From Myxococcus stipitatus (GTDB taxonomy: Bacteria; Myxococcota; Myxococcia; Myxococcales; Myxococcaceae), in contig NZ_CP147913.1 in NCBI RefSeq assembly GCF_037414475.1, forward strand, positions 6,694,001 to 6,758,000: a stretch of 64,000 nt of DNA. Direction: 5' to 3'. The notes under the pieces are model-generated. The model was not told where the DNA came from. It did not search any database and was given only the letters and a program-made list of their open reading frames with translations. A program made the position numbers and the translations under genes. Position 1 is the first letter of the stretch, and every line of letters starts with the position of its first letter. Positions 1 through 64,000 of this stretch are shown piece after piece.

Positions 1-1
1 G

Positions 2-1639
2 AACTGCCAGAACGTCATCACCGTCGAAGGACCCGCCGAAGAGGAAAGCACCCGTGTGGTGTCGCTCGCGGACGTGGAGCGGCTGAGAGCGCAAGAGCGC
101 TCGTTGGCCGAGCCCGCCGCCGCGGCCCCCGCGCCGGTGGCGTCCTCGCCTGCCCTCGACAAGGCTCCACCCGCGGCGCTTCAGACGCCGTGGGACGATG
201 AGCCCACACGCGCGGCGCCGCTGCGAGCCACGGGCTCTCCGTGGTTCGTGATGGTGCGCAACAAGCAGGAGGGCCCGCTGGACGAAGGGGCGCTCCGAGA
301 ACTCATCGCCACGGGCACCATCAGCGGCCGGAGCTTCTTCTGGCAGCAAGGCATGGCGGACTGGAAGCGCGGCGCGGATGTGCCGGAGCTGGCCGGGCTC
401 TTCGCTCCGCCTCCCGCGCCGGAGCCTCCTCCTCCCCCGCCGCCTCCCGTGGCGGAGCCGCCTCCCGCGCGTGCCGCGAAGAGCGCGCCGGCTCGGCGCG
501 AGCCGGAGCCTCCGCCTTCCTATGCGGAGCCCGAGCAGCGCTTCGAGCCCGAGCCAGAACCTCAGCCGCCGCCGGAGGAGGAGCCCGAGGCCGCGGCTCA
601 GCGCAAGTGGGTGCCCGAGGAGGATCCGGACACGACGTACTTCGGTGAGCCCGACCCGAGGAATCAGCCGCAGCCCGCGTCGCGGCGAGGTGGTGCGCCC
701 GCGGCTTCCGCGGCGCCGTTGAACGAGCTGTTCTCCGACCTGGACCTTCCCGAGAAGGGGGAGCAGGACGAGGGCGTGCCGCACGAGGATCCGCTCGCCG
801 CGGCGCGTGGCGACGAGGACGAGGAGCCACCGGCTCGCGAGTCGTCGGCGCGCAATGCGGCGAAGGCGAAGGGCGGCAAGAGCAAGAAGGCGAGCCCGAA
901 GAGTGGTGGTGGCGGCTCGAAGGGGAAGGTTGTTGCCCTCCTGCTCGTGCTGCTCATCGTGATTCCGCTGGGGGCCGCGTTCGCGTTGGACGTGACGGGC
1001 ATCATGCCCCTTCGCGTGAAGACGCTGGACCCGGCGGGCAACGTGGTGGAGCGCTCGGTCTTCTCAGGGGCGGGGATGACCGCGCTGATCGACCAGATGA
1101 CGGGCAAGCCGGCGCCAGTCCCCGCCGCGAAGCCTCCGTCCGCGCCTGCTGCCGACGAGCAGCCCTCGGCTCCGACCCCGCCTGTTGCTGGAGAGGGTGG
1201 AGCGGCCGTGGTGCCTTCGGAGGAGAAGGCCGCGCCGGCGGCGGGTGGTGACTCCGAGAAGTCGGCGAACGCGGAGAAGCAGGCCGCCGCGCCTCAGGCG
1301 GGTGAAGGCGCGGAAGCGGCCGCGGGCGAGGACGAGGTGGGCGGGCCGTCGGATGAGGAAGTGGAGCGCGTGGTCAACGAGAAGCAGACCGCGTTCCGCG
1401 ACTGTGTCGCGCAGGAGCTTCGCCGCAACCCCTCGTTCAAGGGGGGCAACGTGACGCTCACCGCGACGGTGGGGACGTCGGGTGCGGTGAAGTCCACCAC
1501 GTTCAGCCGCAAGGACCTGAACGCCGCCTCGAACGCCGTGGGCAACTGCATCCGCGAGCAGGCGAAGGGCATGGTCTTCTCCAGCTTCAAGGGTGAGGAC
1601 GTCGACCTGGAGATTCCCATCGCGCTCTCGGCGCGGTAA
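2..1639 (+). CDS. AgmX/GltJ-like GYF-domain membrane protein (5' end outside window)
   Basis: The frame is open from the left edge. The first residues, NCQNVITVEG, resemble the end of an MJ0042-type zinc ribbon, so the N-terminus lies upstream. A GYF_2 domain follows (WFVMVRNKQEGPLDEGALRE to ADVPELAGLF, about 80-140 residues into the visible part). Then come a long Pro/Glu/Ala-rich disordered linker, one transmembrane helix (VVALLLVLLIVIPLGAAF) and a periplasmic C-terminal domain with two cysteines (FRDCVAQEL, GNCIREQ), as in the AgmX/PglI C-terminal family. Family members such as GltJ belong to the myxobacterial gliding or focal-adhesion machinery. This copy is not beside other glt genes here, so a motility role is only inferred. 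A GTG at 56 is in frame, but starting there would discard the zinc-ribbon end. Confidence 0.8.
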   Translation, partial: NCQNVITVEGPAEEESTRVVSLADVERLRAQERSLAEPAAAAPAPVASSPALDKAPPAALQTPWDDEPTRAAPLRATGSPWFVMVRNKQEGPLDEGALRELIATGTISGRSFFWQQGMADWKRGADVPELAGLFAPPPAPEPPPPPPPPVAEPPPARAAKSAPARREPEPPPSYAEPEQRFEPEPEPQPPPEEEPEAAAQRKWVPEEDPDTTYFGEPDPRNQPQPASRRGGAPAASAAPLNELFSDLDLPEKGEQDEGVPHEDPLAAARGDEDEEPPARESSARNAAKAKGGKSKKASPKSGGGGSKGKVVALLLVLLIVIPLGAAFALDVTGIMPLRVKTLDPAGNVVERSVFSGAGMTALIDQMTGKPAPVPAAKPPSAPAADEQPSAPTPPVAGEGGAAVVPSEEKAAPAAGGDSEKSANAEKQAAAPQAGEGAEAAAGEDEVGGPSDEEVERVVNEKQTAFRDCVAQELRRNPSFKGGNVTLTATVGTSGAVKSTTFSRKDLNAASNAVGNCIREQAKGMVFSSFKGEDVDLEIPIALSAR

Positions 1640-1652
1640 CGCGTCTGAAGTG

Positions 1653-1677
1653 TCCCCCGGGTATTGCTCCCGGGGGA
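1653..1677 (+). terminator. Hairpin after the AgmX-like gene
   Basis: A perfect 9-bp stem (TCCCCCGGG / CCCGGGGGA) with a 7-nt loop begins 14 nt after the stop codon. No T-tract follows, as is common in GC-rich genomes. It is a likely terminator. Confidence 0.6.
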
Positions 1678-1772
1678 TGCTTGGGCACAGGGGATTGGCG
1701 TCGAGCTCGCCGCGGGGTATCCCGTTGCTTGATCTCCTCGCCTCTTCACCTGGAGAGTCGAAGCCGTTCAGG

Positions 1773-1853
1773 CGAATCCCAACGAGCGCCCGGCGGTAGC
1801 CCGTGGGTAGACCTCCTGCGTCTATTCCCTGGGAAGCAACCTCGAAGGTTGAG
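1773..1853 (+). repeat. Decayed repeat unit A (resembles 3' end of the AgmX-like gene)
   Basis: The unit opens with a sequence alignable to the last codons of the upstream gene (GAATCCCAACGAGCGCC against GATTCCCATCGCGCTCT at 1611). It ends in a hairpin CAACCT-CGA-AGGTTG at 1837-1851. Unit B at 1921-2001 has the same organisation. The region holds no credible gene, so this looks like a degraded duplication. Confidence 0.5.
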
Positions 1854-1920
1854 CCCCTCCATTGCTTGACGGAGCTTTTGCTGTGGCCTCTCCAAGGTCA
1901 TGGAGAGGTCACCGTCCAGG

Positions 1921-2001
1921 AGATGCGCATCGCGCTCTCGCCGGTAATTCAGGGGTAGGACCTCAGAGATTCATTCCGTGGGGGTGACCTCGAAGGTCGA
2001 G
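1921..2001 (+). repeat. Decayed repeat unit B (resembles 3' end of the AgmX-like gene)
   Basis: CATCGCGCTCTCG at about 1928 is identical to the AgmX-like gene end, and it is followed by GGTAA as in the real stop region. It shares GGGTAG-ACCTC, ATTCC-TGGG and ACCTCGAAGGT blocks with unit A about 148 bp upstream. The hairpin stem TGACCT/AGGTCG differs from unit A by one paired A-T to G-C change, so base-pairing is kept. The rest of 1640-2088 shows no gene. Confidence 0.5.
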
Positions 2002-2088
2002 GTCATCCGAGTCCAGTGCGTCCCTTCGTCTTCGCGGGAACTGACTCCGACCGCTCCGTTCCCCACGGTTCAGCAGGCCGTTCGAAGG

Positions 2089-2113
2089 GCCTCCGGGCAG
2101 CGTTCCCGGAGGC
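2089..2113 (-). terminator. Terminator hairpin of the MBL-DUF3006 operon
   Basis: A perfect 9-bp inverted repeat (GCCTCCGGG / CCCGGAGGC) with a 7-nt loop starts 7 nt beyond the stop of the last gene of the minus-strand operon. Confidence 0.65.
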
Positions 2114-2120
2114 GGAACTC

Positions 2121-2387
2121 CTAGAGGTCGAAATCACCCGGTGGAGGAGTCTTCCCCTTCGTCGCCCGCTCCCGTGCCGCGCGGACCTGCTCGCGCAGGG
2201 CCTCGGTGGCCTCCGGGTTGAGCGTCAATGTCTCCAGGTCGAGCACGTCTCCCTCGCGCGCTCCGGAGGGGAGCGATGCGAGGGGCCGCGTCACCTCGCG
2301 CCCGTCCACGATGAGCACCGCGACGTCATCCTCGATGCGGTCCAGCGTGGCATGAACCTGGGCCTTGGGCTTGGAGCGCTTCGTCAT
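2121..2387 (-). CDS. DUF3006 domain protein
   Basis: An 88-residue protein. Residues 13-60 match the DUF3006 pattern: ATLDRIEDDVAVLIVDG, then LPSGAREGDVLDLETL. The C-terminal 30 residues are charged and probably disordered. Its start codon overlaps the stop of the upstream MBL-fold gene (ATGA at 2384-2387), so it is translationally coupled. DUF3006 genes are frequently found beside ComEC-like metallo-beta-lactamase-fold proteins, and that pairing is seen here. Biochemical function is unknown; no signal peptide or membrane helix is visible. Confidence 0.8.
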   Translation of the reverse strand: MTKRSKPKAQVHATLDRIEDDVAVLIVDGREVTRPLASLPSGAREGDVLDLETLTLNPEATEALREQVRAARERATKGKTPPPGDFDL

Positions 2388-3664
2388 GGATTGCAGTCCT
2401 GGGCGGGGCGCCGTTCGCGGGCAGCCTCTTCACGCGTCTTGTAGGTGATGAGGTTCTCGGCGTGGATCTTCTTCGCGCCGTCGCACTCCGGAATGTGGAA
2501 CAGCGGCCGCTTCCGGCTGGCGACATAGGGCCCGGTGTACTTCTTCGCGCCCCCCTTCTCCTTGGCCGCCGTGGGCACGGGAGCTGCTTCCGGTGCGGGT
2601 GTCTCTGGAGGTGGCGCGGCCGGAACCTCCGGCGCTTTCTTCACGGGTGCGGGCTTCCCAGCCCAGAACGACGGTTCCGGCGTGGGGCCCTGTCCCGCGT
2701 GCGTGTAGCGCGTGTCGGTGGGTGTTCCTCGAGGCAGTCGCTGCGGCGAGACAACCAGCGACTTGCCATCACTGACCACCTGCACCTCGCCATCCACGTC
2801 GGTGCGGAACACCTGGACGTGTGCGGCCTTCATCCGCTCCAGCGTGGCGGAGGAGGGCGCTCCAAAGGCGTTGCCCTTGCCCGCGGAGATGACGGCGGCG
2901 CGAGCACCCACTCGCGTGAGGAAGGGCGACGTGGTGGCACCCGCGAGCCCGTGTGCCCCCACCTTGAGCAACGTGGACTTGAGGGGAACCTCCCGCGCGA
3001 GCAGGTACTCCTCCGTCTGCGCGAGCGCGTCTCCCATGAAGAGCACCGACGTCTCTCCATAGGACAGCCGCAGGACAATGGAGTTGGCCTCGAGCGCCGT
3101 CTCGGTCGCTTCGAGCAGGGGCTCGGCGGGGGCGCGGGGCCAGAGGATGGTCAGCGACACGCCATCGCCCAGGTTGATGCGCTGGGGCGCGTTCGGCGTC
3201 GAGGTGGGCGGGGCAGGGGAGACGACCTGAATCTGTCGCGCGCTGATGTCCGTGAGCAGCTGGTCATACGCGGGCGGCGTCCCAGGGACCTGCGGCTCCA
3301 TGAGCTGCCGGGCTCCCACTCGGCGCAGGACGGCATCGAGCGCGCCGTGGTGGTCCACGTGCGGGTGCGTGAGGATGACCAGGTCCAGGGGCCGGGTGAG
3401 CAGCTCCGGAAGGCGATTCACCAGATGCGCGGCGGCGCTCTGCGGGCCGGAGTCCACCAGCACCGTGGTCCCCTTGGGGGAGACGATGAGGGCCGCGTCG
3501 CCTTGGCCCACATCGAAGAAGTAGACGTGCAGCTTTCCGTCGGGCGCGGTGCCGAACAGGCGCTTGGCCTCGGTGGCCTGCGGCGCGGCCGCTTCCGGCT
3601 GCGACTCCCGGCAGGCCCCCAGGACCCACAAGGTCCCCAACAGGGCGAGAAGGCGCGGGCTCAT
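2384..3664 (-). CDS. ComEC-type MBL-fold lipoprotein with C-terminal Ada-like metal-binding motif (copy 2)
   Basis: 426 residues starting at ATG 3664, which overlaps the upstream stop (ATGA) and directly precedes a lipoprotein signal (LGTLWVLGAC). An MBL-fold hydrolase domain follows, with [14 protein letters not shown], the metal motif THPHVDHHGA and the later Asp in VLFMGDALA. The usual HHG motif near the domain end reads GAHGLAG, so one of two conserved histidines is lost. After a Pro/Ala-rich linker the C-terminus carries a YVASRKRPLFHIPECDGAK motif and a final Cys, like the zinc-binding module of Ada-type proteins. It is a close paralogue of the gene upstream. It lacks the ComEC pore helices, so it is not a DNA-uptake channel. 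The substrate is unknown, and activity may be reduced by the His change. Confidence 0.8.
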   Translation of the reverse strand: MSPRLLALLGTLWVLGACRESQPEAAAPQATEAKRLFGTAPDGKLHVYFFDVGQGDAALIVSPKGTTVLVDSGPQSAAAHLVNRLPELLTRPLDLVILTHPHVDHHGALDAVLRRVGARQLMEPQVPGTPPAYDQLLTDISARQIQVVSPAPPTSTPNAPQRINLGDGVSLTILWPRAPAEPLLEATETALEANSIVLRLSYGETSVLFMGDALAQTEEYLLAREVPLKSTLLKVGAHGLAGATTSPFLTRVGARAAVISAGKGNAFGAPSSATLERMKAAHVQVFRTDVDGEVQVVSDGKSLVVSPQRLPRGTPTDTRYTHAGQGPTPEPSFWAGKPAPVKKAPEVPAAPPPETPAPEAAPVPTAAKEKGGAKKYTGPYVASRKRPLFHIPECDGAKKIHAENLITYKTREEAARERRPAQDCNP

Positions 3665-4866
3665 GGGTGACAATCCTCGGCGGGGCGTCGCTCGCGCAGG
3701 GCGGCTTCGCGGTTCGGGTAGAGCATGCGTTCCGACTTGGAACGCTTCAGCGTGGAGCACGTCTCGCGGTGGAAGACCTTGCTGCCCTTGAGCCCCACAT
3801 ATTGACTCGTGCCGGAGTCCGCGGCGGGGGTCTTGGGCGCCGTACGCCCTCCCTCACGCGGCTGCGGCGAAGTGGCCCCCGAGCGGACCGGCGCGACGGC
3901 GCGTGACGACGTCACGGGGCTCGGGTCCACGTCGCCAGGGAGCACGAGCAGCGCCCCCGTGCCTCCATGGGTCCGCAACGTCACGGACTGGCCATCACTG
4001 GCCGCGACCACTTCACCTTCCTGGTCCGTGCGAAGCACATGGGCCCCGACATCACCCAGTCGCGACAGCGTCTCCGGCGCGGGGTGTCCGTAGTCGTTCT
4101 TCGCGCCCACGGAGATGACGGCGGCCTGGGGCTTCGCGGCGGCGAGGAAGGCGGCGGTGGACGAGTGGCGGCCACCATGATGGGCGACCTTCAGCACGGT
4201 GGTGGTGAGGTTCAGCGAACGCTGGAGCAGCGCGGCCTCCGTGTCCGGCTCCGCGTCCCCGACGAGCAGGAACGCCGTGCTCCCGTACGTCAGCCGCGCG
4301 ACGATGGAGTTGGAGTTCGCGTCCGAGCGAGTCCCCACGAGGAAGGGCTCCTTGGGCATGCGCGGCCAGAACACCGTGAGCGAGACACCCTCACCCAGGC
4401 CGATGGTGAGCAGGCCGTTCGCACTCGAGGGCCCAGGCTCCGGCGTCATGACCTGGCCCACGTTGTCGCCCACGAAGTCGAGCAGGTCCCGGTATGCATC
4501 ACTGGGATGGTTGAAGCCCGGGTCCATGAAGCGTCTGGTGCCCACGGCGCGCAAGGCCGTGATGAGCCCGCCCAGATGGTCGAGGTGGGGATGGGTGAGG
4601 ATGACCAGGTCCAGGGGGCCCTTCACCAGGCTCTTGAGCCGGGCGGCGAGCCGCTCCCGGGCCTCGGGTGGCCCCCCGTCGATGAGCACCGTCTTTCCGG
4701 TGGGCGAGATGATGAGGGCCGCGTCACCTTGGCCCACGTCAAAGAAATGCACCGTGAGCGGTTGACCTGGGGCAACAGCGGTCGGGGCGGGAGGGCTCGC
4801 GGCGAAGCCTGGCAGCGCGGCAAGCAGAAGGACGAGGAGGCTGAACAGCCGGAGGCGGAACGTCAC
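3661..4866 (-). CDS. ComEC-type MBL-fold secreted hydrolase with C-terminal Ada-like metal-binding motif (copy 1)
   Basis: 401 residues with an N-terminal signal peptide ([17 protein letters not shown]). The MBL domain resembles the soluble part of ComEC/Rec2: [14 protein letters not shown], metal motif [19 protein letters not shown], and an intact [10 protein letters not shown] motif. Residues about 350-401 hold a short module, [16 protein letters not shown] followed by a conserved DCHP, resembling Ada-type or excalibur-like metal-binding ends. It is the first gene of a three-gene coupled operon with its paralogue and a DUF3006 gene. Related soluble proteins in other bacteria are poorly characterised; a nuclease or phosphodiesterase activity in the periplasm is plausible but inferred. 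Confidence 0.85.
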
Positions 4867-4976
4867 GGGCGGACTCTACCGCCACGTTCCCACCCTCGGC
4901 ACCTGGGGTGCGAGCGGGAAACGTACGGGTCGCCCGAGCGCTTCCCGAGGGCCGCGAAGTGGGCTATTGGGCCGCA

Positions 4977-5798
4977 ATGTCCGACTCCGAGGACCTCTTC
5001 AAGTTCGTCGAGGACATCGCCGACCAGGCCCGCCGCCACCTGCATGCGTGGAAGGGTGCCCGGGAAGCGGCCTTGACTGCTCCCGCGCCGCGGCCCTCGA
5101 TGGGCCGCGTGGACCCGGCCTCCATCCGCTCCGCCGCGGACCTGGCCCCGTACATCGACCACACGCTGCTCAAGCCCGAGGCCCGCGCCGAGGACGTGGT
5201 GAAGCTGGCCGAGGAGGCCCGTCAGCACGGCTTCGCGACGGTGTGCGTGAACAGCTCGCACGTGGCCACCGCCGCCAAGGTGCTGGCGGGGACCTCCACC
5301 GTGCCCATCGCCGTCGTGGGCTTTCCCCTGGGCGCGGCGCTCTCGTCAGCCAAGGCGTTCGAGGCCCGCGAGGCCATCGCCGCCGGGGCGCGTGAAATCG
5401 ACATGGTCGTGAACATCGGCGCGCTCAAGTCCCATGACTACGCGCTGGTGCAGCGGGATATCGCCGCCGTGGTGGACGCCTGTGGGCCCGTGCCCGTGAA
5501 GGTCATCCTGGAGACGTCGCAGCTCAGCGACGAGGAGAAGGTCATCGCCTGCGTGCTGTCGAAGGCCGCGGGCGCCGCGTTCGTGAAGACGTCCACGGGC
5601 TTCAACGGGGGCGGGGCGACCGCGGAGGACGTGGCGCTGATGCGCAGGGTGGTGGGCGAGGACGTGGGTGTGAAGGCGTCCGGCGGAATCCGCTCGGCGG
5701 AGGACGCGATGAAGATGGTGCGCGCGGGTGCCAACCGCCTGGGTGCGTCCGCGTCGGTGGCGATTGTCACCGGCCAGGTTTCCACCGCGAAGTACTGA
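4977..5798 (+). CDS. deoC: Deoxyribose-phosphate aldolase
   Basis: 273 residues. DeoC cleaves 2-deoxyribose-5-phosphate to acetaldehyde and glyceraldehyde-3-phosphate, the last step of deoxynucleoside catabolism. The TIM barrel starts near residue 55 ([11 protein letters not shown]). Key elements are present: the catalytic Asp in EIDMVVN, the Schiff-base Lys in FVKTSTGF and the second Lys in GVKASGGIR. The N-terminus is about 50 residues longer than E. coli-type enzymes, helical and charged. ATG 4977 (MSDSEDLF) is preferred over an upstream in-frame codon because the extra sequence is not protein-like. It lies at the edge of a nucleoside-salvage neighbourhood. Confidence 0.93.
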
Positions 5799-5812
5799 CG
5801 GGCGGAGCCGAC

Positions 5813-6205
5813 ATGAACACCAAACAGCGAGACGAGCTCAAGCAGCTGCTCCTGGCGCTGCACTCCGAGCTGACGGAGAAGTCGCCCGCGAGAATCGAGC
5901 CCAACCGCACCGATGACGCGCGCATCGGCGGCGACGAGGACGAGCAGCCGCTCAACGAGATGATGCAGGCCATCGCCTCCAACCGGAACCGGAACCTGGA
6001 TGGCGTGCTGGCCCGCGTGCTCAAGGCGCTGGCGAAGCTGCGCGATGACCCGGACTCCTTCGGCGAGTGTGAGGAATGCGGGGATGACGTTCCGCTGGGC
6101 CGGTTGCGTGCGATGCCCTACGCGGAGCTGTGCGTGACGTGCCAGGGCGGCAAGGACGCTCCGAAGGGCCGCGCCACCCGCCGCAAGCTCACCGACTACA
6201 CCTGA
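5813..6205 (+). CDS. TraR/DksA-family zinc-finger protein
   Basis: 130 residues. An N-terminal helical hairpin of about 80 residues is followed by a four-cysteine zinc finger (CEECGDDVPLGRLR, then CVTC) in the DksA/TraR arrangement. Family members bind in the RNA polymerase secondary channel and modulate transcription with ppGpp. The acidic tip motif of true DksA (DxxDxA) is not obvious, although GGDEDEQP could sit there, so it may be a divergent paralogue. It lies 14 nt after deoC and may share its transcript. Confidence 0.85.
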   Translation: MNTKQRDELKQLLLALHSELTEKSPARIEPNRTDDARIGGDEDEQPLNEMMQAIASNRNRNLDGVLARVLKALAKLRDDPDSFGECEECGDDVPLGRLRAMPYAELCVTCQGGKDAPKGRATRRKLTDYT

Positions 6206-6263
6206 AAACCACCCGCGTTCGGTCCTCCCGAGCGCCCCAGATTGCACGAGGCTTCGAGGCTCC

Positions 6264-7991
6264 ATGAACGACACCGGACTGAGAGAGCGAGCGGAGGCGT
6301 GGCGCCAGGCGGACCCGGACCCCGCGACCGTCGAGGAGCTGGCGCGGCTGCTGGCCCAGGGCGACATGGCGGAGCTGGCGGACCGCTTCTCGGGCGACCT
6401 GGAATTCGGCACCGCGGGCCTGCGGGGCGTGCTGGGCGCGGGGCCCAACCGGATGAACCGCGCCGTCGTGCGGCGCACCACCGCCGGGCTGGCGCGCTAC
6501 CTCAAGGAGCACGTGCCTGACGCCACCACGCGCGGCGTGGTGGTGGGCCGCGATGCGCGCAGGTTGAGCGCGGAGCTGGCGGAGGACACCGCCGCGGTGC
6601 TCGCCGCCGAGGGCATCCCCGCCCACGTCTTCCCGCTGCCCGTCCCCACGCCGCTCACCGCCTACGCGTGCCTCCACCTGGGCGCCGCCGCGGCCATCAT
6701 GGTGACGGCCAGCCACAATCCACCCGAGTACAACGGTTACAAGGTGTACTGGGGCAACGGCGCGCAAATCATCCCGCCGCATGACACGGGCATCGCCGCC
6801 GCCATCGCGAAGGTGGAGCCCGCCAACCGCGTGCCGCTCCTGACGGTGGCGCAGGCGCGTGAGAAGGGCCTGTGGCGCGACATCCCCGACTCGCTGGGCG
6901 AGGACTACCTGCGCGCCATCCTCGGGCTGCGCGTGTTCAAGCGGGGCTCCGAGACATTGTCCATCGTCTACACGGCGATGCACGGCGTCGGCGGCGTCTG
7001 GGCGGAGCGAGCCCTGCGCGAGGCGGGCTTCCCGCGCTTCACGCCGGTCGCCGAGCAGCACATGCCGGACGGGCGCTTTCCCACCGTGCGCTTCCCCAAC
7101 CCGGAGGAGCCGGGCGCCATGGACCTGTCGCGCGCCACCGCCGAGCGCGTGAAGGCCGACCTGGTGCTGGCCAATGACCCGGACGCGGACCGGCTGGCCG
7201 TCATGGCCCGCGAGTCCACAGGGGGGCTGCGCATGCTCACCGGCAACGAGGTGGGCGTGCTCCTGGGGCACTACCTGCTGACGCAATCCACGCAGCGCGC
7301 GCGGCCGCATGTCGTCACCACCATCGTGTCGTCGACGCAGCTGGGGGACATCGCCCGCTCGCTGGGCGCCGCGTATGACGAGGTGCTCACGGGCTTCAAG
7401 TGGATCGCCAACCGGGCGCTGGAGCGCGAGCACTCGGAGGGCACCCAGTTCGTCTTCGGCTACGAGGAAGCGCTGGGTTACACCGCCGGCACCGTGACGC
7501 GGGACAAGGACGGCGTGGGCGCGGCGCTCGTCATGGCGGACCTGGCCGCGTGGTGCGAATCGCGTGGCACCACGGTGCTGGGATACCTCGAGGAGATTCA
7601 GCGCCGGCACGGGCTCTACGTGGGCGCGCAGCGCAACGTCACGCTGCCGGGCTCCGCGGGTGCCCAGGCCATCCGCGGCATCATGGATGCCTTCCGCGCC
7701 CGTCCGCCCTCGCACATCGGCGGTGAGGCGGTGCGGGCCGTGCTGGACTACCAGCGCGGCGTGCAGGGCCTGCCTCCGTCCAACGTGCTGGCCCTGGAGC
7801 TGGAGGGCGGCGGCCGCGTGACGCTCCGCCCGTCTGGCACCGAGCCGAAGATCAAATACTACTTCGAGCGGAAGGAGACGCCCGCTCAAGGCGAGCCCCT
7901 GGCCCGCGCCCGCGAGCGCGCCGAGTCCCGGCTGGCCTCCTTCATCGACGCATTCATCGCGCTGGCTCGTGAGCGCGGACAACCCACCTGA
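6264..7991 (+). CDS. Phosphoglucomutase/phosphopentomutase-type phosphohexomutase (PGM2-like)
   Basis: 575 residues, the length of the PGM2/PgcA class. It shows FGTAGLRGVLG near residue 50, the phosphoserine loop TASHNPPEYNGYKVYW near residue 150, the metal loop NDPDADRLAV near 305, the sugar-binding loop GYEEALGYTAG near 405 and the phosphate-binding end RPSGTEPKIKYY. The family interconverts hexose 1- and 6-phosphates, and the PGM2 branch also uses pentose phosphates. In this context, between deoC and a nucleoside phosphorylase with no deoB in view, a phosphopentomutase role linking deoxyribose-1-phosphate to DeoC is an attractive inference. Confidence 0.88.
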   Translation: MNDTGLRERAEAWRQADPDPATVEELARLLAQGDMAELADRFSGDLEFGTAGLRGVLGAGPNRMNRAVVRRTTAGLARYLKEHVPDATTRGVVVGRDARRLSAELAEDTAAVLAAEGIPAHVFPLPVPTPLTAYACLHLGAAAAIMVTASHNPPEYNGYKVYWGNGAQIIPPHDTGIAAAIAKVEPANRVPLLTVAQAREKGLWRDIPDSLGEDYLRAILGLRVFKRGSETLSIVYTAMHGVGGVWAERALREAGFPRFTPVAEQHMPDGRFPTVRFPNPEEPGAMDLSRATAERVKADLVLANDPDADRLAVMARESTGGLRMLTGNEVGVLLGHYLLTQSTQRARPHVVTTIVSSTQLGDIARSLGAAYDEVLTGFKWIANRALEREHSEGTQFVFGYEEALGYTAGTVTRDKDGVGAALVMADLAAWCESRGTTVLGYLEEIQRRHGLYVGAQRNVTLPGSAGAQAIRGIMDAFRARPPSHIGGEAVRAVLDYQRGVQGLPPSNVLALELEGGGRVTLRPSGTEPKIKYYFERKETPAQGEPLARARERAESRLASFIDAFIALARERGQPT

Positions 7992-8065
7992 GTCTTGATT
8001 CACTCCTCAGGATGTTGTGTGGACCCTGGCCTCGCGTCCCGCGGGGCCCCAACGAAAGGACACGT

Positions 8066-8704
8066 GTGAAGCGCCTCGTTCCTGGAATCCTTCTCGCCTG
8101 CCTGTTGACCCTTCCTGGTTCCGCGTTCGCGCGGGGGCAGGGCTGGTCCATCCTCGCCGCCGAAACGCTGGGCAGCGGCAACACCGCCTTCTCGGGTCAG
8201 ATTGGTTGGCCCGGACTCACCCTGGGCGTGCTCCATGGGAGCTCCGAGCGGCTCGATATCGGCGGCAAGTTCAGCTTCAACTGGGGCCGTGAGGGCTGGG
8301 TGCGCCACACCTCGCCGGGCATCAAGCTGCAAGGGTGGCTGCGGCTGGAGCTCGCGAAGGCGAACAACGTGGCCTTCGCGCTCACGTTCCAGCCCGGCCC
8401 CTTCTTCTACTTCGACCATGGCGACACCGACGTGGGCCTGGCCTTGCCGGTCGCCTTCGTGGTGGGCATCCCCGTCACCAGCGCGCTGATGGTCAACGTG
8501 GGCCTGGACATGCCCTTCCACGTCTACTTCGGCGAGGGCATCGGCCCCGTCATCCCCATCCTGGTGGGCGGCGGGCTGGAGTACTTCATCGACAGCCGCC
8601 TGGCGGTGAACTTCAACCTGCGCATGGGGCCCGCGCTCATCCCCGACTGGGATGAGAGCGAGTTCACCATGGAGGCCCTCTTCGGCGTCGCCTACCGCTT
8701 CTGA
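8066..8704 (+). CDS. Predicted outer-membrane beta-barrel protein
   Basis: 212 residues from GTG 8066, preceded by a GAAAGGA ribosome-binding site. A signal peptide (VPGILLACLLTLPGSAFA) is followed by alternating amphipathic strands ending in an aromatic residue (LFGVAYRF), as in small outer-membrane barrels. No named family is recognised. It is convergent with the receiver-kinase gene, and the function is unknown. Confidence 0.65.
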   Translation: MKRLVPGILLACLLTLPGSAFARGQGWSILAAETLGSGNTAFSGQIGWPGLTLGVLHGSSERLDIGGKFSFNWGREGWVRHTSPGIKLQGWLRLELAKANNVAFALTFQPGPFFYFDHGDTDVGLALPVAFVVGIPVTSALMVNVGLDMPFHVYFGEGIGPVIPILVGGGLEYFIDSRLAVNFNLRMGPALIPDWDESEFTMEALFGVAYRF

Positions 8705-8714
8705 CCGGAAGCGG
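8695..8714. terminator. Bidirectional hairpin between convergent genes
   Basis: A 7-bp inverted repeat (CCGCTTC / GAAGCGG) with a 6-nt loop spans the stop codon of the beta-barrel gene and lies 9 nt from the end of the convergent kinase gene. Confidence 0.5.
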
Positions 8715-8722
8715 CGGAGCGG

Positions 8723-9892
8723 CTACCAGGAGGAGGTCTGCTCGGGCAGCTCCACCGTGAAGGTGCTGCCCAGGTTGACCCGGCTCTGCACCGTCAGCTT
8801 GCCGCCCATGGACTCCACCAGGGCGCGAGCGACGGTGAGGCCCAGGCCGGCGCCCTTCTCCGGCGGCTTCGTCGTGTAGTAGGGCTCGAAGACGGCCTGC
8901 AGCTCGTCCTCGAAGATGCCAATGCCCGTGTCCTTCACGAACAGGCGCGGGCCGAAGTCGCCGAACATGTCCGGCATCTCCACGCCCACGTGAATCCGGT
9001 GCGGGCGGTCCTTCACGTCCTCCACCGCCTGCGCCGCGTTGGCGAGCAGCTCCACCAGCACCTGCTCCAGCTGGCGGCGGTTGAACACCACGGCGATGGG
9101 GTCCTCCGGCAAGAGCACCGTCAACTCGGAGGAACCCAGCCGGCCGTTGCCGCGCATGCGCTCCACGACCCCCGGCACCAGCTCGCGCAAGTCGAAGCGC
9201 TGGATGTCCTTGGGGTTGGTGGGCCCTAGCGAGAGCAGATGCTGGCCGTACAGCCGCATCTGCTCCCCGGCCACGCCCAGCTTCTTGAGCTCGTCGGCGT
9301 CCGGAGGCAGGCCCTGCTTCGCGCGCTCTCGCACGTGCCCCAGCGCCTGCTGGAGGCCCGCGCTGATGTGGTCCAGGTTCTGCGCGACGTCCGCGGCCAG
9401 CGTGCCCACGCGCGCCAGCCGCTCCATCTCCACCCAGCGGGCGCGCGGGTCCAGCAGCTCCTCGGCGCGCTCTCCTCCGCGCTCGCGGTGCGCCTTGAGC
9501 TCCAGCAGCGTGTGCACGCGGACCTTGAGCTCCAGCGGATCAAGCGGCTCGGTGGTCAGCACGTCGTCGACGCCCGCCTCGAGCACCTGGCGCCGCAGCT
9601 GACGGTCCGCCCGGCGGGTGAGCATCAGCACCGGCACCGACGGCGCGCCCAACTCGGCCTGGAGCCGGCGGTACGCCGCCAGTCCATCCGTCCCGGGCTG
9701 CTTCACGTCCAGCAATACGAGGTCCGCGGCCTGACGGGCCTCCGCGCCGCGCGCGTGCAGCACGTCGTAGCCCGCCGGGGCCAGGATGGAGCACAGCCGC
9801 TCCATGCCCTCGGATTCCACGTCCACCGCCAACACGCGGGGGCGGTACGTCTCGGTCGTTCCCGTCGTCTCCAGCATCACCCACCCCGCCAT
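8723..9892 (-). CDS. Receiver-histidine kinase hybrid with degenerate phosphoacceptor site
   Basis: About 389 residues from ATG 9892; GTG 9922 or ATG 9877 are alternatives. Residues about 15-130 form a receiver domain with the phosphorylatable Asp in LVLLDVKQPG. A dimerisation helix follows, then an HATPase domain with N-box LLANAAQAV, G1 KDTGIGI and G2 GAGLGLTVARAL. Where HisKA proteins carry HE(I/L)xNPL, the sequence reads AQNLDHIS, so the usual phosphoacceptor His is Gln. It is soluble, with no membrane helix. It may act as a phosphate-responsive ATPase or partner kinase instead of an autokinase. No cognate gene is adjacent. Confidence 0.82.
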   Translation of the reverse strand: MAGWVMLETTGTTETYRPRVLAVDVESEGMERLCSILAPAGYDVLHARGAEARQAADLVLLDVKQPGTDGLAAYRRLQAELGAPSVPVLMLTRRADRQLRRQVLEAGVDDVLTTEPLDPLELKVRVHTLLELKAHRERGGERAEELLDPRARWVEMERLARVGTLAADVAQNLDHISAGLQQALGHVRERAKQGLPPDADELKKLGVAGEQMRLYGQHLLSLGPTNPKDIQRFDLRELVPGVVERMRGNGRLGSSELTVLLPEDPIAVVFNRRQLEQVLVELLANAAQAVEDVKDRPHRIHVGVEMPDMFGDFGPRLFVKDTGIGIFEDELQAVFEPYYTTKPPEKGAGLGLTVARALVESMGGKLTVQSRVNLGSTFTVELPEQTSSW

Positions 9893-10224
9893 GTTGACCG
9901 GACCGACCGGGCCCGGATTCACAAGGAGTCCCTACGGACCATGCGTCTGAATGGCTGAGGCCTCCCCCCGTTGGCCTTCTTCCATCCCGGCGTGGCCCGA
10001 CACTTTGAGCCCATGCGAGGCGCGTGCCGTCGCGGAGTCCGACGCCCTGTGTCTTAATCCTGGAGAAACCCGGAGAACACCCCAATAACGGCAAGGGGTT
10101 GGACTGTCACGTTTCCCCGGCGCGGCTCCCCAAGGGCGTTGGCCTTTCGACATCTTGGGGTCGCTTGTGACCAGGAATCAATCCATACCCGGGTTCAAAA
10201 TGACTCAATTGGTGGGGGCGGTCC
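9893..10224. other. Intergenic region, no gene seen
   Basis: No convincing reading frame is visible. There is a loose inverted repeat CCCCAAG (10128-10134) / CTTGGGG (10154-10160) with a 19-nt loop, possibly the 3' end of the importer operon on the minus strand. No clear promoter was identified for the kinase gene. Confidence 0.4.
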
Positions 10225-11154
10225 TCAGCGGGACTCCTGCTCGTATGGCACCCCGAGTGCGGCGGGTGTGCTGTTGCGTTGTCCCTGGAGGGTGAGGACG
10301 AGGAGGGTGAGGACGTAGGGCAGTGCCAGCAAGACACCCTGGGGGACGAGTTCCAGGAGGGCTGGCGAACTGGAGGCCAGGCCGATTCGCAGCGCGTTGC
10401 CGAAGGCGAAGAAGGCCGCGGCGAGGAAGGCGCCCATCGGTGTCCAGCGGCCGAACACCATGGCGGCCAGGGCCATGAAGCCCAGGCCCGCGGGCGTGTG
10501 TTGCTCGAAGCGGTCCAGCACCGTGGTGGAGAGCACCGCGCCGCCCAATCCCGCGAGCAGTCCGCTGCCCAACACCGCGCCCCACCGCAGGGCGGGGACG
10601 GAGAGACCCAGTGTGGCCACCGCGTGTGGCTTGTCGCCCACGGCACGCAGGCGCAGGCCCAGCGGCGTGCGGGTCAACATGGCTTGCAACAGCAGCGGGA
10701 GTCCCAGCGCGAGGTACGTGGGCGCGGCGTGTCCGGAGAGCGCGCCGAGCACCGGGATGGAGGACAGTCCCGGCAGCTCCCACGTGCTGAGCTGTTGAAT
10801 GGGAGGCGTTCCGTTGGGCCCGAAGTGGGTCTCCAGGAGGAAGGTGCCGCCCGCGAGCGCCACCAGGTTGAGCGCGATGCCGGACACGACCTGGTCCGAG
10901 CGCCAGCGGATGCACAAAAAGCCATGCACCGCGGCCAGCGCCGCGCCCGCGAGCATCCCCATTCCGACGGCCAGGGGCGTGGGCATGACGAGCGCGGCCA
11001 CCGCGGCGCAGAAGGCGCCCGTGCGCATCATCCCTTCCATGCCCACGGCCACGACGCCCGCGCGCTCGGAGAGCACCGCGCCCAGGGCGGCGAAGACCAG
11101 CGCGGGGGCGGCATCCAGCGTGGCGAACAGCAGCCGGTGGATGATTTCAAGCAT
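10225..11154 (-). CDS. Nucleoside ABC transporter permease 2 (BMP type)
   Basis: 309 residues with about eight or more hydrophobic helices and the BPD_transp_2 fold. The motif SERAGVVAVGMEGMM near residue 30 is typical of the second permease of BMP/Nup-type importers. The first permease stop at 11147 overlaps its start by 8 bp. It is the last gene of an importer operon whose lipoprotein, ATPase and first permease lie upstream. Known homologues take up nucleosides, which fits the nearby phosphorylase, deaminase and aldolase genes. Confidence 0.88.
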   Translation of the reverse strand: MLEIIHRLLFATLDAAPALVFAALGAVLSERAGVVAVGMEGMMRTGAFCAAVAALVMPTPLAVGMGMLAGAALAAVHGFLCIRWRSDQVVSGIALNLVALAGGTFLLETHFGPNGTPPIQQLSTWELPGLSSIPVLGALSGHAAPTYLALGLPLLLQAMLTRTPLGLRLRAVGDKPHAVATLGLSVPALRWGAVLGSGLLAGLGGAVLSTTVLDRFEQHTPAGLGFMALAAMVFGRWTPMGAFLAAAFFAFGNALRIGLASSSPALLELVPQGVLLALPYVLTLLVLTLQGQRNSTPAALGVPYEQESR

Positions 11155-12292
11155 GGGGCACCTGCGCGGCCGGGGCGGGGGGCGCGGCGGGCATGGGCGC
11201 GGGGGCGCTGCGCTTGCGCAGCACCGCGAGCCAGATGAGGCGTCCCGCGACGAAGAGCAGCGCGAGGCCCTGGATGAGCTCCGGGAAGCTCTTGTGCACG
11301 TCGAGCAGCTGCATGCGGGTGCCGCCCGCGCGCAGCACGCCGAAGAAGAGGGCCGCGGCGCCCACGCCCAGCGGATGGTTGTTGCCGATGAGCGCGATGG
11401 CGATGCCGTCGAAGCCGTAGGGCGCGCCCAGGGTGCCTGGGTAGCGTCCCTCGGTGCCCAGCACGAGCACCGCGCCGGCGAGGCCCGCGAGCGCCCCGGC
11501 CAGCGCCATGGCGAGCCCCGCGCGCCGTGCCACGGGGATTCCGGCGGCGCGAGCGGCCTCGTCTCCCAGGCCCACCGCGCGTGTCTCGAAGCCCGAGCGG
11601 GTGCGCGTCAGCCACGCCCAGACCGTCACCGCCGCGACCACGGCGAGGACGAAGCCCAGGTTGAGGCGCGACACGTCCCCGAGGAGCCTGGGGAGCTGCG
11701 CGGTGGGGTGGATCTCCGCGGTGCCGGTGATGGAGGCGCCCGCCTCCGCGACGCCGCGCAAGGGACCCACGACGAGCCAGTTGTCCACCAGCCGCAGGGC
11801 CACCCAGTTGAGCATGATGGTGGAGATGACCTCGTGCACGCCGCGGTAGAGCCGCAGCGCGGCGGCGATTCCCGCCCACGCGCCTCCAGCCAGGGCCGCG
11901 CCCAAGAGCGCCGCCGGGATGTGCAGCGGCGCGGGCAGCGCCACGTGCGCGCCCACCACCGCGGCCGCGAGCGCGCCGAGAATCATCTGCCCCTGCGCGC
12001 CGATGTTGAACAGGCCCACCTTGAAGGCCACGGCCACCGACAGCCCGGTGAAGGTGAGCAGCGCGGCCTTCATCGCGGCCTCGCCCAGGGGACGGGTGAG
12101 GACGGTGGCGGCAGCGCCTTCAAGGTAGCGGGGCCAGTCGCCCACGCCTCCCCAGAGCATCTGGAGATAGGCCGCGGTCGCGGTGGTGAAGCCGTCCGCG
12201 TCCTTCGAGAGGGCGATGAGCAGCCAGCACACCACCAGCGACAGCAACACCGACAGCACCGATGGCAGGGCCTGCCTCGTGCGCTCACCCAT
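11147..12292 (-). CDS. Nucleoside ABC transporter permease 1 (BMP type)
   Basis: 381 residues, BPD_transp_2 family. It has an N-terminal helix (VLSVLLSLVVCWLLIALS), then the conserved LFNIGAQGQMILGAL loop near residue 140 and EVISTIMLNWVALRLVDNW, both hallmarks of the first permease of BMP-type importers. A Pro/Ala-rich cytoplasmic tail ends the protein. Its start overlaps the ATPase stop by 8 bp and its end overlaps permease 2, indicating tight coupling. Confidence 0.9.
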   Translation of the reverse strand: MGERTRQALPSVLSVLLSLVVCWLLIALSKDADGFTTATAAYLQMLWGGVGDWPRYLEGAAATVLTRPLGEAAMKAALLTFTGLSVAVAFKVGLFNIGAQGQMILGALAAAVVGAHVALPAPLHIPAALLGAALAGGAWAGIAAALRLYRGVHEVISTIMLNWVALRLVDNWLVVGPLRGVAEAGASITGTAEIHPTAQLPRLLGDVSRLNLGFVLAVVAAVTVWAWLTRTRSGFETRAVGLGDEAARAAGIPVARRAGLAMALAGALAGLAGAVLVLGTEGRYPGTLGAPYGFDGIAIALIGNNHPLGVGAAALFFGVLRAGGTRMQLLDVHKSFPELIQGLALLFVAGRLIWLAVLRKRSAPAPMPAAPPAPAAQVPHA

Positions 12293-13808
12293 GGCCCTGC
12301 TCCGCTCCCAGCATGCGTCGCCCCAGCTCCCGCTCGTCGTAGTCCGGGCGGGTGAACTCGCCCGTCACGCGGCCCTCGAAGAACACGTAGACCCGGTCCG
12401 CCAGGGCCAACACTTCTTCCAGGTCCAGTGACACCAGCACCACGCCCGCGCCTTGCTCGCGGGCCTCGCGCAGCCTCGCGTGAACCTGCGCCACCGCGCC
12501 GATGTCCAGGCCGCGCGTGGGCTGCACCACCACCAGCAGGCGGGGCTTCGCGTCCAGCTCACGCGCGACCACGACCTTCTGCTGGTTGCCACCCGACAGG
12601 GCCTGCAGGGCCAGCGTCGGCTCCGGCGGGCGCACGTCGTACGCGGCGAGCAGCGCCGTGGCGCGCTCCCGGCGCCCCTTGAAATCAATCCACGGGCCTC
12701 GGGCGAAGGGCGGCTGGGTGTGGCGGCCCAGCGCCACGTTCTCCTCGACGCTCAGCGCCTTCACCACCGCGCGGCGCAGCCGGTCCTCGGGGACATGGCC
12801 CACGCCTCGCGCGCGAGCCTGCGCTGGAGTGAGCCCGGTCAGCTTGCCGCCCAGCAACGTCCCCTGTCCCGACGTCAGCGGGCGCAGGCCGGTGAGCACC
12901 TCCGCCAGCTCCCGCTGTCCGTTGCCATCCACGCCCGCGATGCCGACGATTTCTCCCGCCCGCACCGTGAGGTCCACGCCGCGCAGCGCCGGCTGTCCGT
13001 TGTCGCCCCGGGTCTGGAGCGCCTTGGCCTCGAGCAGCACCTCACCCGGGGGACTCGCGACGACGTTCGCCTGGGTTTCGGTGTGGGAGGCGCGTTGCGT
13101 CTCTCCCACCATGAGGGCGGCCAGGTCCGACGCGGAGGTCTCCGAGGGACGCACCTCCGCGACGTGCCGCCCCCGGCGCATCACGGCGATGCGGTCCGCC
13201 ACGCCCAGCACTTCCTTGAGCTTGTGGCTGATGAGCACCACCGTGCGCCCCTGCGCGACGAGTCCGCGCATGACCCGCGCCAGCTCGTCGGACTCCTGGG
13301 GTGTGAGCACGGCGGTGGGCTCGTCGAGCACGAGCACCCGGGCTCCTCGGTGCAGCGCCTTGACGATCTCCACCTTCTGCTGCGAGCCCACGGTGAGGGT
13401 GTCCACGCGGGCGCGCACGTCCAGCACGAAGCCGAACTTCGCGCACGTCTCGGACACCTCGCGGATGGCGCGCTCGCGGTCCAGCATTCCGCGGCGCGTG
13501 GGCTCGCGGCCCAGCACCACGTTCTCCGCCACCGTCAGGGTGGGGACCAGCATGAAGTGCTGGTGCACCATGCCGATGCCTCGGGCAATCGCATCCCGAG
13601 GGCTCTTGAGGCGCACGGGCGCGCCGTCCACGGACACTTCACCCGAGTCCGGTTGGTAGAGCCCATAGAGGACGTTCATCAGGCTGGACTTGCCCGCGCC
13701 ATTCTCTCCGACCACCGCGAGCAGCTCCCCCTCGCGGATGTCGAGCGACACGTCATCCAGCGCCGTGACGGCGCCAAAGCGCTTCTGGATATGCCGGAGG
13801 GAAATCAG
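12285..13808 (-). CDS. Nucleoside ABC transporter ATP-binding protein (two-domain, CTG start likely)
   Basis: About 507 residues carrying two ABC domains. Domain 1 has Walker A GENGAGKS (about residue 33), signature LTVGSQQK and Walker B LVLDEPTAVLTP. Domain 2 has a degenerate Walker A (GVDGNGQRE), an intact LSGGNQQK and QPTRGLD, as usual in BMP/ribose-type ATPases. The family motif begins with LISLRHIQKRFG, immediately after the lipoprotein stop. No ATG, GTG or TTG is available in frame nearby; CTG at 13808 overlaps that stop as CTGA, mimicking the ATGA overlaps elsewhere in the region. The open frame continues far upstream, but that part is a shadow of the lipoprotein gene. Confidence 0.9.
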   Translation of the reverse strand: MISLRHIQKRFGAVTALDDVSLDIREGELLAVVGENGAGKSSLMNVLYGLYQPDSGEVSVDGAPVRLKSPRDAIARGIGMVHQHFMLVPTLTVAENVVLGREPTRRGMLDRERAIREVSETCAKFGFVLDVRARVDTLTVGSQQKVEIVKALHRGARVLVLDEPTAVLTPQESDELARVMRGLVAQGRTVVLISHKLKEVLGVADRIAVMRRGRHVAEVRPSETSASDLAALMVGETQRASHTETQANVVASPPGEVLLEAKALQTRGDNGQPALRGVDLTVRAGEIVGIAGVDGNGQRELAEVLTGLRPLTSGQGTLLGGKLTGLTPAQARARGVGHVPEDRLRRAVVKALSVEENVALGRHTQPPFARGPWIDFKGRRERATALLAAYDVRPPEPTLALQALSGGNQQKVVVARELDAKPRLLVVVQPTRGLDIGAVAQVHARLREAREQGAGVVLVSLDLEEVLALADRVYVFFEGRVTGEFTRPDYDERELGRRMLGAEQGHG

Positions 13809-14998
13809 GGGGCGGCGGCCTGGAAAGCGGCGAGGTCCGCCGGGACGGAAGGCACCTGAATCTGACCGGCCACGACGCGCTGGCGCAGCGTCTCCACCTT
13901 CTGGAGCGCCTCCGCCTTGCCGGGGAAGTCCACGCGGACCTCCGCCATGGCCACGCCGTTCTCCTTGAGGCCCAGGGTCTGCTCGGTCGCGGTGAACTTG
14001 CCGTCCACCAGGTCCTTGGCGGCCTGATACACGGCCAGGTCCGTGTGCTTCATCATGGACGTGAGGATGGCCTCCGGCGCCACGTGCGACTGGTCCGAGT
14101 CCACGCCGATGGCGAACACGTTCTTGCCCGCGGCCCGCGCCTCCTTCACCGCCTGGATGACGCCGATGCCGTCCGAGCCCGCCGCGTGGAAGATGACGTC
14201 CGCGCCCTTCGCGATGAGGTCCTGCGCCACCTGCTTGCCGGCGGCCATGTCGTTGAAGCTGCCGGTGTAGACGGACATGAGCGTGGCCGCGGCCTCGGGG
14301 TTCGTCGTCTTCACGCCCGCCCGATAGCCCACCTCGAAGCGCTGGATGAGGGGCACCTCGATGCCGCCCACGAAGCCCACCTTCTTCGACTTCGTCACCA
14401 GGCCCGTGAGCGCGCCCACGAGGAAGCTGCCCTCGTGCTCCTTGAAGAGGACGGTGCGCACGTTGGGCAGCCGCAGCACCTTGCCCTGGCCGTCCAGCAC
14501 CTGGCTGTCGATGAGCAGGAAGCGCGCCTGGGGGTTCTCCTGGGCGGACGTGCGCACGGCGTTGGCCAGGAGATAGCCGTTGCCGATGGCGAGCTGGGAG
14601 CCCCGGTCCACCAGGAGCTGGAGGTTGGGGATGTAGTCCTCCTGGGCCTTGCTCTGGAGGACCACGGGCTGGATGGGCAGCGCCTGGAGCGAGGTGGCGA
14701 CGGACGCCAGGTGGCCGGGCAGGGACTTGCGGACCTCGTCGGCGGGGACGTCCACGTACTTGCCGCCGTCGTAGCGCTTGCCGGCGGCCCACAGCTCCAG
14801 GCCCCGCAGGGCGGCGTCGTTGAAGGAGTGGTCGCCTCGGCCTCCCACGTCGATGACGAGACCCACGGGAATGGGCTTCTTCGCCTCCTGCTGGGCGGAG
14901 GCAGCGGCCGGAGCGCCGGAGGGAGGCGTCTCTTCCTTCTGCTTGGAACAGGCGCAGAGGAGCGCCGTGAGGGCAAGGACCTGAAGGCGAAGCGTCAT
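13805..14998 (-). CDS. BMP-family nucleoside-binding lipoprotein
   Basis: 397 residues. A lipoprotein signal (VLALTALLCACS) is followed by a PnrA/Med-type BMP domain opening with VGLVIDVGGRGDHSFND near residue 45. Conserved segments include VGFVGGIEVPLIQRFEVGY and ADVIFHAAGSDGIGVIQA. It is the extracytoplasmic receptor of the importer and the first gene of the four-gene operon. It is divergent from the pyrimidine-nucleoside phosphorylase gene across 76 bp, so both could be induced together. Confidence 0.92.
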   Translation of the reverse strand: MTLRLQVLALTALLCACSKQKEETPPSGAPAAASAQQEAKKPIPVGLVIDVGGRGDHSFNDAALRGLELWAAGKRYDGGKYVDVPADEVRKSLPGHLASVATSLQALPIQPVVLQSKAQEDYIPNLQLLVDRGSQLAIGNGYLLANAVRTSAQENPQARFLLIDSQVLDGQGKVLRLPNVRTVLFKEHEGSFLVGALTGLVTKSKKVGFVGGIEVPLIQRFEVGYRAGVKTTNPEAAATLMSVYTGSFNDMAAGKQVAQDLIAKGADVIFHAAGSDGIGVIQAVKEARAAGKNVFAIGVDSDQSHVAPEAILTSMMKHTDLAVYQAAKDLVDGKFTATEQTLGLKENGVAMAEVRVDFPGKAEALQKVETLRQRVVAGQIQVPSVPADLAAFQAAAP

Positions 14999-15074
14999 GG
15001 TCGCCTATCTACCAGATGCGGAGGCGCCGTTAGCAGAAGTGCTTGCAGCGCGCGTTCCTGGTATGGGCAGGGCC

Positions 15075-16379
15075 GTGCAACCCTACGAGCTCATCAAGAC
15101 CAAGCGGGATGGAGGCCGGCTGGACCCGGCGGACATCCGCGCGTTCATCCAGGCATATACGGCGGGGACGGTGGCCGACTACCAGATGGCGGCCATGTGC
15201 ATGGCCGTCTTCTTCAAGGGGTTGGACTCCCGGGAGCTGGGGGCCTGGGCCCGGGCGATGCTGGAGTCGGGTGAGGTCCTGGACCTGTCCGACACCCCGG
15301 CGGTGAAGGTGGACAAGCATTCGACGGGCGGGGTGGGGGACAAGGTGTCGCTCAGCCTGGCCCCCCTGGCGGCCGCGTGCGGCGTCCCGGTGCCGATGAT
15401 TTCCGGCCGGGGTCTGGGCCACACCGGTGGGACGCTGGACAAGCTGGAGTCCATCCCGGGCTTCGACGTGAACCTGTCCACCGAGGAGTACCGCCGGCTG
15501 GTGCGCGAGGTGGGCTGCTGCCTGATTGGCCAGACGGCGCAGGTGGCGCCCGCGGACAAGAAGCTCTACGCGCTGCGCGACGTGACGGCGACGGTGGACT
15601 GCATCCCGCTGATTGCGTCCTCCATCATGAGCAAGAAGCTGGCGGAGGGCATCGACGCGCTGGTGCTCGACGTGAAGGTGGGCAGCGGCGCGTTCATGAA
15701 GCGCGACGAGGATGCCCGCACGCTGGCCAAGACGATGATTGGCCTGGGCGCGGAGATGGGCCGCAAGGTGGTGGCGCTCCTGACGGACATGGACCAGCCG
15801 CTCGGCCGCAAGGTGGGCAACGCGCTGGAGGTCATGGAGGCGGTGGACATGCTCCGCGGCGAGGCGCCGGAGGACTACACCGAAATCACCTACGCGCTGA
15901 CCGCGGAGATGCTGGTGCTGGGCAAGAAGGCCGCGACGGTGGACGAGGCCCGCCAGAAGCTGCGCCGCGCGGTCGAGGACGGAAGCGCCCTGCGCAAGCT
16001 GCGCGAAATCATCCAGTCACAGGGCGGAGACCCGCGCTCGGTCGACGACTACTCCCTGCTGCCCCAGGCGCGCTCCACCGTGGACGTGGTGGCGCCGCGG
16101 GATGGCTTCGTGACGGGCATCGACACGGAGGGCGTGGGCCTGGCGGCGGTGGCGCTCGGCGCGGGCCGGCAGCGGGTGGACAGCAAGATCGACCCCGCGG
16201 TGGGCTTCACCCTCCTGAAGAAGACGGGCGAGGCGGTGAAGGAGGGCGAGCCCGTGGTGCGCGTGCACTACAACGACGAGGCCCCTGTGAGTGACGTGAA
16301 GGCCCGTCTGCTGGCGGCCTACCGCTTCGGGGACGCCGCCCCCGCCCCCCGTCCCCTGGTTCGCGAACGGGTGGAGTAG
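15075..16379 (+). CDS. deoA: Thymidine / pyrimidine-nucleoside phosphorylase
   Basis: 434 residues from GTG 15075 (QPYELIKTKRDGG), matching the usual family start and length; ATG 15063 would add four residues. It phosphorolyses thymidine, deoxyuridine or uridine to base plus (deoxy)ribose-1-phosphate. The glycosyltransferase motif KHSTGGVGDKVSLSLAPLA and the following SGRGLGHTGGTLDKLE are intact. The C-terminal PYNP domain (QARSTVDVVAPRDGFV) is present. It is divergent from the nucleoside importer and upstream of cytidine deaminase in the same neighbourhood. Whether it prefers thymidine or uridine cannot be decided by eye. Confidence 0.92.
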   Translation: MQPYELIKTKRDGGRLDPADIRAFIQAYTAGTVADYQMAAMCMAVFFKGLDSRELGAWARAMLESGEVLDLSDTPAVKVDKHSTGGVGDKVSLSLAPLAAACGVPVPMISGRGLGHTGGTLDKLESIPGFDVNLSTEEYRRLVREVGCCLIGQTAQVAPADKKLYALRDVTATVDCIPLIASSIMSKKLAEGIDALVLDVKVGSGAFMKRDEDARTLAKTMIGLGAEMGRKVVALLTDMDQPLGRKVGNALEVMEAVDMLRGEAPEDYTEITYALTAEMLVLGKKAATVDEARQKLRRAVEDGSALRKLREIIQSQGGDPRSVDDYSLLPQARSTVDVVAPRDGFVTGIDTEGVGLAAVALGAGRQRVDSKIDPAVGFTLLKKTGEAVKEGEPVVRVHYNDEAPVSDVKARLLAAYRFGDAAPAPRPLVRERVE

Positions 16380-16387
16380 GGCCCGCC

Positions 16388-16413
16388 TGGGGGCGCGAGC
16401 ACTCGCGCCCCCA
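16388..16413. terminator. Strong bidirectional terminator hairpin
   Basis: A perfect 12-bp stem (TGGGGGCGCGAG / CTCGCGCCCCCA) with a 2-nt centre lies between the convergent phosphorylase and SDR genes. Confidence 0.8.
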
Positions 16414-16421
16414 CGGGAGGC

Positions 16422-17171
16422 TCAAGCCCCGTGGCCGCCGTCCACGGTGAGCACCGAGCCGGAGATGTACGAGGCCCCCGGTCCCGCCAGGAACACGATG
16501 CTGTCGGCAATCTCCTCCGGACGTCCGAAGCGGCCCAGGGCGATGGCCGCGTTGATGACGGGCTTCTGGGATTCCATCCCCGCGGACATGTCCGTGTCCG
16601 TGAAGCCGGGCTGCACCACGTTGACGGTGATGCCCTTGGGGCCCAGGTCGCGCGCCGCGCCCTTGGAGTAGCCCACCACCGCCGCCTTCGTGGCCGTGTA
16701 GTCCGCCATTCCCGGCCAGCCCACGCGTCCGGTGATGCTCGAGCCCACAGTGATGATGCGCCCGCCAGGGCCCATCACCTGGGCCGCCTCGCGAATGGCT
16801 GCGATGACGCCCGCGACATTGATGCGGTGCTGCCGGTCCAGTGACGTGTGGTCGTTTCCGGAGGCGTCCACAGCGCCCTGCGCGACGACCCCCGCGTTGT
16901 TGACCAGGATGTCCAGCCGACCGAAGTGCTTCGTGGTGGTCTGGATGAGCTTCGCCGCCTCCTCCGGCACCTCCTGGTCCGCCTGGAAGGCCGCGGCCCG
17001 GACGCCTCGCGATTCCAACTCCCGCACCAGCGCCTGCGCCTTCTCCGCCGAGGCGACGTAGCTGATGGCCACGTCGGCCCCCTCGTCCGCGAGCGCACGC
17101 GCCGCCGCCGCGCCGATACCCCGCGAGCCACCCGTCACCAGCGCCACCTTGCCTGCGAGCTTCTTCGACAT
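16422..17171 (-). CDS. SDR-family oxidoreductase
   Basis: 249 residues from ATG 17171, which has a GGAGAA ribosome-binding site; a longer upstream frame is not protein-like. It is a classical short-chain dehydrogenase: cofactor motif TGGSRGIG, LVNNAGVV, catalytic Ser in TVGSSITG and YTATK. Cofactor and substrate are not predictable; it resembles 3-oxoacyl-ACP-reductase-like enzymes that are often mis-named. It is divergent from a TetR gene, with three operator-like repeats between them, so it is probably the regulated target. Confidence 0.87.
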   Translation of the reverse strand: MSKKLAGKVALVTGGSRGIGAAAARALADEGADVAISYVASAEKAQALVRELESRGVRAAAFQADQEVPEEAAKLIQTTTKHFGRLDILVNNAGVVAQGAVDASGNDHTSLDRQHRINVAGVIAAIREAAQVMGPGGRIITVGSSITGRVGWPGMADYTATKAAVVGYSKGAARDLGPKGITVNVVQPGFTDTDMSAGMESQKPVINAAIALGRFGRPEEIADSIVFLAGPGASYISGSVLTVDGGHGA

Positions 17172-17193
17172 GATTGTGGTTCTCCGTTGTTTT

Positions 17194-17210
17194 GTACTTA
17201 TCGGTATGAA
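17194..17210. promoter_or_regulatory. TetR operator-like repeat 1
   Basis: GTACTTATCGGTATGAA, 22 nt upstream of the SDR start codon. It shares the GTAnnnnnnGGTATGnA pattern with repeats 2 and 3. Confidence 0.55.
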
Positions 17211-17258
17211 ATCGGGCACACGAATACGGCAGCCGCCCGCGGGCCCGGCGCGAAATCT

Positions 17259-17275
17259 GTACCGATTGGTATGGA
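17259..17275. promoter_or_regulatory. TetR operator-like repeat 2
   Basis: GTACCGATTGGTATGGA, the most palindromic copy (TACC-GATT-GGTA), midway between the divergent SDR and TetR genes. Confidence 0.6.
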
Positions 17276-17310
17276 TATAGAAGCCTGTCGGCGGCGGCGC
17301 AAGGGGATTA

Positions 17311-17327
17311 GTATCGAACGGTATGAA
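17311..17327. promoter_or_regulatory. TetR operator-like repeat 3, overlapping the TetR start codon
   Basis: GTATCGAACGGTATGAA. The ATG inside the repeat (17323) is the predicted start codon of the TetR gene, so binding would block its own expression. Confidence 0.6.
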
Positions 17328-17931
17328 ACCGAAACCAGCAGCCGCTCCCGTCGGGCGTCCGCGGGGCTTCGACGTGGATGAGGCGTTGGACCGTGCGCTG
17401 CGCCTGTTCTGGCGTCAGGGGTACGAGGGCACCTCGTTGTCGGACCTGACGGACGCGCTCGGCATCAACCGCCCCAGCCTCTACGCGGCGTTCGGCAACA
17501 AGGAGTCGCTGTTCCGCAAGGCGTTGGACCGCTACGTGGAGCGGCAGTTGGGCCTCTTTCACGAGGCCTTCGCCAAGCCGACGGCGCGCGCCGCCGTCGA
17601 GCACCTGCTGCTCGGCCTGGCGGACGCCCAGACGTTGCCTCGGGAGCCAAAGGGCTGCATCACCGTCCAGGGCGCGCTGGTGAGCGGGGCGGACGCGGCC
17701 CCCGTCCAGGGGGAACTGGCGGCGAGGCGGGCCGCCGGAGAGACGGCCCTGCGCGAGCGGCTGGAGCAGGGGCAGCGCGACGGCGACGTGCCGGCGCACG
17801 TGGACTGCGCCGACCTGGCCCGCTACTTCACCACCGTCACCCAGGGCATGGCAGTCCAGGCCGGCAGCGGGGCCAGCCGGGAGTCGCTGCGGCGCGTGGC
17901 CCGGACCGCGATGCTCGCCTGGCCGGCGTGA
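17323..17931 (+). CDS. TetR/AcrR-family transcriptional regulator
   Basis: 202 residues. The N-terminal helix-turn-helix is clear: ALRLFWRQGYEGTSLSDL then LGINRPSLYAAFGNKESLF (residues about 25-65). The C-terminal ligand domain is helical. An upstream AGGGGA is 15 nt from the ATG, which is long, and the operator-like repeat covers the start. The divergent SDR gene and shared repeats suggest local repression with autoregulation. The ligand is unknown. Confidence 0.9.
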   Translation: MKPKPAAAPVGRPRGFDVDEALDRALRLFWRQGYEGTSLSDLTDALGINRPSLYAAFGNKESLFRKALDRYVERQLGLFHEAFAKPTARAAVEHLLLGLADAQTLPREPKGCITVQGALVSGADAAPVQGELAARRAAGETALRERLEQGQRDGDVPAHVDCADLARYFTTVTQGMAVQAGSGASRESLRRVARTAMLAWPA

Positions 17932-18025
17932 GGGTGGGGCGCGGCTTGGGCGCCCCGGGCCTCCGCTCGGTGCTTCCCGCCGGGCCGGGAACGCGGCATG
18001 TTGGCGCCGCCAACGGCAGGGACGC

Positions 18026-18436
18026 ATGAACACGGGCGAAGCGCTGTACCTCCATCCGGGCGTGAAGGTCCGGCCCTGCGAATGGGGCTACGGTGTCTTC
18101 ACGGACGAATTCATCAAGTCGGGCGACCTCATCGAGGAGTGCCGCTACCTCAAGGTGCTGCAGAAGCACACGCGGCACCCTCCGCTGGACGACTACGTCT
18201 TCCAGATTCGCTGGAGCGAGCGCGAGCAGCAGCCCGCGGGGGACTGGGTCGCCCTCGTGCTGGGCTACGGCATGCTCTACAACCACGCCAAGGAGCCCAG
18301 CGCCGCGTACTACCGCGCGTTGGACCGGGACCTCTTCACCTTCTACGCCCTGAGGGACATCCACCCTGGCGAGCAGATTTGCATCAGCTACGGCGAGGAG
18401 TGGTGGGACTCCCGGGGCCAGGGCGTGCCTCCCTGA
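18026..18436 (+). CDS. SET-domain protein (putative protein-lysine methyltransferase)
   Basis: 136 residues, essentially a bare SET domain: GYGVFTDEFIKSGDLIEECR at the start, then LGYGMLYNHAKEPSA, then ALRDIHPGEQICISYGEEWW. The NH motif and the final GEE-Y-like segment correspond to the SAM and lysine-channel residues of eukaryotic-type SET enzymes. There are no flanking pre- or post-SET cysteines. Such stand-alone SET proteins occur sporadically in bacteria and may methylate ribosomal or nucleoid proteins; no partner is suggested by the neighbours. It starts 94 nt after the TetR gene. Confidence 0.82.
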   Translation: MNTGEALYLHPGVKVRPCEWGYGVFTDEFIKSGDLIEECRYLKVLQKHTRHPPLDDYVFQIRWSEREQQPAGDWVALVLGYGMLYNHAKEPSAAYYRALDRDLFTFYALRDIHPGEQICISYGEEWWDSRGQGVPP

Positions 18437-18814
18437 AGGGCCATGCCCCCAAGGGCTCCACCCTGATGCGGGGTTCAATCAGGCTCACTCCCGGTAGAAG
18501 ACAATCCTGGGAATAACCTGGGATGTTGACGAAATTCGCCGACTCCCTGGCGGGTGGGCGAGCGTATGATGGGCCGCCGATGGTGGTTCATGGACACGTG
18601 AGCAAGGCGGCGGTGGCCGTCCGCCGGGGGATTGAATGAGGGAGCCGAAGGTGGGCTTCGACCTCCCGAGCGACGTCGCGGAGGCGAACCGGGTGTGGAT
18701 GCGCAGCTTCCGGAGAGGGTGTCTCCGGAGGTGGGCCCCGACCCGGGCGCTTGGGGCGGTGACACGGACATGAGCGGCAAGATTGGAACGGCGATGGCCG
18801 AGAGGAACAACTCG
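18437..18814. other. Intergenic region without a supported gene
   Basis: 378 bp with no convincing protein. It contains a TATGAT hexamer at 18565-18570 and, 86 nt before the PilZ start, a hairpin TCCGGAGA / TCTCCGGA (18709-18729, 5-nt loop) that could lie in the PilZ leader. The PilZ frame is open through part of the region, but its composition there is not protein-like. Confidence 0.4.
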
Positions 18815-19159
18815 ATGAGCGACAAGGCCGAGGACCGGCGCGACTCTCCCCGGATTCCCATGCGCTTGAAGTTGCGCCGGGCGGGGAGCTCGGCGGACTT
18901 CGAGGAGCGCGAAGGGGACCTGTCCCTGGGAGGCTGCGCTTGGAATGGCCCGGGGTTGGAGGCGGGGGCGCAGGTGGAGGCCCGCTTCAAGCTCCCCATC
19001 CTTCCCGATGAGGTGGAGGCCAAGGGGGAGGTGCTTCACGTGACGGAGGGACCCCAGGGGCCCACCGTGCACGTGCGCTTCGCGGACATGCCCGTGGAGG
19101 CGGAGCTGGCCATTGCCCGGCACCTGGACGACATGCGGCTTGCGGGTGAGCAGCACTGA
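18815..19159 (+). CDS. PilZ-domain protein
   Basis: 114 residues from ATG 18815, chosen for the GAGAGGA site 8 nt upstream; ATG 18794 or 18770 are alternatives. The cyclic-di-GMP signature is present: RRDSPRIPMR (RxxxR) and DLSLGG (D/NxSxxG). The rest is a compact beta-barrel. Single-domain PilZ proteins act as c-di-GMP adaptors for motility or polysaccharide control. The downstream cytidine deaminase gene begins 32 nt later, but a functional link is not implied. Confidence 0.87.
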   Translation: MSDKAEDRRDSPRIPMRLKLRRAGSSADFEEREGDLSLGGCAWNGPGLEAGAQVEARFKLPILPDEVEAKGEVLHVTEGPQGPTVHVRFADMPVEAELAIARHLDDMRLAGEQH

Positions 19160-19191
19160 GGTCCATCCCTACACCTCGAGAGGAAGGCGAC

Positions 19192-19596
19192 ATGGCGGAT
19201 GAGATTCCCTGGGAGCGGCTGTTCGACGAAGCCATCGGCGTTTCGCGGCGTGCACACGTGCCGTACTCCCGCTTTCCCGTAGGCGCGGCCGTCCTCTACG
19301 CGGATGGCTCCGTGGTGTCGGGTTGCAACGTGGAGAACGCCACCTATGGGCTGACGGTCTGTGCCGAGCGCAACGCGCTGGCCGCGGGCGTGGCGCAGGG
19401 GCGCTCCCAACCCGTGGCCATCGCCGTCGTGGCGAACACGGCCACGCCCGTGCCTCCGTGCGGGATGTGCCGGCAGGTGATGGCCGAGTTCGCCGGGCCG
19501 AACCTCCCGGTCCAAAGCCGCACCCCCAAGGGGGATGTGGCGCGCTACACGCTGGGCGAGCTGCTGCCGCACGCCTTCACCAAGGACTTTCTCTAA
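19192..19596 (+). CDS. cdd: Cytidine deaminase
   Basis: 134 residues, the tetrameric CDA length. It converts cytidine/deoxycytidine to uridine/deoxyuridine. Substrate motif YSRFPVGAAV, zinc and catalytic motif TVCAERNA (Cys and Glu) and PCGMCRQV (two Cys) are all intact. The ribosome-binding site GAGAGGAAGG precedes ATG 19192. It is followed after 17 nt by an amidohydrolase gene and completes the pyrimidine branch of the salvage neighbourhood. Confidence 0.95.
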   Translation: MADEIPWERLFDEAIGVSRRAHVPYSRFPVGAAVLYADGSVVSGCNVENATYGLTVCAERNALAAGVAQGRSQPVAIAVVANTATPVPPCGMCRQVMAEFAGPNLPVQSRTPKGDVARYTLGELLPHAFTKDFL

Positions 19597-19613
19597 AGCG
19601 AGCTTGAGTACCT

Positions 19614-20954
19614 GTGGATCTGCTTCTAACCGGCGGTACGGTGGTGACGATGAACCGCGAGCGCGAGGTGCTCGTGGACGCGGATGTGCTCATCCAGGAT
19701 GGGCGCATCGCGAAGGTGGGCCGGGGACTGAAGCCCCGGGGCACGCGGCGGGTGGTGGACGTGACGGGCAAGATGGTGCTGCCCGGCCTCATCCATGGCC
19801 ACCTGCACGCCTGTCAGACGTTGTTCCGGGGCCGCGCGGACAGTCGGGAGCTGCTCGACTGGCTGCGTGAGTGCATCTGGCCCTACGAGGCGTCACACGA
19901 CGCGGCCTCGATGCGGGCCTCGGCCGACCTGACCTTCGCGGAGTTGATTCGCTCGGGCGCCACGGCGGCGCTCGACATGGGCAGCGTGCACCACTACGAC
20001 GCGGTCTTCGAGTCCGCGCGGGACTCTGGCTTCCGGCTGGTGGGCGGCAAGGCGATGATGGACACGGGCGCGGGGGTTCCCGAGGGCCTGCGTGAGTCCA
20101 CCGCCGAGTCGCTGGCCCACAGCCTGGCGCTGCTGGAGCGCTGGCACAACACGCACGAGGGGCGGCTGCGCTACGCCTTCGCCCCCCGCTTCGTGCTGAC
20201 GTGTACGCCGGAGCTGCTGCGCGAGGTGGCGAAGCTCTCGCGCGAGCACGGGGTGCGCATCCACACGCACGCGAGCGAGAACGCGAAGGAGACGGAGGCG
20301 GTGCGCCAGTACACCGGCGGCCAGGACAACGTCGACTTCTTCCACACCGTGGGGCTGATGGGGCAGCACGTGACGCTGGCCCACTGCGTGTGGCTGTCCG
20401 CCGAGGAGCAGGCGCTCCTGCGCGAGACGCGCACCGTGGTGTGTCACTGCCCGGGCTCCAACCTCAAGCTCGCGTCCGGCATCGCCAAGGTGCCGGAGCT
20501 GCTGGAGGCCGGAGTGCCGGTGGCGCTGGGGGCGGATGGGGCGCCCTGCAACAACACGCTCGACATCTTCAACGAGATGCGGCTCGCGGCGGTGTTGCAC
20601 AACCCGCGCGTGGGGCCCTGCGCGATGACGCCCATGCGGGTGCTGGAGATGGCCACGCTGCACGGCGCCCGCGCGCTGGGGCTGGAGGACGAGGTGGGCT
20701 CGCTCGAGGTGGGCAAGCGCGCCGACGTCACCGTGGTGGACGTGAGCGGCCTGCACGCGGGTCCCACGGCGGAGGACGTCCTCTCGCCGCTGGTGCACTC
20801 GGCGCGCGCCAGTGACGTCACCCACGTCATCATCGACGGGCAGACGGTGCTGAGGGACGGCGTGCTCACCACCCTGGACGCGGCGGCGGTGATGGCCAAC
20901 GCGAAGTCCAACGTGGAGCGCATCCTGAGCCGCCGGCAGCGCGCCCGCGGCTGA
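19614..20954 (+). CDS. Nucleoside-deaminase-like amidohydrolase (ATZ/TRZ family)
   Basis: 446 residues from GTG 19614. Amidohydrolase fold: first metal motif HGHLHACQ near residue 61, then THASENAKE, AHCVWL and LGADGAPCNN, matching the mononuclear deaminases that act on adenosine derivatives, guanine or triazines. The pairing with cytidine deaminase suggests a purine nucleoside or 5'-deoxyadenosine/MTA-type deaminase, but the exact substrate is inference. Position 17 nt after cdd indicates co-transcription. Confidence 0.82.
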   Translation: MDLLLTGGTVVTMNREREVLVDADVLIQDGRIAKVGRGLKPRGTRRVVDVTGKMVLPGLIHGHLHACQTLFRGRADSRELLDWLRECIWPYEASHDAASMRASADLTFAELIRSGATAALDMGSVHHYDAVFESARDSGFRLVGGKAMMDTGAGVPEGLRESTAESLAHSLALLERWHNTHEGRLRYAFAPRFVLTCTPELLREVAKLSREHGVRIHTHASENAKETEAVRQYTGGQDNVDFFHTVGLMGQHVTLAHCVWLSAEEQALLRETRTVVCHCPGSNLKLASGIAKVPELLEAGVPVALGADGAPCNNTLDIFNEMRLAAVLHNPRVGPCAMTPMRVLEMATLHGARALGLEDEVGSLEVGKRADVTVVDVSGLHAGPTAEDVLSPLVHSARASDVTHVIIDGQTVLRDGVLTTLDAAAVMANAKSNVERILSRRQRARG

Positions 20955-20967
20955 AGTAGTGTCCCAA

Positions 20968-20994
20968 GGCTGCCCGCGCCTTAGGCGGGCAGCC
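20968..20994. terminator. Bidirectional terminator hairpin
   Basis: A perfect 10-bp stem (GGCTGCCCGC / GCGGGCAGCC) with a 7-nt loop. The stop codon of the convergent histidine kinase lies in the loop. Confidence 0.75.
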
Positions 20995-22348
20995 GCACCA
21001 CGAAGGACGTGGACCAGCCCGGTGCGTCCTCCACGGTGAGCTGGCCTCCGTGGGCCTCGGCCGCCAGCCGGGAGAAGTACAGCCCCAGGCCGTAGCCTCG
21101 GCGGGTGTCTATCTCCCGGTCCCCCTGCACATACTTGTCGAAGATGCGCGGACGCAGCTCGCGGGGCACGGGCGGGCCGTTGTTGCGCACCGCCAGCCAC
21201 GCGCCCTGCGAGTCCGTGCCGCCTTCCAGCCGCACCCGTCCTCCGGTGGGCGCGTAGCGCAGCGCATTGGTGGCCAGGTTCTCCACCACGCGGGTGAGCA
21301 GGTCCGCGTCCACGTGGAGCGTGAGCGTGTCCGGAGTCACCACGTCCAGCGTGAGCTTCCGGGCGCGTGCCACGCCTTCCAGCGAGCGCCTCACGTCCTC
21401 CAGCATCCGGACGACGTCCATCGAGGCCCGACGGGGGGCCAGCCGGCCCTGCTCGAGCCGGGGCACGTCCATCAGGTCGGCGATCATCCGGTCCAGGCGC
21501 GCGGTGACCGTCAGGCCCGAGCGCGCGGATTCATGGAGCGGCCCAGGCGGGAGCTCCTGCTCCATCCACCCCAGCGTCATGGTCAACGCCGACAACGGGG
21601 ATCGCAGGTCATGGATGAGGAACTGGGTGAGCAGCTCCTTGTCTCGCTGAAGCGCCCGCAGCTCCTCGTTCTTCGCGTGCTCCTCGTCGAGCATGCGGGA
21701 GATGGTGTGCCGTGCCTCCTCGACGTCCTGGGAGCGCCGCGCCTCCAGGGCCCGGTCCACCTCCGCGCGGGTGAGGGCGCCCGCGAGCATGCGCAGCCGC
21801 GCGGTGCTGTACTGCTTCACCGCGGCCACCAGCATCAGCGTCACGACGGCGATGACCACCGCGCCCCAGCCCACGCCCGCCTCGCGCATCAGCGCGCCCT
21901 GCGCCACCGACGCGAGCGCCGCGGTGCCGTAGACGACGGCGGGCCGCAGGGTGAGCCCGCTCAGGTTCACCACCAGGGCGAAGAGCCCCAGGCTGAAGCC
22001 CGCGACGCCCGCGGGGAACGGAGAGATGGGGAGCGCCAGGTGTTGCAGTCCGTAGACGAGCGCCACGTCCACCGGCGACTGCACCACCCCCAGCCACCGG
22101 GCCTCCGAGCGGTTTCGCACGGCGAAGAGCACTCCTGCGACGCCCACGTACGGCGCCAGCAGCGGCGGGTAGGGGGCCCAGTCCTCGCCGCCAGAGAGCC
22201 ACAGCGCGGTGGTGATGAGCAGGAAGAGCGTGGCGCCCACCAGCCGCACGGCCGCGCCCGTGCCCAGCACGCTTCGCCGCTGGGCGTCCACCGCCCGTGC
22301 CAGCGACTCATCGAAAGAGGAGTGAGGCCAACCCAGGACGCTGTCCAC
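20981..22348 (-). CDS. Membrane sensor histidine kinase
   Basis: 455 residues. The N-terminal half has about six hydrophobic helices (residues 35-190) without an obvious periplasmic sensor domain, then a coiled linker. HisKA carries [13 protein letters not shown] (His about residue 245); the ATPase part has N-box [12 protein letters not shown], a G1 equivalent AVRNNGPPV and G2 [12 protein letters not shown]. The full catalytic set appears functional. No response regulator is adjacent, so it is an orphan kinase. It is divergent from pspA, which hints at an envelope-stress input, but that is only positional. Confidence 0.88.
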
Positions 22349-22517
22349 GCCCGTGCGATTTCCCGCACTTCACGCCCTCCAGGCAAGTCCTTGCTGGGCG
22401 ACGTGCCCACCGGGGGACGGCCTGGGTGGCCTCCCCAGGGGTGGCGGACGGGGGTGCCCGGTGTCACTTGTGGGTGGCGGGCAATCGCCTTAGGTGAGTT
22501 CGCGTAGCACTGATCAG

Positions 22518-22547
22518 CGGGGCGGATGTGGCTGCTTGACCGCCCCG
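22518..22547. promoter_or_regulatory. Inverted repeat in the kinase/pspA divergent region
   Basis: Perfect 8-bp arms CGGGGCGG (22518-22525) and CCGCCCCG (22540-22547). The right arm overlaps a TTGACC hexamer (22536-22541) about 60 nt before the pspA start, as expected for an operator over a -35 element. The remainder of 22349-22599 has no gene. Confidence 0.4.
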
Positions 22548-22599
22548 GAGTTCGTGTAAGGTGGCTGGGAGTTGGTCTGGACGGAGGTAGACCGCCGAC

Positions 22600-23337
22600 A
22601 TGTGGGACAGACTCAAAAGGGCATTGCGTAGCTTCGCGGGCTTCTTCGTCTCCTCCATCGAGGATCCGGAGCTCATCCTCGAGCAGAACATCCGCGACCT
22701 GAACGACCAGGTCCCGAAGATGAACGAGTCCATCGCCATGGTCCGGGCGAACGTGACGCTGCTCGAGAAGGAGAACGCCAAGTACAAGGACGACGTCCGC
22801 GGCATGACGGCCAAGGTGAAGGCCGCCATCCAGGCCGGGCGCGATGACCTGGCGGCGCAGTACGCGACGAAGCTCCAGGTGGAGAAGGAAGCGCTCGAGC
22901 GCAACGAGGCGCAGCTGGCCACCGCGCGCCAGGCCTACGAGAAGGCCCTGAACGTCAAGAAGGCGTTCATGCGCGAGAAGGACCGCAAGACGGCGGAGGC
23001 CATGACGGCCATTCGCGACGCGCGGCGCGCCAAGTGGCAGGCCAAGGTGGCCGACACGATGGAGTCCTTCACCGTCGCCGGCATCGACTCGACGCACGAC
23101 GAGATGCTGCGCAAGGTGGAGGAGCGCACCGCCGTGAACGAGGCGCGCATGCAGATGGCGCTCGAGTCAGTCGACCACCAGGCCTCGCAGATTGAAGAAG
23201 AGGCCGAGAAGATCCAGGCCAACGAGCTGGTGAAGCAGTTCAAGATGGAGATGGGGATGATGGACAGCCCCGCCCCGGTGTCGGATGTCAGCGGACAGAC
23301 GGGGAAGACCATCGGCAAGAAGGTCGGGGTCGAGTAA
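22600..23337 (+). CDS. pspA: PspA/IM30 (ESCRT-III-like) membrane-stress protein
   Basis: 245 residues, almost entirely alpha-helical and charged. The amphipathic N-terminal helix ([17 protein letters not shown]) and the family motif [16 protein letters not shown] are clear. Long coiled-coil helices follow, with [12 protein letters not shown]-type heptads, and the protein ends in a short Ser/Gly-rich tail. PspA-type proteins polymerise on the inner membrane and preserve it under stress. It is followed by a substrate-binding protein and a coiled-coil membrane protein in close succession. Confidence 0.9.
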
Positions 23338-23376
23338 CCCCGGCATGGCGAAGGGAAGAGACCTGGGAACGGACGG

Positions 23377-24564
23377 ATGAAGCTCCACCGCGGGCCAGGT
23401 CTCTTTCTTTTCCTGCTCCTCTGCGTGTTGGGCGCGGCGTGGGTGTTCGCGTCCCGCAGCGGATATCTGGACACCCTCCAGGCGCGCTTCTTTCCCTCCG
23501 TGCGCGAGGCGGTGCGGCTGTCCCCCGGAGACTTCCCGGCGGGGGTGTCGGCCCCCGTGGCGGACGTGGCGTCGGTGCCGCTCCGGCCCGTGCTCGTGGG
23601 CTTCACGCCGCGCGGCTCGGCGGCGGGGCTGCTCGTGGCGGCCGGGGGGGCCACGACGCTGGACAACCCGGCTCCGCCTCCTGGCGCCGCGCAGGGCCTG
23701 TTGAAGACGGCCTACGCGTTGGATGCGCGCGCGGTGCTCTTCGCTCGTGAGGAGGAGCTGCGGCAGGCGCTGTCCATCGGCGCGGAGAACGGCGGCGTGG
23801 ACATGGCGATGCTGTCGGTGGACCGGCTGGCGTCGTGGGCGCCGGGCTTGCGCGACGCCGCGCCTCGCACGGTGATGCTGGCCGGACGCAGCCGAGGGCA
23901 GGAGGCGCTCGCGGCGGTGGGGGTGACGGACCTGGCGGGCCTGAGGGGCAAGCGCGTGGGCATCTACCCCTTCAGCTCCACGCACTACTTCGCCCTGTGG
24001 GTGCTGGCGCGGGCGGGCCTGCGGACGACGGATGTGCGGTGGGTGGAGCTGCCCTCCACGTTGGACGCGGGCCGGGCGCTGCGCGAGGGCCGGGCGGACG
24101 CGGTGGTGGGGCTGTGGGGCGACGTGGAGCTGGCGGCGAGGGACCGGGGCGGGGCGGTGCTCGCGACGACAGCAGACGCGCCGCACCTGGTGGCGACGGT
24201 GCTGGTGGCGCGCGGTGACTTCGCGGCGCGCTACCCGGACGCGGTGAGGCGGGTGCTGCGCGGGATGCTGGATGCGGGGCAGAGCGTGCTGAAGGACCCG
24301 TCGACGGGGGCGCGGATGCTCGGCGAGGTGGCGCCGTACCTGGGCGACCCGACGGAGGCCATCCGGAGCGCGCCGCCCGCCACGCTGGCGGACAATCGGG
24401 CGTTCTTCGGTCTTTCCGGCGAGGCGCCAGTCACCTATGACGAGCTCTACCAGAGCGCCGCCGCGCTTTTTCAGAAGCTCAAGCAGGGCCCGCAGGTGCC
24501 CCTCGCGGAGGATACGAGGGACCTGGGCGCGTTGAAGTATGTGTCGGAGGCGCGAGGTCCCTGA
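23377..24564 (+). CDS. Periplasmic NMT1/SsuA-like substrate-binding protein, membrane anchored
   Basis: 395 residues. An N-terminal signal anchor ([17 protein letters not shown]) is followed by a type-2 periplasmic-binding fold of the nitrate/taurine/thiamine-precursor class: [41 protein letters not shown] and [11 protein letters not shown]. It lies 39 nt after pspA and 35 nt before a coiled-coil protein gene. No ABC permease or ATPase is nearby, so it may be a sensor or a receptor served by a remote transporter. Confidence 0.78.
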
Positions 24565-24599
24565 CGCAGTCGACTGGCGCTGGGAAGGGAAGGTCGGAC

Positions 24600-25406
24600 G
24601 TGGCGAAGAAGTCGCCGAACTACATCAAGGCCGCATTCCTGATGCCCGCCAACCTGATGGGGCTGGGCACGGCGGCTGCCTCGGCGGTGTTGACGGGTGA
24701 GCCGCTGCCCGCCCTGGTCGCGCTGGGGTTGGAGGGGCTGTACCTGGGCGTCTTCTCGTCCATGCCGCGCTTCCAGCGCGCGGTGCGCTCGCGGGAGCCG
24801 ACGGACCCGGAGGTGGCGCGCAAGGCGGTGGACTCGCTCCTGTCCGACCTGGCTCCCTCGCAGCGGGAGCACTACCAGCAGCTCGTGGGGCTCAAGGAGA
24901 AGATTCTCGCCAACTACCGGAAGCTCCCGGGCGGCAAGGTGCTGGAGACGGAGAGCGAGACGCGGCTGGATGCGATGCTGACGTCGTTCCTGCGGCTCAT
25001 CTCCACGCTGAACCAGTATCGCGCGTACCTCAACAGCCCGGACCGGGGGAACCTGGAGAAGGACGTGCGCGAGCTCCAGGAGGACCTGGAGCGTGAGACG
25101 AATCCCCGGCTGAAGGACGTGAAGCAGAACCGGGTGGACATCCTGCGCAAGCGTCTGGCGCGCTTCGAGCAAGCCAGCGAGAGCCGCGAGCTGGTGAGCC
25201 ATCAGCTCGCCAGCATCGAGGACATGATGCGGCTGACGCACGAGCAGTCGATCGCCATCCGGGACCCGGAGGTCGTCAACCGCCAGCTCACCATGCTGAG
25301 CGCGGAGGCCGAAGCCACGGAGGAGTCCGTGCGGCAGATGGAGCAGTTCCTGGAGTTCACCGAGGAGACACGCGGCCCTCTACCGCATGGCTCCCGGGTG
25401 CGCTGA
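24600..25406 (+). CDS. Coiled-coil membrane-associated protein of the pspA operon
   Basis: 268 residues from GTG 24600. An N-terminal hydrophobic hairpin ([19 protein letters not shown] and [15 protein letters not shown]) is followed by about 190 residues of charged heptads predicted as long helices. I do not recognise a named family. Size, topology and position suggest a partner that anchors or regulates PspA at the membrane; this is inference from context. Confidence 0.6.
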
Positions 25407-25414
25407 GCGGGAGC
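25390..25414. terminator. Hairpin between convergent genes
   Basis: GCTCCCG / CGGGAGC arms with an 11-nt loop that contains the stop codon of the coiled-coil gene. It abuts the end of the convergent small membrane-protein gene. Confidence 0.45.
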
Positions 25415-25686
25415 TAGGGCTGGGGCGGAGTTTGCCCTGGCCCGTCGTCCTGGGTGGGCCTGTGGGGTGAGCGGAACGCGGCGAGACCCCGGGGACCTTT
25501 CTTCGAGAACAGCGTTCCGATGAAGAAGAGCCCGGCGGCGAGCAAGGGGCCGACGATGGCGCCCACCAGGGTTCCCACCATCAGCCCGATGATGCCGGCG
25601 ACGGGGTGGATGCGCCAGGCGAGCACGCCGATGACGAGGGCGCCCGCGAGGGTGCAGAGCAGCGAATAGACCTCGAAGTGGCGCAT
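25414..25686 (-). CDS. Small two-helix membrane protein
   Basis: 90 residues from ATG 25686. Two or three hydrophobic helices (VYSLLCTLAGALVIGVLAW; Gly-rich VGTLVGAIVGPLLAAGLFF) precede a polar, Pro/Gln-rich tail. No family is recognised. It may be a small envelope protein; it is the only minus-strand gene between two plus-strand operons. Confidence 0.55.
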   Translation of the reverse strand: MRHFEVYSLLCTLAGALVIGVLAWRIHPVAGIIGLMVGTLVGAIVGPLLAAGLFFIGTLFSKKGPRGLAAFRSPHRPTQDDGPGQTPPQP

Positions 25687-25898
25687 GATGGACGGGCTCC
25701 GTGAGGAGTGGAGTGTACCGGCTGTTCGAGCGTCTTTCGGCGTCGGGCCCTCGGAAGGAGCACAACGTGGGCTTTGAAGCGGAGGCCAGGACGTCGGACG
25801 TTGGCTGTCAGTCACCGGGCCTTCCTGCCCGGGTGGCGGACGCCCGTCCCTCCCAGGAATCCATTGACTCTCCGGCCCAGCCGTCCTGTCCTGGCGCC

Positions 25899-27560
25899 AT
25901 GTTCCGCCGAGCCTGGTTGCCGACCCTCCTCCTGCTGCTCGCCATCACGGGCTGTTCGCGTTGTGGCAAGGACCAGGGCCCTGTCGTCGCCCCGCCGCAG
26001 GACGCGAGCCTCGCGCGCTACCTGCCTCGGGACGCCCAGGCCTCCATCGTCATCCAGGACCTGGGCGCGCTCGGTGAGAAGCTGGCGCGCTTCCAGAATC
26101 TGAAGGTCGCCTCCTTCGCCGCGCAGCTGCAGAGCTTCTCCTCGGCGGAGGGCTATGTGAACGCGGTGATGCGGCAGGTGGGCGTGGACCTGCGCAGCCG
26201 CCAGGCCCTGGAGGCCGCGGGGCTGGCGCCGGAGCGAGGCGCGGGCGCGGCCTTCCTGGGGGGCAACCGCGCTGTCTCCGTCGTGGGCGTCAAGGACGCG
26301 GAGAAGCTCGAGGCCACCTTCGCCGGCTTCGCCCGCACGCGGCTGGGCGCATCCGAGAAGAAGCAGGAGAAGGGCGCCGGGGGCACCCTCGTCACCTTCC
26401 ACCGTCCGGGGGCCACCGACGCGGCGCTGGGCCTGCTCTTCATCGACGGTGGGAAGTACGCGCTCCTCGGCGCGGGGCCCTCTGTCGCCGCGCTGCGCCC
26501 CCTGGCCAGTCAGCCCGAGGAGAAGTCGCTCGCCAAGGAGCCCGTGCTGGCCGCGTCCCTCCAGCGCCTGCCCTCGAAGCGGGACTTCCATGTGTATCTG
26601 CCGGGCGGCACCGGGCTGCTGCCCGCGGGCACCGTGCAGGGCCTCACGCTCGCGGGGCGGGTCGAGCCGCGCGCCATCACCGTCCACGCGGACGCGCCGT
26701 GGCCTGACACGCAGGCGTCGCTGGCCGCGCTGGACGTCGTGAAGGACGCCCCGGACCTGCGCGGGTGGTTGCCCGCGGACAGCTTCCTCGTGGTGCGCTT
26801 CCGGGGGGACCCGTCGCAGCTCGACGGCGTGTGGCCCTATCTCGCGGGCGACTACCTGACGCGCGCCGTGCAGCAGAGCGGCCTGGAGGTGAAGGCGGAG
26901 GTGCTCGACAACTTCAAGCCAGGGATGGTGCTGGGCTTGTCGCTGTCGCCCCAGGTGCAGCTGGGCACGGGCCTGCCCGCGTTGGACCTGCGCCGCACCA
27001 ACCCCTTCCGCTTCGTCAACCTGGTGGCCCTGTCGGACCTGAAGGACGCGGCGAGGACGAGCGCGCTCCTGGAGCGGCTGCCGCAGTTGTCCACCCACTT
27101 CGGCGCGAAGGTGGAAGGCGCCGACCTGAAGGGCCAGCGCGTCTACCTCACGTCGTACCGGGCGGGGGAGGGAGCCCACTTCGCGCTGGGGCCCAACGGC
27201 AGGCTGCTGGTCGCCTCGCCCCAGTCGCAGCTGGAGGCCTCGCTCACGGCGCTCGCGCAGAAGGCCGCGGAGGGGCCGGTGGCCGCGGACCTGAAGGACG
27301 TGGGCCAGGATGCCGCCATCAGCGTCGTGCTGGACCTGCGCCGATTGGCGGACGCGGTGAAGAACCTTCCCTCCGAGGCCTGGGGTATTGGAGGCTTCGC
27401 CATCAAGGCCACCACCGTGCGCTGGCTGGAAGCCACCGATGACCTGCGCGCGGTGACCCTGGCGGTGTCTCGCAAGGAGCGAGCCCTCCAGGCCGAGCTG
27501 TCCCTGCGTCTGACTCCAGCTGCCTCGACACCCACCACGACCCAGCCGGCCACTCCGTGA
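25899..27560 (+). CDS. Large lipoprotein (DUF3352-like) linked to an ABC exporter
   Basis: 553 residues from ATG 25899, directly before a lipoprotein signal ([15 protein letters not shown]). The mature protein opens with [21 protein letters not shown] and contains repeated alpha/beta segments reminiscent of DUF3352 proteins; this assignment is tentative. Its stop overlaps the start of a LolD-type ATPase (GTGA at 27557-27560), and two membrane-protein genes follow with the same coupling. It is probably an envelope accessory or substrate of that ABC system. Confidence 0.65.
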
Positions 27561-28258
27561 TTCACGCCCGAGATATCACCAAGGAATATGTGGATGGAGA
27601 TGGCACCCGGGTGCGGGTGCTCGACGGAATGTCCCTGGAGGTGGAGGCGGGGGACTTCGTCGCGGTGGTGGGCCCGTCCGGCAGCGGAAAGTCCACGCTG
27701 TTGCATCTGCTGGGCGGCCTGGACATCGACTACCGGGGCGAGGTGAAGGTGGGCGGCGTGACGCTGGGGGGCCTCAAGGACCAGGCCCTGGCGCGCTTCC
27801 GCAACACCCACGTGGGCTTCGTCTTCCAGTCCTTCCACCTCATCCCCAACCTGTCCGCGCTGGAGAACGTGCTGCTGCCCTCGTACTTCGGGCCGCGCGA
27901 CGCCCAGGCCGTCAAGCGCGCGGAGGCGCTGCTGGAGCGCGTGGGCCTGGGCGCGAAGAAGGACCGCGCCCCGGTGCGCTTGTCCGGAGGCGAGCGTCAG
28001 CGCGTGGCCATCGCGCGAGCCCTCTACGGCGGCCCCAAGCTGCTCCTGTGCGACGAGCCCACGGGCAACCTGGACGCGGCCACGGGCGACGGTGTCATCC
28101 AGTTGTTCCGCGAGCTGCACCGCGAGGGGCTCACCGTGCTGGCCGTCACCCACGAGGAGCGGATGAGCGCGGCGGCGCGGCGTGTGCTGCGGCTCAAGGA
28201 GGGCAAGCTCGTGGAGGAGCGCGCCTCGGAGCGGGCGGTCCTGGGAGGTGCCCCATGA
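27557..28258 (+). CDS. LolD/MacB-type ABC transporter ATP-binding protein
   Basis: 233 residues, a single ABC domain. Walker [10 protein letters not shown] near residue 40, Q-loop [21 protein letters not shown], signature [15 protein letters not shown], Walker [13 protein letters not shown] and the H-loop in TH are intact. The Q-loop wording is typical of the MacB/LolD/FtsE group that powers mechanotransmission across the periplasm instead of substrate passage. Start GTG overlaps the lipoprotein stop; stop overlaps the permease start (ATGA at 28255). Confidence 0.93.
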
Positions 28259-29535
28259 GGTGGGATGCGCTGTCGCGGCTGGTGCGGCTGAGCCTCGCGC
28301 GCGAGCGCCGAGGCGCGTTCTTCTCCGCCTTCGGCGTGGCCATGGGCGTGGGCACCCTCGTGTTCTTCATCGGCATGGGGTTGGGGGTGGGCCGGGTCAT
28401 CCGCGAGAAGATCTTCCCCACCGACGCGCGGCTGGTGGACGTGGTGCCCTCGTCGGTGTCGTTGGGCTCGCTGCTGGGCGGAGGCCAGCTGGACGCGGCG
28501 GCCGTGGAGCGGCTGCGCTCGCTGCCCGGCGTGGAGACGGCCTATCGGAAGATGAACGTGCGCGTGCCGGCGGTGACCCGGTACGACGGCGTCTTCTTCG
28601 GCACGCGGCTGCGCATGGGCATGGAGGTGCTGGCGTTGGGCGTGGAGCCCGCGCTGGTGAAGGGCGACGTGCAGCTCGGCGAGTTCAAGGACCCCGGGGA
28701 AGGCGAGCCGATTCCCGCCGTCGTCTCCACGCGCCTCTTGGAGCTGTACAACAAGACGTTTGCTCCGGCGCGCAAGCTGCCGCAGCTCTCAGCGGGCATG
28801 ATTGTGGGCTTCGGCTTCCCGGTGGAGTTCAACCGCTCCTACGTGTCCGCGTCGGCCTCGGGCCCCAGCCGCTTGATGCAGACCCAGGTGGTGGGCGCGT
28901 CCGACCGGGCGATGTTCGCGGGCATCACCATCCCGCTGGAGACGGCCATCCGCATCAACCGCGAGGCGGGCGTCGACGCGGAGAACTACTCCGGCGTCAC
29001 GCTCGTCGCCACGGACCCGTCCAAGGTCCCCGCGCTGGTGGACGCGGTGAAGGCCATGGGGTTGGAGATTGACGACCAGGAGCGCCGCATGGCGGAGAAC
29101 ACGGGCGCTGCGGTGGCGCTCACCACGTCCGCGCTGGCGCTCCTGTCCATCCTCATCTGCGTCCTCGCGGCGGTGAACATCGCCCACGCGCTGTCGGCCT
29201 CGGTGCGCGCGCGGGCCCGGGAGATTGGTGTCATGCAGGCGGTGGGCGCGTCGCGCTCGGACATCCGGGCCATCGTCCTGGCGGAGGCCTCCGTGGTGGG
29301 GCTCGCCGGTGGCGCCATCGGCACCGCGGTGGCGCTGGCCGCGTCCTTCGGCGTGGACCGCTTCGCCGCGGGCTACCTGCCCAACTTCCCGTACAAGCCC
29401 GACAGTTTCTTCTCCTTCCCCTGGCCGGTGGTGCTGGGCGGAGTGGTGCTGGGGCTCCTGGCCGCTTTGGCCGGAGCCTATTTCCCCAGCCGCCGCGCCG
29501 CCGCCACCGACCCCGCACGGACGCTCGCCGGATGA
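28255..29535 (+). CDS. FtsX/MacB-type ABC permease
   Basis: 426 residues from ATG 28255. Four-helix type-VII ABC topology: one N-terminal helix ([17 protein letters not shown]), a periplasmic MacB_PCD region of about 230 residues and three C-terminal helices ([52 protein letters not shown]). The cytoplasmic loop [16 protein letters not shown] is the FtsX coupling motif. With the ATPase it could extract lipoproteins, transmit signals to periplasmic enzymes or export a small molecule. A longer frame upstream is a shadow of the ATPase gene. Confidence 0.9.
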
Positions 29536-30314
29536 CGCTTCCTTCCCGCAAGACGCTGCTGGGCAATGTGCTCAGCCTGGCCGCCATCGCCTGGATTTAC
29601 GGAGGAGACCTGTCGGACGCCGTGCGGGCCCGCACCGCGGAAGTGTCCGCGCTGGTCGAACTGCCTTCACCCGTGCGCCCCACCGTGGTGCTGTCGCTGG
29701 CCGCGCTGGCTGTCGGCGTGGTCGTCCTGGGGGGCATCGCACGCGGCAAGGCCGAGGGCTTCAAGGGCTACCGGCTGTTGCCCATCCTGCTGGTGGGGGC
29801 GCTCTTCGCGGACCTGGTGCTCGCCGAGAGCCGCATCCCCATCGACTCCACGGACATGGCCTCCATGTCCCTGCAGCGCTTCCAGAAGCAGGCCCAGGAG
29901 CTGTCCACCCGGGATTCCGTCGTGGACGACCCACGCATCCTCCAGCCCCTCTTGGAGGAGATGGGGCGTCCCCCCTACCTCGTGCGTGGGGAGCCGATGA
30001 CGGCCTATACCCTCCAGGTCCGCAAGGACTGCGAGGGCCCTGTCCGCGACGCCCCAGGTGTACGCCCCGGAACGGTGCTCTACTGTGTTGCTCCCGAGCG
30101 CAAGGCGGCGTGGGTGACGATGGTGGGCCTCTCGGGGGAGACGCGCTTCGGGCCTCCAGAGATGCTCTCGGTCCGGGGCGAGGTGCGCTTCCTCCTGGTC
30201 CAACCCGCGATTCCGGACGAGGCGCCACCCGAGCCCGGGGACGCGTTCCGCGACTCGGTGCCCGCCGGGAACGACACGGGGATGGACGGGGGGACCTCGA
30301 GTCTCCAACCTTGA
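29532..30314 (+). CDS. Membrane protein coupled to the LolD-FtsX operon
   Basis: 260 residues whose ATG overlaps the permease stop (ATGA at 29532). There are two or three hydrophobic segments ([52 protein letters not shown]) and then a periplasm-sized domain of about 150 residues with two cysteines. No named family is recognised. Translational coupling implies a subunit or accessory of the ABC system. Confidence 0.6.
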
Positions 30315-30380
30315 GAAAAACGGGCGTGCTACGTCCCTGTTGCCTGCCTGGCTGGGGGGCGCGTGAGGGCGGCCGTGTGG

Positions 30381-30410
30381 TTGACCCTGCGAATGGGTGA
30401 TCGCTAGGCT
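30381..30410 (+). promoter_or_regulatory. Housekeeping-type promoter for the PEGA kinase gene
   Basis: TTGACC at 30381-30386 and TAGGCT at 30405-30410 are separated by 18 bp and lie 25 nt before the GTG start of the kinase gene. Confidence 0.5.
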
Positions 30411-30434
30411 CCCCTCGAACGGACCCTCCCCCAC

Positions 30435-33050
30435 GTGACGACCTCTCAACCGAAGCGGCAGCCCATTCCATTTGGGAAGTACCTCCTTCTGGACCGCATC
30501 AACATCGGCGGTATGGCGGAGGTGTGGCGCGGGAAGCAGTTCGGCGCGAGCGGCTTCGAGCGGCTCGTGGCCATCAAGCGCATCCTGCCGAACATCGCGG
30601 AGGACGAAGAGTTCATCTCGATGTTCATCGATGAGGCGAAGATCAGCGTCCAGCTGAGCCACGCCAACATCGCGCAGATCTACGAACTGGGGCAGATCAC
30701 CAGCAGCTACTTCATCTCGATGGAGTACATCCCCGGCAAGGACATGCGGGCCATCTTCGACCGCTGTCGGAAGAAGGGGGAGCCTGCTCCGGTGCCGCTG
30801 GTGGCCTTCTGCATCTCCAAGATGTGTGAGGGCCTGGACTACGCCCACCGGAAGAAGGACGGGATGGGGCGGGACATGAACATCGTCCACCGCGACATCT
30901 CGCCGCAGAACGTCCTCATCTCCTTCGAGGGTGAGGTCAAGGTCATCGACTTCGGTATCGCCAAGGCGGCGGGCAAGGCCACCAAGACGCAAGCCGGCAT
31001 CCTCAAGGGCAAGTTCGGCTACATGAGCCCGGAGCAGATCCGCGGCCTGCCGTTGGACCGGCGCTCGGACGTGTTCGCCATTGGCGTGTGTCTCTACGAG
31101 ATGCTCACGGGCGAGCGGCTCTTCGTGGGCGACAGCGACTTCAGCGTGCTGGAGAAGGTGCGCAAGGCGGAGGTGCCGCCGCCCTCCACGTACAACCGGC
31201 GCATCCCGGAGGTGCTGGAGAAGATCGTGATGCGGGCGCTCGCCAAGGACGTGGACGAGCGCTACCAGTACGCCAGCGAGCTGGGGGACGACCTCCAGCG
31301 TTTCCTCATCACCAGCGAGACCATCTTCGGCCGCAAGGACCTCATGCAGTACATGAAGTCCACCTTCGCGGAGGAAGTGGAGCGCGAGAAGCAGCGCCTG
31401 TCCGACTACGCCGACATCCGTCCTCCCGACGGAATGCTCGCGGCGCTGGAGGCGGGTTCTGGAATGGGACTGGGCGGAATGTCGCCGCCGCCCGCGGCCC
31501 AGCCCGCGCCCGCGCCGGTGCCCGTGGTGCAGCCGGTGGCCTCTCCGCCCCGAGCCACCGCGGCCATGGGGGTCGTGTCCCCTTCACCCATCCGTCGCTC
31601 GCCCACGCTGGCCGCGCTGCCCAAACTGACCGCCGCCACCGCCGCGCCCGCGCCGAAGGAAGACGAGGTCCTGGCCACGCAGCTCGTCTCCAGCGACCAC
31701 GTCTTCGACGACAGCCCGGAGCCCACCACGGACCCCGGAGCCAGCGTCGGGCGCACCATCACTCCGCTGGAGACGCGCGCCCCGCCCGCGGATGAGGACG
31801 AGGAGAACATCACCGGCAAGACGGCCGTCATCGCCCCTCAGGCGCCTCCCTCCGCGCCGCGGCTGTCGCACGCCAACATCCCCGTGGTGAGTGCGCCGCC
31901 CCGGCCTTCGGTGACGGTGCCCACGCTGATGCCCGCGGAGGTGGCGGCCTCCGCGCCTCGCGGCAGCCGTGGGGGAGGGGACGGGCTGCCCCGCCTCACC
32001 CGCGATATCCCCGCGCCGGATGTGTCGCAGGGCATCTCCCGCGCGGCGCTGCCTCCGGATGTGTCGCAGGGCATCTCCCGCGCGGCGCTCGCGGAGGGAC
32101 TGCAAGGCAACTCACGTCCCTCGGCGTCCCCGCCGATGCTGGGCGCGGGGACCCCAGGGCGGTCCTCGGCGCGCCCCGCCCCGCCGCCCAAGGTCGAGGA
32201 GGACGAGGACCTGGAGGAGCGGCCGACCGCGTCCGTGCCCGCGTTGGGCCAGCGGGGCATGGACAAGCGGGTGTTGTACGCGGTGGTCGGCGTGCTCGCG
32301 CTGGTCTTGCTCTCCGCCATCGGCTGGGTCGCGACCCGTCCGGGCGTGGGCTACGTCATGTTGGACCTGCAGCGCGTGCCCCAGGACGTGCGTGGCCGGG
32401 TCCAGGTGATGCTGGACACCCATCCGGTCGCAATCGAGGGCGGAGGCCCCACGCTCCTGCGCGAGGTGCAGGCCGGGCCGGTGATGGTGACGGTGAGCGC
32501 GGAGGGCTACAAGACCTTCACGCGGACGCTCCAGGTCAACAGCGGCAAGGAGGTCACGCCGGTGGAGGTCACCTTGGAGAGCCTGGTGCGCACCGCGTCG
32601 CTGGTGCTCGTCACCCAGCCCGTGGATGCGCAGGTGAAGGTGGATGGCAAGGTGGTGCGCGAGCAGGGCCGCTCGGACGCCTTCATCAAGGGCGTGGTGG
32701 TCTCCGGTGAGCAGTGGGTGGTGGAGGTCAGCGCGCCGCAGCACAAGCCCGTGTCCAAGCGCGTGCCGGTGTCGGGCGACGCTCCGGCCGAGGTGAACGT
32801 GAAGCTGGAGCCCCTGGTGACGAAGGTCTCGGTGAAGGTCGAGTCCCGTCCAGAAGGCGCCGTCATCTACGCGAATGGCGAGGAGCTGGGCGAGACGCCC
32901 CAGACGGTGCTCGTGTCCGCGAACGTCCGCCGGCTCACCTTGAAGCTCAAGTGCCACAACGACGCGGAGGTGGAGGTCCCGGCTCCCGCGGCCGGAGAAT
33001 CCATGGTCACCGCGACTGTTTCACTCAAGCGGCAGCCTCGCTGCCGTTAG
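30435..33050 (+). CDS. Transmembrane Ser/Thr protein kinase with PEGA repeats
   Basis: 871 residues from GTG 30435. The kinase domain spans residues about 15-290: catalytic Lys in VAIKRILPN, VHRDISPQNVL near 152, VIDFGIAKA near 172 and a GYMSPEQIRG activation-segment end. A long Pro/Ala-rich cytoplasmic linker carries a duplicated 13-residue segment, followed by one membrane helix near residue 610 (LYAVVGVLALVLLSAIGW) and extracytoplasmic PEGA-type beta domains (GAVIYANGEELGETP). The architecture resembles PknB-like envelope sensors; the HRDISPQN loop is common in myxobacterial kinases. Substrates are unknown. Confidence 0.92.
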   Translation: MTTSQPKRQPIPFGKYLLLDRINIGGMAEVWRGKQFGASGFERLVAIKRILPNIAEDEEFISMFIDEAKISVQLSHANIAQIYELGQITSSYFISMEYIPGKDMRAIFDRCRKKGEPAPVPLVAFCISKMCEGLDYAHRKKDGMGRDMNIVHRDISPQNVLISFEGEVKVIDFGIAKAAGKATKTQAGILKGKFGYMSPEQIRGLPLDRRSDVFAIGVCLYEMLTGERLFVGDSDFSVLEKVRKAEVPPPSTYNRRIPEVLEKIVMRALAKDVDERYQYASELGDDLQRFLITSETIFGRKDLMQYMKSTFAEEVEREKQRLSDYADIRPPDGMLAALEAGSGMGLGGMSPPPAAQPAPAPVPVVQPVASPPRATAAMGVVSPSPIRRSPTLAALPKLTAATAAPAPKEDEVLATQLVSSDHVFDDSPEPTTDPGASVGRTITPLETRAPPADEDEENITGKTAVIAPQAPPSAPRLSHANIPVVSAPPRPSVTVPTLMPAEVAASAPRGSRGGGDGLPRLTRDIPAPDVSQGISRAALPPDVSQGISRAALAEGLQGNSRPSASPPMLGAGTPGRSSARPAPPPKVEEDEDLEERPTASVPALGQRGMDKRVLYAVVGVLALVLLSAIGWVATRPGVGYVMLDLQRVPQDVRGRVQVMLDTHPVAIEGGGPTLLREVQAGPVMVTVSAEGYKTFTRTLQVNSGKEVTPVEVTLESLVRTASLVLVTQPVDAQVKVDGKVVREQGRSDAFIKGVVVSGEQWVVEVSAPQHKPVSKRVPVSGDAPAEVNVKLEPLVTKVSVKVESRPEGAVIYANGEELGETPQTVLVSANVRRLTLKLKCHNDAEVEVPAPAAGESMVTATVSLKRQPRCR
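32016..32089 (+). repeat. Tandem 39-bp in-frame duplication in the kinase linker
   Basis: Two identical 35-bp copies (32016-32050 and 32055-32089), period 39 bp, encode PDVSQGISRAALP twice. The identical nucleotides point to a recent slippage duplication in a disordered linker. Confidence 0.85.
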
Positions 33051-33135
33051 TCTTCATGAAATCGAGGCCCGCTTCCCCCGTGGGAAGTGGGTACGCCAGC
33101 TCCCCGGGCGGAGGAGCGAGAGGAGGCGTGTGTCC

Positions 33136-34893
33136 GTGAGCAAGGTGCGCAAGGTCCAGAAGGAAGATCCATTGGCGGACCTTCCCCGCTGGGCGCAGCA
33201 GTTGGCCCGGAAGTACTATACGAAGACGGTCAACACCTTCCTGCTCTACGGGGCGGTGAGGGACCTGCAGCCGCTCCAGATGGAGGACAACGCGAAGGGC
33301 TTCGGCACGCTGAAGACCTTCCTCTCCGAGGAGCTGTTTGGCGGCCGAGACCACGTCCTCTTCTACGACCGCTCGTCGGGCATCCGGTCGGCCACGCCGG
33401 AGACGCAGAAGGACCTGTCGCGGGTCATGTCCGGCTACGACGCGATGTACGGCACGGACTACGCGAAGGTGATGCCCAGGGACCCGGGACGGGCGCTCCA
33501 GGTCCTGGAGAACTTCCTGCGGATGCGGCTGAGCGAGGGGCGCTCGCTGGCGCTCATCATCGACTTCGCGGAGACGCTGGTGCCGGGCGGGGAGATTTCC
33601 CACCTGTCGTCCGAGGACCGCTTCGTGCTGGCCACGCTCGACAAGTGGGCGCACGACCCGCAGTTCCTCGCGGGCGATGTGTCCATCGTGCTGCTGGCGG
33701 AGAACCTGGCGGACATCTCCCCGCGCATCTCCCGCAACCCGTATGTGGCGCCCATCGAGCTGCCCCTGCCCACCGAGGAGGAGCGGCTGGAGTACGTGCG
33801 CTACAAGCTGGAGGGCAAGCGGCTCCAGTCGCTGTCGGACGTGCCGCTCGCGGGCCTGGCGAAGATGACGGCGGGCCTGTCCCGCATCAACCTGGACCGC
33901 GTGCTGACGGAGGCGCTCGAGCGCGAGATTCGCATCACCTCCGACCTGCTCAAGGAGAAGAAGAAGGAAATCATCCAGGCGGAGTGCCATGGCCTCCTCG
34001 AGTTCATCGAGCCCGTGCACACGCTGGACGCGGTGGCGGGACACGCGAAGGCCAAGCAGATGCTGCGGCAGGCCGCCTCGGCGCTGAAGAAGGGCCGCCT
34101 GGAAGTCATGCCCATGGGCTACCTGCTGTCGGGCCCGGTGGGCACGGGCAAGACGTTCATGGTGAGCTGCTTCGCCGGTGAGATTGGCATCCCGGTGGTG
34201 AAGTTCCTGAACTTCCGCAGCCAGTGGCAGGGCGTCACTGAGGCCAACCTCGAGAAGATCTTCAACCTCCTCAAGGCACTGTGGCCGGTGGCGGTGATGA
34301 TTGACGAGGCGGACACCTTCCTCGGCAACCGCGACTCGGGCGGAGACTCCGGCACGAGCAGCCGTGTCTTCGGCTCCATTGCCTCCTTCATGGGCAACAC
34401 GCAGTACCGCGGCAAGATTGTCTGGTTCTTGATGACGGCGCGGCCGGACCTGCTGCCCATCGACCTGAAGCGGCAGGGCCGCGCGGAGGAGCACCTGGCG
34501 CTCTTCTATCCGCAGACGGACGCGGAGCGGGACGAGCTCTTCAAGGTGATGTCCAAGAAGACGGGCGTGTCGGTGGAAGGCATCGACTCGTTCTCCACGT
34601 TGATTCCGCAGGGGGTGCGGGCCTTCAGTGGCGCGGACATCGAAGCCGTCATGGTGCGCTCGAAGTTCCGCGCGCTGGCGGAAGGGCGCGAGGCCGTGTC
34701 GAAGGAAGACCTGGCGGCGGTGCTCGCGGACTTCGTGCCGCCCAGCTATCCGCTGGAAATCGAGCTCCAGAACCTGGTCGCGGTGCAGGAGTGCACCAGC
34801 CGGGAGCTGCTGCCGGAGACGTACCGTTCGATTGACCGCGACCTCATCACCCGGCGGGTGCGGGAGCTGAAGGCGCTGCTCGAGGAAGGGTAG
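33136..34893 (+). CDS. Tandem AAA ATPase, Ycf46-like
   Basis: About 585 residues from GTG 33136, 9 nt after AGGAGG; GTG 33130 is too close to that site. The C-terminal AAA module is complete: Walker A SGPVGTGKTF near residue 331, pore-loop region, Walker B VAVMIDEADTF near 390 and an SRH-like TARPDLLPIDLKRQGRAEEH. The N-terminal 270 residues look like a degenerate AAA-like domain without a P-loop (LLYGAVRDLQ; LALIIDFAETLVPGG; ISRNPYVAPIELPLP). This inactive-active layout is that of Ycf46-type proteins, whose function is poorly known. The 3' end overlaps the convergent transpeptidase gene by 47 bp. Confidence 0.8.
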   Translation: MSKVRKVQKEDPLADLPRWAQQLARKYYTKTVNTFLLYGAVRDLQPLQMEDNAKGFGTLKTFLSEELFGGRDHVLFYDRSSGIRSATPETQKDLSRVMSGYDAMYGTDYAKVMPRDPGRALQVLENFLRMRLSEGRSLALIIDFAETLVPGGEISHLSSEDRFVLATLDKWAHDPQFLAGDVSIVLLAENLADISPRISRNPYVAPIELPLPTEEERLEYVRYKLEGKRLQSLSDVPLAGLAKMTAGLSRINLDRVLTEALEREIRITSDLLKEKKKEIIQAECHGLLEFIEPVHTLDAVAGHAKAKQMLRQAASALKKGRLEVMPMGYLLSGPVGTGKTFMVSCFAGEIGIPVVKFLNFRSQWQGVTEANLEKIFNLLKALWPVAVMIDEADTFLGNRDSGGDSGTSSRVFGSIASFMGNTQYRGKIVWFLMTARPDLLPIDLKRQGRAEEHLALFYPQTDAERDELFKVMSKKTGVSVEGIDSFSTLIPQGVRAFSGADIEAVMVRSKFRALAEGREAVSKEDLAAVLADFVPPSYPLEIELQNLVAVQECTSRELLPETYRSIDRDLITRRVRELKALLEEG

Positions 34894-35893
34894 GCGCACG
34901 AGCGACGACGGGCGCCTGGGCTCCCAGGCGCGAGTCGTTCACGTGCTCCACGATGGCCACGCGGTCTCCGACCAAGAGCGCATCGTGGAGCGCGATGATG
35001 GCTTCGTTCGAGTGGCGGATGCAGCCATGGGACACGTCCGCGCCGAGCAGCGCGGGGGCGTTGGTGCCATGCAGCTCCTCCGCGGAGTGGCGGCCATCCG
35101 CCCAGGACAGGTCCAGGATGCGCGCGCCGAAGACGGACCGGTCATTCCAGAGTCGTTCGCCCGCTGCCTCCGCCGCGGCTTGCTGGAGCCGGGTCCGCAC
35201 CACCTTGAGCCCAGGCCGGGTCGGAGTGGACGTGGTGCCCGAGGCATTCGGGAAGATGTCCACGACGCGCCCCTCCGAGTCGTAGAGGAACGTGCGGTGC
35301 TCTCGCAGCGCGACGATGACTCGCACGGGCTGACCGTCGTAGGTCGCGGGGGGAATCCCCAGGGCTTGTCCTCGCATGCCGGGCTCGGGCGCCAGTGCAT
35401 CGAGCGCATGGAGTGTGGCGGTGTCCAGCAGCCCCGTGGGCTTGACGCTGGGGAAGGTGAGGCTCGCGTGCGTCTGGAAGTTGCGGAGGGCTCGCGAGGT
35501 CTGCGAGCCGAAGTGTCCGTCCGCGCCGCCATGAAGCGCGAAGCCCATCTTCAAGAGCGCGGTCTGCACCGCGCGCAACCCGTCACCGCGTGAGCCCGGC
35601 CCCAGGACAACGTGTCCCGACGCGACGTCGGTGAGCTGGGATTGTTCCGTGAAGCGGGCGTTGGAGAGCGGCGTGTCTGTCCGGGCCGGATTCGAGGGCT
35701 GCGTGGACACCGTCTCGGTGCGAGCGGACGGTGGTCGCGGAAGCGAGATGGGGATGGGAGCCCGAGGTGCGTGCTCCACGAGGTTGCCCTGGATGCGCGA
35801 AGACAGCCGTGAGGGAGGCGAACGCTCTCCCGAGAGCGTGTCGTCGGCATCGAGGGGCGCGAGTGATTGGATTCGCGAGAGGGACAAGGTCAT
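34847..35893 (-). CDS. L,D-transpeptidase (YkuD) with peptidoglycan-binding domain
   Basis: 348 residues. An N-terminal disordered stretch of about 90 residues precedes a PG_binding_1 domain (GDGLRAVQTALLKMGFALHG, about 96-155) and a YkuD domain from about 190. The catalytic signature is intact: HGTN near residue 277 and VSHGCIRHSN with the nucleophilic Cys near 287. It forms 3-3 cross-links or attaches proteins to peptidoglycan. No signal peptide is evident at this start, so secretion is unexplained; the start may be wrong or export non-classical. It lies 35 bp after the LysM transglycosylase gene on the same strand. Confidence 0.88.
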   Translation of the reverse strand: MTLSLSRIQSLAPLDADDTLSGERSPPSRLSSRIQGNLVEHAPRAPIPISLPRPPSARTETVSTQPSNPARTDTPLSNARFTEQSQLTDVASGHVVLGPGSRGDGLRAVQTALLKMGFALHGGADGHFGSQTSRALRNFQTHASLTFPSVKPTGLLDTATLHALDALAPEPGMRGQALGIPPATYDGQPVRVIVALREHRTFLYDSEGRVVDIFPNASGTTSTPTRPGLKVVRTRLQQAAAEAAGERLWNDRSVFGARILDLSWADGRHSAEELHGTNAPALLGADVSHGCIRHSNEAIIALHDALLVGDRVAIVEHVNDSRLGAQAPVVARAPTLPRAAPSAPAPAG

Positions 35894-35928
35894 GACCTCG
35901 CCCGTTGCAAATCACTCGCCCATGGGGC

Positions 35929-38232
35929 TCACGGCGCGGTGAGCGAGAGGACCTTCCCGGTGGGGATGGTGCGGTGGTCCTTGATGTTGTTCCACCGCAT
36001 GATGTCCTCGACGGTGACGCCGTAGCGCTGCGCGACGGACCAGAGCGTCTCTCCCTCGGCGAGCGCATGGACCTTGCCGCCGGGCTTCCCCGCGTTCGAC
36101 GCGACTTGCTTGGCGACCACCACGGAGCCCGTGGGCGGAGCCACCTGGGCCTGGGCCTGAGCCGGACCGTTGGGCCACACGTACACGAGTGAGCCAATCT
36201 GAAGCGTCGGGTTGCGCCGCCGCAGGTTGTTCCACTTCTTCAGGTCATCGACGCCCACGTTGAACTTCGTGGCGATGATCCACAGGCTGTCGCCGGACTG
36301 CACGCCGTAGGTGATGCGCGTGCGGCCGTTGACGATCTCCGTCTTCACGGGGCCGGCGGCCAGGGGACCCTTGGGCGTGCCCGCGGGCACTTCATCCTCG
36401 GGGCGGTGCACCACCACGCCGCTGCGCCGGGCTTGAGCGACCTTGCTCGCCAGCGCGCCACCCTGGGGGCTGGCCTTGCCCGCGGGCACCGGAATCACCA
36501 GCTCCGAGCCGAGCTTCAACGTCTTGGCGCTCTTGAGCCGGTTCATCTGGAGGATGGCCTCGGAGGCCGAGCCGTAGCGCTCCGCGATTTGCGACAGCGT
36601 GTCTCCGCGCTTCACCTTGTGGACGCGGAAGGTGAGCCGCTCGGCGGCAGGAATCTTCTGGAAGCCCTCCACGAAGCGAGGCCCCGAGCCGGTGGGCAGC
36701 CGCAGCTTGTAGGGGCGCTTGCTCGTGGCGGGTGGGGTGCACCAGCGCTTCAGCTCCGGGTTGAGGTCCTGCACGGACTGGATGGGAACGCCCGCGGCTC
36801 GGGCCACCACGTCGAGGTCCGTTGCATCCGTGAGGTCGACGACGTCGAACTCGAGGGGCTGCTCGTACTCGAACTCCTGCTCGGAGAAGCCGAAGGCGGA
36901 GGGGTTCTTGGCCACCAGCGCGGCGGCAATCAGCTTGGGGACGTAGTGCTTGGTCTCCTTGGCGAGTCCCTTCTCCTCGGACAGGGCCCAGAAGTCGCGG
37001 GTGCCGTGGCGCTCCACCATGCGCCGCACGCGGCCGGAGCCCGTGTTGTAACCGGCCCAGGCCAGGTACCAGTGGCCCAGCTCGCCGTAGAGGTCCTTGA
37101 GGTAGGTCGCCGCGGCGTGAGTGGCCTTGATGGGGTCTCGGCGCTCGTCCACCCAGAAGTCCTGCTTGAGGCCGTACTGCTTGCCCGTGCTGGAGATGAA
37201 CTGCCAGGGGCCGGCGGCGTGCGCCCAGGAGTACGCGTGCGCGGAGAACCCGCTTTCGATCATCGCCAGGTACACGGTGTCGCGCGGCAGGCCGTACGTG
37301 TCGAGGATGGGCTGCATCACCGGCAGGTAACGCGCGGAGCGGGACATCCACTTGCGGAACCAGCGGCGGCCGGGCCCCTGGAAGAACTGGATGTACTGGG
37401 CCACGAGCGGCTGCATCTCCACCGGGATGTCGTAGCGGTCTTGAATCTTGCGGACGTCGAAGTTGGCCAGGTCGGTGATGAGCGGAAGCTGCTCGGGTGT
37501 GTCGTCGTCGCGGAAGGTGGGCTCCTCGAGCGCGTCCAACATGCGCATGCGAAGCGGGTTCGCGAGGCCAAGCCTCCGCAGGGACTGCATCACTTCCGCG
37601 CTGGGCCGTGCCGCCGGGTCGAGCGTCGCGCCTTCCAGCGCGCGCAGCTCCTCGAGCTCCGCGGACTCTGACTCGACCATTTCACGCGTGGCCTCGGGCT
37701 CCTCGTCCGTGGGGTCCGCGCTGTTCGCGAAGGCGCGCTTCTCGTCGGCCTCCGTTGGGTCCGTGTTGCCCATCGGCGTGAGCTTCTCGTCATCCGCCGC
37801 GGACTTGCCCGCGCGGGTGGTCGCCGCATCGGCGGGCTGAGAAGTCGCGCTGGTTCCGGGCGCCTCGCCAGGCGGGAGCGCGGCGCCGCCCGTGCTCGTG
37901 GGCGGCTGCCCAGGAGCAGGCGGGGAGGCGACGAGGGGCTTCGTTGCTGCCTCGGCGTTCGACGGCGCCGACTCCTTCGCCGCGGAAGGAGCCGAGGTGC
38001 CTGGATTCATCGCGGGTGCGGGCGCGGCCTGCGCACCTGCCGCCGAGGGAGAAGTGTTCACCGCGCTGGTGCCCTGTGTCTCTGTCGCGGACGAGGGGGC
38101 GCTCGGGGCTCGCGTCTCAGCGGCGGCGAGCACGCGCATGCCGGGCGGAGGCGGAGGCATGGGCGGCGTGGGCGCTCCTCCCAACGAGGGAGTCGAGGCC
38201 ATGGTCAGCACGAGCAGGCAGAGAGGCAGCAT
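35929..38232 (-). CDS. LysM-containing lytic murein transglycosylase (MltD-like)
   Basis: 767 residues. A signal peptide (LPLCLLVLTMASTPSLG) is followed by a Pro/Ala-rich low-complexity stretch of about 200 residues. The family 1 SLT domain has catalytic Glu in LAMIESGFSAHAYSW near residue 323, then AAGPWQFISSTGKQYGL and YLAWAGYNTGSGRV. Three LysM domains follow near residues 536, 640 and 720 (RGDTLSQIAERYG; SGDSLWIIATKFN; EGETLWSVAQRYG). It cleaves glycan strands in the periplasm. The adjacent downstream L,D-transpeptidase forms a small cell-wall remodelling unit with it. Confidence 0.93.
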   Translation of the reverse strand: MLPLCLLVLTMASTPSLGGAPTPPMPPPPPGMRVLAAAETRAPSAPSSATETQGTSAVNTSPSAAGAQAAPAPAMNPGTSAPSAAKESAPSNAEAATKPLVASPPAPGQPPTSTGGAALPPGEAPGTSATSQPADAATTRAGKSAADDEKLTPMGNTDPTEADEKRAFANSADPTDEEPEATREMVESESAELEELRALEGATLDPAARPSAEVMQSLRRLGLANPLRMRMLDALEEPTFRDDDTPEQLPLITDLANFDVRKIQDRYDIPVEMQPLVAQYIQFFQGPGRRWFRKWMSRSARYLPVMQPILDTYGLPRDTVYLAMIESGFSAHAYSWAHAAGPWQFISSTGKQYGLKQDFWVDERRDPIKATHAAATYLKDLYGELGHWYLAWAGYNTGSGRVRRMVERHGTRDFWALSEEKGLAKETKHYVPKLIAAALVAKNPSAFGFSEQEFEYEQPLEFDVVDLTDATDLDVVARAAGVPIQSVQDLNPELKRWCTPPATSKRPYKLRLPTGSGPRFVEGFQKIPAAERLTFRVHKVKRGDTLSQIAERYGSASEAILQMNRLKSAKTLKLGSELVIPVPAGKASPQGGALASKVAQARRSGVVVHRPEDEVPAGTPKGPLAAGPVKTEIVNGRTRITYGVQSGDSLWIIATKFNVGVDDLKKWNNLRRRNPTLQIGSLVYVWPNGPAQAQAQVAPPTGSVVVAKQVASNAGKPGGKVHALAEGETLWSVAQRYGVTVEDIMRWNNIKDHRTIPTGKVLSLTAP

Positions 38233-38272
38233 GGGGTCGCAAGAAGAGTGCGCCCAGAAGCAGGCGAGGGGC

Positions 38273-38302
38273 GAAGTATTCGCGACTTTTCTTGACAGTC
38301 AA
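38273..38302 (-). promoter_or_regulatory. Possible promoter with palindromic -35 region for the transglycosylase gene
   Basis: The minus strand carries TTGACT (38297-38302) inside a perfect palindrome TTGACTGTCAA, with AATACT 16 bp or TACTTC 18 bp downstream. The -10 match is weak. Confidence 0.3.
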
Positions 38303-38374
38303 ACAACGAGTCGTGCGGTACGGCTGTACCCAGCACACTCGGTGGGAGCGGCCTTCCTGTCTCGAACGCTGTGA

Positions 38375-39970
38375 TTACGGTTTCGCGGGCTTTTGAGCAT
38401 CCGCCGGCGGACTCGAGGGCTTCGCGCTCACGGGCTGACCGTGACCCGGCCCCAGGATTCTCGGCAGATAGGTCGCGAAGTCGAAGTGCGGCGAGTTCTC
38501 GGCGTTGTGGCAGGTGACGCACAAGGCCTCACCGGGCGAAGCCACGATGTTGGCGGTGCTCGGCTCATCCACGTGCGCGGAGCCGGGGCCATGGCAGCTC
38601 TCGCAGCCCACGTCTTCACGGCCCTCGACCTTGTCGAGCCTGCACACGCCGCTCGGCTGCTCCCAACCCGTGACATGACAGCCCACGCAGTTGAGATGGT
38701 GCTGCTTGCCCAGGTCCACCAGCGTCTCCCACGCCTGGTGGTGCTTGGACTTCTCCCACGAGGGAAACGCCTCTTCGTGGCACGACCTGCACGGCTCGTT
38801 GCCGACGAACGAGGACTGTCCCTTGGCGGGAGCCGGGCAGTCCTGTCCATGCTCCTTGGCCCACGCGAGGTTCAGCTTGCCCACCTCCGCGTCGTAGCGA
38901 GCCACCAGCGCCTGCGCGTCCGGAAGCGTCGGCAGGCCAGACTCCAGCGGCACGAAGCGAACCGTGAAGCCATTGACGTCCGTGGCGGAAGCCGGAGGCG
39001 CCGACACCAAGGCCTGCTTGCGAGCCACCAGCTCATCGCGCTTGGCCTGCTTGAGCGCCTTGAGCTTCGGGTCGATGCCCGGCTGGTTGATGTCCTTGTC
39101 CATGAGGGTGGTGCGCTGCTCCAGCGCGGCCACCTCTCGCTCCAAATCCGCCTGGCCCTTCTGGAGCGTGAATCTCCCCGGCTTGGGCGCATAGCTCAGG
39201 TCCACGCGCACCAGCGAGCGGCCCTTGCTCTGCGGCGCGACGACGGGCACCGCCGCCTTCACCAGCCGGTTCTGCTCGCCGCTCATCTCCGTGGCTGAAC
39301 GCGTCGCCACCAGCACATCCACCGAGAGCCCCGGCAGCTCCGCCACCTTCTGCGCTTCCTCGATGGGCGCATCCAGCAGTCCCAGCACGAAGTCCGCGCC
39401 CTCCGCCCGGGCCCGGGCGCTGACCTCCACCATCCGCTCTCCTGTGCTCGCGGAGACGATGCCCACCTGACGCGCTCCCGCGGGGAGCAGCTTCACCGAA
39501 CCCTCGGCGACCTCGGGCAACCCCAGCCCTTGGCGGAAGGGCACGCCGCGCGTGTCATCCAGCGGCCCGGTGGCGCGCACCGCCAGCCCCATCAGCCGCA
39601 TGGCGTCCGCGAGCGCCTTGGCCTTCAGCTCCTCCTGGGGAACCTGGCCGGGCTTGAGCGTCGTCTCCCCGAACAGACTGTTGCCACCGTCCACGTACAG
39701 CACGGGGAGGCCGCCGCGACGCGCCTCGCTCACCTGGAAGGCCGCGCGACCGATGCCGCCGCGCATGTTCTCGCTGCAGCCACACGGGCCCAGATAGCCA
39801 CGGGTATCCGCGGAGACGAAGAGGGTGGCGCCGGAGCCCTGCGCCGAGGCTGGAGTCCCTGCCTCGGGCGAGGACACCTGGGGCGCCGGCTCCTTGCGCA
39901 TGCACCCCCCCAGGACCCACAGCGAACCCAACAGGGCGGCGAGCAGGGCGGGGCGCACCATCCGAATCAC
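38375..39970 (-). CDS. Tetrahaem cytochrome c lipoprotein fused to a degenerate metallophosphatase-like domain
   Basis: 531 residues from GTG 39970. A lipoprotein signal (LLGSLWVLGGCM) precedes a 5'-nucleotidase/metallophosphatase-like region opening with SADTRGYLGPCGCSENMRGG, then VLYVDGGNSLFG. A coiled segment follows. The C-terminal 150 residues hold four CXXCH haem motifs (CRSCH, CVGCH, CESCH, CVTCH) resembling cytochrome c554. Its start overlaps the stop of a response-regulator gene (GTGA at 39967-39970). A periplasmic electron-transfer or reductase role is likely; the substrate is unknown. Confidence 0.87.
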   Translation of the reverse strand: MIRMVRPALLAALLGSLWVLGGCMRKEPAPQVSSPEAGTPASAQGSGATLFVSADTRGYLGPCGCSENMRGGIGRAAFQVSEARRGGLPVLYVDGGNSLFGETTLKPGQVPQEELKAKALADAMRLMGLAVRATGPLDDTRGVPFRQGLGLPEVAEGSVKLLPAGARQVGIVSASTGERMVEVSARARAEGADFVLGLLDAPIEEAQKVAELPGLSVDVLVATRSATEMSGEQNRLVKAAVPVVAPQSKGRSLVRVDLSYAPKPGRFTLQKGQADLEREVAALEQRTTLMDKDINQPGIDPKLKALKQAKRDELVARKQALVSAPPASATDVNGFTVRFVPLESGLPTLPDAQALVARYDAEVGKLNLAWAKEHGQDCPAPAKGQSSFVGNEPCRSCHEEAFPSWEKSKHHQAWETLVDLGKQHHLNCVGCHVTGWEQPSGVCRLDKVEGREDVGCESCHGPGSAHVDEPSTANIVASPGEALCVTCHNAENSPHFDFATYLPRILGPGHGQPVSAKPSSPPADAQKPAKP

Positions 39971-40350
39971 CAGAGGATGCTCTGAACCAACTCGTCGATC
40001 TTCTCGCCCATCGCCTCCAGCCCGTTCATCTTGGACAGGAAGCCATCCGCGCCCACCTGCTCGGCCAGCTTGGACAGCTCGTCGTCGGGGAGGCTGGAGA
40101 ACAGGACGATGGGGATGTCCTGCGTGCCGTACTCGTTCTTCAACGTGCGGCAGATGTCGGTGCCCTTGGCCTCGGGCATGTGGATGTCCGTGAGGATGAG
40201 GTCGGGCCGCCAGGACTGGAGTGTCTTCTCGAACTCCATGAGCGTGGAGGTGGCGACGACCTCATAGCCGCGCGCCTCCAGCACGGCCTTCTCCATGGCG
40301 AGCGTGATTTCGCTGTCGTCAATCAGGAGGATTCTTCGCTTCTCGGACAC
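39967..40350 (-). CDS. Single-domain (CheY-like) response regulator
   Basis: 127 residues from GTG 40350, preceded by AAGGAAGG; an open frame extends further upstream but is not protein-like. Receiver hallmarks: ILLIDDSEITL (acidic pair), DLILTDIHMPEAKG (phosphorylated Asp), VLFSSLPDD (Ser in the Thr/Ser position) and a Lys in FLSKMNG. There is no output domain. Coupling to a cytochrome gene is unusual; the cognate kinase is not adjacent. Confidence 0.9.
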   Translation of the reverse strand: MSEKRRILLIDDSEITLAMEKAVLEARGYEVVATSTLMEFEKTLQSWRPDLILTDIHMPEAKGTDICRTLKNEYGTQDIPIVLFSSLPDDELSKLAEQVGADGFLSKMNGLEAMGEKIDELVQSILW

Positions 40351-40519
40351 GTCGACCTTCCTTGGCTCCGTTTCTATCCTACCCCCGTCCGGGGCACCAA
40401 CGCCTTTCCCACCTGCTGAGATGGGCCGATGCCCCGGGAATCCCTCTCCTGGCTGTCCCCCCGGGAGGCAGGCCCGACTTCTTCCAGCAAAGCGACCAAA
40501 AAGGAGTAAGGAGGGCGCC

Positions 40520-42175
40520 ATGACGCCCCGAGACCGCCACGCCTGGACGGCGCTTCTCCTGGTGGGATGCCTCCTCTGGACGCTCCCCGCCTCGGCACTC
40601 AATTCGGGACTGCCACCGCCCACCTCGCCCCTGGACCGGCTGACGCCCCATGCGACGGCGCAGGGGTTCCTGTCCGCGGCCCACCGGGGGGACTACGAGA
40701 CGGCGGCGCACTACCTCGACCTGGACTTCATCCCCAAGGCCCAGCAGGCCGAGCGCGGCGCCCAACTGGCCCGCCGGCTCAAGTTCGTGCTGGACCGGAA
40801 GCTGGCCATCGACCTGGCCTCGGTGAGCAAGGCCCCGGAGGGCGACCCGGCCGACGCGCGCTTCGACCCACTGGGCGTCATCCCCTTGGATGGCGCCAAC
40901 GTCTCCATCCGCCTCCAGCGCGTCACGCAGGACAGCTCGCTGGTGTGGGTCTTCAGCGAGTCCACGGTGCGCATGGTGGATACGCTCTTCGAGGCCTACG
41001 GCCCGCGCGTGGCGGAGTGGCTGCCGCCGTTCTTCTTCTCGGGCACCGTGTTCGGGCTGGAGCCCTGGCAGTGGCTGGGCTTGTTGGTGACGTTGCTCGC
41101 GTCGGTGGGGTTGTCGCTGCTCCTGGAGCGGGTGTCGCTGGCCATCGCCCTGCGGGTGGCGCGCTGGACGGACGCGACGCTGGATGACCAGCTGGTGGAG
41201 GCGGGGCGCGGGCCGCTGCGGCTGCCCTTCTTCGCGGCGCTGCTGGTGGTGGGCACGTCCTTCCTGCTCCTGCCCAGGCCGGTGCAGACGGTGGCCAACC
41301 GGGTGAGCTACTCGCTGCTCATCGTCTCGGTGGCGTGGTTCATCCTGCGCTTCCTTCGGGTGTTCGCCGCCTTCGTGCAGAGCCGCGTGTCGTCGGAGAC
41401 GCAGGACGCGGCGCGGGCCCGCTCGCTGCGCACCCAGTTCGCCGTGCTGCGCGCCGTCTTCGAGGCCGCCACGTACGTGGTGGCCGCCGCGCTGCTCCTC
41501 ATGCAGTTCGAGGTGGTGCGCAACGTCGGCGTGTCGCTCCTGGCCTCCGCCGGTATCGCCGGTCTCGTGATTGGTCTCGCGGCGCAGAAGTCCATCTCCA
41601 CGTTGCTCGCGGGCATCCAGCTCTCCATCACCCAGCCCATCCGCATCGGCGACCAGGTGGTGGTGGAGACCGAGTTCGGCACCGTGGAGGAAATCACGCT
41701 GACCTACGTGGTGCTGCGCGTCTGGGACCAGCGCCGCATGGTCATCCCCATCACCTACTTCCTGGACAAGCCCTTCCAGAACTGGAGCAAGGTCAGCCCC
41801 GAGCTGTTGGGCGCCGTCACCCTCCAGGTGGACTACTCCACGGACGTGGACGCGCTGCGCGCCGAGCTCAAGCGCATCCTCTCCGGTGAGGCCCAGCGCC
41901 TGTGGGATGGACGGCTCCAGTCGGTGGTGGTGCTGGAGGCCCAGGACCGGACGCTCACCATCCGGGCCCTCGTGAGCGCGGCCAACCCGGACAAGCTCTT
42001 CGACCTGCGCGCGCTCGTCCGGGAGCGCCTGGTCTCGTTCCTGCGGGCCCACCCCCAGTGGCTGCCCTTCACCCGAACCGAATCGCGCCAGGCGCCCACG
42101 CCCCCTCCGGAGCCCCGGGATTCGCAGCCCGACGCACCGCAGGATGAGCCGCCCCCGGGGCCTCGGATGACTTGA
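40520..42175 (+). CDS. MscS-family mechanosensitive ion channel
   Basis: 551 residues from ATG 40520 with a strong TAAGGAGGG site. A signal peptide (LLLVGCLLWTLPASALN) is followed by a periplasmic N-terminal domain of about 150 residues, then five membrane helices. The pore helix segment SLLASAGIAGLVIGLAAQKS and the beta-domain GIQLSITQPIRIGDQVVVE match MscS. The C-terminus is Pro-rich. It should release solutes during hypo-osmotic shock; the extra periplasmic domain suggests a MscK/YnaI-like variant. Confidence 0.92.
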   Translation: MTPRDRHAWTALLLVGCLLWTLPASALNSGLPPPTSPLDRLTPHATAQGFLSAAHRGDYETAAHYLDLDFIPKAQQAERGAQLARRLKFVLDRKLAIDLASVSKAPEGDPADARFDPLGVIPLDGANVSIRLQRVTQDSSLVWVFSESTVRMVDTLFEAYGPRVAEWLPPFFFSGTVFGLEPWQWLGLLVTLLASVGLSLLLERVSLAIALRVARWTDATLDDQLVEAGRGPLRLPFFAALLVVGTSFLLLPRPVQTVANRVSYSLLIVSVAWFILRFLRVFAAFVQSRVSSETQDAARARSLRTQFAVLRAVFEAATYVVAAALLLMQFEVVRNVGVSLLASAGIAGLVIGLAAQKSISTLLAGIQLSITQPIRIGDQVVVETEFGTVEEITLTYVVLRVWDQRRMVIPITYFLDKPFQNWSKVSPELLGAVTLQVDYSTDVDALRAELKRILSGEAQRLWDGRLQSVVVLEAQDRTLTIRALVSAANPDKLFDLRALVRERLVSFLRAHPQWLPFTRTESRQAPTPPPEPRDSQPDAPQDEPPPGPRMT

Positions 42176-42291
42176 CGGAATTTCGACAAGGGAAGTGCAC
42201 TTGTCCGTTACTCAGGTGTTTTGAATATGGGCGGTGCCGGACCGTCGATGTGTCGGAAAATCGCACCTACCTCATGTGGGGAGTCTTCGAG

Positions 42292-42858
42292 ATGAAGCGT
42301 CATTCCAGGTTGTGCGGCGCCCTTCTGTCGCTGGCCGTCGCGGCGCCGGTGTCCGCGGTTGCTCAGGAGCGGGGCCGCACGGATGGGCCCGAGGAATCCG
42401 AGTATGGGAAGGGTGGCTACTCGCGCTCGGGTGGAACGGGCGTGTCGCTCCAGCTCGACTGGGGCGCGGGTGTCAACTCCGAGAAGCCCCACCGGGATGC
42501 ACCGGAAGGCCCTCCGCTCTATGCGGGCGCCACGTTGTCGGTGTGGGGCGCGGACTGGTACTCGCTCGACGCCAGCTTCGCCTATGTCTTCGATGGGGGC
42601 CGGGTCATCGGCATGGTGGGACCCCGCTTCCGCACCTGGGGCTGGCCGCTGGTCTTCAGCGCGGGCCTGAGGGCGGGCGCCATCTACATCCCCGAGGACG
42701 AGGGCCTTCGCTTCGGCATCTCGCCCCATCTGGGCGCCGAGGTGCTGATGGGCGCGCGCGACAACATCGTGCTCGGCCTCAACTACAACCCGGACATTCC
42801 CATCGGCGGCGGCGGCGTGTCGCACCGGCTGGGTCTGGGCATCGGCTACCGCTTCTAG
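42292..42858 (+). CDS. Predicted outer-membrane beta-barrel protein
   Basis: 188 residues from ATG 42292. A signal peptide (LCGALLSLAVAAPVSAVAQ) precedes Gly/aromatic-rich alternating strands ending in LGLGIGYRF, the usual C-terminal barrel signature. No family name is recognised. It is the first of a closely spaced run that includes LpoB and COG3014-like genes. Confidence 0.65.
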   Translation: MKRHSRLCGALLSLAVAAPVSAVAQERGRTDGPEESEYGKGGYSRSGGTGVSLQLDWGAGVNSEKPHRDAPEGPPLYAGATLSVWGADWYSLDASFAYVFDGGRVIGMVGPRFRTWGWPLVFSAGLRAGAIYIPEDEGLRFGISPHLGAEVLMGARDNIVLGLNYNPDIPIGGGGVSHRLGLGIGYRF

Positions 42859-42870
42859 AGGAGGCCCGCC

Positions 42871-43701
42871 ATGATTGCCCAACTGCTCGCAGCGACGTTG
42901 GCGCTGTCCACCGCTCAGGCGCCTGTCAGTCTCTCCTCCACTGGAGGGGCTCCTCAGCTCTCCCTGCCGTTCCCCTCGGGAAACGTGCAGACGTACAACA
43001 TCATCCAGTGGGACCCCAACCAGCTGCCGCGCATCTACGAGCGCTCGGACCAGCTGCCGCTGACGGATGAGGAGCTGACCAAGCTGTCCCAGGCGGGCTT
43101 CGAGCCCGCGCAGCTCGTGAAGATGATTGAGGAGCGGAGATGCGCGTGTGACGCCAGCGCGGACGGCCTCATCAAGTTGAAGAAGGCGGGAGTGAACGCC
43201 AGCGTGCTCGCGGCGGTGTCGCGGCATGGCCTGGCGCCCAACCGCGAGCTGGAGCTGCTGGTGACGATGGACTTCACCGGCGAGAGCCGCGTCGCGCGTG
43301 AGACGTTCCTCTACTTCTTCGTCGACGACGGGGACCTCACCCGCGTCTTCACCGCCAACATCTCGGAGTTGCTCCAGCGCCGCAACCGCCACGAGACGAG
43401 CGTGGACCGCAGCGACATCCTCGTCGCGCGCACGGTGCGCCGCGTGCAGTTGGCCGGCCGGGTGCCGCTGAAGACGTACGGCAAGCACTCGGTGATGGTG
43501 GCCACCAGCGCCAGCCCCACGCTCACCCATCCCTCCCAGCTCAATGAGCAGGAGCGGGCGAAGTCGCAGACCTATACGTTCGACTATCCCCGTTCCTCGC
43601 TGATGAGCCTGTGCCGCTTGACGGCCGGGTACCGCCGCGACGCGGTGCTCGCCTACAAGTGGAACTTCGAGGGCAGCCGCTTCGAATGCGAATGGAACTA
43701 G
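42871..43701 (+). CDS. Secreted protein of unknown function in the LpoB cluster
   Basis: 276 residues from ATG 42871, which follows a strong AGAGGAGG site. A signal peptide (IAQLLAATLALSTAQA) precedes a helical region with two similar short units (LTDEELTKLSQAGFEPAQLVKMI; ADGLIKLKKAGVNASVLAAV), a pattern often seen near lipoprotein-type proteins. The C-terminal half is beta-rich. No named family is recognised. It lies 12 nt after the barrel gene and 14 nt before lpoB. Confidence 0.6.
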   Translation: MIAQLLAATLALSTAQAPVSLSSTGGAPQLSLPFPSGNVQTYNIIQWDPNQLPRIYERSDQLPLTDEELTKLSQAGFEPAQLVKMIEERRCACDASADGLIKLKKAGVNASVLAAVSRHGLAPNRELELLVTMDFTGESRVARETFLYFFVDDGDLTRVFTANISELLQRRNRHETSVDRSDILVARTVRRVQLAGRVPLKTYGKHSVMVATSASPTLTHPSQLNEQERAKSQTYTFDYPRSSLMSLCRLTAGYRRDAVLAYKWNFEGSRFECEWN

Positions 43702-43715
43702 GAGTGACCCGCACC

Positions 43716-44324
43716 ATGAAGACCCACCGCCTGATTCTCACCGCCTGCCTCGCCGCTTCGCTCGCCGCGTGCAGCGGCCCGCGTGCCTTCACGCGCGGGA
43801 CGTACGAGGACCCGAACGAAATCGAGATGCTGTCGGACCAGTTCAACGAGAACGACCTGCAGCTCATCGCCAAGAAGATGGCGGAGTCGCTGGCCGGCTC
43901 GCCGCGCTTCTCCACGCCGCGCCCGGACGGCTCGCTGCCCATCGTCCTCGTCGGCAAGCTGAAGAACAGCACCTCCGAGCACATCGACATGCGCTCGCTG
44001 GGGGACAAGATCCAGACGGCGCTGGCGCAGACGGGCCGCTTCGCCATGGTGGACCAGGCCGCGCGCCAGGACATCGCGGAGGAGTACGAGTATCAGCAGT
44101 CCGGTTACGTCGACGCGAAGTCCGCCAAGGGCCCGGGCAGTCAGGTGTCGGTGGACTTCCTGATGTCCGGAGACCTGGCCTCCATCATCCAGGAGGTCGG
44201 CCGCGACAAGCTCGTGTACTACAAGATGACGGCGAAGCTGAGCAACGTGCGCACCGGCCTCATCGAGTGGACGGACGAGAAGCAGATCCGCAAGAAGTTC
44301 GAGAAGCGCGGAGTCAGCTGGTAG
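43716..44324 (+). CDS. LpoB-like penicillin-binding-protein activator lipoprotein
   Basis: 202 residues from ATG 43716. Lipobox ASLAACSG gives Cys19. The mature part follows LpoB/COG3417: LIAKKMAESLAGSPRF, LPIVLVGKLKNSTSEHID, then SGDLASIIQEVG and YYKMTAKLSNVRTGLIEW. LpoB reaches from the outer membrane through peptidoglycan to activate PBP1B in E. coli. It is followed by a COG3014-like lipoprotein gene, a pairing common in proteobacteria. Confidence 0.87.
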   Translation: MKTHRLILTACLAASLAACSGPRAFTRGTYEDPNEIEMLSDQFNENDLQLIAKKMAESLAGSPRFSTPRPDGSLPIVLVGKLKNSTSEHIDMRSLGDKIQTALAQTGRFAMVDQAARQDIAEEYEYQQSGYVDAKSAKGPGSQVSVDFLMSGDLASIIQEVGRDKLVYYKMTAKLSNVRTGLIEWTDEKQIRKKFEKRGVSW

Positions 44325-44370
44325 TTCCCGCCGTCGGCGCCGCCGGCTCCACGCGAAGGCTCGATTGCTC

Positions 44371-45621
44371 ATGACTCCTCATCTCGGCCTCCCGGCGCGC
44401 CCTCGGGGTTGGGGCGCGCTCGCGCTGGCGAGCGTGCTCCTGTTGTCCGGCTGCGCGGGTGACTACGTGGCTCGCACGCGTGGTGTCCGCATGTCCTATC
44501 AGTCGGAGGACTATCCCAGCGCGCTGGCGGAGCTGGACGCGGTGGAGAAGGACGGCACGAACAAGGACGAGCTGCTCGTGCTCCTGGACAAGGGCATGGT
44601 GCTGCACTCCGCGCGCAAGTGGACGGAGAGCAACGCCGTGCTGGAGCAGGCGGAGAAGTTGAGCGCGCAGTTGGACGGGGTCTCCGTCAGCGAGGAGGCC
44701 GGGGCGCTGGTCACCAACGAGCGCCAGCGCGCCTACCGCGGCGAGGACTTCGAGAAGTTGATGATCTCCGTCATCCAGGCGCTCAACTACGCGAAGCTGG
44801 GGGATGACGAAGCGGCCATGGTGGAGGTGCGTCAGGTCAACGAGCGTCTCCAGAAGATGGTCACCGACGAGAAGAAGCCCTACGAGCAGCTCGCCATCGC
44901 GCGCTACCTGGGCGGTGTCCTTCGCGAGGACCAGCGCGACTGGGATTCGGCCTACATCGACTACGCGAAGGCGTATGAGCTGGAGCCCCGGTTGGGGGCG
45001 CTCATCGAGCCGCTCCTGCGGCTGGCCAAGTACACGGGCCGAGACCAGGTCTACGAGGAGCTCAAGGCGAAGTATCCGGACGTGGCCCATCCGCCGCTGG
45101 CGCGGGATGAGGCTCAAATCGTGGTCGTCGTGGAGGCGGGGTTGTCCCCGGAGAAGCACCCCGCGTCACGCAACCAGGATGGAGGCGGCATCATCGAGGT
45201 GCCCGCCTACCGGGACCGGGGCAGCGCGCCGATGGTGCGGGTGTCGCTGGGAGAGCAGGCGGAGCAGGCCGTGACGGTGACGTCACTGGCGGACGTGGCT
45301 CGGCTCCACCTGGACACCCGGATTGGAGGCATGCTCGCCAAGCAGATTGCCAGCGCGGCCGTGAAGGCCGGACTCGCGGCGGGCTTGGGCGCCGCGACGA
45401 AGAGCGAGGAGTTGGGTGTATTGGCCTTCGTCCTGCTCAACGCGGGGAACGCGCCGGACCTGCGTTCCTGGCTTTCCCTGCCCGCGGAGTTCCAGGTGGC
45501 GCGGTTCCGTGTTTCCGCGGGGAGCCACACGGTGCGTGTGGAGGCGGGGGGGCGGGTTTCCGAGCACGTGGTGAACGTCAAACCGGGTCGGGTGGGGCTG
45601 GTGGTGGTGCGACGCTACTGA
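44371..45621 (+). CDS. COG3014-like TPR lipoprotein
   Basis: 416 residues from ATG 44371; TTG 44365 is also possible. Lipobox VLLLSGCAG. TPR-like helices fill residues 40-230 (YPSALAELDAVEKDGTN; WDSAYIDYAKAYELEPRLG). A C-terminal beta domain follows, with IVVVVEAGLSPEKH and a Gly/Ala-rich KAGLAAGLGAATKS segment. This is the arrangement of COG3014 proteins encoded with LpoB and YcfL. The function is unknown but probably supports outer-membrane lipoprotein or peptidoglycan control. Confidence 0.8.
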   Translation: MTPHLGLPARPRGWGALALASVLLLSGCAGDYVARTRGVRMSYQSEDYPSALAELDAVEKDGTNKDELLVLLDKGMVLHSARKWTESNAVLEQAEKLSAQLDGVSVSEEAGALVTNERQRAYRGEDFEKLMISVIQALNYAKLGDDEAAMVEVRQVNERLQKMVTDEKKPYEQLAIARYLGGVLREDQRDWDSAYIDYAKAYELEPRLGALIEPLLRLAKYTGRDQVYEELKAKYPDVAHPPLARDEAQIVVVVEAGLSPEKHPASRNQDGGGIIEVPAYRDRGSAPMVRVSLGEQAEQAVTVTSLADVARLHLDTRIGGMLAKQIASAAVKAGLAAGLGAATKSEELGVLAFVLLNAGNAPDLRSWLSLPAEFQVARFRVSAGSHTVRVEAGGRVSEHVVNVKPGRVGLVVVRRY

Positions 45622-45652
45622 TGCGGCGGTTTTGTTGTAGGGTGCGCGCCCC

Positions 45653-46432
45653 ATGTCGGTCCTGGCCACGGTGGCCCTCTACTCCTTGGTGGTTGTCGTC
45701 GGCTCGCTCCTAGGCGCGTTGGTGGTGCTTTGGAACGAGCGCCCGACGCAACTGGTCCGCTTCCTGGCCTTCGCCGCTGGCGTCATGTTGGGCGCCGCCT
45801 TCTTCCACATGTTGCCGGAGGCGTACGAGGGCGGAGGCTGGTGGGCCTTCGCGCTGGTGCCTGGAGGCTTCGTCTTCCTGCTCGTGTTGGAGCGCTACCT
45901 GGTGGCGCACGCGGGTGAGGACGTGCCCGGGGACCACATGTCCGGCACGGGCTCGGGACACGGCGCCGAGGCGGGGCAGGTGCTCGGCCTGACGGCGTTC
46001 CTCGGGCTGTCGACGCACACGTTGTTCGACGGCATCGCGTTGGGTTCGGCGGTGGAGGAGGGCGTGGGGTTGATGGCGCTCCTGGCCATCGTCGCGCACA
46101 AGGTCCCCTCCGCGCTGTCGCTGGCGTCCATCCTGAAGACGGAGGGGCGCTCGAAGGGGGCCATCCTGCTGCTCGCGGTGCTGTACGGCCTGATGGTGCC
46201 CGCGGGCGCGTTGCTGTTCTTCGCGTTCGATGCGGTGCTGGCCTTCGAGAGCATGGCGCCCAAGGCGCTGGCCTTCTCCGCGGGCACGTTCCTGTACATC
46301 GCCGTGTCCGACTTGCTGCCGCACGTGCACCGGCATGGCAAGGACCAGCCGGGGCGCAACGTGCTGGCGCTCTTCGTGGGCCTGGCGCTCATGTTCGCGC
46401 TGGCCCGCATCATGGGGCACCCGGCGCACTAG
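45653..46432 (+). CDS. ZIP-family divalent metal transporter
   Basis: 259 residues, eight membrane helices. The metal-binding helices are clear: THTLFDGIALGSA (helix IV) and AHKVPSALSLAS (helix V), with a His-containing loop GSGHGAEAG between helices III and IV. ZIP proteins bring zinc, iron or manganese into the cytoplasm. Metal specificity is not predictable; no regulatory site is evident upstream. Confidence 0.9.
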   Translation: MSVLATVALYSLVVVVGSLLGALVVLWNERPTQLVRFLAFAAGVMLGAAFFHMLPEAYEGGGWWAFALVPGGFVFLLVLERYLVAHAGEDVPGDHMSGTGSGHGAEAGQVLGLTAFLGLSTHTLFDGIALGSAVEEGVGLMALLAIVAHKVPSALSLASILKTEGRSKGAILLLAVLYGLMVPAGALLFFAFDAVLAFESMAPKALAFSAGTFLYIAVSDLLPHVHRHGKDQPGRNVLALFVGLALMFALARIMGHPAH

Positions 46433-46593
46433 GCCGCCTGCCTGGCTTTTCGCGAGCGCAGAGCGCGCGTGGGGGCGAGCCCCTGCCCGGGAGGCCGCCG
46501 CGCCGATGCGAGACGCGGGGCGTGGACGCACCCTTGAGGAGACTGGACCCTGGTGGGTGAATGCGCGAGGTCCGGACAGGAGGCGGCCTCGTC

Positions 46594-47034
46594 ATGCTCA
46601 CCGTGGGCGACCTGATGACCCGCGACGTCATCACGTTGGAGGAGTCGGATGACCTGGTTCGCGTGGATGACCTGCTGAAGCTCAATCACATCCGCCACCT
46701 GCCGGTGGTGAGGGATGGGCGCCTGGTGGGGCTGGTGAGCCATCGGGACCTCATCCGCGCGCTGTCGCGTCAGTTGGCTTCCTCCAACGCCTCCGAGCCC
46801 ATCGCCGTCACGAGCATCATGTCTCGCGATGTGGAGGCGGTGCGCCCGGACCTGTCCGTGAGAGACGGCATCTACAAGCTCCTGGACCATCGCTTCGGGT
46901 GTCTGCCCGTGGTGGACGGGGACCGGCGGTTGGTGGGCATCATCACCGAGGCGGACTTCATGCGCATGGCGGCGCGGCTCCTGGATGCGGCGCAGACGCG
47001 GGGGAGCGAGGACGCGGGAGTCTCCGCTCATTGA
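46594..47034 (+). CDS. Tandem CBS-domain protein
   Basis: 146 residues from ATG 46594, 10 nt after AGGAGG; an upstream ATG at 46561 lacks such a site. Two CBS motifs: VGDLMTRDVITLEESDDLV with HIRHLPVVRDGRLVGLVSHRD, and SIMSRDVEAVRPDLSV with FGCLPVVDGDRRLVGIITEAD. Such small CBS pairs bind adenine nucleotides as energy or redox sensors. It lies 16 nt before the next gene, so the two are probably co-transcribed. Confidence 0.9.
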   Translation: MLTVGDLMTRDVITLEESDDLVRVDDLLKLNHIRHLPVVRDGRLVGLVSHRDLIRALSRQLASSNASEPIAVTSIMSRDVEAVRPDLSVRDGIYKLLDHRFGCLPVVDGDRRLVGIITEADFMRMAARLLDAAQTRGSEDAGVSAH

Positions 47035-47050
47035 GCGGGAGGACACGCTC

Positions 47051-48139
47051 GTGGATGAAGGACTCTCGGACGCGAGGATGGGGCAGGTGACGGCGGCGAG
47101 CTCCTCGCGCCGTCACGGCCTCTGGGGCTGGCTGCCGGGCGTGGTGCTGCTCGTGGCCTTCAGCGTGTTCGTGGTGGCGCGCTTCGGAGAGGAGAAGCAG
47201 TTCGCGCTCATGTTGAAGCGCGCGAGGCCGGAGTGGCTCTTGTGCGCCGCCGCGCTTCAAGTGCTCTCATACCTCATCATGGCCGCATGCTGGCGGTTGG
47301 TGCTGGGCATGGCGAAGGTGAAGCCGCCCTGGTTCCGCACCGCGGGCCTGTCGGTGATGAAGCTCTCGTTCGACCAGCTGGTCCCCACCGCGGGCATTGG
47401 TGGCTCGGTGGTGGTGATGAAGGGCCTTCAGAGTGAAGGCGCTCCTCCGCGAATCGCCACGGCCGCGCTGCTGGTGGACATGGTGTCGTTCTACATCGCG
47501 CATGCCATCGCGGTGGCCATCGCCATCGTGACGCTGTGGCTCCATGCGGCGCTGCATGCGGCCATCCTCGGGCTGGCCACGGCCTTCGCGGTGCTCGCGT
47601 GTGCGGTGCCGTTCGCCATCCTCTGGCTGACGCGGCATGGAGGGTGGAAGCCGCCGCGGTGGGCGCGTCGCATCCCCGGGCTCTCCTCGCTGTTGGAGTC
47701 CATCTCCCAGGTCCCTCCCGAGCTCGTGCGGGACCGGTGGCTCCTGGTGCGCGCCACCGCGTTGCAGTTGGGAGTCTTCGTCGCGGATGCCCTCACGCTG
47801 GAGTGCATGCTGCGCGCGGTGGGGCACCCGGTGGGCTTCGCGAATGTGTTCGCCGCCTTCATGCTGGCCACGCTGGTGATGACCCTCAGCATCATCCCTG
47901 GAGGCGTGGGGACCTTCGAGGCCACCGCCGTGGGGACGCTGGCATCGTTGGGGGTGCCGGTGGAGGTATCGCTGACGGCGGTGCTGTTGTTGCGGGGTTT
48001 CACCTTGTGGTTGCCGCTGCCCTTGGGCGTGGTGTTCCTCCATCGGATGTTGGGGATGCGGTTGGGCGATGTGATGGCGCGTCCTCGGAAGGAATCCGCG
48101 TCCGCGCCCGCGGTGTCGCCGACGCAGAGCCATGCGTGA
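47051..48139 (+). CDS. Lysylphosphatidylglycerol synthase-type membrane protein (flippase-like, UPF0104)
   Basis: 362 residues from GTG 47051, with GGGAGGA upstream. About eight membrane helices with the family segments LSFDQLVPTAGIGGSVVVMK near residue 110 and LVMTLSIIPGGVGTFEATAV near 275. There is no aminoacyl-transferase domain, so it is the flippase-like half only. Related proteins move or modify membrane lipids; the substrate is unknown. Confidence 0.85.
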   Translation: MDEGLSDARMGQVTAASSSRRHGLWGWLPGVVLLVAFSVFVVARFGEEKQFALMLKRARPEWLLCAAALQVLSYLIMAACWRLVLGMAKVKPPWFRTAGLSVMKLSFDQLVPTAGIGGSVVVMKGLQSEGAPPRIATAALLVDMVSFYIAHAIAVAIAIVTLWLHAALHAAILGLATAFAVLACAVPFAILWLTRHGGWKPPRWARRIPGLSSLLESISQVPPELVRDRWLLVRATALQLGVFVADALTLECMLRAVGHPVGFANVFAAFMLATLVMTLSIIPGGVGTFEATAVGTLASLGVPVEVSLTAVLLLRGFTLWLPLPLGVVFLHRMLGMRLGDVMARPRKESASAPAVSPTQSHA

Positions 48140-48213
48140 GGGCTGATACAGTTTGGCTTGGCTTTCGTCGCGAGGGACCTGAGGATGCGCGCCCCCTGAA
48201 GGGCACGGCACTC

Positions 48214-49098
48214 ATGGAAAAACGCACCGACTGGTATGAGCACCCGGAGTACTACGAGGCCATCTTCGGCACGGACACGGTGCGCGAGATGGACTTCCTC
48301 CAGGCGTTGAGCGCGCGGCATGGCACGGGAGGCTCCAGGTGGTTGGAGCCCGCGTGTGGCGCGGGACGGCTGGTCGAGGAGGCGGCCCGTCGGGGGCTGA
48401 AGGTCACCGGCTACGACATCTCCGAGGCGATGCTCGAACATGCGCGCAAGCGGCTGACGCCCGCGGAGCGCCGCCGGGTGAAGCTGGCTCCGTCCCGCAT
48501 GGAGGAGTTCTTCGTGCCGGAGTTGGAGGGGCAGGTGGATGTCGCGCACAACCTGGTCTCCACCTTCCGGTATCTCGACAGCGAGGCGGCGGCGCTCGCG
48601 CACTTGAAGGGGACCCGGCGACTGCTCAAGCCGGACGGGCTCTACGTGTTGGGCTTCCACCTCACCGACTACGCGAGGACGACGCCCGAACATGAGCGTT
48701 GGCTGGGGCAGGTGGGGAAGGACAAGGTGGTCTGCAACACGCACGAGGGATTGCCGGAGCGGCGGGCCCGGCGCTCACCCATGCGCAACCGGCTGCGAAT
48801 CACAGGGCCGGGCAAGGACTGGCTCATCGAGACCACGTGGTACTTCCGCACGTACGACAACGCGCAGGCACGCAAGCTCTTCCGTGCCGCGGGGCTGAAC
48901 GTCGTGGCCGAGTACAACTTCGACTACGACCTGGAGACACCCGAGAAGCGAGGCAGCCGCAGGTTGGACCGGGTCTTCGTGCTGAAGCCAGAGCCTGTCT
49001 CGGCCGATGCACAGCCGCGACTCGAGGCCCCCGAGGCCGGGCCGACGCCCGTGAAGAAGCGGGCCTCGGCGAAGACGCCTGCCCGTCAACGACGCTGA
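48214..49098 (+). CDS. Class I SAM-dependent methyltransferase
   Basis: 294 residues from ATG 48214; the longer frame upstream is a shadow of the preceding gene. Motif I WLEPACGAGRLVEEAARRG near residue 43, motif II KVTGYDISEAML and a motif-IV-like HNLVSTFRYLDSE. The C-terminal 40 residues are Lys/Pro/Ala-rich. The substrate is not predictable. It is convergent with the TfuA gene and separated by a hairpin, so probably not part of that system. Confidence 0.87.
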   Translation: MEKRTDWYEHPEYYEAIFGTDTVREMDFLQALSARHGTGGSRWLEPACGAGRLVEEAARRGLKVTGYDISEAMLEHARKRLTPAERRRVKLAPSRMEEFFVPELEGQVDVAHNLVSTFRYLDSEAAALAHLKGTRRLLKPDGLYVLGFHLTDYARTTPEHERWLGQVGKDKVVCNTHEGLPERRARRSPMRNRLRITGPGKDWLIETTWYFRTYDNAQARKLFRAAGLNVVAEYNFDYDLETPEKRGSRRLDRVFVLKPEPVSADAQPRLEAPEAGPTPVKKRASAKTPARQRR

Positions 49099-49112
49099 GC
49101 AGAGAAGGCGCG

Positions 49113-49137
49113 GCGGCCCCGGAGGCGCAGGGGCCGC
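49113..49137. terminator. Bidirectional hairpin between methyltransferase and tfuA
   Basis: Perfect 8-bp arms GCGGCCCC / GGGGCCGC with a 9-nt loop, between two convergent stop codons. Confidence 0.6.
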
Positions 49138-49153
49138 TGATGCAGGCCGGACC

Positions 49154-50506
49154 TCAGGCCCCAGCGCCGGCCTTCGCGAGGACGTAACACAGCTCCCGCA
49201 GCGCGGCCCGGCGCATGGAGGCCACGTCCGGGAAGCCCTCTTCCCGGGCGGCTTGCTCGAGTGCCCCTGGCACCATCCGGCCCTGGTGCTCCTCGAAGTA
49301 CCAGGCCCAGAGTGATGGCTCGGTGATGCCCGCGTCCTCGAGTCGCGGCATCGACAGCCCCGCCTCCTCGAGCACCGCCTCTTTGTCTCGTGCGCGGAGC
49401 AGCAGCTCACCGTACTGGCCCGTCAGTCGCAGGTGGTCCGCCAGGTGGCGCAGGACATCGGGCTCGAAGAGTGTCTCCACCCATCGCACGTGGGACTCAT
49501 CCCGGAGCAGGCGCTCGGGGTCGTCGACGTGTTGCTCTGCTTTCCACCGCTCGAAAGTCTCGGGGGTGAGCTGCCGCTCCTGGCGCAGCGTGGCCTCCGT
49601 CACGTGGAGCTCCACCGCATCGGGAACACGCCCCAGCCTCCGAGCCTCCTCCACCGCGAGCGCCCGCGCCATGCTGGCCCGCCGCGCGTCCTTCAGGCCG
49701 CCGCGCAGGCGCAGCTCATCGAGCAGTGCCTCCGGCGCCACGCCCTCCGAGGGGTTCCCCGTGGGACGCAGTCGCTGTCTGCCCGCGCGCCGCCGCGCTT
49801 CCTCCCAGGCATCCGTGTGTTGAAAGGGGAAGCGCGTCTCCTTCGGCGCAAGCCCCTCCTCGATGCGTGCCCGAATCGTCTGCAACATCGCCACGGCATC
49901 CGCGCGCTTCGCGTCCACCCGGCCGCGGGGCAACCACGCCTTGAGCGCCGTCAGCTCCACCTCGGGAAGTCCCTCGCGAGCACCTCGCGTCAACAAGGTC
50001 GGCCAGGCGCGCTCCACGTAGAACAGCGACTTGGCCAGCCGTTCGAGCCCGGCCCGCGTGCCATCGCTCACCACGCCGGCCGCATGTGCGGCCGACAGCG
50101 TGGCGCGGAGGTTCACCATGGCTTCGGACAGCGGGCGCCAGCCGTCCTCCTCGCTCGCGTGTGCCACCGCCACTTCGTCATCGTCCTCGAGCACGCCTCG
50201 ATGGAAGTCCTCGAAGATGGCGCCGACACCCTCCATCCCGAAGGAGACCAGCTCCGAGGCCCGCAGCGCACCCATGCTCGCCGCGCCGAAGACATGGATG
50301 CCTTCCGACATGGCCCAGAGGATCTCCTTGTGCCACACGGCGGGCACATGCTCGAAGAAGCCGTCGATGATGCCCAGGGCCACCGGCTTCTCGAGCGTCG
50401 CCCGGTAGATGTCCCCTTGCTGCACGGGAGGCAGATACACGGCCTCGAGCTCCTGGCGGGCGTCCTCGGGGCGCAGCGTGGGGCCGGTGAAGATGAACAC
50501 CCTCAT
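49154..50506 (-). CDS. tfuA: TfuA-domain protein
   Basis: 450 residues. The first 130 residues are a clear TfuA core: VFIFTGPTLRP, PPVQQGDIYRAT, GIIDGFFEHVPAVWHKEIL, HVFGAASMGALRASEL and DDDEVAVAHAS. The remaining 300 residues are helical and unfamiliar. TfuA proteins work with YcaO enzymes, supplying sulfur for thioamide formation in methyl-coenzyme M reductase and in some ribosomal peptides. Its ATG overlaps the YcaO stop (ATGA at 50503-50506), so the two are made together. It is the last gene of the minus-strand set. Confidence 0.9.
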   Translation of the reverse strand: MRVFIFTGPTLRPEDARQELEAVYLPPVQQGDIYRATLEKPVALGIIDGFFEHVPAVWHKEILWAMSEGIHVFGAASMGALRASELVSFGMEGVGAIFEDFHRGVLEDDDEVAVAHASEEDGWRPLSEAMVNLRATLSAAHAAGVVSDGTRAGLERLAKSLFYVERAWPTLLTRGAREGLPEVELTALKAWLPRGRVDAKRADAVAMLQTIRARIEEGLAPKETRFPFQHTDAWEEARRRAGRQRLRPTGNPSEGVAPEALLDELRLRGGLKDARRASMARALAVEEARRLGRVPDAVELHVTEATLRQERQLTPETFERWKAEQHVDDPERLLRDESHVRWVETLFEPDVLRHLADHLRLTGQYGELLLRARDKEAVLEEAGLSMPRLEDAGITEPSLWAWYFEEHQGRMVPGALEQAAREEGFPDVASMRRAALRELCYVLAKAGAGA

Positions 50507-51768
50507 GTCCCAATCCCTCGAATGATTCGCAGCGCGCGCGGCCCGGGGACATAGCCTGGAGCTTCATGCGTGGGCTCCAGCCCAGGGACCACCACGCGCA
50601 CCACGGGAATGCCCAGCTCGGGCTTCGTCAGCTCCACGGCGACCACTTGCGTCACACCCGCGGCGCGCAGCTTCGCCAGCACCCACGCGAGGTCTTCCTC
50701 CATGGTGCTCGCGTCCTGATGGGGCGCGTCCTGGAAGCGGCGCACCGGTTTCTCTTCTTGCAGCCGCTTCCGGAGCCGGTCCGCCGCCACCCCTTCTCGT
50801 GCCTCTTCATACGCCTTGCGGTGCAGGTCATCGCGAGCGCCGCAGATGCGAGTGAGCCGGCTCTGCGCGGCCTCCGTCAGCGCGCGCAGCAACGCCACTC
50901 CCCGCGAGGGGTGACAGCCCATGCCCCCGGCGACGGCGACGGGCCGCGGGGACTCGCGCTCCTGGTCGACGATGTAACAGGTGAACGCGGGCACACCCAC
51001 GTCGCTGGTCGTCTCCCAGACGCCCACGGCCACACCGGCACGTGCGTAGGTTTCCAGCACCTCGCGGCACGCGGAGTCATCCACCGACGACAGGTCCAGC
51101 CGCGTCCCTGCTTGCGCCTGCTCTCCGCGGACATGCCAGAGCGCGGTGGCATCCCGCTCCACCACTTCACACAGGCCATGCAGGGTGGCCTCGAGCACAT
51201 GATTCCCCGAGGCCAGCCCGTTGCTGCTCATGAGGAACGCGCCGCTCCCGGTGGGCAGGGGCAGCGTGAAGTCGGTGTGCACCAGGTCGAACGGCAGCCA
51301 CAGCGGGCCACCGCCCAACAGGTCCACGCCCTCCACCCACAGCATCCGCCAGTTGGGATGGAACAGGCTCACCGACAGGCGAGGCAGTCCCGCCACGTCG
51401 ACCATGGGCGAGCGGAAGCGCAGCTCGTTGTACGTGGCCAGCTTCAAGGGCAGGGTGATGTGCTCGGCGTGGAAGCCCTCCACGGACTCCATCAGTCCCG
51501 ATGCCTTCGCGGCCGCCAGCGTGAGCCCCTTGCCTTGGGACACCGCCAGCGAGCGCGCGTTGGGCCGCGTCACCATCACCACGGGAATGCCGAGGGTATC
51601 CAGGCCCGTGACGTTGGCGATGCGGGTGATACCGAGGACGGGCATCAGTCGCCGCACACGCTCCAGGGTCTCCTCGGGGGAGACCGTCCGGTGCGTGCCT
51701 TGGCGGAAGTGCTTGGCGGTACCGGGGGCGGAGCCGACGACGGGGGAGTCCACGGAGTCTGTGCGCAT
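50503..51768 (-). CDS. ycaO: YcaO-family ATP-dependent cyclodehydratase/thioamidase-like protein
   Basis: 421 residues. YcaO nucleotide-binding motifs are visible: KASGLMESVEGFHAE near residue 88, LEATLHGLCEVVERDA near 193 and ALTEAAQSRLTRI near 285. There is no Pro-rich C-terminal end as in azoline-forming enzymes; it ends YVPGPRALRIIRGIGT. YcaO enzymes activate peptide backbone amides with ATP, and those paired with TfuA typically install thioamides. The start overlaps the stop of the unrecognised gene upstream (TGATG at 51766-51770). No short precursor peptide gene was found beside it. Confidence 0.92.
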   Translation of the reverse strand: MRTDSVDSPVVGSAPGTAKHFRQGTHRTVSPEETLERVRRLMPVLGITRIANVTGLDTLGIPVVMVTRPNARSLAVSQGKGLTLAAAKASGLMESVEGFHAEHITLPLKLATYNELRFRSPMVDVAGLPRLSVSLFHPNWRMLWVEGVDLLGGGPLWLPFDLVHTDFTLPLPTGSGAFLMSSNGLASGNHVLEATLHGLCEVVERDATALWHVRGEQAQAGTRLDLSSVDDSACREVLETYARAGVAVGVWETTSDVGVPAFTCYIVDQERESPRPVAVAGGMGCHPSRGVALLRALTEAAQSRLTRICGARDDLHRKAYEEAREGVAADRLRKRLQEEKPVRRFQDAPHQDASTMEEDLAWVLAKLRAAGVTQVVAVELTKPELGIPVVRVVVPGLEPTHEAPGYVPGPRALRIIRGIGT

Positions 51769-52418
51769 CAGGGCTCGGTGCCAGGGATGGGAGGGCTGGG
51801 GTCCTGCTCGGCGGGACGCAGCTTGGTGCTCGGGGTATAGCTGAGGAGGATGCTGTTGAGGTTGAGCAAGAAGCAGGTGATGGGCTCGGCCCTCGACGCT
51901 TCGGGCGTCGCGCGGCCCTGGGCGGCTTGCTCGACGGGATACGGAACGTTGGGGATGTTGGCCACCACTGCTTCATTTCGAAGCAGCGTGTGCAGCGCGG
52001 GATTCAAGCGCTTGGAGTTGATGGGGAACTTCTCCGCCTTCATCCACATCTCCGTCGTCACCCAATAGACATGGCCGTCCGGTGCGAAGAGGAGCAGGTC
52101 CGACTCATCCACGGAGACCGTCGTCTTCGCCTCGAGCTGGGGCCAGCGGGCATCCTCGGACTTCAAGGTGGCGCACAGGACGGAGGGGACGGGCTCGGAG
52201 CGCACACCCTTCACCTCGACAAAGCAGGTATCCGGCTGCTTGACGATGACGATGGCGCCCTCGGGACCTTTCACGTGGAAGGTCACCTGGCTCGTCACGT
52301 TTCTCACCTCGCCGGGGTGACGCTCGGGAACGCCCATCACCATGAGGTTCGTGGTGAAGCCCTCCAGGATGTTCACCCGGTCCGGCTTGAAGAAGATGTA
52401 CGAGTATCGCTCCGCCAT
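51768..52418 (-). CDS. Unrecognised protein coupled to YcaO-TfuA
   Basis: 216 residues from ATG 52418, with GAGG upstream; GTG 52424 is alternative. There is no signal peptide or membrane helix. The first 125 residues look beta-rich (IFFKPDRVNILEGFTTNLMV; VTFHVKGPEGAIVIVKQPDT; VSVDESDLLLFAPDGHVYWV). The C-terminus is less ordered, with a PITCFLLNLNSILLSYTP segment and a Pro-rich tail. I do not recognise a family. One-nucleotide overlap with ycaO implies a dedicated partner: substrate, recognition subunit or chaperone are possible, none shown. Confidence 0.75.
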   Translation of the reverse strand: MAERYSYIFFKPDRVNILEGFTTNLMVMGVPERHPGEVRNVTSQVTFHVKGPEGAIVIVKQPDTCFVEVKGVRSEPVPSVLCATLKSEDARWPQLEAKTTVSVDESDLLLFAPDGHVYWVTTEMWMKAEKFPINSKRLNPALHTLLRNEAVVANIPNVPYPVEQAAQGRATPEASRAEPITCFLLNLNSILLSYTPSTKLRPAEQDPSPPIPGTEP

Positions 52419-52435
52419 GTGCACCTCGTGAGAGC

Positions 52436-52456
52436 GCCGCGGGGTCCACCCGCGGC
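52436..52456 (-). terminator. Hairpin between the kinase gene and the YcaO operon
   Basis: Perfect 8-bp stem GCCGCGGG / CCCGCGGC with a 5-nt loop, 25 nt past the kinase stop and 18 nt before the start of the 216-residue protein gene. It could terminate or attenuate read-through. Confidence 0.55.
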
Positions 52457-52480
52457 AAGGGAAGGGTGCATCCGCTCCGG

Positions 52481-55400
52481 CTACAGGTAACCGAGCCGCC
52501 GCGCCACGTCGCTCGCCTGGAGCAGTGCGCTCCGTGCGTCCGGGTGCTCCAGCGCGGCTTGGAGTGGCTGCGTGAGTTCATCCGGGAGTCGCTGCTGCTG
52601 GTGCGCGAGCATCGCGCGGGCCTGCTCCAGCGCCTCGTGCACCTGGCCTGCTTCCAGCTCCACGGCCAGAAGGGGCCAGAGCGCCAGCCATTGAAACGGA
52701 TAGACGAGTGAGAGGGATTGCCACAGGCGGAGCGCCTCCGTGGCTTCCTCCCGAGCCTGGGCCCGGTCCTGGGCCCTCCACGCCACCCAGGCGCGATGGG
52801 CATGTGCGGCCCCCGCATAGTCCGCCATGCCGGAGCGGCTCGCGAGCTCGAGGCTCCGCGCGGAGGACTCGTCCACCGCCTTCACCTGACCGCGCAGCCG
52901 GAGGATGACGGTGAGGTACGTGAGGCAGCGTGTCTGCAGCGTCACGTCCCCCAGCCGCTCGGCTCCCTTCAGCGACTCCTCCATCCAGGACTGGGCTTCG
53001 TCCAGGGCGCCATGGAAGAGCAACACCATGGCGACCACGCACCGGGCTCCCGCATGCTCCGCGTCCCCCTCTGACTCCAGCGCGGCTTCCGCGTAGGCCC
53101 GGGCGTGGGCCACGGTTTCCTTTGAAGCTTGATAACGCTCGCTGCGCAGTTGCATCTGAACCAGCGAGTTGAAGAAACGCGCACGCTGTAGCGGCGTGCC
53201 ATGGGCCCGCATCACCGGGCGGACGCCCTCGACCAACGCGCGCATCGCGTCGAGTTGCGCCAGCCAATAATGGACGGTGATTCGCTCACCCTGAAGTTGA
53301 ACCCACTCATGCCACCATGCGGCCTCGACGTGCCCGGGCGTGGAGGAGACATCGTCTGGCATCGGGCCCAGCTCGGCTTGAGCCTGGGCGTAGATGCGCA
53401 GCGCTTCCTCATTCTGATGGTGAGTCTGCAAGGACTTGCCCACCTTCCGGAGCACGTTGGCGCGACGGACGCGCTGGCTTTGCTCGATTCGTGCCAGGGC
53501 TTCCTGAAACGCCTGACGTGCATCGTCCTGTCGACCGGTGAGTGCGAGCACCTCGCCCAGTCCTTCCCAGACCATGTCCAGGGCGAGCGGAGGCGCGTTC
53601 GCGGGGGACGCGTGCGCGTTCGTCTCGGACGCCGAGGCTTCGCGCACGGCGGCTTCATAGAAGGTGATGGCGTCGCCGTTCGCGTAGGCCGCGCGCGCCG
53701 CGTCACCCGCACGTGCGAACCAGTGGCTGGCGCGGTCGGGGACCTCCGCGCGAGACCAGTGATGCGCGAGCCCCGCGGCATGCGGCAGATGGCTCGAGGC
53801 CGCTCCTGCTTCGCGCAGCTCCAGGCCTTCAGCGCAGCGGTGATGCAGTGAGCGGCGCCGCTCGGTGGAGATGCGCGCGTAGGCCACCTCGCGCAGCTTG
53901 TCGTGAACGAAGCGCAGCCGCCCTCCACCGGACTCCTCCAGGACCTGCCGGCGGCGAAGCTCCTCCACGGCCTCCAGCCCCGCGCTCTCCGGCAGCGCGG
54001 CGGTGGCGAGCAGCAGCTCTCCATCCAGTTCGCGCCCGAGCACGGAGGCCACCTCCGCCAGCGTGCGCCCATCCGCGCCCAGGTCGGCCAGCCGCCGCTC
54101 GATGAGCTCGGCGATGCTGCTGGGGAGGGGGAGGGGACGGCTGCCCGCGCTGCCCTGGGCCTCGAAGAGCCACTCTCCCGACGGCGCGCGAAAGAGGAGT
54201 CCCGCGTCGATGGCGGCGCGCAGGTATTCGGCGATGAAGAACGGATTGCCGCTGGTCTCCCGCACCAGCGCGTCCACGAAGGGGCCAGGCACCTCGCGCA
54301 GCGCCAGCATGCCGCGCACCATCTTCCCCGCGCTGGTCGCATCCAGCCGCCCCACCTCCACCCGCACCGCATCCGGCGCGCCCACCACCGCGCGCAGCGA
54401 CTCTCCCGTCTCATCCATCCGGTACGTGCCCACCAGCAGCACGGGCCGGGACGACAGATGCCGGGCATCCAGCTCCTGAAGGAAGCTCACCGTCAGCTCG
54501 TCCGCCCACTGAAGGTCGTCCAGCACCAGGAGCAGCGGCTGCACCTCCGCGAAGGCGCGGAGCGTCTCCCGCAGCGCGGCCAGCACGCGCAGACGTGCCT
54601 CGGGGGCGGGCAGGGGAGGGGGCTCGGGTTGCTCGCGCTGACCTGGGAGCTGCGCCAGGGATGGCTCGTACGCGGCGAGCACGCGCCCTCGCGGGCCCAG
54701 GAGCCGCGATGTCTCTTCCGCGCCTCGTTCATTGCAGCGGTCCGCGACCGAGAGCAGCAACGGACGCAGCGGATGCAGCGGCGCCGCGTGGAGCTCCACG
54801 CCCCCCGTGCCCACGGGAACACACTCGCCCGTCACCACCGCCATGCGCCGCCACGCCGCTTCCGAGGCCAGCTCCAACGCGAGCCGCGTCTTGCCCGCAC
54901 CGCTCTCCCCACCGAGGAAGACGCGGCCGCCCTGGCCTCGAGCCGCCGCGTCCAGCGCATCCATCAGCTTGCCGAGCTCTCCCACGCGCCCGGCGAGGTC
55001 CGGCCGATAGAGATAGGCCGGCGTGCGCGGCGCCGTGGTGGCTCCTTCCTCACCTTCCTTCGCGCCCAGGGACTCCAGCGCGGACGACACATCCTCCGCA
55101 TAGCCCGGCCGGTCCTGCGGGCGCTTGGCGAGCATCTTCAGGACCAGCGCATCCAACGCCGCGGGCAGCCCCTCCACTCGCAGCGACGGAGGCACCGGTG
55201 TCAGGTGCAGGTGTTGATGCGGCAAGGGCCCTTCGCGTCCCGGAATGAAAGGCGGCCTGCCGGTGAGCTGCTCGTAGAGGATGCACCCCAACGCATAGAG
55301 GTCCGCGCGGGCGTCCACGTAATCGCCACGCAGTTGCTCTGGCGCCATGTACGTGTCGCTGCCCACCACCGCGCCGCTGACGTCGAGCGTCTCGCGTCCC

Positions 55401-55936
55401 CTCGAGCCGCCAAAGCGCGCGGCGATGCCGAAGTCCACGAGGACCGGTGTCCCATCCGGCCGGAGGAAGACGTTCTCCGGCTTCAGGTCCCGATGCACCA
55501 GCCCGTTCGCATGAAGGAACGCCAGCGCCGAGCACAGCCGCCGCATCACCGTGAGCGTTTCATGCAGGCGCGTCGCGTCCAGCGGCCCCGGCGGCGGAGC
55601 GGTGGTCGCGCTTCGCAGCGTCTGGCCCCGGAGCAGCTCCATCGCGTACCAGGGCAGTCCGTCCGTGACGCCCTCCGCGACGATGCGCACCACCCCTGCG
55701 TGCCTCAAACGTCGTAATGCGTGAATTTCCCGACGGATGCTGGCGAGGGGGACTTCGGAGGCCGCGCGGACCGTCTTCACCGCGACGGCCTCGCCGGTGT
55801 TGGGGTCCCAACCTCGGTAGACAACGCCCATGCCCCCTTGGCCGAGCACTTCCAGGAGCTCGTAGGGGCCCATCGTCGCACCCACACCGGGGAGGCTCGG
55901 GAGCCTCGATGGCGCAGTCATAGGGGCTGGGAGCAT
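52481..55936 (-). CDS. Ser/Thr kinase - AAA ATPase - TPR regulator
   Basis: 1151 residues from ATG 55936. Kinase domain (residues about 24-285): LGQGGMGVVYRG, VAVKTV, LVHRDLKPENVFL and VLVDFGIAARFG. It is followed by a predicted ATPase with Walker A LGGESGAGKTRLALELA near 339 and Walker B-like LLLVLDDLQWADEL, then about 450 residues of TPR-like helices. It resembles PknK/MalT-type regulators; related kinase-ATPase-TPR proteins have been annotated in TOMM peptide clusters, and this one lies upstream of YcaO-TfuA. No cyclase domain or HTH is evident. A longer frame upstream of 55936 is not protein-like. Confidence 0.9.
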   Translation of the reverse strand: MLPAPMTAPSRLPSLPGVGATMGPYELLEVLGQGGMGVVYRGWDPNTGEAVAVKTVRAASEVPLASIRREIHALRRLRHAGVVRIVAEGVTDGLPWYAMELLRGQTLRSATTAPPPGPLDATRLHETLTVMRRLCSALAFLHANGLVHRDLKPENVFLRPDGTPVLVDFGIAARFGGSRGRETLDVSGAVVGSDTYMAPEQLRGDYVDARADLYALGCILYEQLTGRPPFIPGREGPLPHQHLHLTPVPPSLRVEGLPAALDALVLKMLAKRPQDRPGYAEDVSSALESLGAKEGEEGATTAPRTPAYLYRPDLAGRVGELGKLMDALDAAARGQGGRVFLGGESGAGKTRLALELASEAAWRRMAVVTGECVPVGTGGVELHAAPLHPLRPLLLSVADRCNERGAEETSRLLGPRGRVLAAYEPSLAQLPGQREQPEPPPLPAPEARLRVLAALRETLRAFAEVQPLLLVLDDLQWADELTVSFLQELDARHLSSRPVLLVGTYRMDETGESLRAVVGAPDAVRVEVGRLDATSAGKMVRGMLALREVPGPFVDALVRETSGNPFFIAEYLRAAIDAGLLFRAPSGEWLFEAQGSAGSRPLPLPSSIAELIERRLADLGADGRTLAEVASVLGRELDGELLLATAALPESAGLEAVEELRRRQVLEESGGGRLRFVHDKLREVAYARISTERRRSLHHRCAEGLELREAGAASSHLPHAAGLAHHWSRAEVPDRASHWFARAGDAARAAYANGDAITFYEAAVREASASETNAHASPANAPPLALDMVWEGLGEVLALTGRQDDARQAFQEALARIEQSQRVRRANVLRKVGKSLQTHHQNEEALRIYAQAQAELGPMPDDVSSTPGHVEAAWWHEWVQLQGERITVHYWLAQLDAMRALVEGVRPVMRAHGTPLQRARFFNSLVQMQLRSERYQASKETVAHARAYAEAALESEGDAEHAGARCVVAMVLLFHGALDEAQSWMEESLKGAERLGDVTLQTRCLTYLTVILRLRGQVKAVDESSARSLELASRSGMADYAGAAHAHRAWVAWRAQDRAQAREEATEALRLWQSLSLVYPFQWLALWPLLAVELEAGQVHEALEQARAMLAHQQQRLPDELTQPLQAALEHPDARSALLQASDVARRLGYL

Positions 55937-55973
55937 AGCGACACCCCCTGGTGCCTCCCATCTGCGTCGCCTT

Positions 55974-56013
55974 GGGACGCAGCCGCGTCCCAGTTGGACG
56001 CGAACTGGGACGC
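55974..56013. promoter_or_regulatory. Competing hairpins / operator cluster upstream of the kinase gene
   Basis: Three alternating copies of one 7-mer: GGGACGC (55974-55980), GCGTCCC (55985-55991) and GGGACGC (56007-56013). The centre copy can pair left (7 bp, 4-nt loop) or right (11 bp, GCGTCCCAGTT with AACTGGGACGC, 7-nt loop). It starts 37 nt before the kinase ATG on the minus strand. It could be an attenuator-like leader or three binding sites for a dimeric regulator. Apart from this and the possible -24/-12 promoter, 55937-56249 holds no supported gene. Confidence 0.6.
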
Positions 56014-56064
56014 TGGGAGACCCCTTTCCGAGCCAACCCCTTGAAAAGACGTAAAACAGGCCGT

Positions 56065-56080
56065 TGGCACGAGTCGCGCA
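56065..56080 (+). promoter_or_regulatory. Possible sigma-54 (-24/-12) promoter
   Basis: TGGCACGAGTCGCGCA has GG and GC separated by exactly 10 bp and a perfect TGGCACG left half; the right half reads GCGC instead of TTGC. It lies 170 bp upstream of the sigma-54 activator gene. Confidence 0.4.
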
Positions 56081-56249
56081 TGGGGTTTTGGCGCGGCGCC
56101 GCGGGAAACCGGGTGCCCAGCCGTCAGCGAGGTTCGGGAACGCGGAAGGAGGGGCCGCTCCTTCCGCGTTCTTCATCTCCGCTACACTGCCTCCCCTCCG
56201 ATGCGGCCCTGGCGGGTACTCTCGGATGGCACCGGACGGAGGCGAGTGG

Positions 56250-57974
56250 ATGCACCAGGAGATGCCGCAGCTCATGAGCGCGCTGCGGGGGGCGAAGGAT
56301 TTCGAGACAGCAGCCGCCACCACGTTGAAGCGCATGTTGGCCGTGGCGCAGGACGCCGTTGCGTCCAGTCGGTACGCAGCCAGGGCCCGCGTGCTTCGCG
56401 GCATCGTCCATTTGCGCCCCGGTGAAGCCTATCGGCGCCTGGCCGCGCTGGATGTGGGTTCAGCCGAGATTACGGATGCCAGTGTGGGCACGCCGTTCTT
56501 CACGTCGGCCACGGCATGGCGGGCGGTGGTGGAGCACCGGTGCGCGGTGTCCATCGACGTGAACGTGGGCACTGTCCAGCCGCATGCGCCGGATGCGCCC
56601 GTGACGGGCGACCCGGGACTCGCGGGCTTCCACAGCAACGAGAGCCGTCAGCGCTTCCTGGGCCGGCATGCGACCCACGTTTGTGTGCTGCCCCTGCGCA
56701 CGCCGGGCGGAAGCATCGAGGGGATGATCTCCGTGGAGGCGGACTGCCTGGCCGCGATGGGGCAGGAGTTCGTCTGGCGCGAGGCGGGGGATCAACTCCA
56801 ACTGCTCGCGGACGTGGCCGCGCCGTACCTGGCGGGACTGCCGCAGCGGCCCGTGGCCACGCCGGAGGTGGACGAGTTCCTTCCCGTGGTGGGCCGCTCC
56901 ATGGCGGAGCTGCTCCCCATCCTGCGGGTGTTCGCGCTGCAGGACGAGACCATCCTCATCAGCGGCGCGACGGGCGCGGGCAAGTCCCGGCTGGCGCGCT
57001 GGTGCCATGAGCGCTCCAACCGCCGGGCCAAGCCGTTCGAGACCTTGGACCTGGTGACGGTGCCCGAGGACCTCCAGATGGCGGAGCTCTTCGGCTGGAA
57101 GAAGGGCGCCTTCACGGGCGCGGTGCGCGACGCTCCCGGCAGCGTGGCGCGCGCGGACGGCGGCACGCTGTTCATCGACGAAATCGACAAGCTGTCGCTC
57201 AAGGCGCAGGCGGGGCTCCTGCATCTGTTGGAGTCCCGGAGCTACCGCCCGCTGGGAGAGGGCACCGGTGAGCGCCAGGCGGACGTGCGCTTCATCATCG
57301 GCACCAACGCGGACCTTCACGCCGAGGTGCGCGCGGGCCGCTTCCGCGAGGACCTCTACTACCGCGTCAACGTGCTGCCCGTGCGCATGCCGGCGCTGCA
57401 GGAGCGTCAGGACGAAATCCCGCTCTGGGCGCAGTACATGGTGAACCGCCGCCACCGCGAGCGCTCTCCCGAGGGCAGCGCGCGGGTGACGCAGGACGCG
57501 GAGCGGCTGCTCGTCGGGGGCACGTGGCCGGGCAACCTGCGGCAGCTCGACAACATCGTCCGCCGCGCCTACACGCTGGCCATGGTGGAGCACGCCGTCT
57601 CCGGTGGCGAGCTGGTGCTGCACGAGAAGCATGTCGCGCGGGCGCTCGACTACGAGCAGGCCCCCGGTGGCAAGCCGCTTCCGGAGGCGCTGCGTGCCGC
57701 CGCGCAGGCGTTCGTCGCGGAGGCGCGCCGTCGCAACGCGCCCCTGGACCTGGACCTGGCGGACGCGTTTCGGGGCCTGGTGCTGGGCGTGGCCATCCGC
57801 CAGGTGGGCCGCGATGATGGCTTCAAGCTGCTGGGCCGCGAGAGCCTGGTGAAGAACCGCAACCACCACAAGGCGCTCAAGCGCGAGTTGGAGAAGGTGG
57901 AGGCGCTCTACAAGGCCCTGGGCGAGGACGCATCGCCCTTCGCGGACCTGCTCTCGGAGGACGAAGCGGCCTGA
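56250..57974 (+). CDS. Sigma-54-dependent activator with N-terminal GAF-like domain
   Basis: 574 residues from ATG 56250, 7 nt after GGAGG. The N-terminal 220 residues look like a GAF sensor (THVCVLPLRTPGGSIEGMIS). The AAA+ part has Walker A SGATGAGKSRLARW near residue 238, the sigma-54 loop GAFTGA near 287, Walker B GGTLFIDEIDKLS and the RFREDLYYRVNVLPVRM arginine-finger region. The C-terminus has GLVLGVAIRQVGRDDGFKL but no convincing Fis-type HTH. It is divergent from the kinase-YcaO-TfuA set and may control it or respond to the same signal. Confidence 0.88.
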   Translation: MHQEMPQLMSALRGAKDFETAAATTLKRMLAVAQDAVASSRYAARARVLRGIVHLRPGEAYRRLAALDVGSAEITDASVGTPFFTSATAWRAVVEHRCAVSIDVNVGTVQPHAPDAPVTGDPGLAGFHSNESRQRFLGRHATHVCVLPLRTPGGSIEGMISVEADCLAAMGQEFVWREAGDQLQLLADVAAPYLAGLPQRPVATPEVDEFLPVVGRSMAELLPILRVFALQDETILISGATGAGKSRLARWCHERSNRRAKPFETLDLVTVPEDLQMAELFGWKKGAFTGAVRDAPGSVARADGGTLFIDEIDKLSLKAQAGLLHLLESRSYRPLGEGTGERQADVRFIIGTNADLHAEVRAGRFREDLYYRVNVLPVRMPALQERQDEIPLWAQYMVNRRHRERSPEGSARVTQDAERLLVGGTWPGNLRQLDNIVRRAYTLAMVEHAVSGGELVLHEKHVARALDYEQAPGGKPLPEALRAAAQAFVAEARRRNAPLDLDLADAFRGLVLGVAIRQVGRDDGFKLLGRESLVKNRNHHKALKRELEKVEALYKALGEDASPFADLLSEDEAA

Positions 57975-57994
57975 GTCTGGCCAGTGGCCTCGGG

Positions 57995-58000
57995 TACAAT
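57995..58000 (+). promoter_or_regulatory. -10-like element before the SDR gene
   Basis: TACAAT, preceded by GGG, 58 nt upstream of the SDR start. No -35 match stands out. Confidence 0.3.
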
Positions 58001-58058
58001 GCGCGCGATGAGGAGCGATTGATAGCTTCCGGGGGCCGGCGACACCCGGGGGTGAACC

Positions 58059-58862
58059 ATGAAGCTCCTCTCGAACAGCGCCATTGTGACGGGCGGCTCG
58101 CAGGGAATCGGTCTGGCCATCGCCTCGCGCCTCATGCGCGAGGGCACGAGTGTGCTCGTTTTCGGACGGACCGAGTCCAAGGTCGTCGAGGCCACTGAAC
58201 GTCTCCAGCGCGAATCCGAGGGTCGCGCTCGAGCCCTCCCTTTCGTGGGGGACGTCTGTCTCGCGGCGGACGTGGCGCGAGCCCACGAGTTCGCCACGGC
58301 GCAGTTGGGACTGCCCGGCATCCTCGTGAACAACGCGGGCTCGGTGTCCTTGTCGTTGCTGGTGGACCTTCCCGAAGAGGAGCTGGACCGGCTGCTCGGG
58401 GTGAATCTGAAGGGGCCGTTCCTCTTCATGAAGACCTTCGCGCGCGCGCTCATCGCGGAGAAGCGGCCCGGCGCCATCGTGAATGTCTCATCGCTCTGCC
58501 AGACGGTGGTGACGGAGGGGTTCGCCCACTACTCCGCATCGAAGGCCGCGCTGGCCCAGCTCTCTCGTGCGGCGGCGCTGGAGTTGGGGCGCCATGGCAT
58601 CCGCGTCAACGTCGTCGCGCCGGGCGCCATCCACACGCCCCTGGCCGCGTCCTTCATCGACGAGCCGGCGATGCGGCGTGAATTGCTCGCGCGCACTCCG
58701 CTGGGCCGGCCCCATGGTCTCCCGGATGACGTGGCGCGGGTCGTCACGTTCCTGTGCGCCGAGGAGTCCTCCTGGGTGACGGGAGAGAGCCTCGACGTGG
58801 ATGGCGGCAGCCATCTGCGTGGGATGCACAGCTACTGGGACACGATGAATCCACCCCGGTAG
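58059..58862 (+). CDS. SDR-family oxidoreductase
   Basis: 267 residues. Cofactor motif VTGGSQGIGLAIA, LVNNAGSVS, catalytic Ser in VNVSSLCQ and YSASK near residue 160. The C-terminus ends with GGSHLRGMHSYWD. It is a classical glucose-1-dehydrogenase/3-oxoacyl-reductase-like enzyme; the substrate is not predictable. The last 31 bp overlap the convergent haem oxygenase gene. Confidence 0.88.
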   Translation: MKLLSNSAIVTGGSQGIGLAIASRLMREGTSVLVFGRTESKVVEATERLQRESEGRARALPFVGDVCLAADVARAHEFATAQLGLPGILVNNAGSVSLSLLVDLPEEELDRLLGVNLKGPFLFMKTFARALIAEKRPGAIVNVSSLCQTVVTEGFAHYSASKAALAQLSRAAALELGRHGIRVNVVAPGAIHTPLAASFIDEPAMRRELLARTPLGRPHGLPDDVARVVTFLCAEESSWVTGESLDVDGGSHLRGMHSYWDTMNPPR

Positions 58863-59656
58863 CCACCACGGGGCGGAGGACTCAGCCCCGTCGCGCCCCG
58901 CGCCAGTTCGTCGCAGATGAGCGAGTGGAGCCGGAAGGCCATGCGTGCCTCCTGGATGATTTCGCGCGCCTCGTCTTCTTCCAGCTCCAGGCCGTCGATA
59001 CGCGAGAGGAACCTCACGCGGAATGCAGCGAATGCCTCCTCCGTGTCCGTCCCGTGGAACCGGGTGCCTCGGCTGTCTTCCAGGTCAAAGGCGTTGGCGA
59101 TGATGCGGGCTCGCGTGGGCGCTTCGGAGAGGTCCAGCACGCAGCGCGCGTAGATGTGGCCCACGAGCAGGTGCGGTGCGTCCTCGGCCACCTCTCGCAG
59201 GCGCTCGGCATGCAGCCGTGTCTCCACACACGCGAAGGTCTCCGTGCGTGACTCACCGCAGAAGTACGTCAGGTCTTCGTCGAGCGCGGCGGCACGGCGC
59301 AGCTCGGGCAGCAACAGCACGGGCGTCAGCGCGGTGCGGGCCACGCGAGGCAGCACGTTCTCGAAGGTGGAGTAGAGCAGGTGCAACTGGCGCAGATACG
59401 TGACGTAGTGCTGCGCCCGGACGAACTGGCCGTAGATGCCGTCCCACGTGTCGACGAAGAGCGACTGGAGGAACACGGAGCGCTCCGCCTGCGCATGGAC
59501 CTTCGCTGTCCCCTCCGCGAGCAACACGGACAACGGTGCGCGGCTCGGCGGCTGGGGCGCGGCGAGGGACTCCGCCTGACTGTCGCGCTCACTCAGCCGA
59601 CGCACTCGCGCGGACTGCTCCGTCCTGGGCAGCCGCAGGGAGCCGGCGGCGCTCAC
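58832..59656 (-). CDS. Haem-oxygenase-like protein
   Basis: 274 residues from GTG 59656, which overlaps the upstream stop (GTGA). After about 45 extra residues the fold starts with LLAEGTAKVHAQAER; the His matches the proximal haem ligand of biliverdin-forming haem oxygenases. HYVTYLRQLHLLYSTFENVLP follows. The distal helix reads LLVGHIYARCVLDLSEAP where typical enzymes have YLGDLSGGQ, so the flexible Gly-Gly is missing. It probably degrades haem for iron; altered distal residues make activity uncertain. A Fur box precedes the operon. Confidence 0.75.
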   Translation of the reverse strand: MSAAGSLRLPRTEQSARVRRLSERDSQAESLAAPQPPSRAPLSVLLAEGTAKVHAQAERSVFLQSLFVDTWDGIYGQFVRAQHYVTYLRQLHLLYSTFENVLPRVARTALTPVLLLPELRRAAALDEDLTYFCGESRTETFACVETRLHAERLREVAEDAPHLLVGHIYARCVLDLSEAPTRARIIANAFDLEDSRGTRFHGTDTEEAFAAFRVRFLSRIDGLELEEDEAREIIQEARMAFRLHSLICDELARGATGLSPPPRGGYRGGFIVSQ

Positions 59657-59907
59657 TGCTTCCACCCGCCAAACAGCGGCGCCTGCATCGACGGCGCCGG
59701 CTCGGAATCCTCGGGGGATGACGGCTCCACGCCATCCAGGTTCTGCACCGCCTCCGTCAGTGTCACCCCGATGGCTCGCAGCACCTCTTCCTCCACCCGA
59801 ATCGTCACCGGCCCCATCGCGAGGTGGATGTGTCCACACGTGCAGCGCGTGACCTCCGCGCATGGCCCCCTCGCGAGCACCTTCTTGCCGCATCCCTGAC
59901 CGAGCAT
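59653..59907 (-). CDS. Small cysteine-rich protein of the haem-oxygenase operon
   Basis: 84 residues from ATG 59907 with AGGAGA upstream. Cysteines at positions 6, 16, 22 and 24 and a CTCGHIHLAMGPVTIRV motif suggest a metal or Fe-S binding site. The second half is acidic and Pro-rich. No named family is recognised, though C-x-C-G-x-I-H-L small proteins are seen near iron genes. Its stop overlaps the haem-oxygenase start, and the Fur box lies just upstream. Confidence 0.68.
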   Translation of the reverse strand: MLGQGCGKKVLARGPCAEVTRCTCGHIHLAMGPVTIRVEEEVLRAIGVTLTEAVQNLDGVEPSSPEDSEPAPSMQAPLFGGWKQ

Positions 59908-59925
59908 CGCGCGTCTCCTGATTTT

Positions 59926-59944
59926 GATTTTGATTATCGAAATC
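59926..59944 (-). promoter_or_regulatory. Fur box
   Basis: On the minus strand GATTTCGATAATCAAAATC matches the 19-bp Fur consensus GATAATGATAATCATTATC at 14 of 19 positions. It sits in an AT-rich island (59918-59955) 19 nt upstream of the start codon, in a region otherwise very GC-rich. Confidence 0.8.
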
Positions 59945-60001
59945 AACAAAATGATGCGCCAAACCCGCCCGGGAGTCAATGCCAGGGCAGGCGGGAGGGG
60001 G

Positions 60002-60526
60002 TTACGGCGCGGGAGGCGGGGGCGGAGCGGGAGGCTCGGCGCCCATGGGCTGGCGCTGCGCGTCCCGAAGGCCCACGAGGACGCTGGTGCCGCTGGACGT
60101 GGCGCGCAGCTCGGCGTAGCGCGCGCGTTCGTAGCGCTCCGCGTGGCCTTCCTGGAAGAAGAAGGACTCGGCGCCCAGACGGACAAAGCCCGCGCGGACG
60201 CGATAGCGCAGCCTGAGTTCGTCAGGGGCCAGGGGGACGTCGGGGGTGTCCAGCCGCACGAACCGGCCCACGCCGTCCGGGTCCCTTTTCAGCACGAGCT
60301 GTCCGGAGCTGGGGCCCTGGGAGAGCTGCTCGCGGAGTCCGCGGGCGATGCCATAGTCCAGGACCATGTAGTCGCCCTGCATCAACGAGCGAGGGTCCAA
60401 GGGGGCCAGCTCCAGCAGCACGCTCTCGCCGGTGGCGAGCACGTGTTCCTTCTGGATGACGAGGCCCAGCGGGACGAGGAGCGCCAGCGCGAGGCCGGCG
60501 AAGAAGAGCGCCGAGCGGGTCATCAT
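60002..60526 (-). CDS. GDYXXLXY-domain protein
   Basis: 174 residues from ATG 60526, overlapping the DUF4401 stop (ATGA). A signal anchor (ALFFAGLALALLVPLGLVI) is followed by the family signature MQGDYMVLDYGIA near residue 50 and beta-rich sequence, ending in a Pro-rich tail. The family is named for this motif and is normally encoded after DUF2157 and DUF4401 membrane proteins, as here. Function unknown. Confidence 0.9.
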   Translation of the reverse strand: MMTRSALFFAGLALALLVPLGLVIQKEHVLATGESVLLELAPLDPRSLMQGDYMVLDYGIARGLREQLSQGPSSGQLVLKRDPDGVGRFVRLDTPDVPLAPDELRLRYRVRAGFVRLGAESFFFQEGHAERYERARYAELRATSSGTSVLVGLRDAQRQPMGAEPPAPPPPPAP

Positions 60527-61635
60527 GCCTCCACCGTTGCCGCGGCCCGAGGGGAACGCCGGGCGAGGAACCACCTGAGCGCGAGGAGGACCGCGCCGCT
60601 GCCCACCAGTGTGCCGGACTTGGCCAGCAGGGTGAGGCTCAGGTCGTAGTAGTACCAACTGCCCGAGATGAGGAGGAAGCCCACCGCGATTCCCTGCACG
60701 AGGATGTTGCGGCGGAGAAAGCCGCACAGGAGCAGCCCCACCGAGGCGATGACGGCGGGGGTATGGAGCGTGAGCAGGGCCATCAACGTGAGCGCGGCGA
60801 AGACTCCGGCGCCAGCGCCGCTCGTCGGCTCCAGGTCCAGCTCCTTCATGATGTGCCACGCGGTGTAGAGCGTGAGCGCGGTGAGGGCCAGGGTGAGGCC
60901 CGCGGCGGGGGGAGGCAGGGTCTCGTGGCTGCCGAACCGGAACATGGCGTCCAGGGCGTTGAATGCCCCCCGGCCCAGCAGCAGCGGCGGGATGCTGCTG
61001 GCGAGTCCCAGGGCGACGGAGCTCACCGGCTCACCCAGGCGGCCCGAGGAAAGCCGGGGCTGGAAGATGAACAGGACGTGGGTGAGCGCCGCGCATGCGA
61101 ACAGGCCGATGTCCGTGCCCAGGACTCCCGAGGTGTCCCACAGCAGGACCATCGTGGCGCCTACGAGCGTGAGCGTGGCGATGACGCGGAGGATTACGTC
61201 TGGAAAGGCGGCGATGAGCCCCGCGCCGACGATGATGGCCGCGACGGCGGTGGGGGAGGTCTCCTCCGTCAAACGGGCGACGCCCGCGGTCACCAGGCCC
61301 ATGCCGGAGAGCACGGAGGCGAGCGCGAGTTGCTCGATGAAGGCGCCATGGCCCAGGCGCCGGAGCACGGTGCCCCCCACGCAGAAGAGCAGGCCCAGCA
61401 CGATGAACGCGGCCTCTTCATTCAGGAGGCCGATACAGCCGAAGAAGCTCAGCACGAAGAGCGCGGAGATCCACGCACCGACGCCCGCCAGCGCCTTGAC
61501 GTACCAGGGCGAGGCGGTGCTGGTGCGTTGGAGTGCCTCCAGCGTGGAGTGGGCTCGGGACTCGGCGACGTCGTCGAGCTGGCCTTCACGCCGGAGTCCT
61601 TGAATGACGTCTCGGACGGATGGACGCGGGGACAT
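60523..61635 (-). CDS. DUF4401 membrane protein
   Basis: 370 residues from ATG 61635. A cytoplasmic N-terminal helix region (VRDVIQGLRREGQLDD) precedes about ten hydrophobic helices. Sequence and neighbourhood match DUF4401. It starts one nucleotide after the DUF2157 stop and overlaps the GDYXXLXY start, so all three are coupled. Function unknown; the set probably forms one membrane complex. Confidence 0.85.
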   Translation of the reverse strand: MSPRPSVRDVIQGLRREGQLDDVAESRAHSTLEALQRTSTASPWYVKALAGVGAWISALFVLSFFGCIGLLNEEAAFIVLGLLFCVGGTVLRRLGHGAFIEQLALASVLSGMGLVTAGVARLTEETSPTAVAAIIVGAGLIAAFPDVILRVIATLTLVGATMVLLWDTSGVLGTDIGLFACAALTHVLFIFQPRLSSGRLGEPVSSVALGLASSIPPLLLGRGAFNALDAMFRFGSHETLPPPAAGLTLALTALTLYTAWHIMKELDLEPTSGAGAGVFAALTLMALLTLHTPAVIASVGLLLCGFLRRNILVQGIAVGFLLISGSWYYYDLSLTLLAKSGTLVGSGAVLLALRWFLARRSPRAAATVEA

Positions 61636-61636
61636 G

Positions 61637-62737
61637 TCAGGACTCCTCCGAGGCACCCGTGGCGCGAGCCTGGGCTCGCAGATAGGAGACGGCGAGCGCG
61701 AGCTGAGCGACGAGGGTGAGCGGAATCACAATCAAGGCCACCTCGATGTCATCCGCGCTGTCGACGACGACCTTGCCGATGAAGGTGGTGATGAGCGTGA
61801 TGGCGCAGAAGAGGCCGAGGGTCAGGAGGAACAACTCACCGCGCAAGTGCCGGTGAAGCGCATAGTCCGCGGCCAGGGTCGCCAGCACCAGACCCAGTGA
61901 GAGGTAGGCCGCGGGGGTCGCGAGGTCATTCGGGACGAGGATGAGCGCCATGGACATGCCGAGCGCCGGCGCCGCCGTCATCATCGCGAGGATGCGGGCC
62001 ATCGACCGGTCCTGGAGCCAGGGGACTCGCAGGTTGGCGAAATGCTCGTAGGTGGCCCAGGCGAAGCCGTTGATGAGTGTCAGGACCACCGCGAGCCAGT
62101 CGAGTCCCTGGAGGGGATTGAAGGCTCTGAACGGGTCCGGCAGCAGGACCTGCACGTAGAAGAGGCTGACGCCGGTGTTGACGAGGACGATGAGGAGCAG
62201 CCAGAGCCCGGGGAAGCGTGACAGCACCACCCACGGGAGGATGAGGGCGGCCCATCCAGCGAACAGTTCGAATGCGTCCGCGCCCGTCTGGTAGGTCTGC
62301 CCGTAGACGGCGAGCAACGCCCCGACGAGGACCGACGCGGCGAGCAGGCAGAACTGGCCGGAGAGCTTGTCGCCCAGCCTTCGCGAGCCCAGGGCGGTGC
62401 CCGCGATGCCCGTGGCGATGAGGCCCATCTTCGCGAAGCGATGCAGGTCGGCCCAGTTGTACGCGAAGAAGTAGATGATGCCGGACAGCACCAGCATGCC
62501 GCCGAGCGCGAGCATCGTGGTGGACAGGAATCGTCGCCAGGCCTCGGCGGGAGGCGTCCCCAGGGCGAGGAACATCGCGCGCTCCCGCGCGGCGGGCGGA
62601 AGCGCTCCGGCGGCGAAGAGTTCCCTCAGTCGCTCTGGAGTCGCATCAAGGTCGAGCAGGTCTTTCGGCACGGCTGGCGACTGTACCCAATCGGCGAGGC
62701 GGCCGTCGCGCGCGGCGTGTCCTCCGACGAAATCCAT
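61637..62737 (-). CDS. DUF2157 membrane protein
   Basis: 366 residues from ATG 62737; GTG 62671 is an alternative start. A cytoplasmic N-terminus (LRELFAAGALPPAARERAM) precedes LSTTMLALGGMLVLSGIIYF, the usual first helix of DUF2157 proteins, then about nine more helices. It is the first gene of the DUF2157-DUF4401-GDYXXLXY operon, divergent from the M14 peptidase. Confidence 0.85.
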   Translation of the reverse strand: MDFVGGHAARDGRLADWVQSPAVPKDLLDLDATPERLRELFAAGALPPAARERAMFLALGTPPAEAWRRFLSTTMLALGGMLVLSGIIYFFAYNWADLHRFAKMGLIATGIAGTALGSRRLGDKLSGQFCLLAASVLVGALLAVYGQTYQTGADAFELFAGWAALILPWVVLSRFPGLWLLLIVLVNTGVSLFYVQVLLPDPFRAFNPLQGLDWLAVVLTLINGFAWATYEHFANLRVPWLQDRSMARILAMMTAAPALGMSMALILVPNDLATPAAYLSLGLVLATLAADYALHRHLRGELFLLTLGLFCAITLITTFIGKVVVDSADDIEVALIVIPLTLVAQLALAVSYLRAQARATGASEES

Positions 62738-62787
62738 CGCGCGGAGCGCCGCTTCCTTGCTTGACTCCGGAGGCCAAGGACACCGCC

Positions 62788-64000
62788 ATGCGCCACGTCG
62801 GACGCCGCCGCTACAGTCGACTCGTTGCCCCGGCTTGTCTCCTCTTCGCGTGGGGCCTCGCCGGCACGGTCCACGCCCACTCCACCATGTCCACCACACC
62901 CGCCATCTCCATCCCCTCTCCCCAGGCGCTCGCGGCGCGGTGGGACCAGGTCCATCTGCGGTCGCTCCCACCCGCGCCGCTCGTCCGGCACCCGGACGTG
63001 GAGCAGCACCTGAATGCGCTGAAGGCTCGCGCGCCGGACTTCTTCACGCTGAAGGTCGCGGGCCACTCGGTGGAAGGGCGCGCGCTCTACCACGTCACCC
63101 TGGGCTCGGGGCCGCGCCGCATCCTGCTCTGGTCCCAGATGCACGGCGACGAGCCCACCGCGACCACCGCGCTGCTGGACCTCTTCGAGTACCTCTCGAC
63201 GAACCGCGAGGAGCCCTGGGTCGCACGGCTGCTCTCCCAACTCACGCTGCACGCCGTGCCCATGCTCAACCCCGATGGCGCCGAGCGCTTCCAGCGCCGC
63301 AATGCCCAAGGCATCGATATCAACCGGGATGCACTTGCACTCCAGACACCGGAGGCCCGGACGCTCAAGTCGTTGAGGGATGCCCTGGAGCCCGCCGTCG
63401 GCTTCAACCTGCACAACCAGGGCTGGCGTCATGGCGTGGGAGACACCGGGCGGCCCGCGTCCATCTCCGTGCTCGCCCCCGCGTTCGACCAGGCGCGCGG
63501 TGACAACCCCGGACGCATCCTGGCGAAGAAGGTCTGCGGAGTGATTCGGGACGCGGTGGAGACACTCGCGCCCGGCCAGGTGGGCCGCTACGACGACACC
63601 TTCGAGGCGCGCGCCTTCGGCGACAACATGACACGCTGGGGAACCCCCACGGTCCTCATCGAGACGGGGGCGTGGACATCGTTGCCTCCGGACGAGCCCC
63701 TGGTGCGTCTCAACTTCGTCGCGCTCGCCACCGCGCTGGATTCCCTCGCCAGCGGCCACGCGGAGCAGGCGGACCTGGCGCGCTACGACTCCATCCCGGA
63801 GAACGACAGTTCGGGCATCGTCCACGTGTTGCTCAAGGGCATCGGCATGTTCGGCGCGGACGGCAAGCCCTTCACGGGCGACGTGGGCATCGGCGTCAGC
63901 CGCGCGGTGCGCTCCAAGGGAAGGAAGCTCACCCTGGCGCACGTGGGCCGGATTGAGGAACTCGGAGACCTGCGAGTCCTCGGGGCCATCGAGACCGTGC
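62788..64000 (+). CDS. M14-family zinc carboxypeptidase (3' end outside window)
   Basis: 404 residues visible from ATG 62788, with AAGGA upstream. A signal peptide (LVAPACLLFAWGLAGTVHA) is followed by an M14 catalytic domain: zinc ligands in WSQMHGDEPTA, substrate-binding Arg in DINRDAL, His in FNLHNQG and catalytic Glu in TVLIETGAW. A second domain begins after about residue 330 and is cut by the window edge. A secreted peptidase fits a predatory lifestyle or peptidoglycan-peptide processing; the exact substrate is unknown. Confidence 0.88.
   Translation, partial: MRHVGRRRYSRLVAPACLLFAWGLAGTVHAHSTMSTTPAISIPSPQALAARWDQVHLRSLPPAPLVRHPDVEQHLNALKARAPDFFTLKVAGHSVEGRALYHVTLGSGPRRILLWSQMHGDEPTATTALLDLFEYLSTNREEPWVARLLSQLTLHAVPMLNPDGAERFQRRNAQGIDINRDALALQTPEARTLKSLRDALEPAVGFNLHNQGWRHGVGDTGRPASISVLAPAFDQARGDNPGRILAKKVCGVIRDAVETLAPGQVGRYDDTFEARAFGDNMTRWGTPTVLIETGAWTSLPPDEPLVRLNFVALATALDSLASGHAEQADLARYDSIPENDSSGIVHVLLKGIGMFGADGKPFTGDVGIGVSRAVRSKGRKLTLAHVGRIEELGDLRVLGAIETV

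Follow-up and report, generated by a model that had tools for sequence, protein, structure and literature searches.

The window analysed here, a 64,000-nucleotide stretch of the Myxococcus stipitatus genome, contains a locus that, judged by its sequence, is a discrete cassette of about 7 kb. It is probable that this is a self-contained modification system, in which a YcaO-TfuA enzyme pair thioamidates the C-terminal core of a 216-aa partner protein and a kinase serves as a dedicated regulator or licensing factor. If so, the locus would represent a new version of peptide-modification chemistry of a known type.

Layout and boundaries of the cassette

49154 to 50506, minus strand: TfuA-like gene, 450 aa (PF07812, E 2e-46)
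50503 to 51768, minus strand: YcaO gene, 421 aa (PF02624, E 4e-85)
51768 to 52418, minus strand: partner gene, the proposed substrate or precursor, 216 aa from an ATG start
52481 to 55936, minus strand: Ser/Thr kinase-AAA ATPase-TPR gene, 1151 aa
49099 to 56249: extent of the discrete cassette, whose flanking genes adjoin in 8 of the 9 genomes of cassette-less Myxococcus examined

All four genes have uninterrupted frames on the minus strand. The TfuA and YcaO genes overlap by 4 bp, the YcaO and partner genes by 1 bp, and a 62 bp gap separates the end of the kinase gene from the partner gene; the frames and coordinates thus bear out the original prediction of two such overlaps with a kinase gene upstream on the same strand. 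No transporter or peptidase is encoded among the four genes. The cassette is flanked by a methyltransferase gene (48214-49098, plus strand) and a sigma54-activator gene (56250-57974, plus strand). Without the cassette, these flanking genes lie approximately 335 to 345 bp apart in eight of the nine cassette-less Myxococcus genomes examined.

The order kinase, variable gene or genes, YcaO, TfuA recurs in many loci across the family, and the four-gene arrangement is therefore not a chance one. An alternative order (YcaO, TfuA, kinase, extra gene, substrate) is found in loci L209-L211. The original prediction held that it would fail if YcaO-TfuA were never associated with the partner or the kinase; the association is conserved across the family loci, and this recurrence supports its view of a peptide- or protein-modification system with a companion kinase.

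The YcaO and TfuA enzymes

The YcaO protein matches PF02624 with 286.4 bits and is the sole match to this family in the genome. Its residues 21-398 align with MJ1094 (PDB 6pe3, E 1.2e-39). A loss of catalytic residues was looked for, since it would have spoken against the original prediction, and was not seen: by inspection, the ATP-site blocks GKG, NGLASGN...E..ERDA and GCH...LRALTE.AQSR align with those of MJ1094. The TfuA-like protein matches PF07812 with 157.1 bits, the archaeal-type match covering residues 3-213 and being followed by a C-terminal extension.

By bits, the best NCBIfam matches of both enzymes are to the McrA-type models, both below cut-off (YcaO 244.1 bits against 365 for TIGR03266; TfuA 211.8 bits against 235.2 for NF033432). 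Against NF040716, the only E. coli-type YcaO model encountered, which bears the name of S12 in NCBIfam, YcaO reaches 34.1 of the 700 bits required. By homology, TfuA would be the sulfur-delivery partner of YcaO. The genome has three ThiS-family matches, none of them inside the cassette locus, and these proteins could be sulfur carriers.

The partner protein

An alternative upstream GTG at 52424 is possible for the partner gene and would give 218 aa. Neither Pfam nor NCBIfam yields a match to the partner at E<=1, and it does not match the NHLP/Nif11 models. Relatives are present in 17 of 145 genomes of the order; in 16 the gene is directly upstream of YcaO, and these form alignment A2, from which the remaining one (G103, at a contig end) was left out. 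Three parts can be told apart.

52107 to 52418, minus strand: Ig-like domain, about residues 1-104 (profile and Foldseek)
52044 to 52100, minus strand: hairpin DLLLFAPDGHVYWVTTEMW, residues 107-125 (alignments A1 and A2, model)
51831 to 51878, minus strand: core TCFLLNLNSILLSYTP, residues 181-196 (alignment, pN/pS, model)

The Ig-like domain has a profile match to LigA (8gyr, E 1.1e-5), and LigA/LigB are the best Foldseek matches of the AlphaFold model (E 5e-7 to 6e-5). The hairpin motif is DLLLFAPDGHVYWV, with strands at residues 108-111 and 117-120 of the model, and is proposed to be a recognition, or leader-like, element. The core TCFLLNLNSILLSYTP, the proposed site of modification, is in a tail predicted to be disordered (pLDDT below 50, residues 149-197). 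The alignments behind the AlphaFold models are shallow, with 16 sequences for the partner and 8 for the protein of locus L121. Within the core, TCFLLNLNSI is identical in all 16 aligned orthologues, at overall identities of 31-87%.

In the first 14 of the 16 A2 sequences, pN/pS is lowest in the core (0.185, residues 180-196), against 0.54 in the hairpin and helix, 0.85 in the Ig domain, 1.04 in the linker and 0.85 in the tail. There is less synonymous change in the core as well (pS 0.238, compared with 0.42-0.51 in other parts), possibly reflecting codon bias. An ordinary fast-evolving protein was considered and rejected, as the hairpin and core are constrained and the rest much less so.

Hairpin and core modules in related loci

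Of 31 modules that match the domain strongly, alignment A1 holds 29; it excludes L140 and L123, and L144 is back in after a first profile built without seven divergent modules (L089, L090, L095, L099, L100, L102, L144). The core Cys and first Asn are invariant in these 29. The A1 profile finds 38 module matches in 24 of the 145 genomes of the order. Among the YcaO matches listed, one of the subfamily lies no more than 8 kb from 37 of these modules; the 38th module sits next to the kinase where its contig ends. At E<=0.001 there are no module copies away from such loci among these 38 matches, and 190 genomes sampled from the phylum, a set that overlaps with the first, return the same 24 genomes with no copies elsewhere. 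The profile misses the most divergent substrates (of the L090, L214 and L215 type, where the motif was found beside YcaO or the kinase), so orphan divergent modules could be overlooked.

Divergent relatives of the partner keep the core, and mostly the hairpin too, on different bodies. Single proteins carry the hairpin and core unit twice in L087, L088, L121, L145 and L209-L211, while in L101 each of two tandem genes carries it. This doubling, which is like that of multi-core precursors, argues for the partner as a precursor. The AlphaFold model of the two-module L121 protein has two hairpin and helix units, at low confidence (mean pLDDT 45). The extra gene that often lies near the substrate in two-module loci has no Pfam match above cut-off in the four cases tested.

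In four of five non-myxobacterial loci (L022, L024, L025, L026) YcaO is followed by a protein whose end is made up of VSGAK- or VSGGR-type repeats in tandem; the fifth, L023, has too little sequence after YcaO. The repeats have another multi-core look, although those of L025 match the structural Pentapeptide family of Pfam (25.5 bits, cut-off 20.2) and so need not be cores. A Paracoccus relative (L258) is without repeats of these types.

Short peptides in the place of the partner

A scripted tally of same-strand open frames of at least about 80 codons in the scanned stretches took in 40 YcaO relatives (identity of 56% or more, a cut chosen by the analyst, among the matches listed), and 34 of them have a core-motif frame within 8 kb. 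Two of the others are cut by contig ends, three have a short peptide, and one (L098) has neither a core-motif substrate nor a short peptide nearby. Contig ends interrupt G103 and G046:C329; contigs C270 and C407 may be the other halves. In three myxobacterial loci (L103, L104, L143) a peptide of 81-91 aa with a similar hairpin takes the substrate's place, beginning MKELQ[VI]VG[ED]DG. In three Azospirillum loci (L254, L255, L257), where YcaO is 56.5-57.3% identical, a peptide of 64-65 aa containing [IV]RGADGRL is encoded upstream of YcaO. The original prediction had noticed no short precursor, which by inspection holds for this locus but not for these six relatives.

By profile, the hairpin likeness between the modules and the three myxobacterial peptides is weak (E 0.018, 0.034 and 0.57). 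For the Azospirillum peptides the values are 0.74, 0.88 and 2, an unrelated frame doing better at 0.28, and Indioceanicola has no match. A hairpin pattern, written after sight of the sequences, is present in 28 of 37 substrates or peptides and absent from nine, and occurs in one of 546 other called genes, this one being the L104 short peptide. The set counted is without L091 and L094, where the gene caller missed the substrate genes.

Most likely, the YcaO-TfuA pair has the partner as its substrate. The original prediction had offered either the partner or a substrate encoded elsewhere, and the comparative evidence favours the first over the second. The 216 aa and Ig-like domain put the partner above the usual precursor size, and it might instead be an RRE-like recognition or scaffold subunit, with the true substrate elsewhere in the genome. 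In genome G077, indeed, the kinase and partner are approximately 1 Mb from the nearest subfamily YcaO among the matches listed. This alternative is nonetheless unlikely: a scaffold would not be expected to come in repeated modules, to keep a motif unchanged within a tail predicted to be disordered, to have short peptides in its place in related loci, or to change fast outside the hairpin and core. The RRE fold is a winged helix, and the predicted fold of the partner is Ig-like.

The kinase

The kinase protein matches Pkinase (E 4e-43) and AAA_16 (E 4e-23), with TPR_12 slightly below cut-off, and has the motifs HRDLKPEN, DFG and a Walker A GESGAGKT. Against TIGR03903, the TOMM kinase/cyclase fusion model, it reaches 261.9 bits, below the cut-off of 705.75. 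The next-best match in this genome is partial and 34% identical.

In a scripted tally of open frames of at least about 80 codons in the scanned stretches, each of the 36 full-length kinase relatives has, on its own strand, a core-motif frame no more than 3 kb away. The kinase is therefore taken to belong to the system, and chance clustering with the substrate was rejected. One of these pairs, in G077 (L215), has no YcaO within 100 kb among the matches listed. That the kinase is an unrelated neighbour is very improbable, even in a genome rich in Ser/Thr kinase genes, where 106 matches to it are found. Twelve of its 48 strong family matches are partial relatives, including L216-L218, which have neither a core motif nor a YcaO in the called genes. 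Against this, the 36 full-length relatives accompany a core-motif frame in varied places and gene orders, one of them without YcaO.

Proposed chemistry and significance

The chemistry is most likely backbone thioamidation in the core. From homology, YcaO would activate the backbone amide with ATP and TfuA would supply sulfide, converting at least one amide in TCFLLNLNSI to a thioamide. The enzymes would recognise the hairpin, while the Ig-like domain would be a carrier or functional body bearing the core on a flexible tail. The kinase, placed in the system by gene association, may regulate or license the substrate or the enzymes.

Classically, YcaO enzymes form azolines at Cys. Such a reaction is stated for TOMMs in PMC2887384, and the invariance of the Cys in the 29 A1 modules would suit cyclodehydration to a thiazoline, with TfuA in a different role. 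The second modules of L209, L210 and L211 have Gly at the Cys position (MGCLVNL, MGCLVNL, MGVLVNL), although these could be degenerate or, in L209 and L210, shifted by one. Neither Pfam nor NCBIfam profiles find an E1-like match in the four genes, and YcaO scores 130.5 bits against the SagD-type model, below the cut-off of 219.25. In characterised cases TfuA accompanies thioamidation. Because TfuA is present, an E1-like match is absent and Gly replaces Cys in three second modules, cyclodehydration is less likely than thioamidation, and as an account of this locus it is improbable.

A wider form of the thioamidation reading is possible but doubtful, namely that one YcaO-TfuA subfamily, from Azospirillum to the myxobacteria, carries out kinase-gated thioamidation of whole proteins by recognising a portable DGxxY hairpin. 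Myxobacteria would have put the hairpin and a C-x-L-L-N-L core, in one or two copies, on swappable carriers, Ig-like and others. The Ser/Thr-kinase-ATPase would license modification, and a nucleotide-cyclase-ATPase would replace it in short-peptide loci. In that case the thioamide would serve a cellular protein as a signalling mark or structural switch, and would not belong to a secreted antibiotic.

A passage of PMC4603692 stated in 2015 that no substrates were known for YcaO proteins associated with TfuA. McrA and short peptides have since been added. The candidate substrate in the cassette is a small protein with three companion genes and a core motif that fits on one line, which makes protein thioamidation outside McrA and uL16 directly testable. 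A possible kinase link to YcaO chemistry likewise becomes testable.

Comparison with known systems

Thioviridamide-type compounds are thioamitides. A broad mining of TfuA-associated YcaO clusters names Corallococcus among the dominant families, and in its main text neither 'kinase' nor 'Myxococc' occurs (PMC8120280). The clusters it describes likewise have adjacent YcaO and TfuA genes with an encoded substrate nearby. In contrast to their short precursors, the candidate here is a partly folded Ig-domain protein of about 216 aa with a C-terminal core, and the four genes include a companion kinase-ATPase-TPR gene but no transporter or peptidase. No description of this substrate family was found in titles, abstract openings and passages of the YcaO, TfuA and thioamide-RiPP literature, including PMC9576775.

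A large Ser/Thr kinase is also present in the YcaO-type loci of the NHLP-Burk TOMM clusters, which, with the TIGR03903 fusion, share a kinase-ATPase protein and precursor leaders derived from protein domains (passages of PMC2887384). The cassette differs in having TfuA, in scoring below cut-off for TIGR03903 and in a partner without NHLP/Nif11 match. A YcaO cluster of Cystobacter fuscus has a Ser/Thr-kinase homologue, and in another cluster of the same dehydrazole study YcaO adjoins TfuA (passages of PMC10676384). As described there, dehydrazoles are peptides with Ser dehydration and azoles, which sets them apart.

E. coli YcaO also has a protein substrate: it thioamidates the ribosomal protein uL16, without TfuA and with recognition of tertiary structure (passages of PMC13063428). 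As proposed for this cassette, the installation of thioglycine in McrA has YcaO and TfuA acting on a protein and not on a short peptide (passages of PMC5589413). Compared with the McrA pair, both enzymes here fall below the McrA-type cut-offs, and the candidate substrate is unrelated, is encoded in the same gene cluster and has its core on a predicted flexible tail.

The four-gene cassette and its flanks

Frames read across the locus and family-model searches bore out the original prediction of a kinase, partner, YcaO and TfuA gene set.

49154-55936, minus strand: cassette of the kinase, the 216-residue partner (proposed substrate), YcaO and TfuA
56250-57974: sigma54-activator gene

The predicted overlaps were also found, of 4 bp for TfuA/YcaO and 1 bp for YcaO/partner, and a 62-bp gap separates the kinase from the partner. 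Family models identified TfuA, YcaO and the kinase-AAA-TPR protein, with no match to the partner. The same searches found no transporter or peptidase among the four genes, so a cellular protein fits better than a secreted peptide. The genome, a single contig of 10.3 Mb, gave just one YcaO match; named Myxococcus species supply YcaO relatives that are 86-87% identical to it.

Of the order's 145 genomes, 17 have a relative of the partner, and 15 of the 17 belong to the same genus (27 genomes). All lie directly upstream of YcaO except one, which is at a contig end, and the 16 loci share the gene arrangement kinase, partner, YcaO, TfuA, in support of the predicted association. Nine of the 12 cassette-less Myxococcus genomes were compared individually at the flanks. 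In eight (L235-L238, L241, L242, L244 and L245) the two flanking genes, for a methyltransferase and the sigma54 activator, are adjacent, about 335-345 bp apart; in the exception, L229, they are not. This adjacency indicates that the cassette is gained or lost whole, as one unit. The sigma54-activator gene is in all 27 Myxococcus genomes at 90-100% identity and thus belongs to the flank, not the cassette.

Architecture of the partner and its modules

The partner evolves much faster than the enzymes in orthologous loci; between L132 and the window it is 55% identical, against 86% for the kinase, 88% for YcaO and 83% for TfuA. The N-terminal domain of its orthologues is Ig-like (it matches LigA by profile and LigA/LigB by Foldseek); after it come the hairpin DLLLFAPDGHVYWV, a linker that varies and, near the C terminus, the core TCFLLNLNSI, which is identical in 16 of 16 aligned orthologues. 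The AlphaFold model has pLDDT above 70 for most of residues 1-147 and below 50 for residues 149-197 and 200-216. Values of pN/pS are 0.85 for the Ig-like domain, 0.54 for hairpin and helix, 1.04 for the linker, 0.185 for the core and 0.85 for the tail. A segment that is predicted to be disordered yet is more constrained than any other part of the protein has the look of a linear functional site, and on sequence and model the partner appears to be built like a precursor.

At other genomic locations, relatives retain the core and in most cases the hairpin as well, the two together forming a module. Two modules occur per protein in L087, L088, L121, L145 and L209-L211, and L101 has two tandem genes with one module each. 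The core motif is also found on other bodies, e.g. SCYLLNLSTL, TCYVINLGYI, TCYLLDLQSL and SCYLLDLRVL. The core Cys and Asn are invariant in the alignment of the window's module with 28 others. Azoline chemistry at this Cys is nevertheless mildly disfavoured, since the second modules of L209-L211 have Gly at its position, L211 lacking any Cys there; these could be dead copies or, in L209 and L210, shifted by one.

An extra gene of 116-385 residues and no known family is near the substrate in L087, L088, L096, L101, L121, L144, L145 and L209-L211. An NmrA-like gene is found in L088, L121, L145 and others, with a Pfam basis for L121 only.

Association of module, kinase and YcaO

The module profile has 38 matches in 24 of the 145 genomes, 37 of them no more than 8 kb from a YcaO of the window's subfamily and the 38th at a contig end beside a kinase. 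A kinase search of the 96 genomes of the family (E <= 1e-120) gave 48 matches. Of these, 36 reach query position 1120 or beyond and were counted as full-length, although a contig end cuts off the start of the G062 kinase; every one has a frame with the core motif on its own strand, no more than 3 kb away. The remaining 12 stop near residue 763-797; the three of them that were read (L216-L218) have no core-motif gene nearby. Among the YcaO matches listed, 40 are at least 56% identical to the window's, and 34 of these have a core-motif frame within 8 kb. Two others are at contig ends, three have a short hairpin peptide (L103, L104 and L143) and L098 has neither.

Two arrangements are telling. 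In genome G077 kinase and substrate are together (L215), more than 100 kb from any YcaO among the matches listed, and in G063 a single kinase lies between two substrate-YcaO-TfuA sets. The YcaO-TfuA pair of G077 (L098) is about 1 Mb from L215, and its upstream region has a core-like fragment (AVTCGALNLKSF).

Short-peptide loci and other YcaO arrangements

Azospirillum chromids encode a YcaO 56-57% identical to the window's. The Azospirillaceae loci (L254 4084-9251, L255, L256 and L257) have a peptide of 64-65 residues upstream of YcaO-TfuA; in L254, L255 and L257 it is just upstream of YcaO and contains [IV]RGADGRL. A guanylate-cyclase-AAA-TPR gene is further upstream in L254, beyond an opposite-strand gene, and L257 has a gene annotated as a cyclase-domain protein, set apart by intervening genes that include transposase-annotated ones; the L255 sequence carries no annotation. 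In the myxobacterial L143 a cyclase-AAA-TPR gene is directly upstream; L103 and L104 have their nearest kinase-like gene on the opposite strand, and its identity is only 28-29%. These few cases hint that the type of regulator may vary with that of the substrate.

When the modules alone were used to build a hairpin profile, its top three hits among 613 frames were the short peptides of the myxobacteria (E 0.018, 0.034 and 0.57). Among 1077 frames an unrelated one came top (E 0.28), and the three Azospirillum peptides were second, fourth and fifth (E 0.74, 0.88 and 2). The profile missed the Indioceanicola peptide, and no hit in the other proteobacterial and group-B loci was better than E 5. These ranks are suggestive, not proof, of homology between the short-peptide and module hairpins. 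By their simplicity the Azospirillaceae loci would lend themselves to tests of the chemistry.

Other proteobacterial relatives have YcaO-TfuA, a protein of about 420-467 residues with an HEVGH motif, then a protein whose C-terminal end is a tandem array of VSGAK/VSGGR-type pentapeptides.

L022 11941-12873: tandem-pentapeptide protein
L024 11405-11857: tandem-pentapeptide protein
L025 9179-9700: tandem-pentapeptide protein, also above the cut-off of Pfam Pentapeptide
L026 3144-3683: tandem-pentapeptide protein

Such a protein could be a multi-core precursor; the HEVGH-motif protein of L022 has weak metallopeptidase matches, below cut-off. TfuA is found in 107 of the 145 genomes of the order, and many have another YcaO, about 36% identical, beside TfuA, also where this cassette is absent. 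In L110-L113 the order is a kinase-like gene of 1269-1301 residues, a gene of 887-986 residues, YcaO (34-36% identical) and TfuA; L112 has a further YcaO protein of 749 residues nearby.

Proposed mechanism and comparison with known systems

YcaO would activate one of the core's backbone amides at the expense of ATP, and TfuA would bring sulfide from a thiocarboxylated ThiS-like carrier, a role in sulfide delivery given for TfuA in PMC13063428. There are three ThiS-family matches in the window's genome. The hairpin may dock the substrate onto the enzymes. The kinase, with catalytic motifs that read as intact, is likely a sensor-regulator of enzymes or substrate.

Membership of the McrA pair, of the SagD/TOMM azoline families and of the TOMM kinase/cyclase family was rejected in each case because the family-model cut-offs were not reached, which places the cassette outside all three. 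The papers searched contained no description of an Ig-domain precursor with this core, of its duplication as modules or of its link to this kinase. The cassette plausibly belongs, in the broad sense, with the thioamidating YcaO-TfuA systems and would work as they do.
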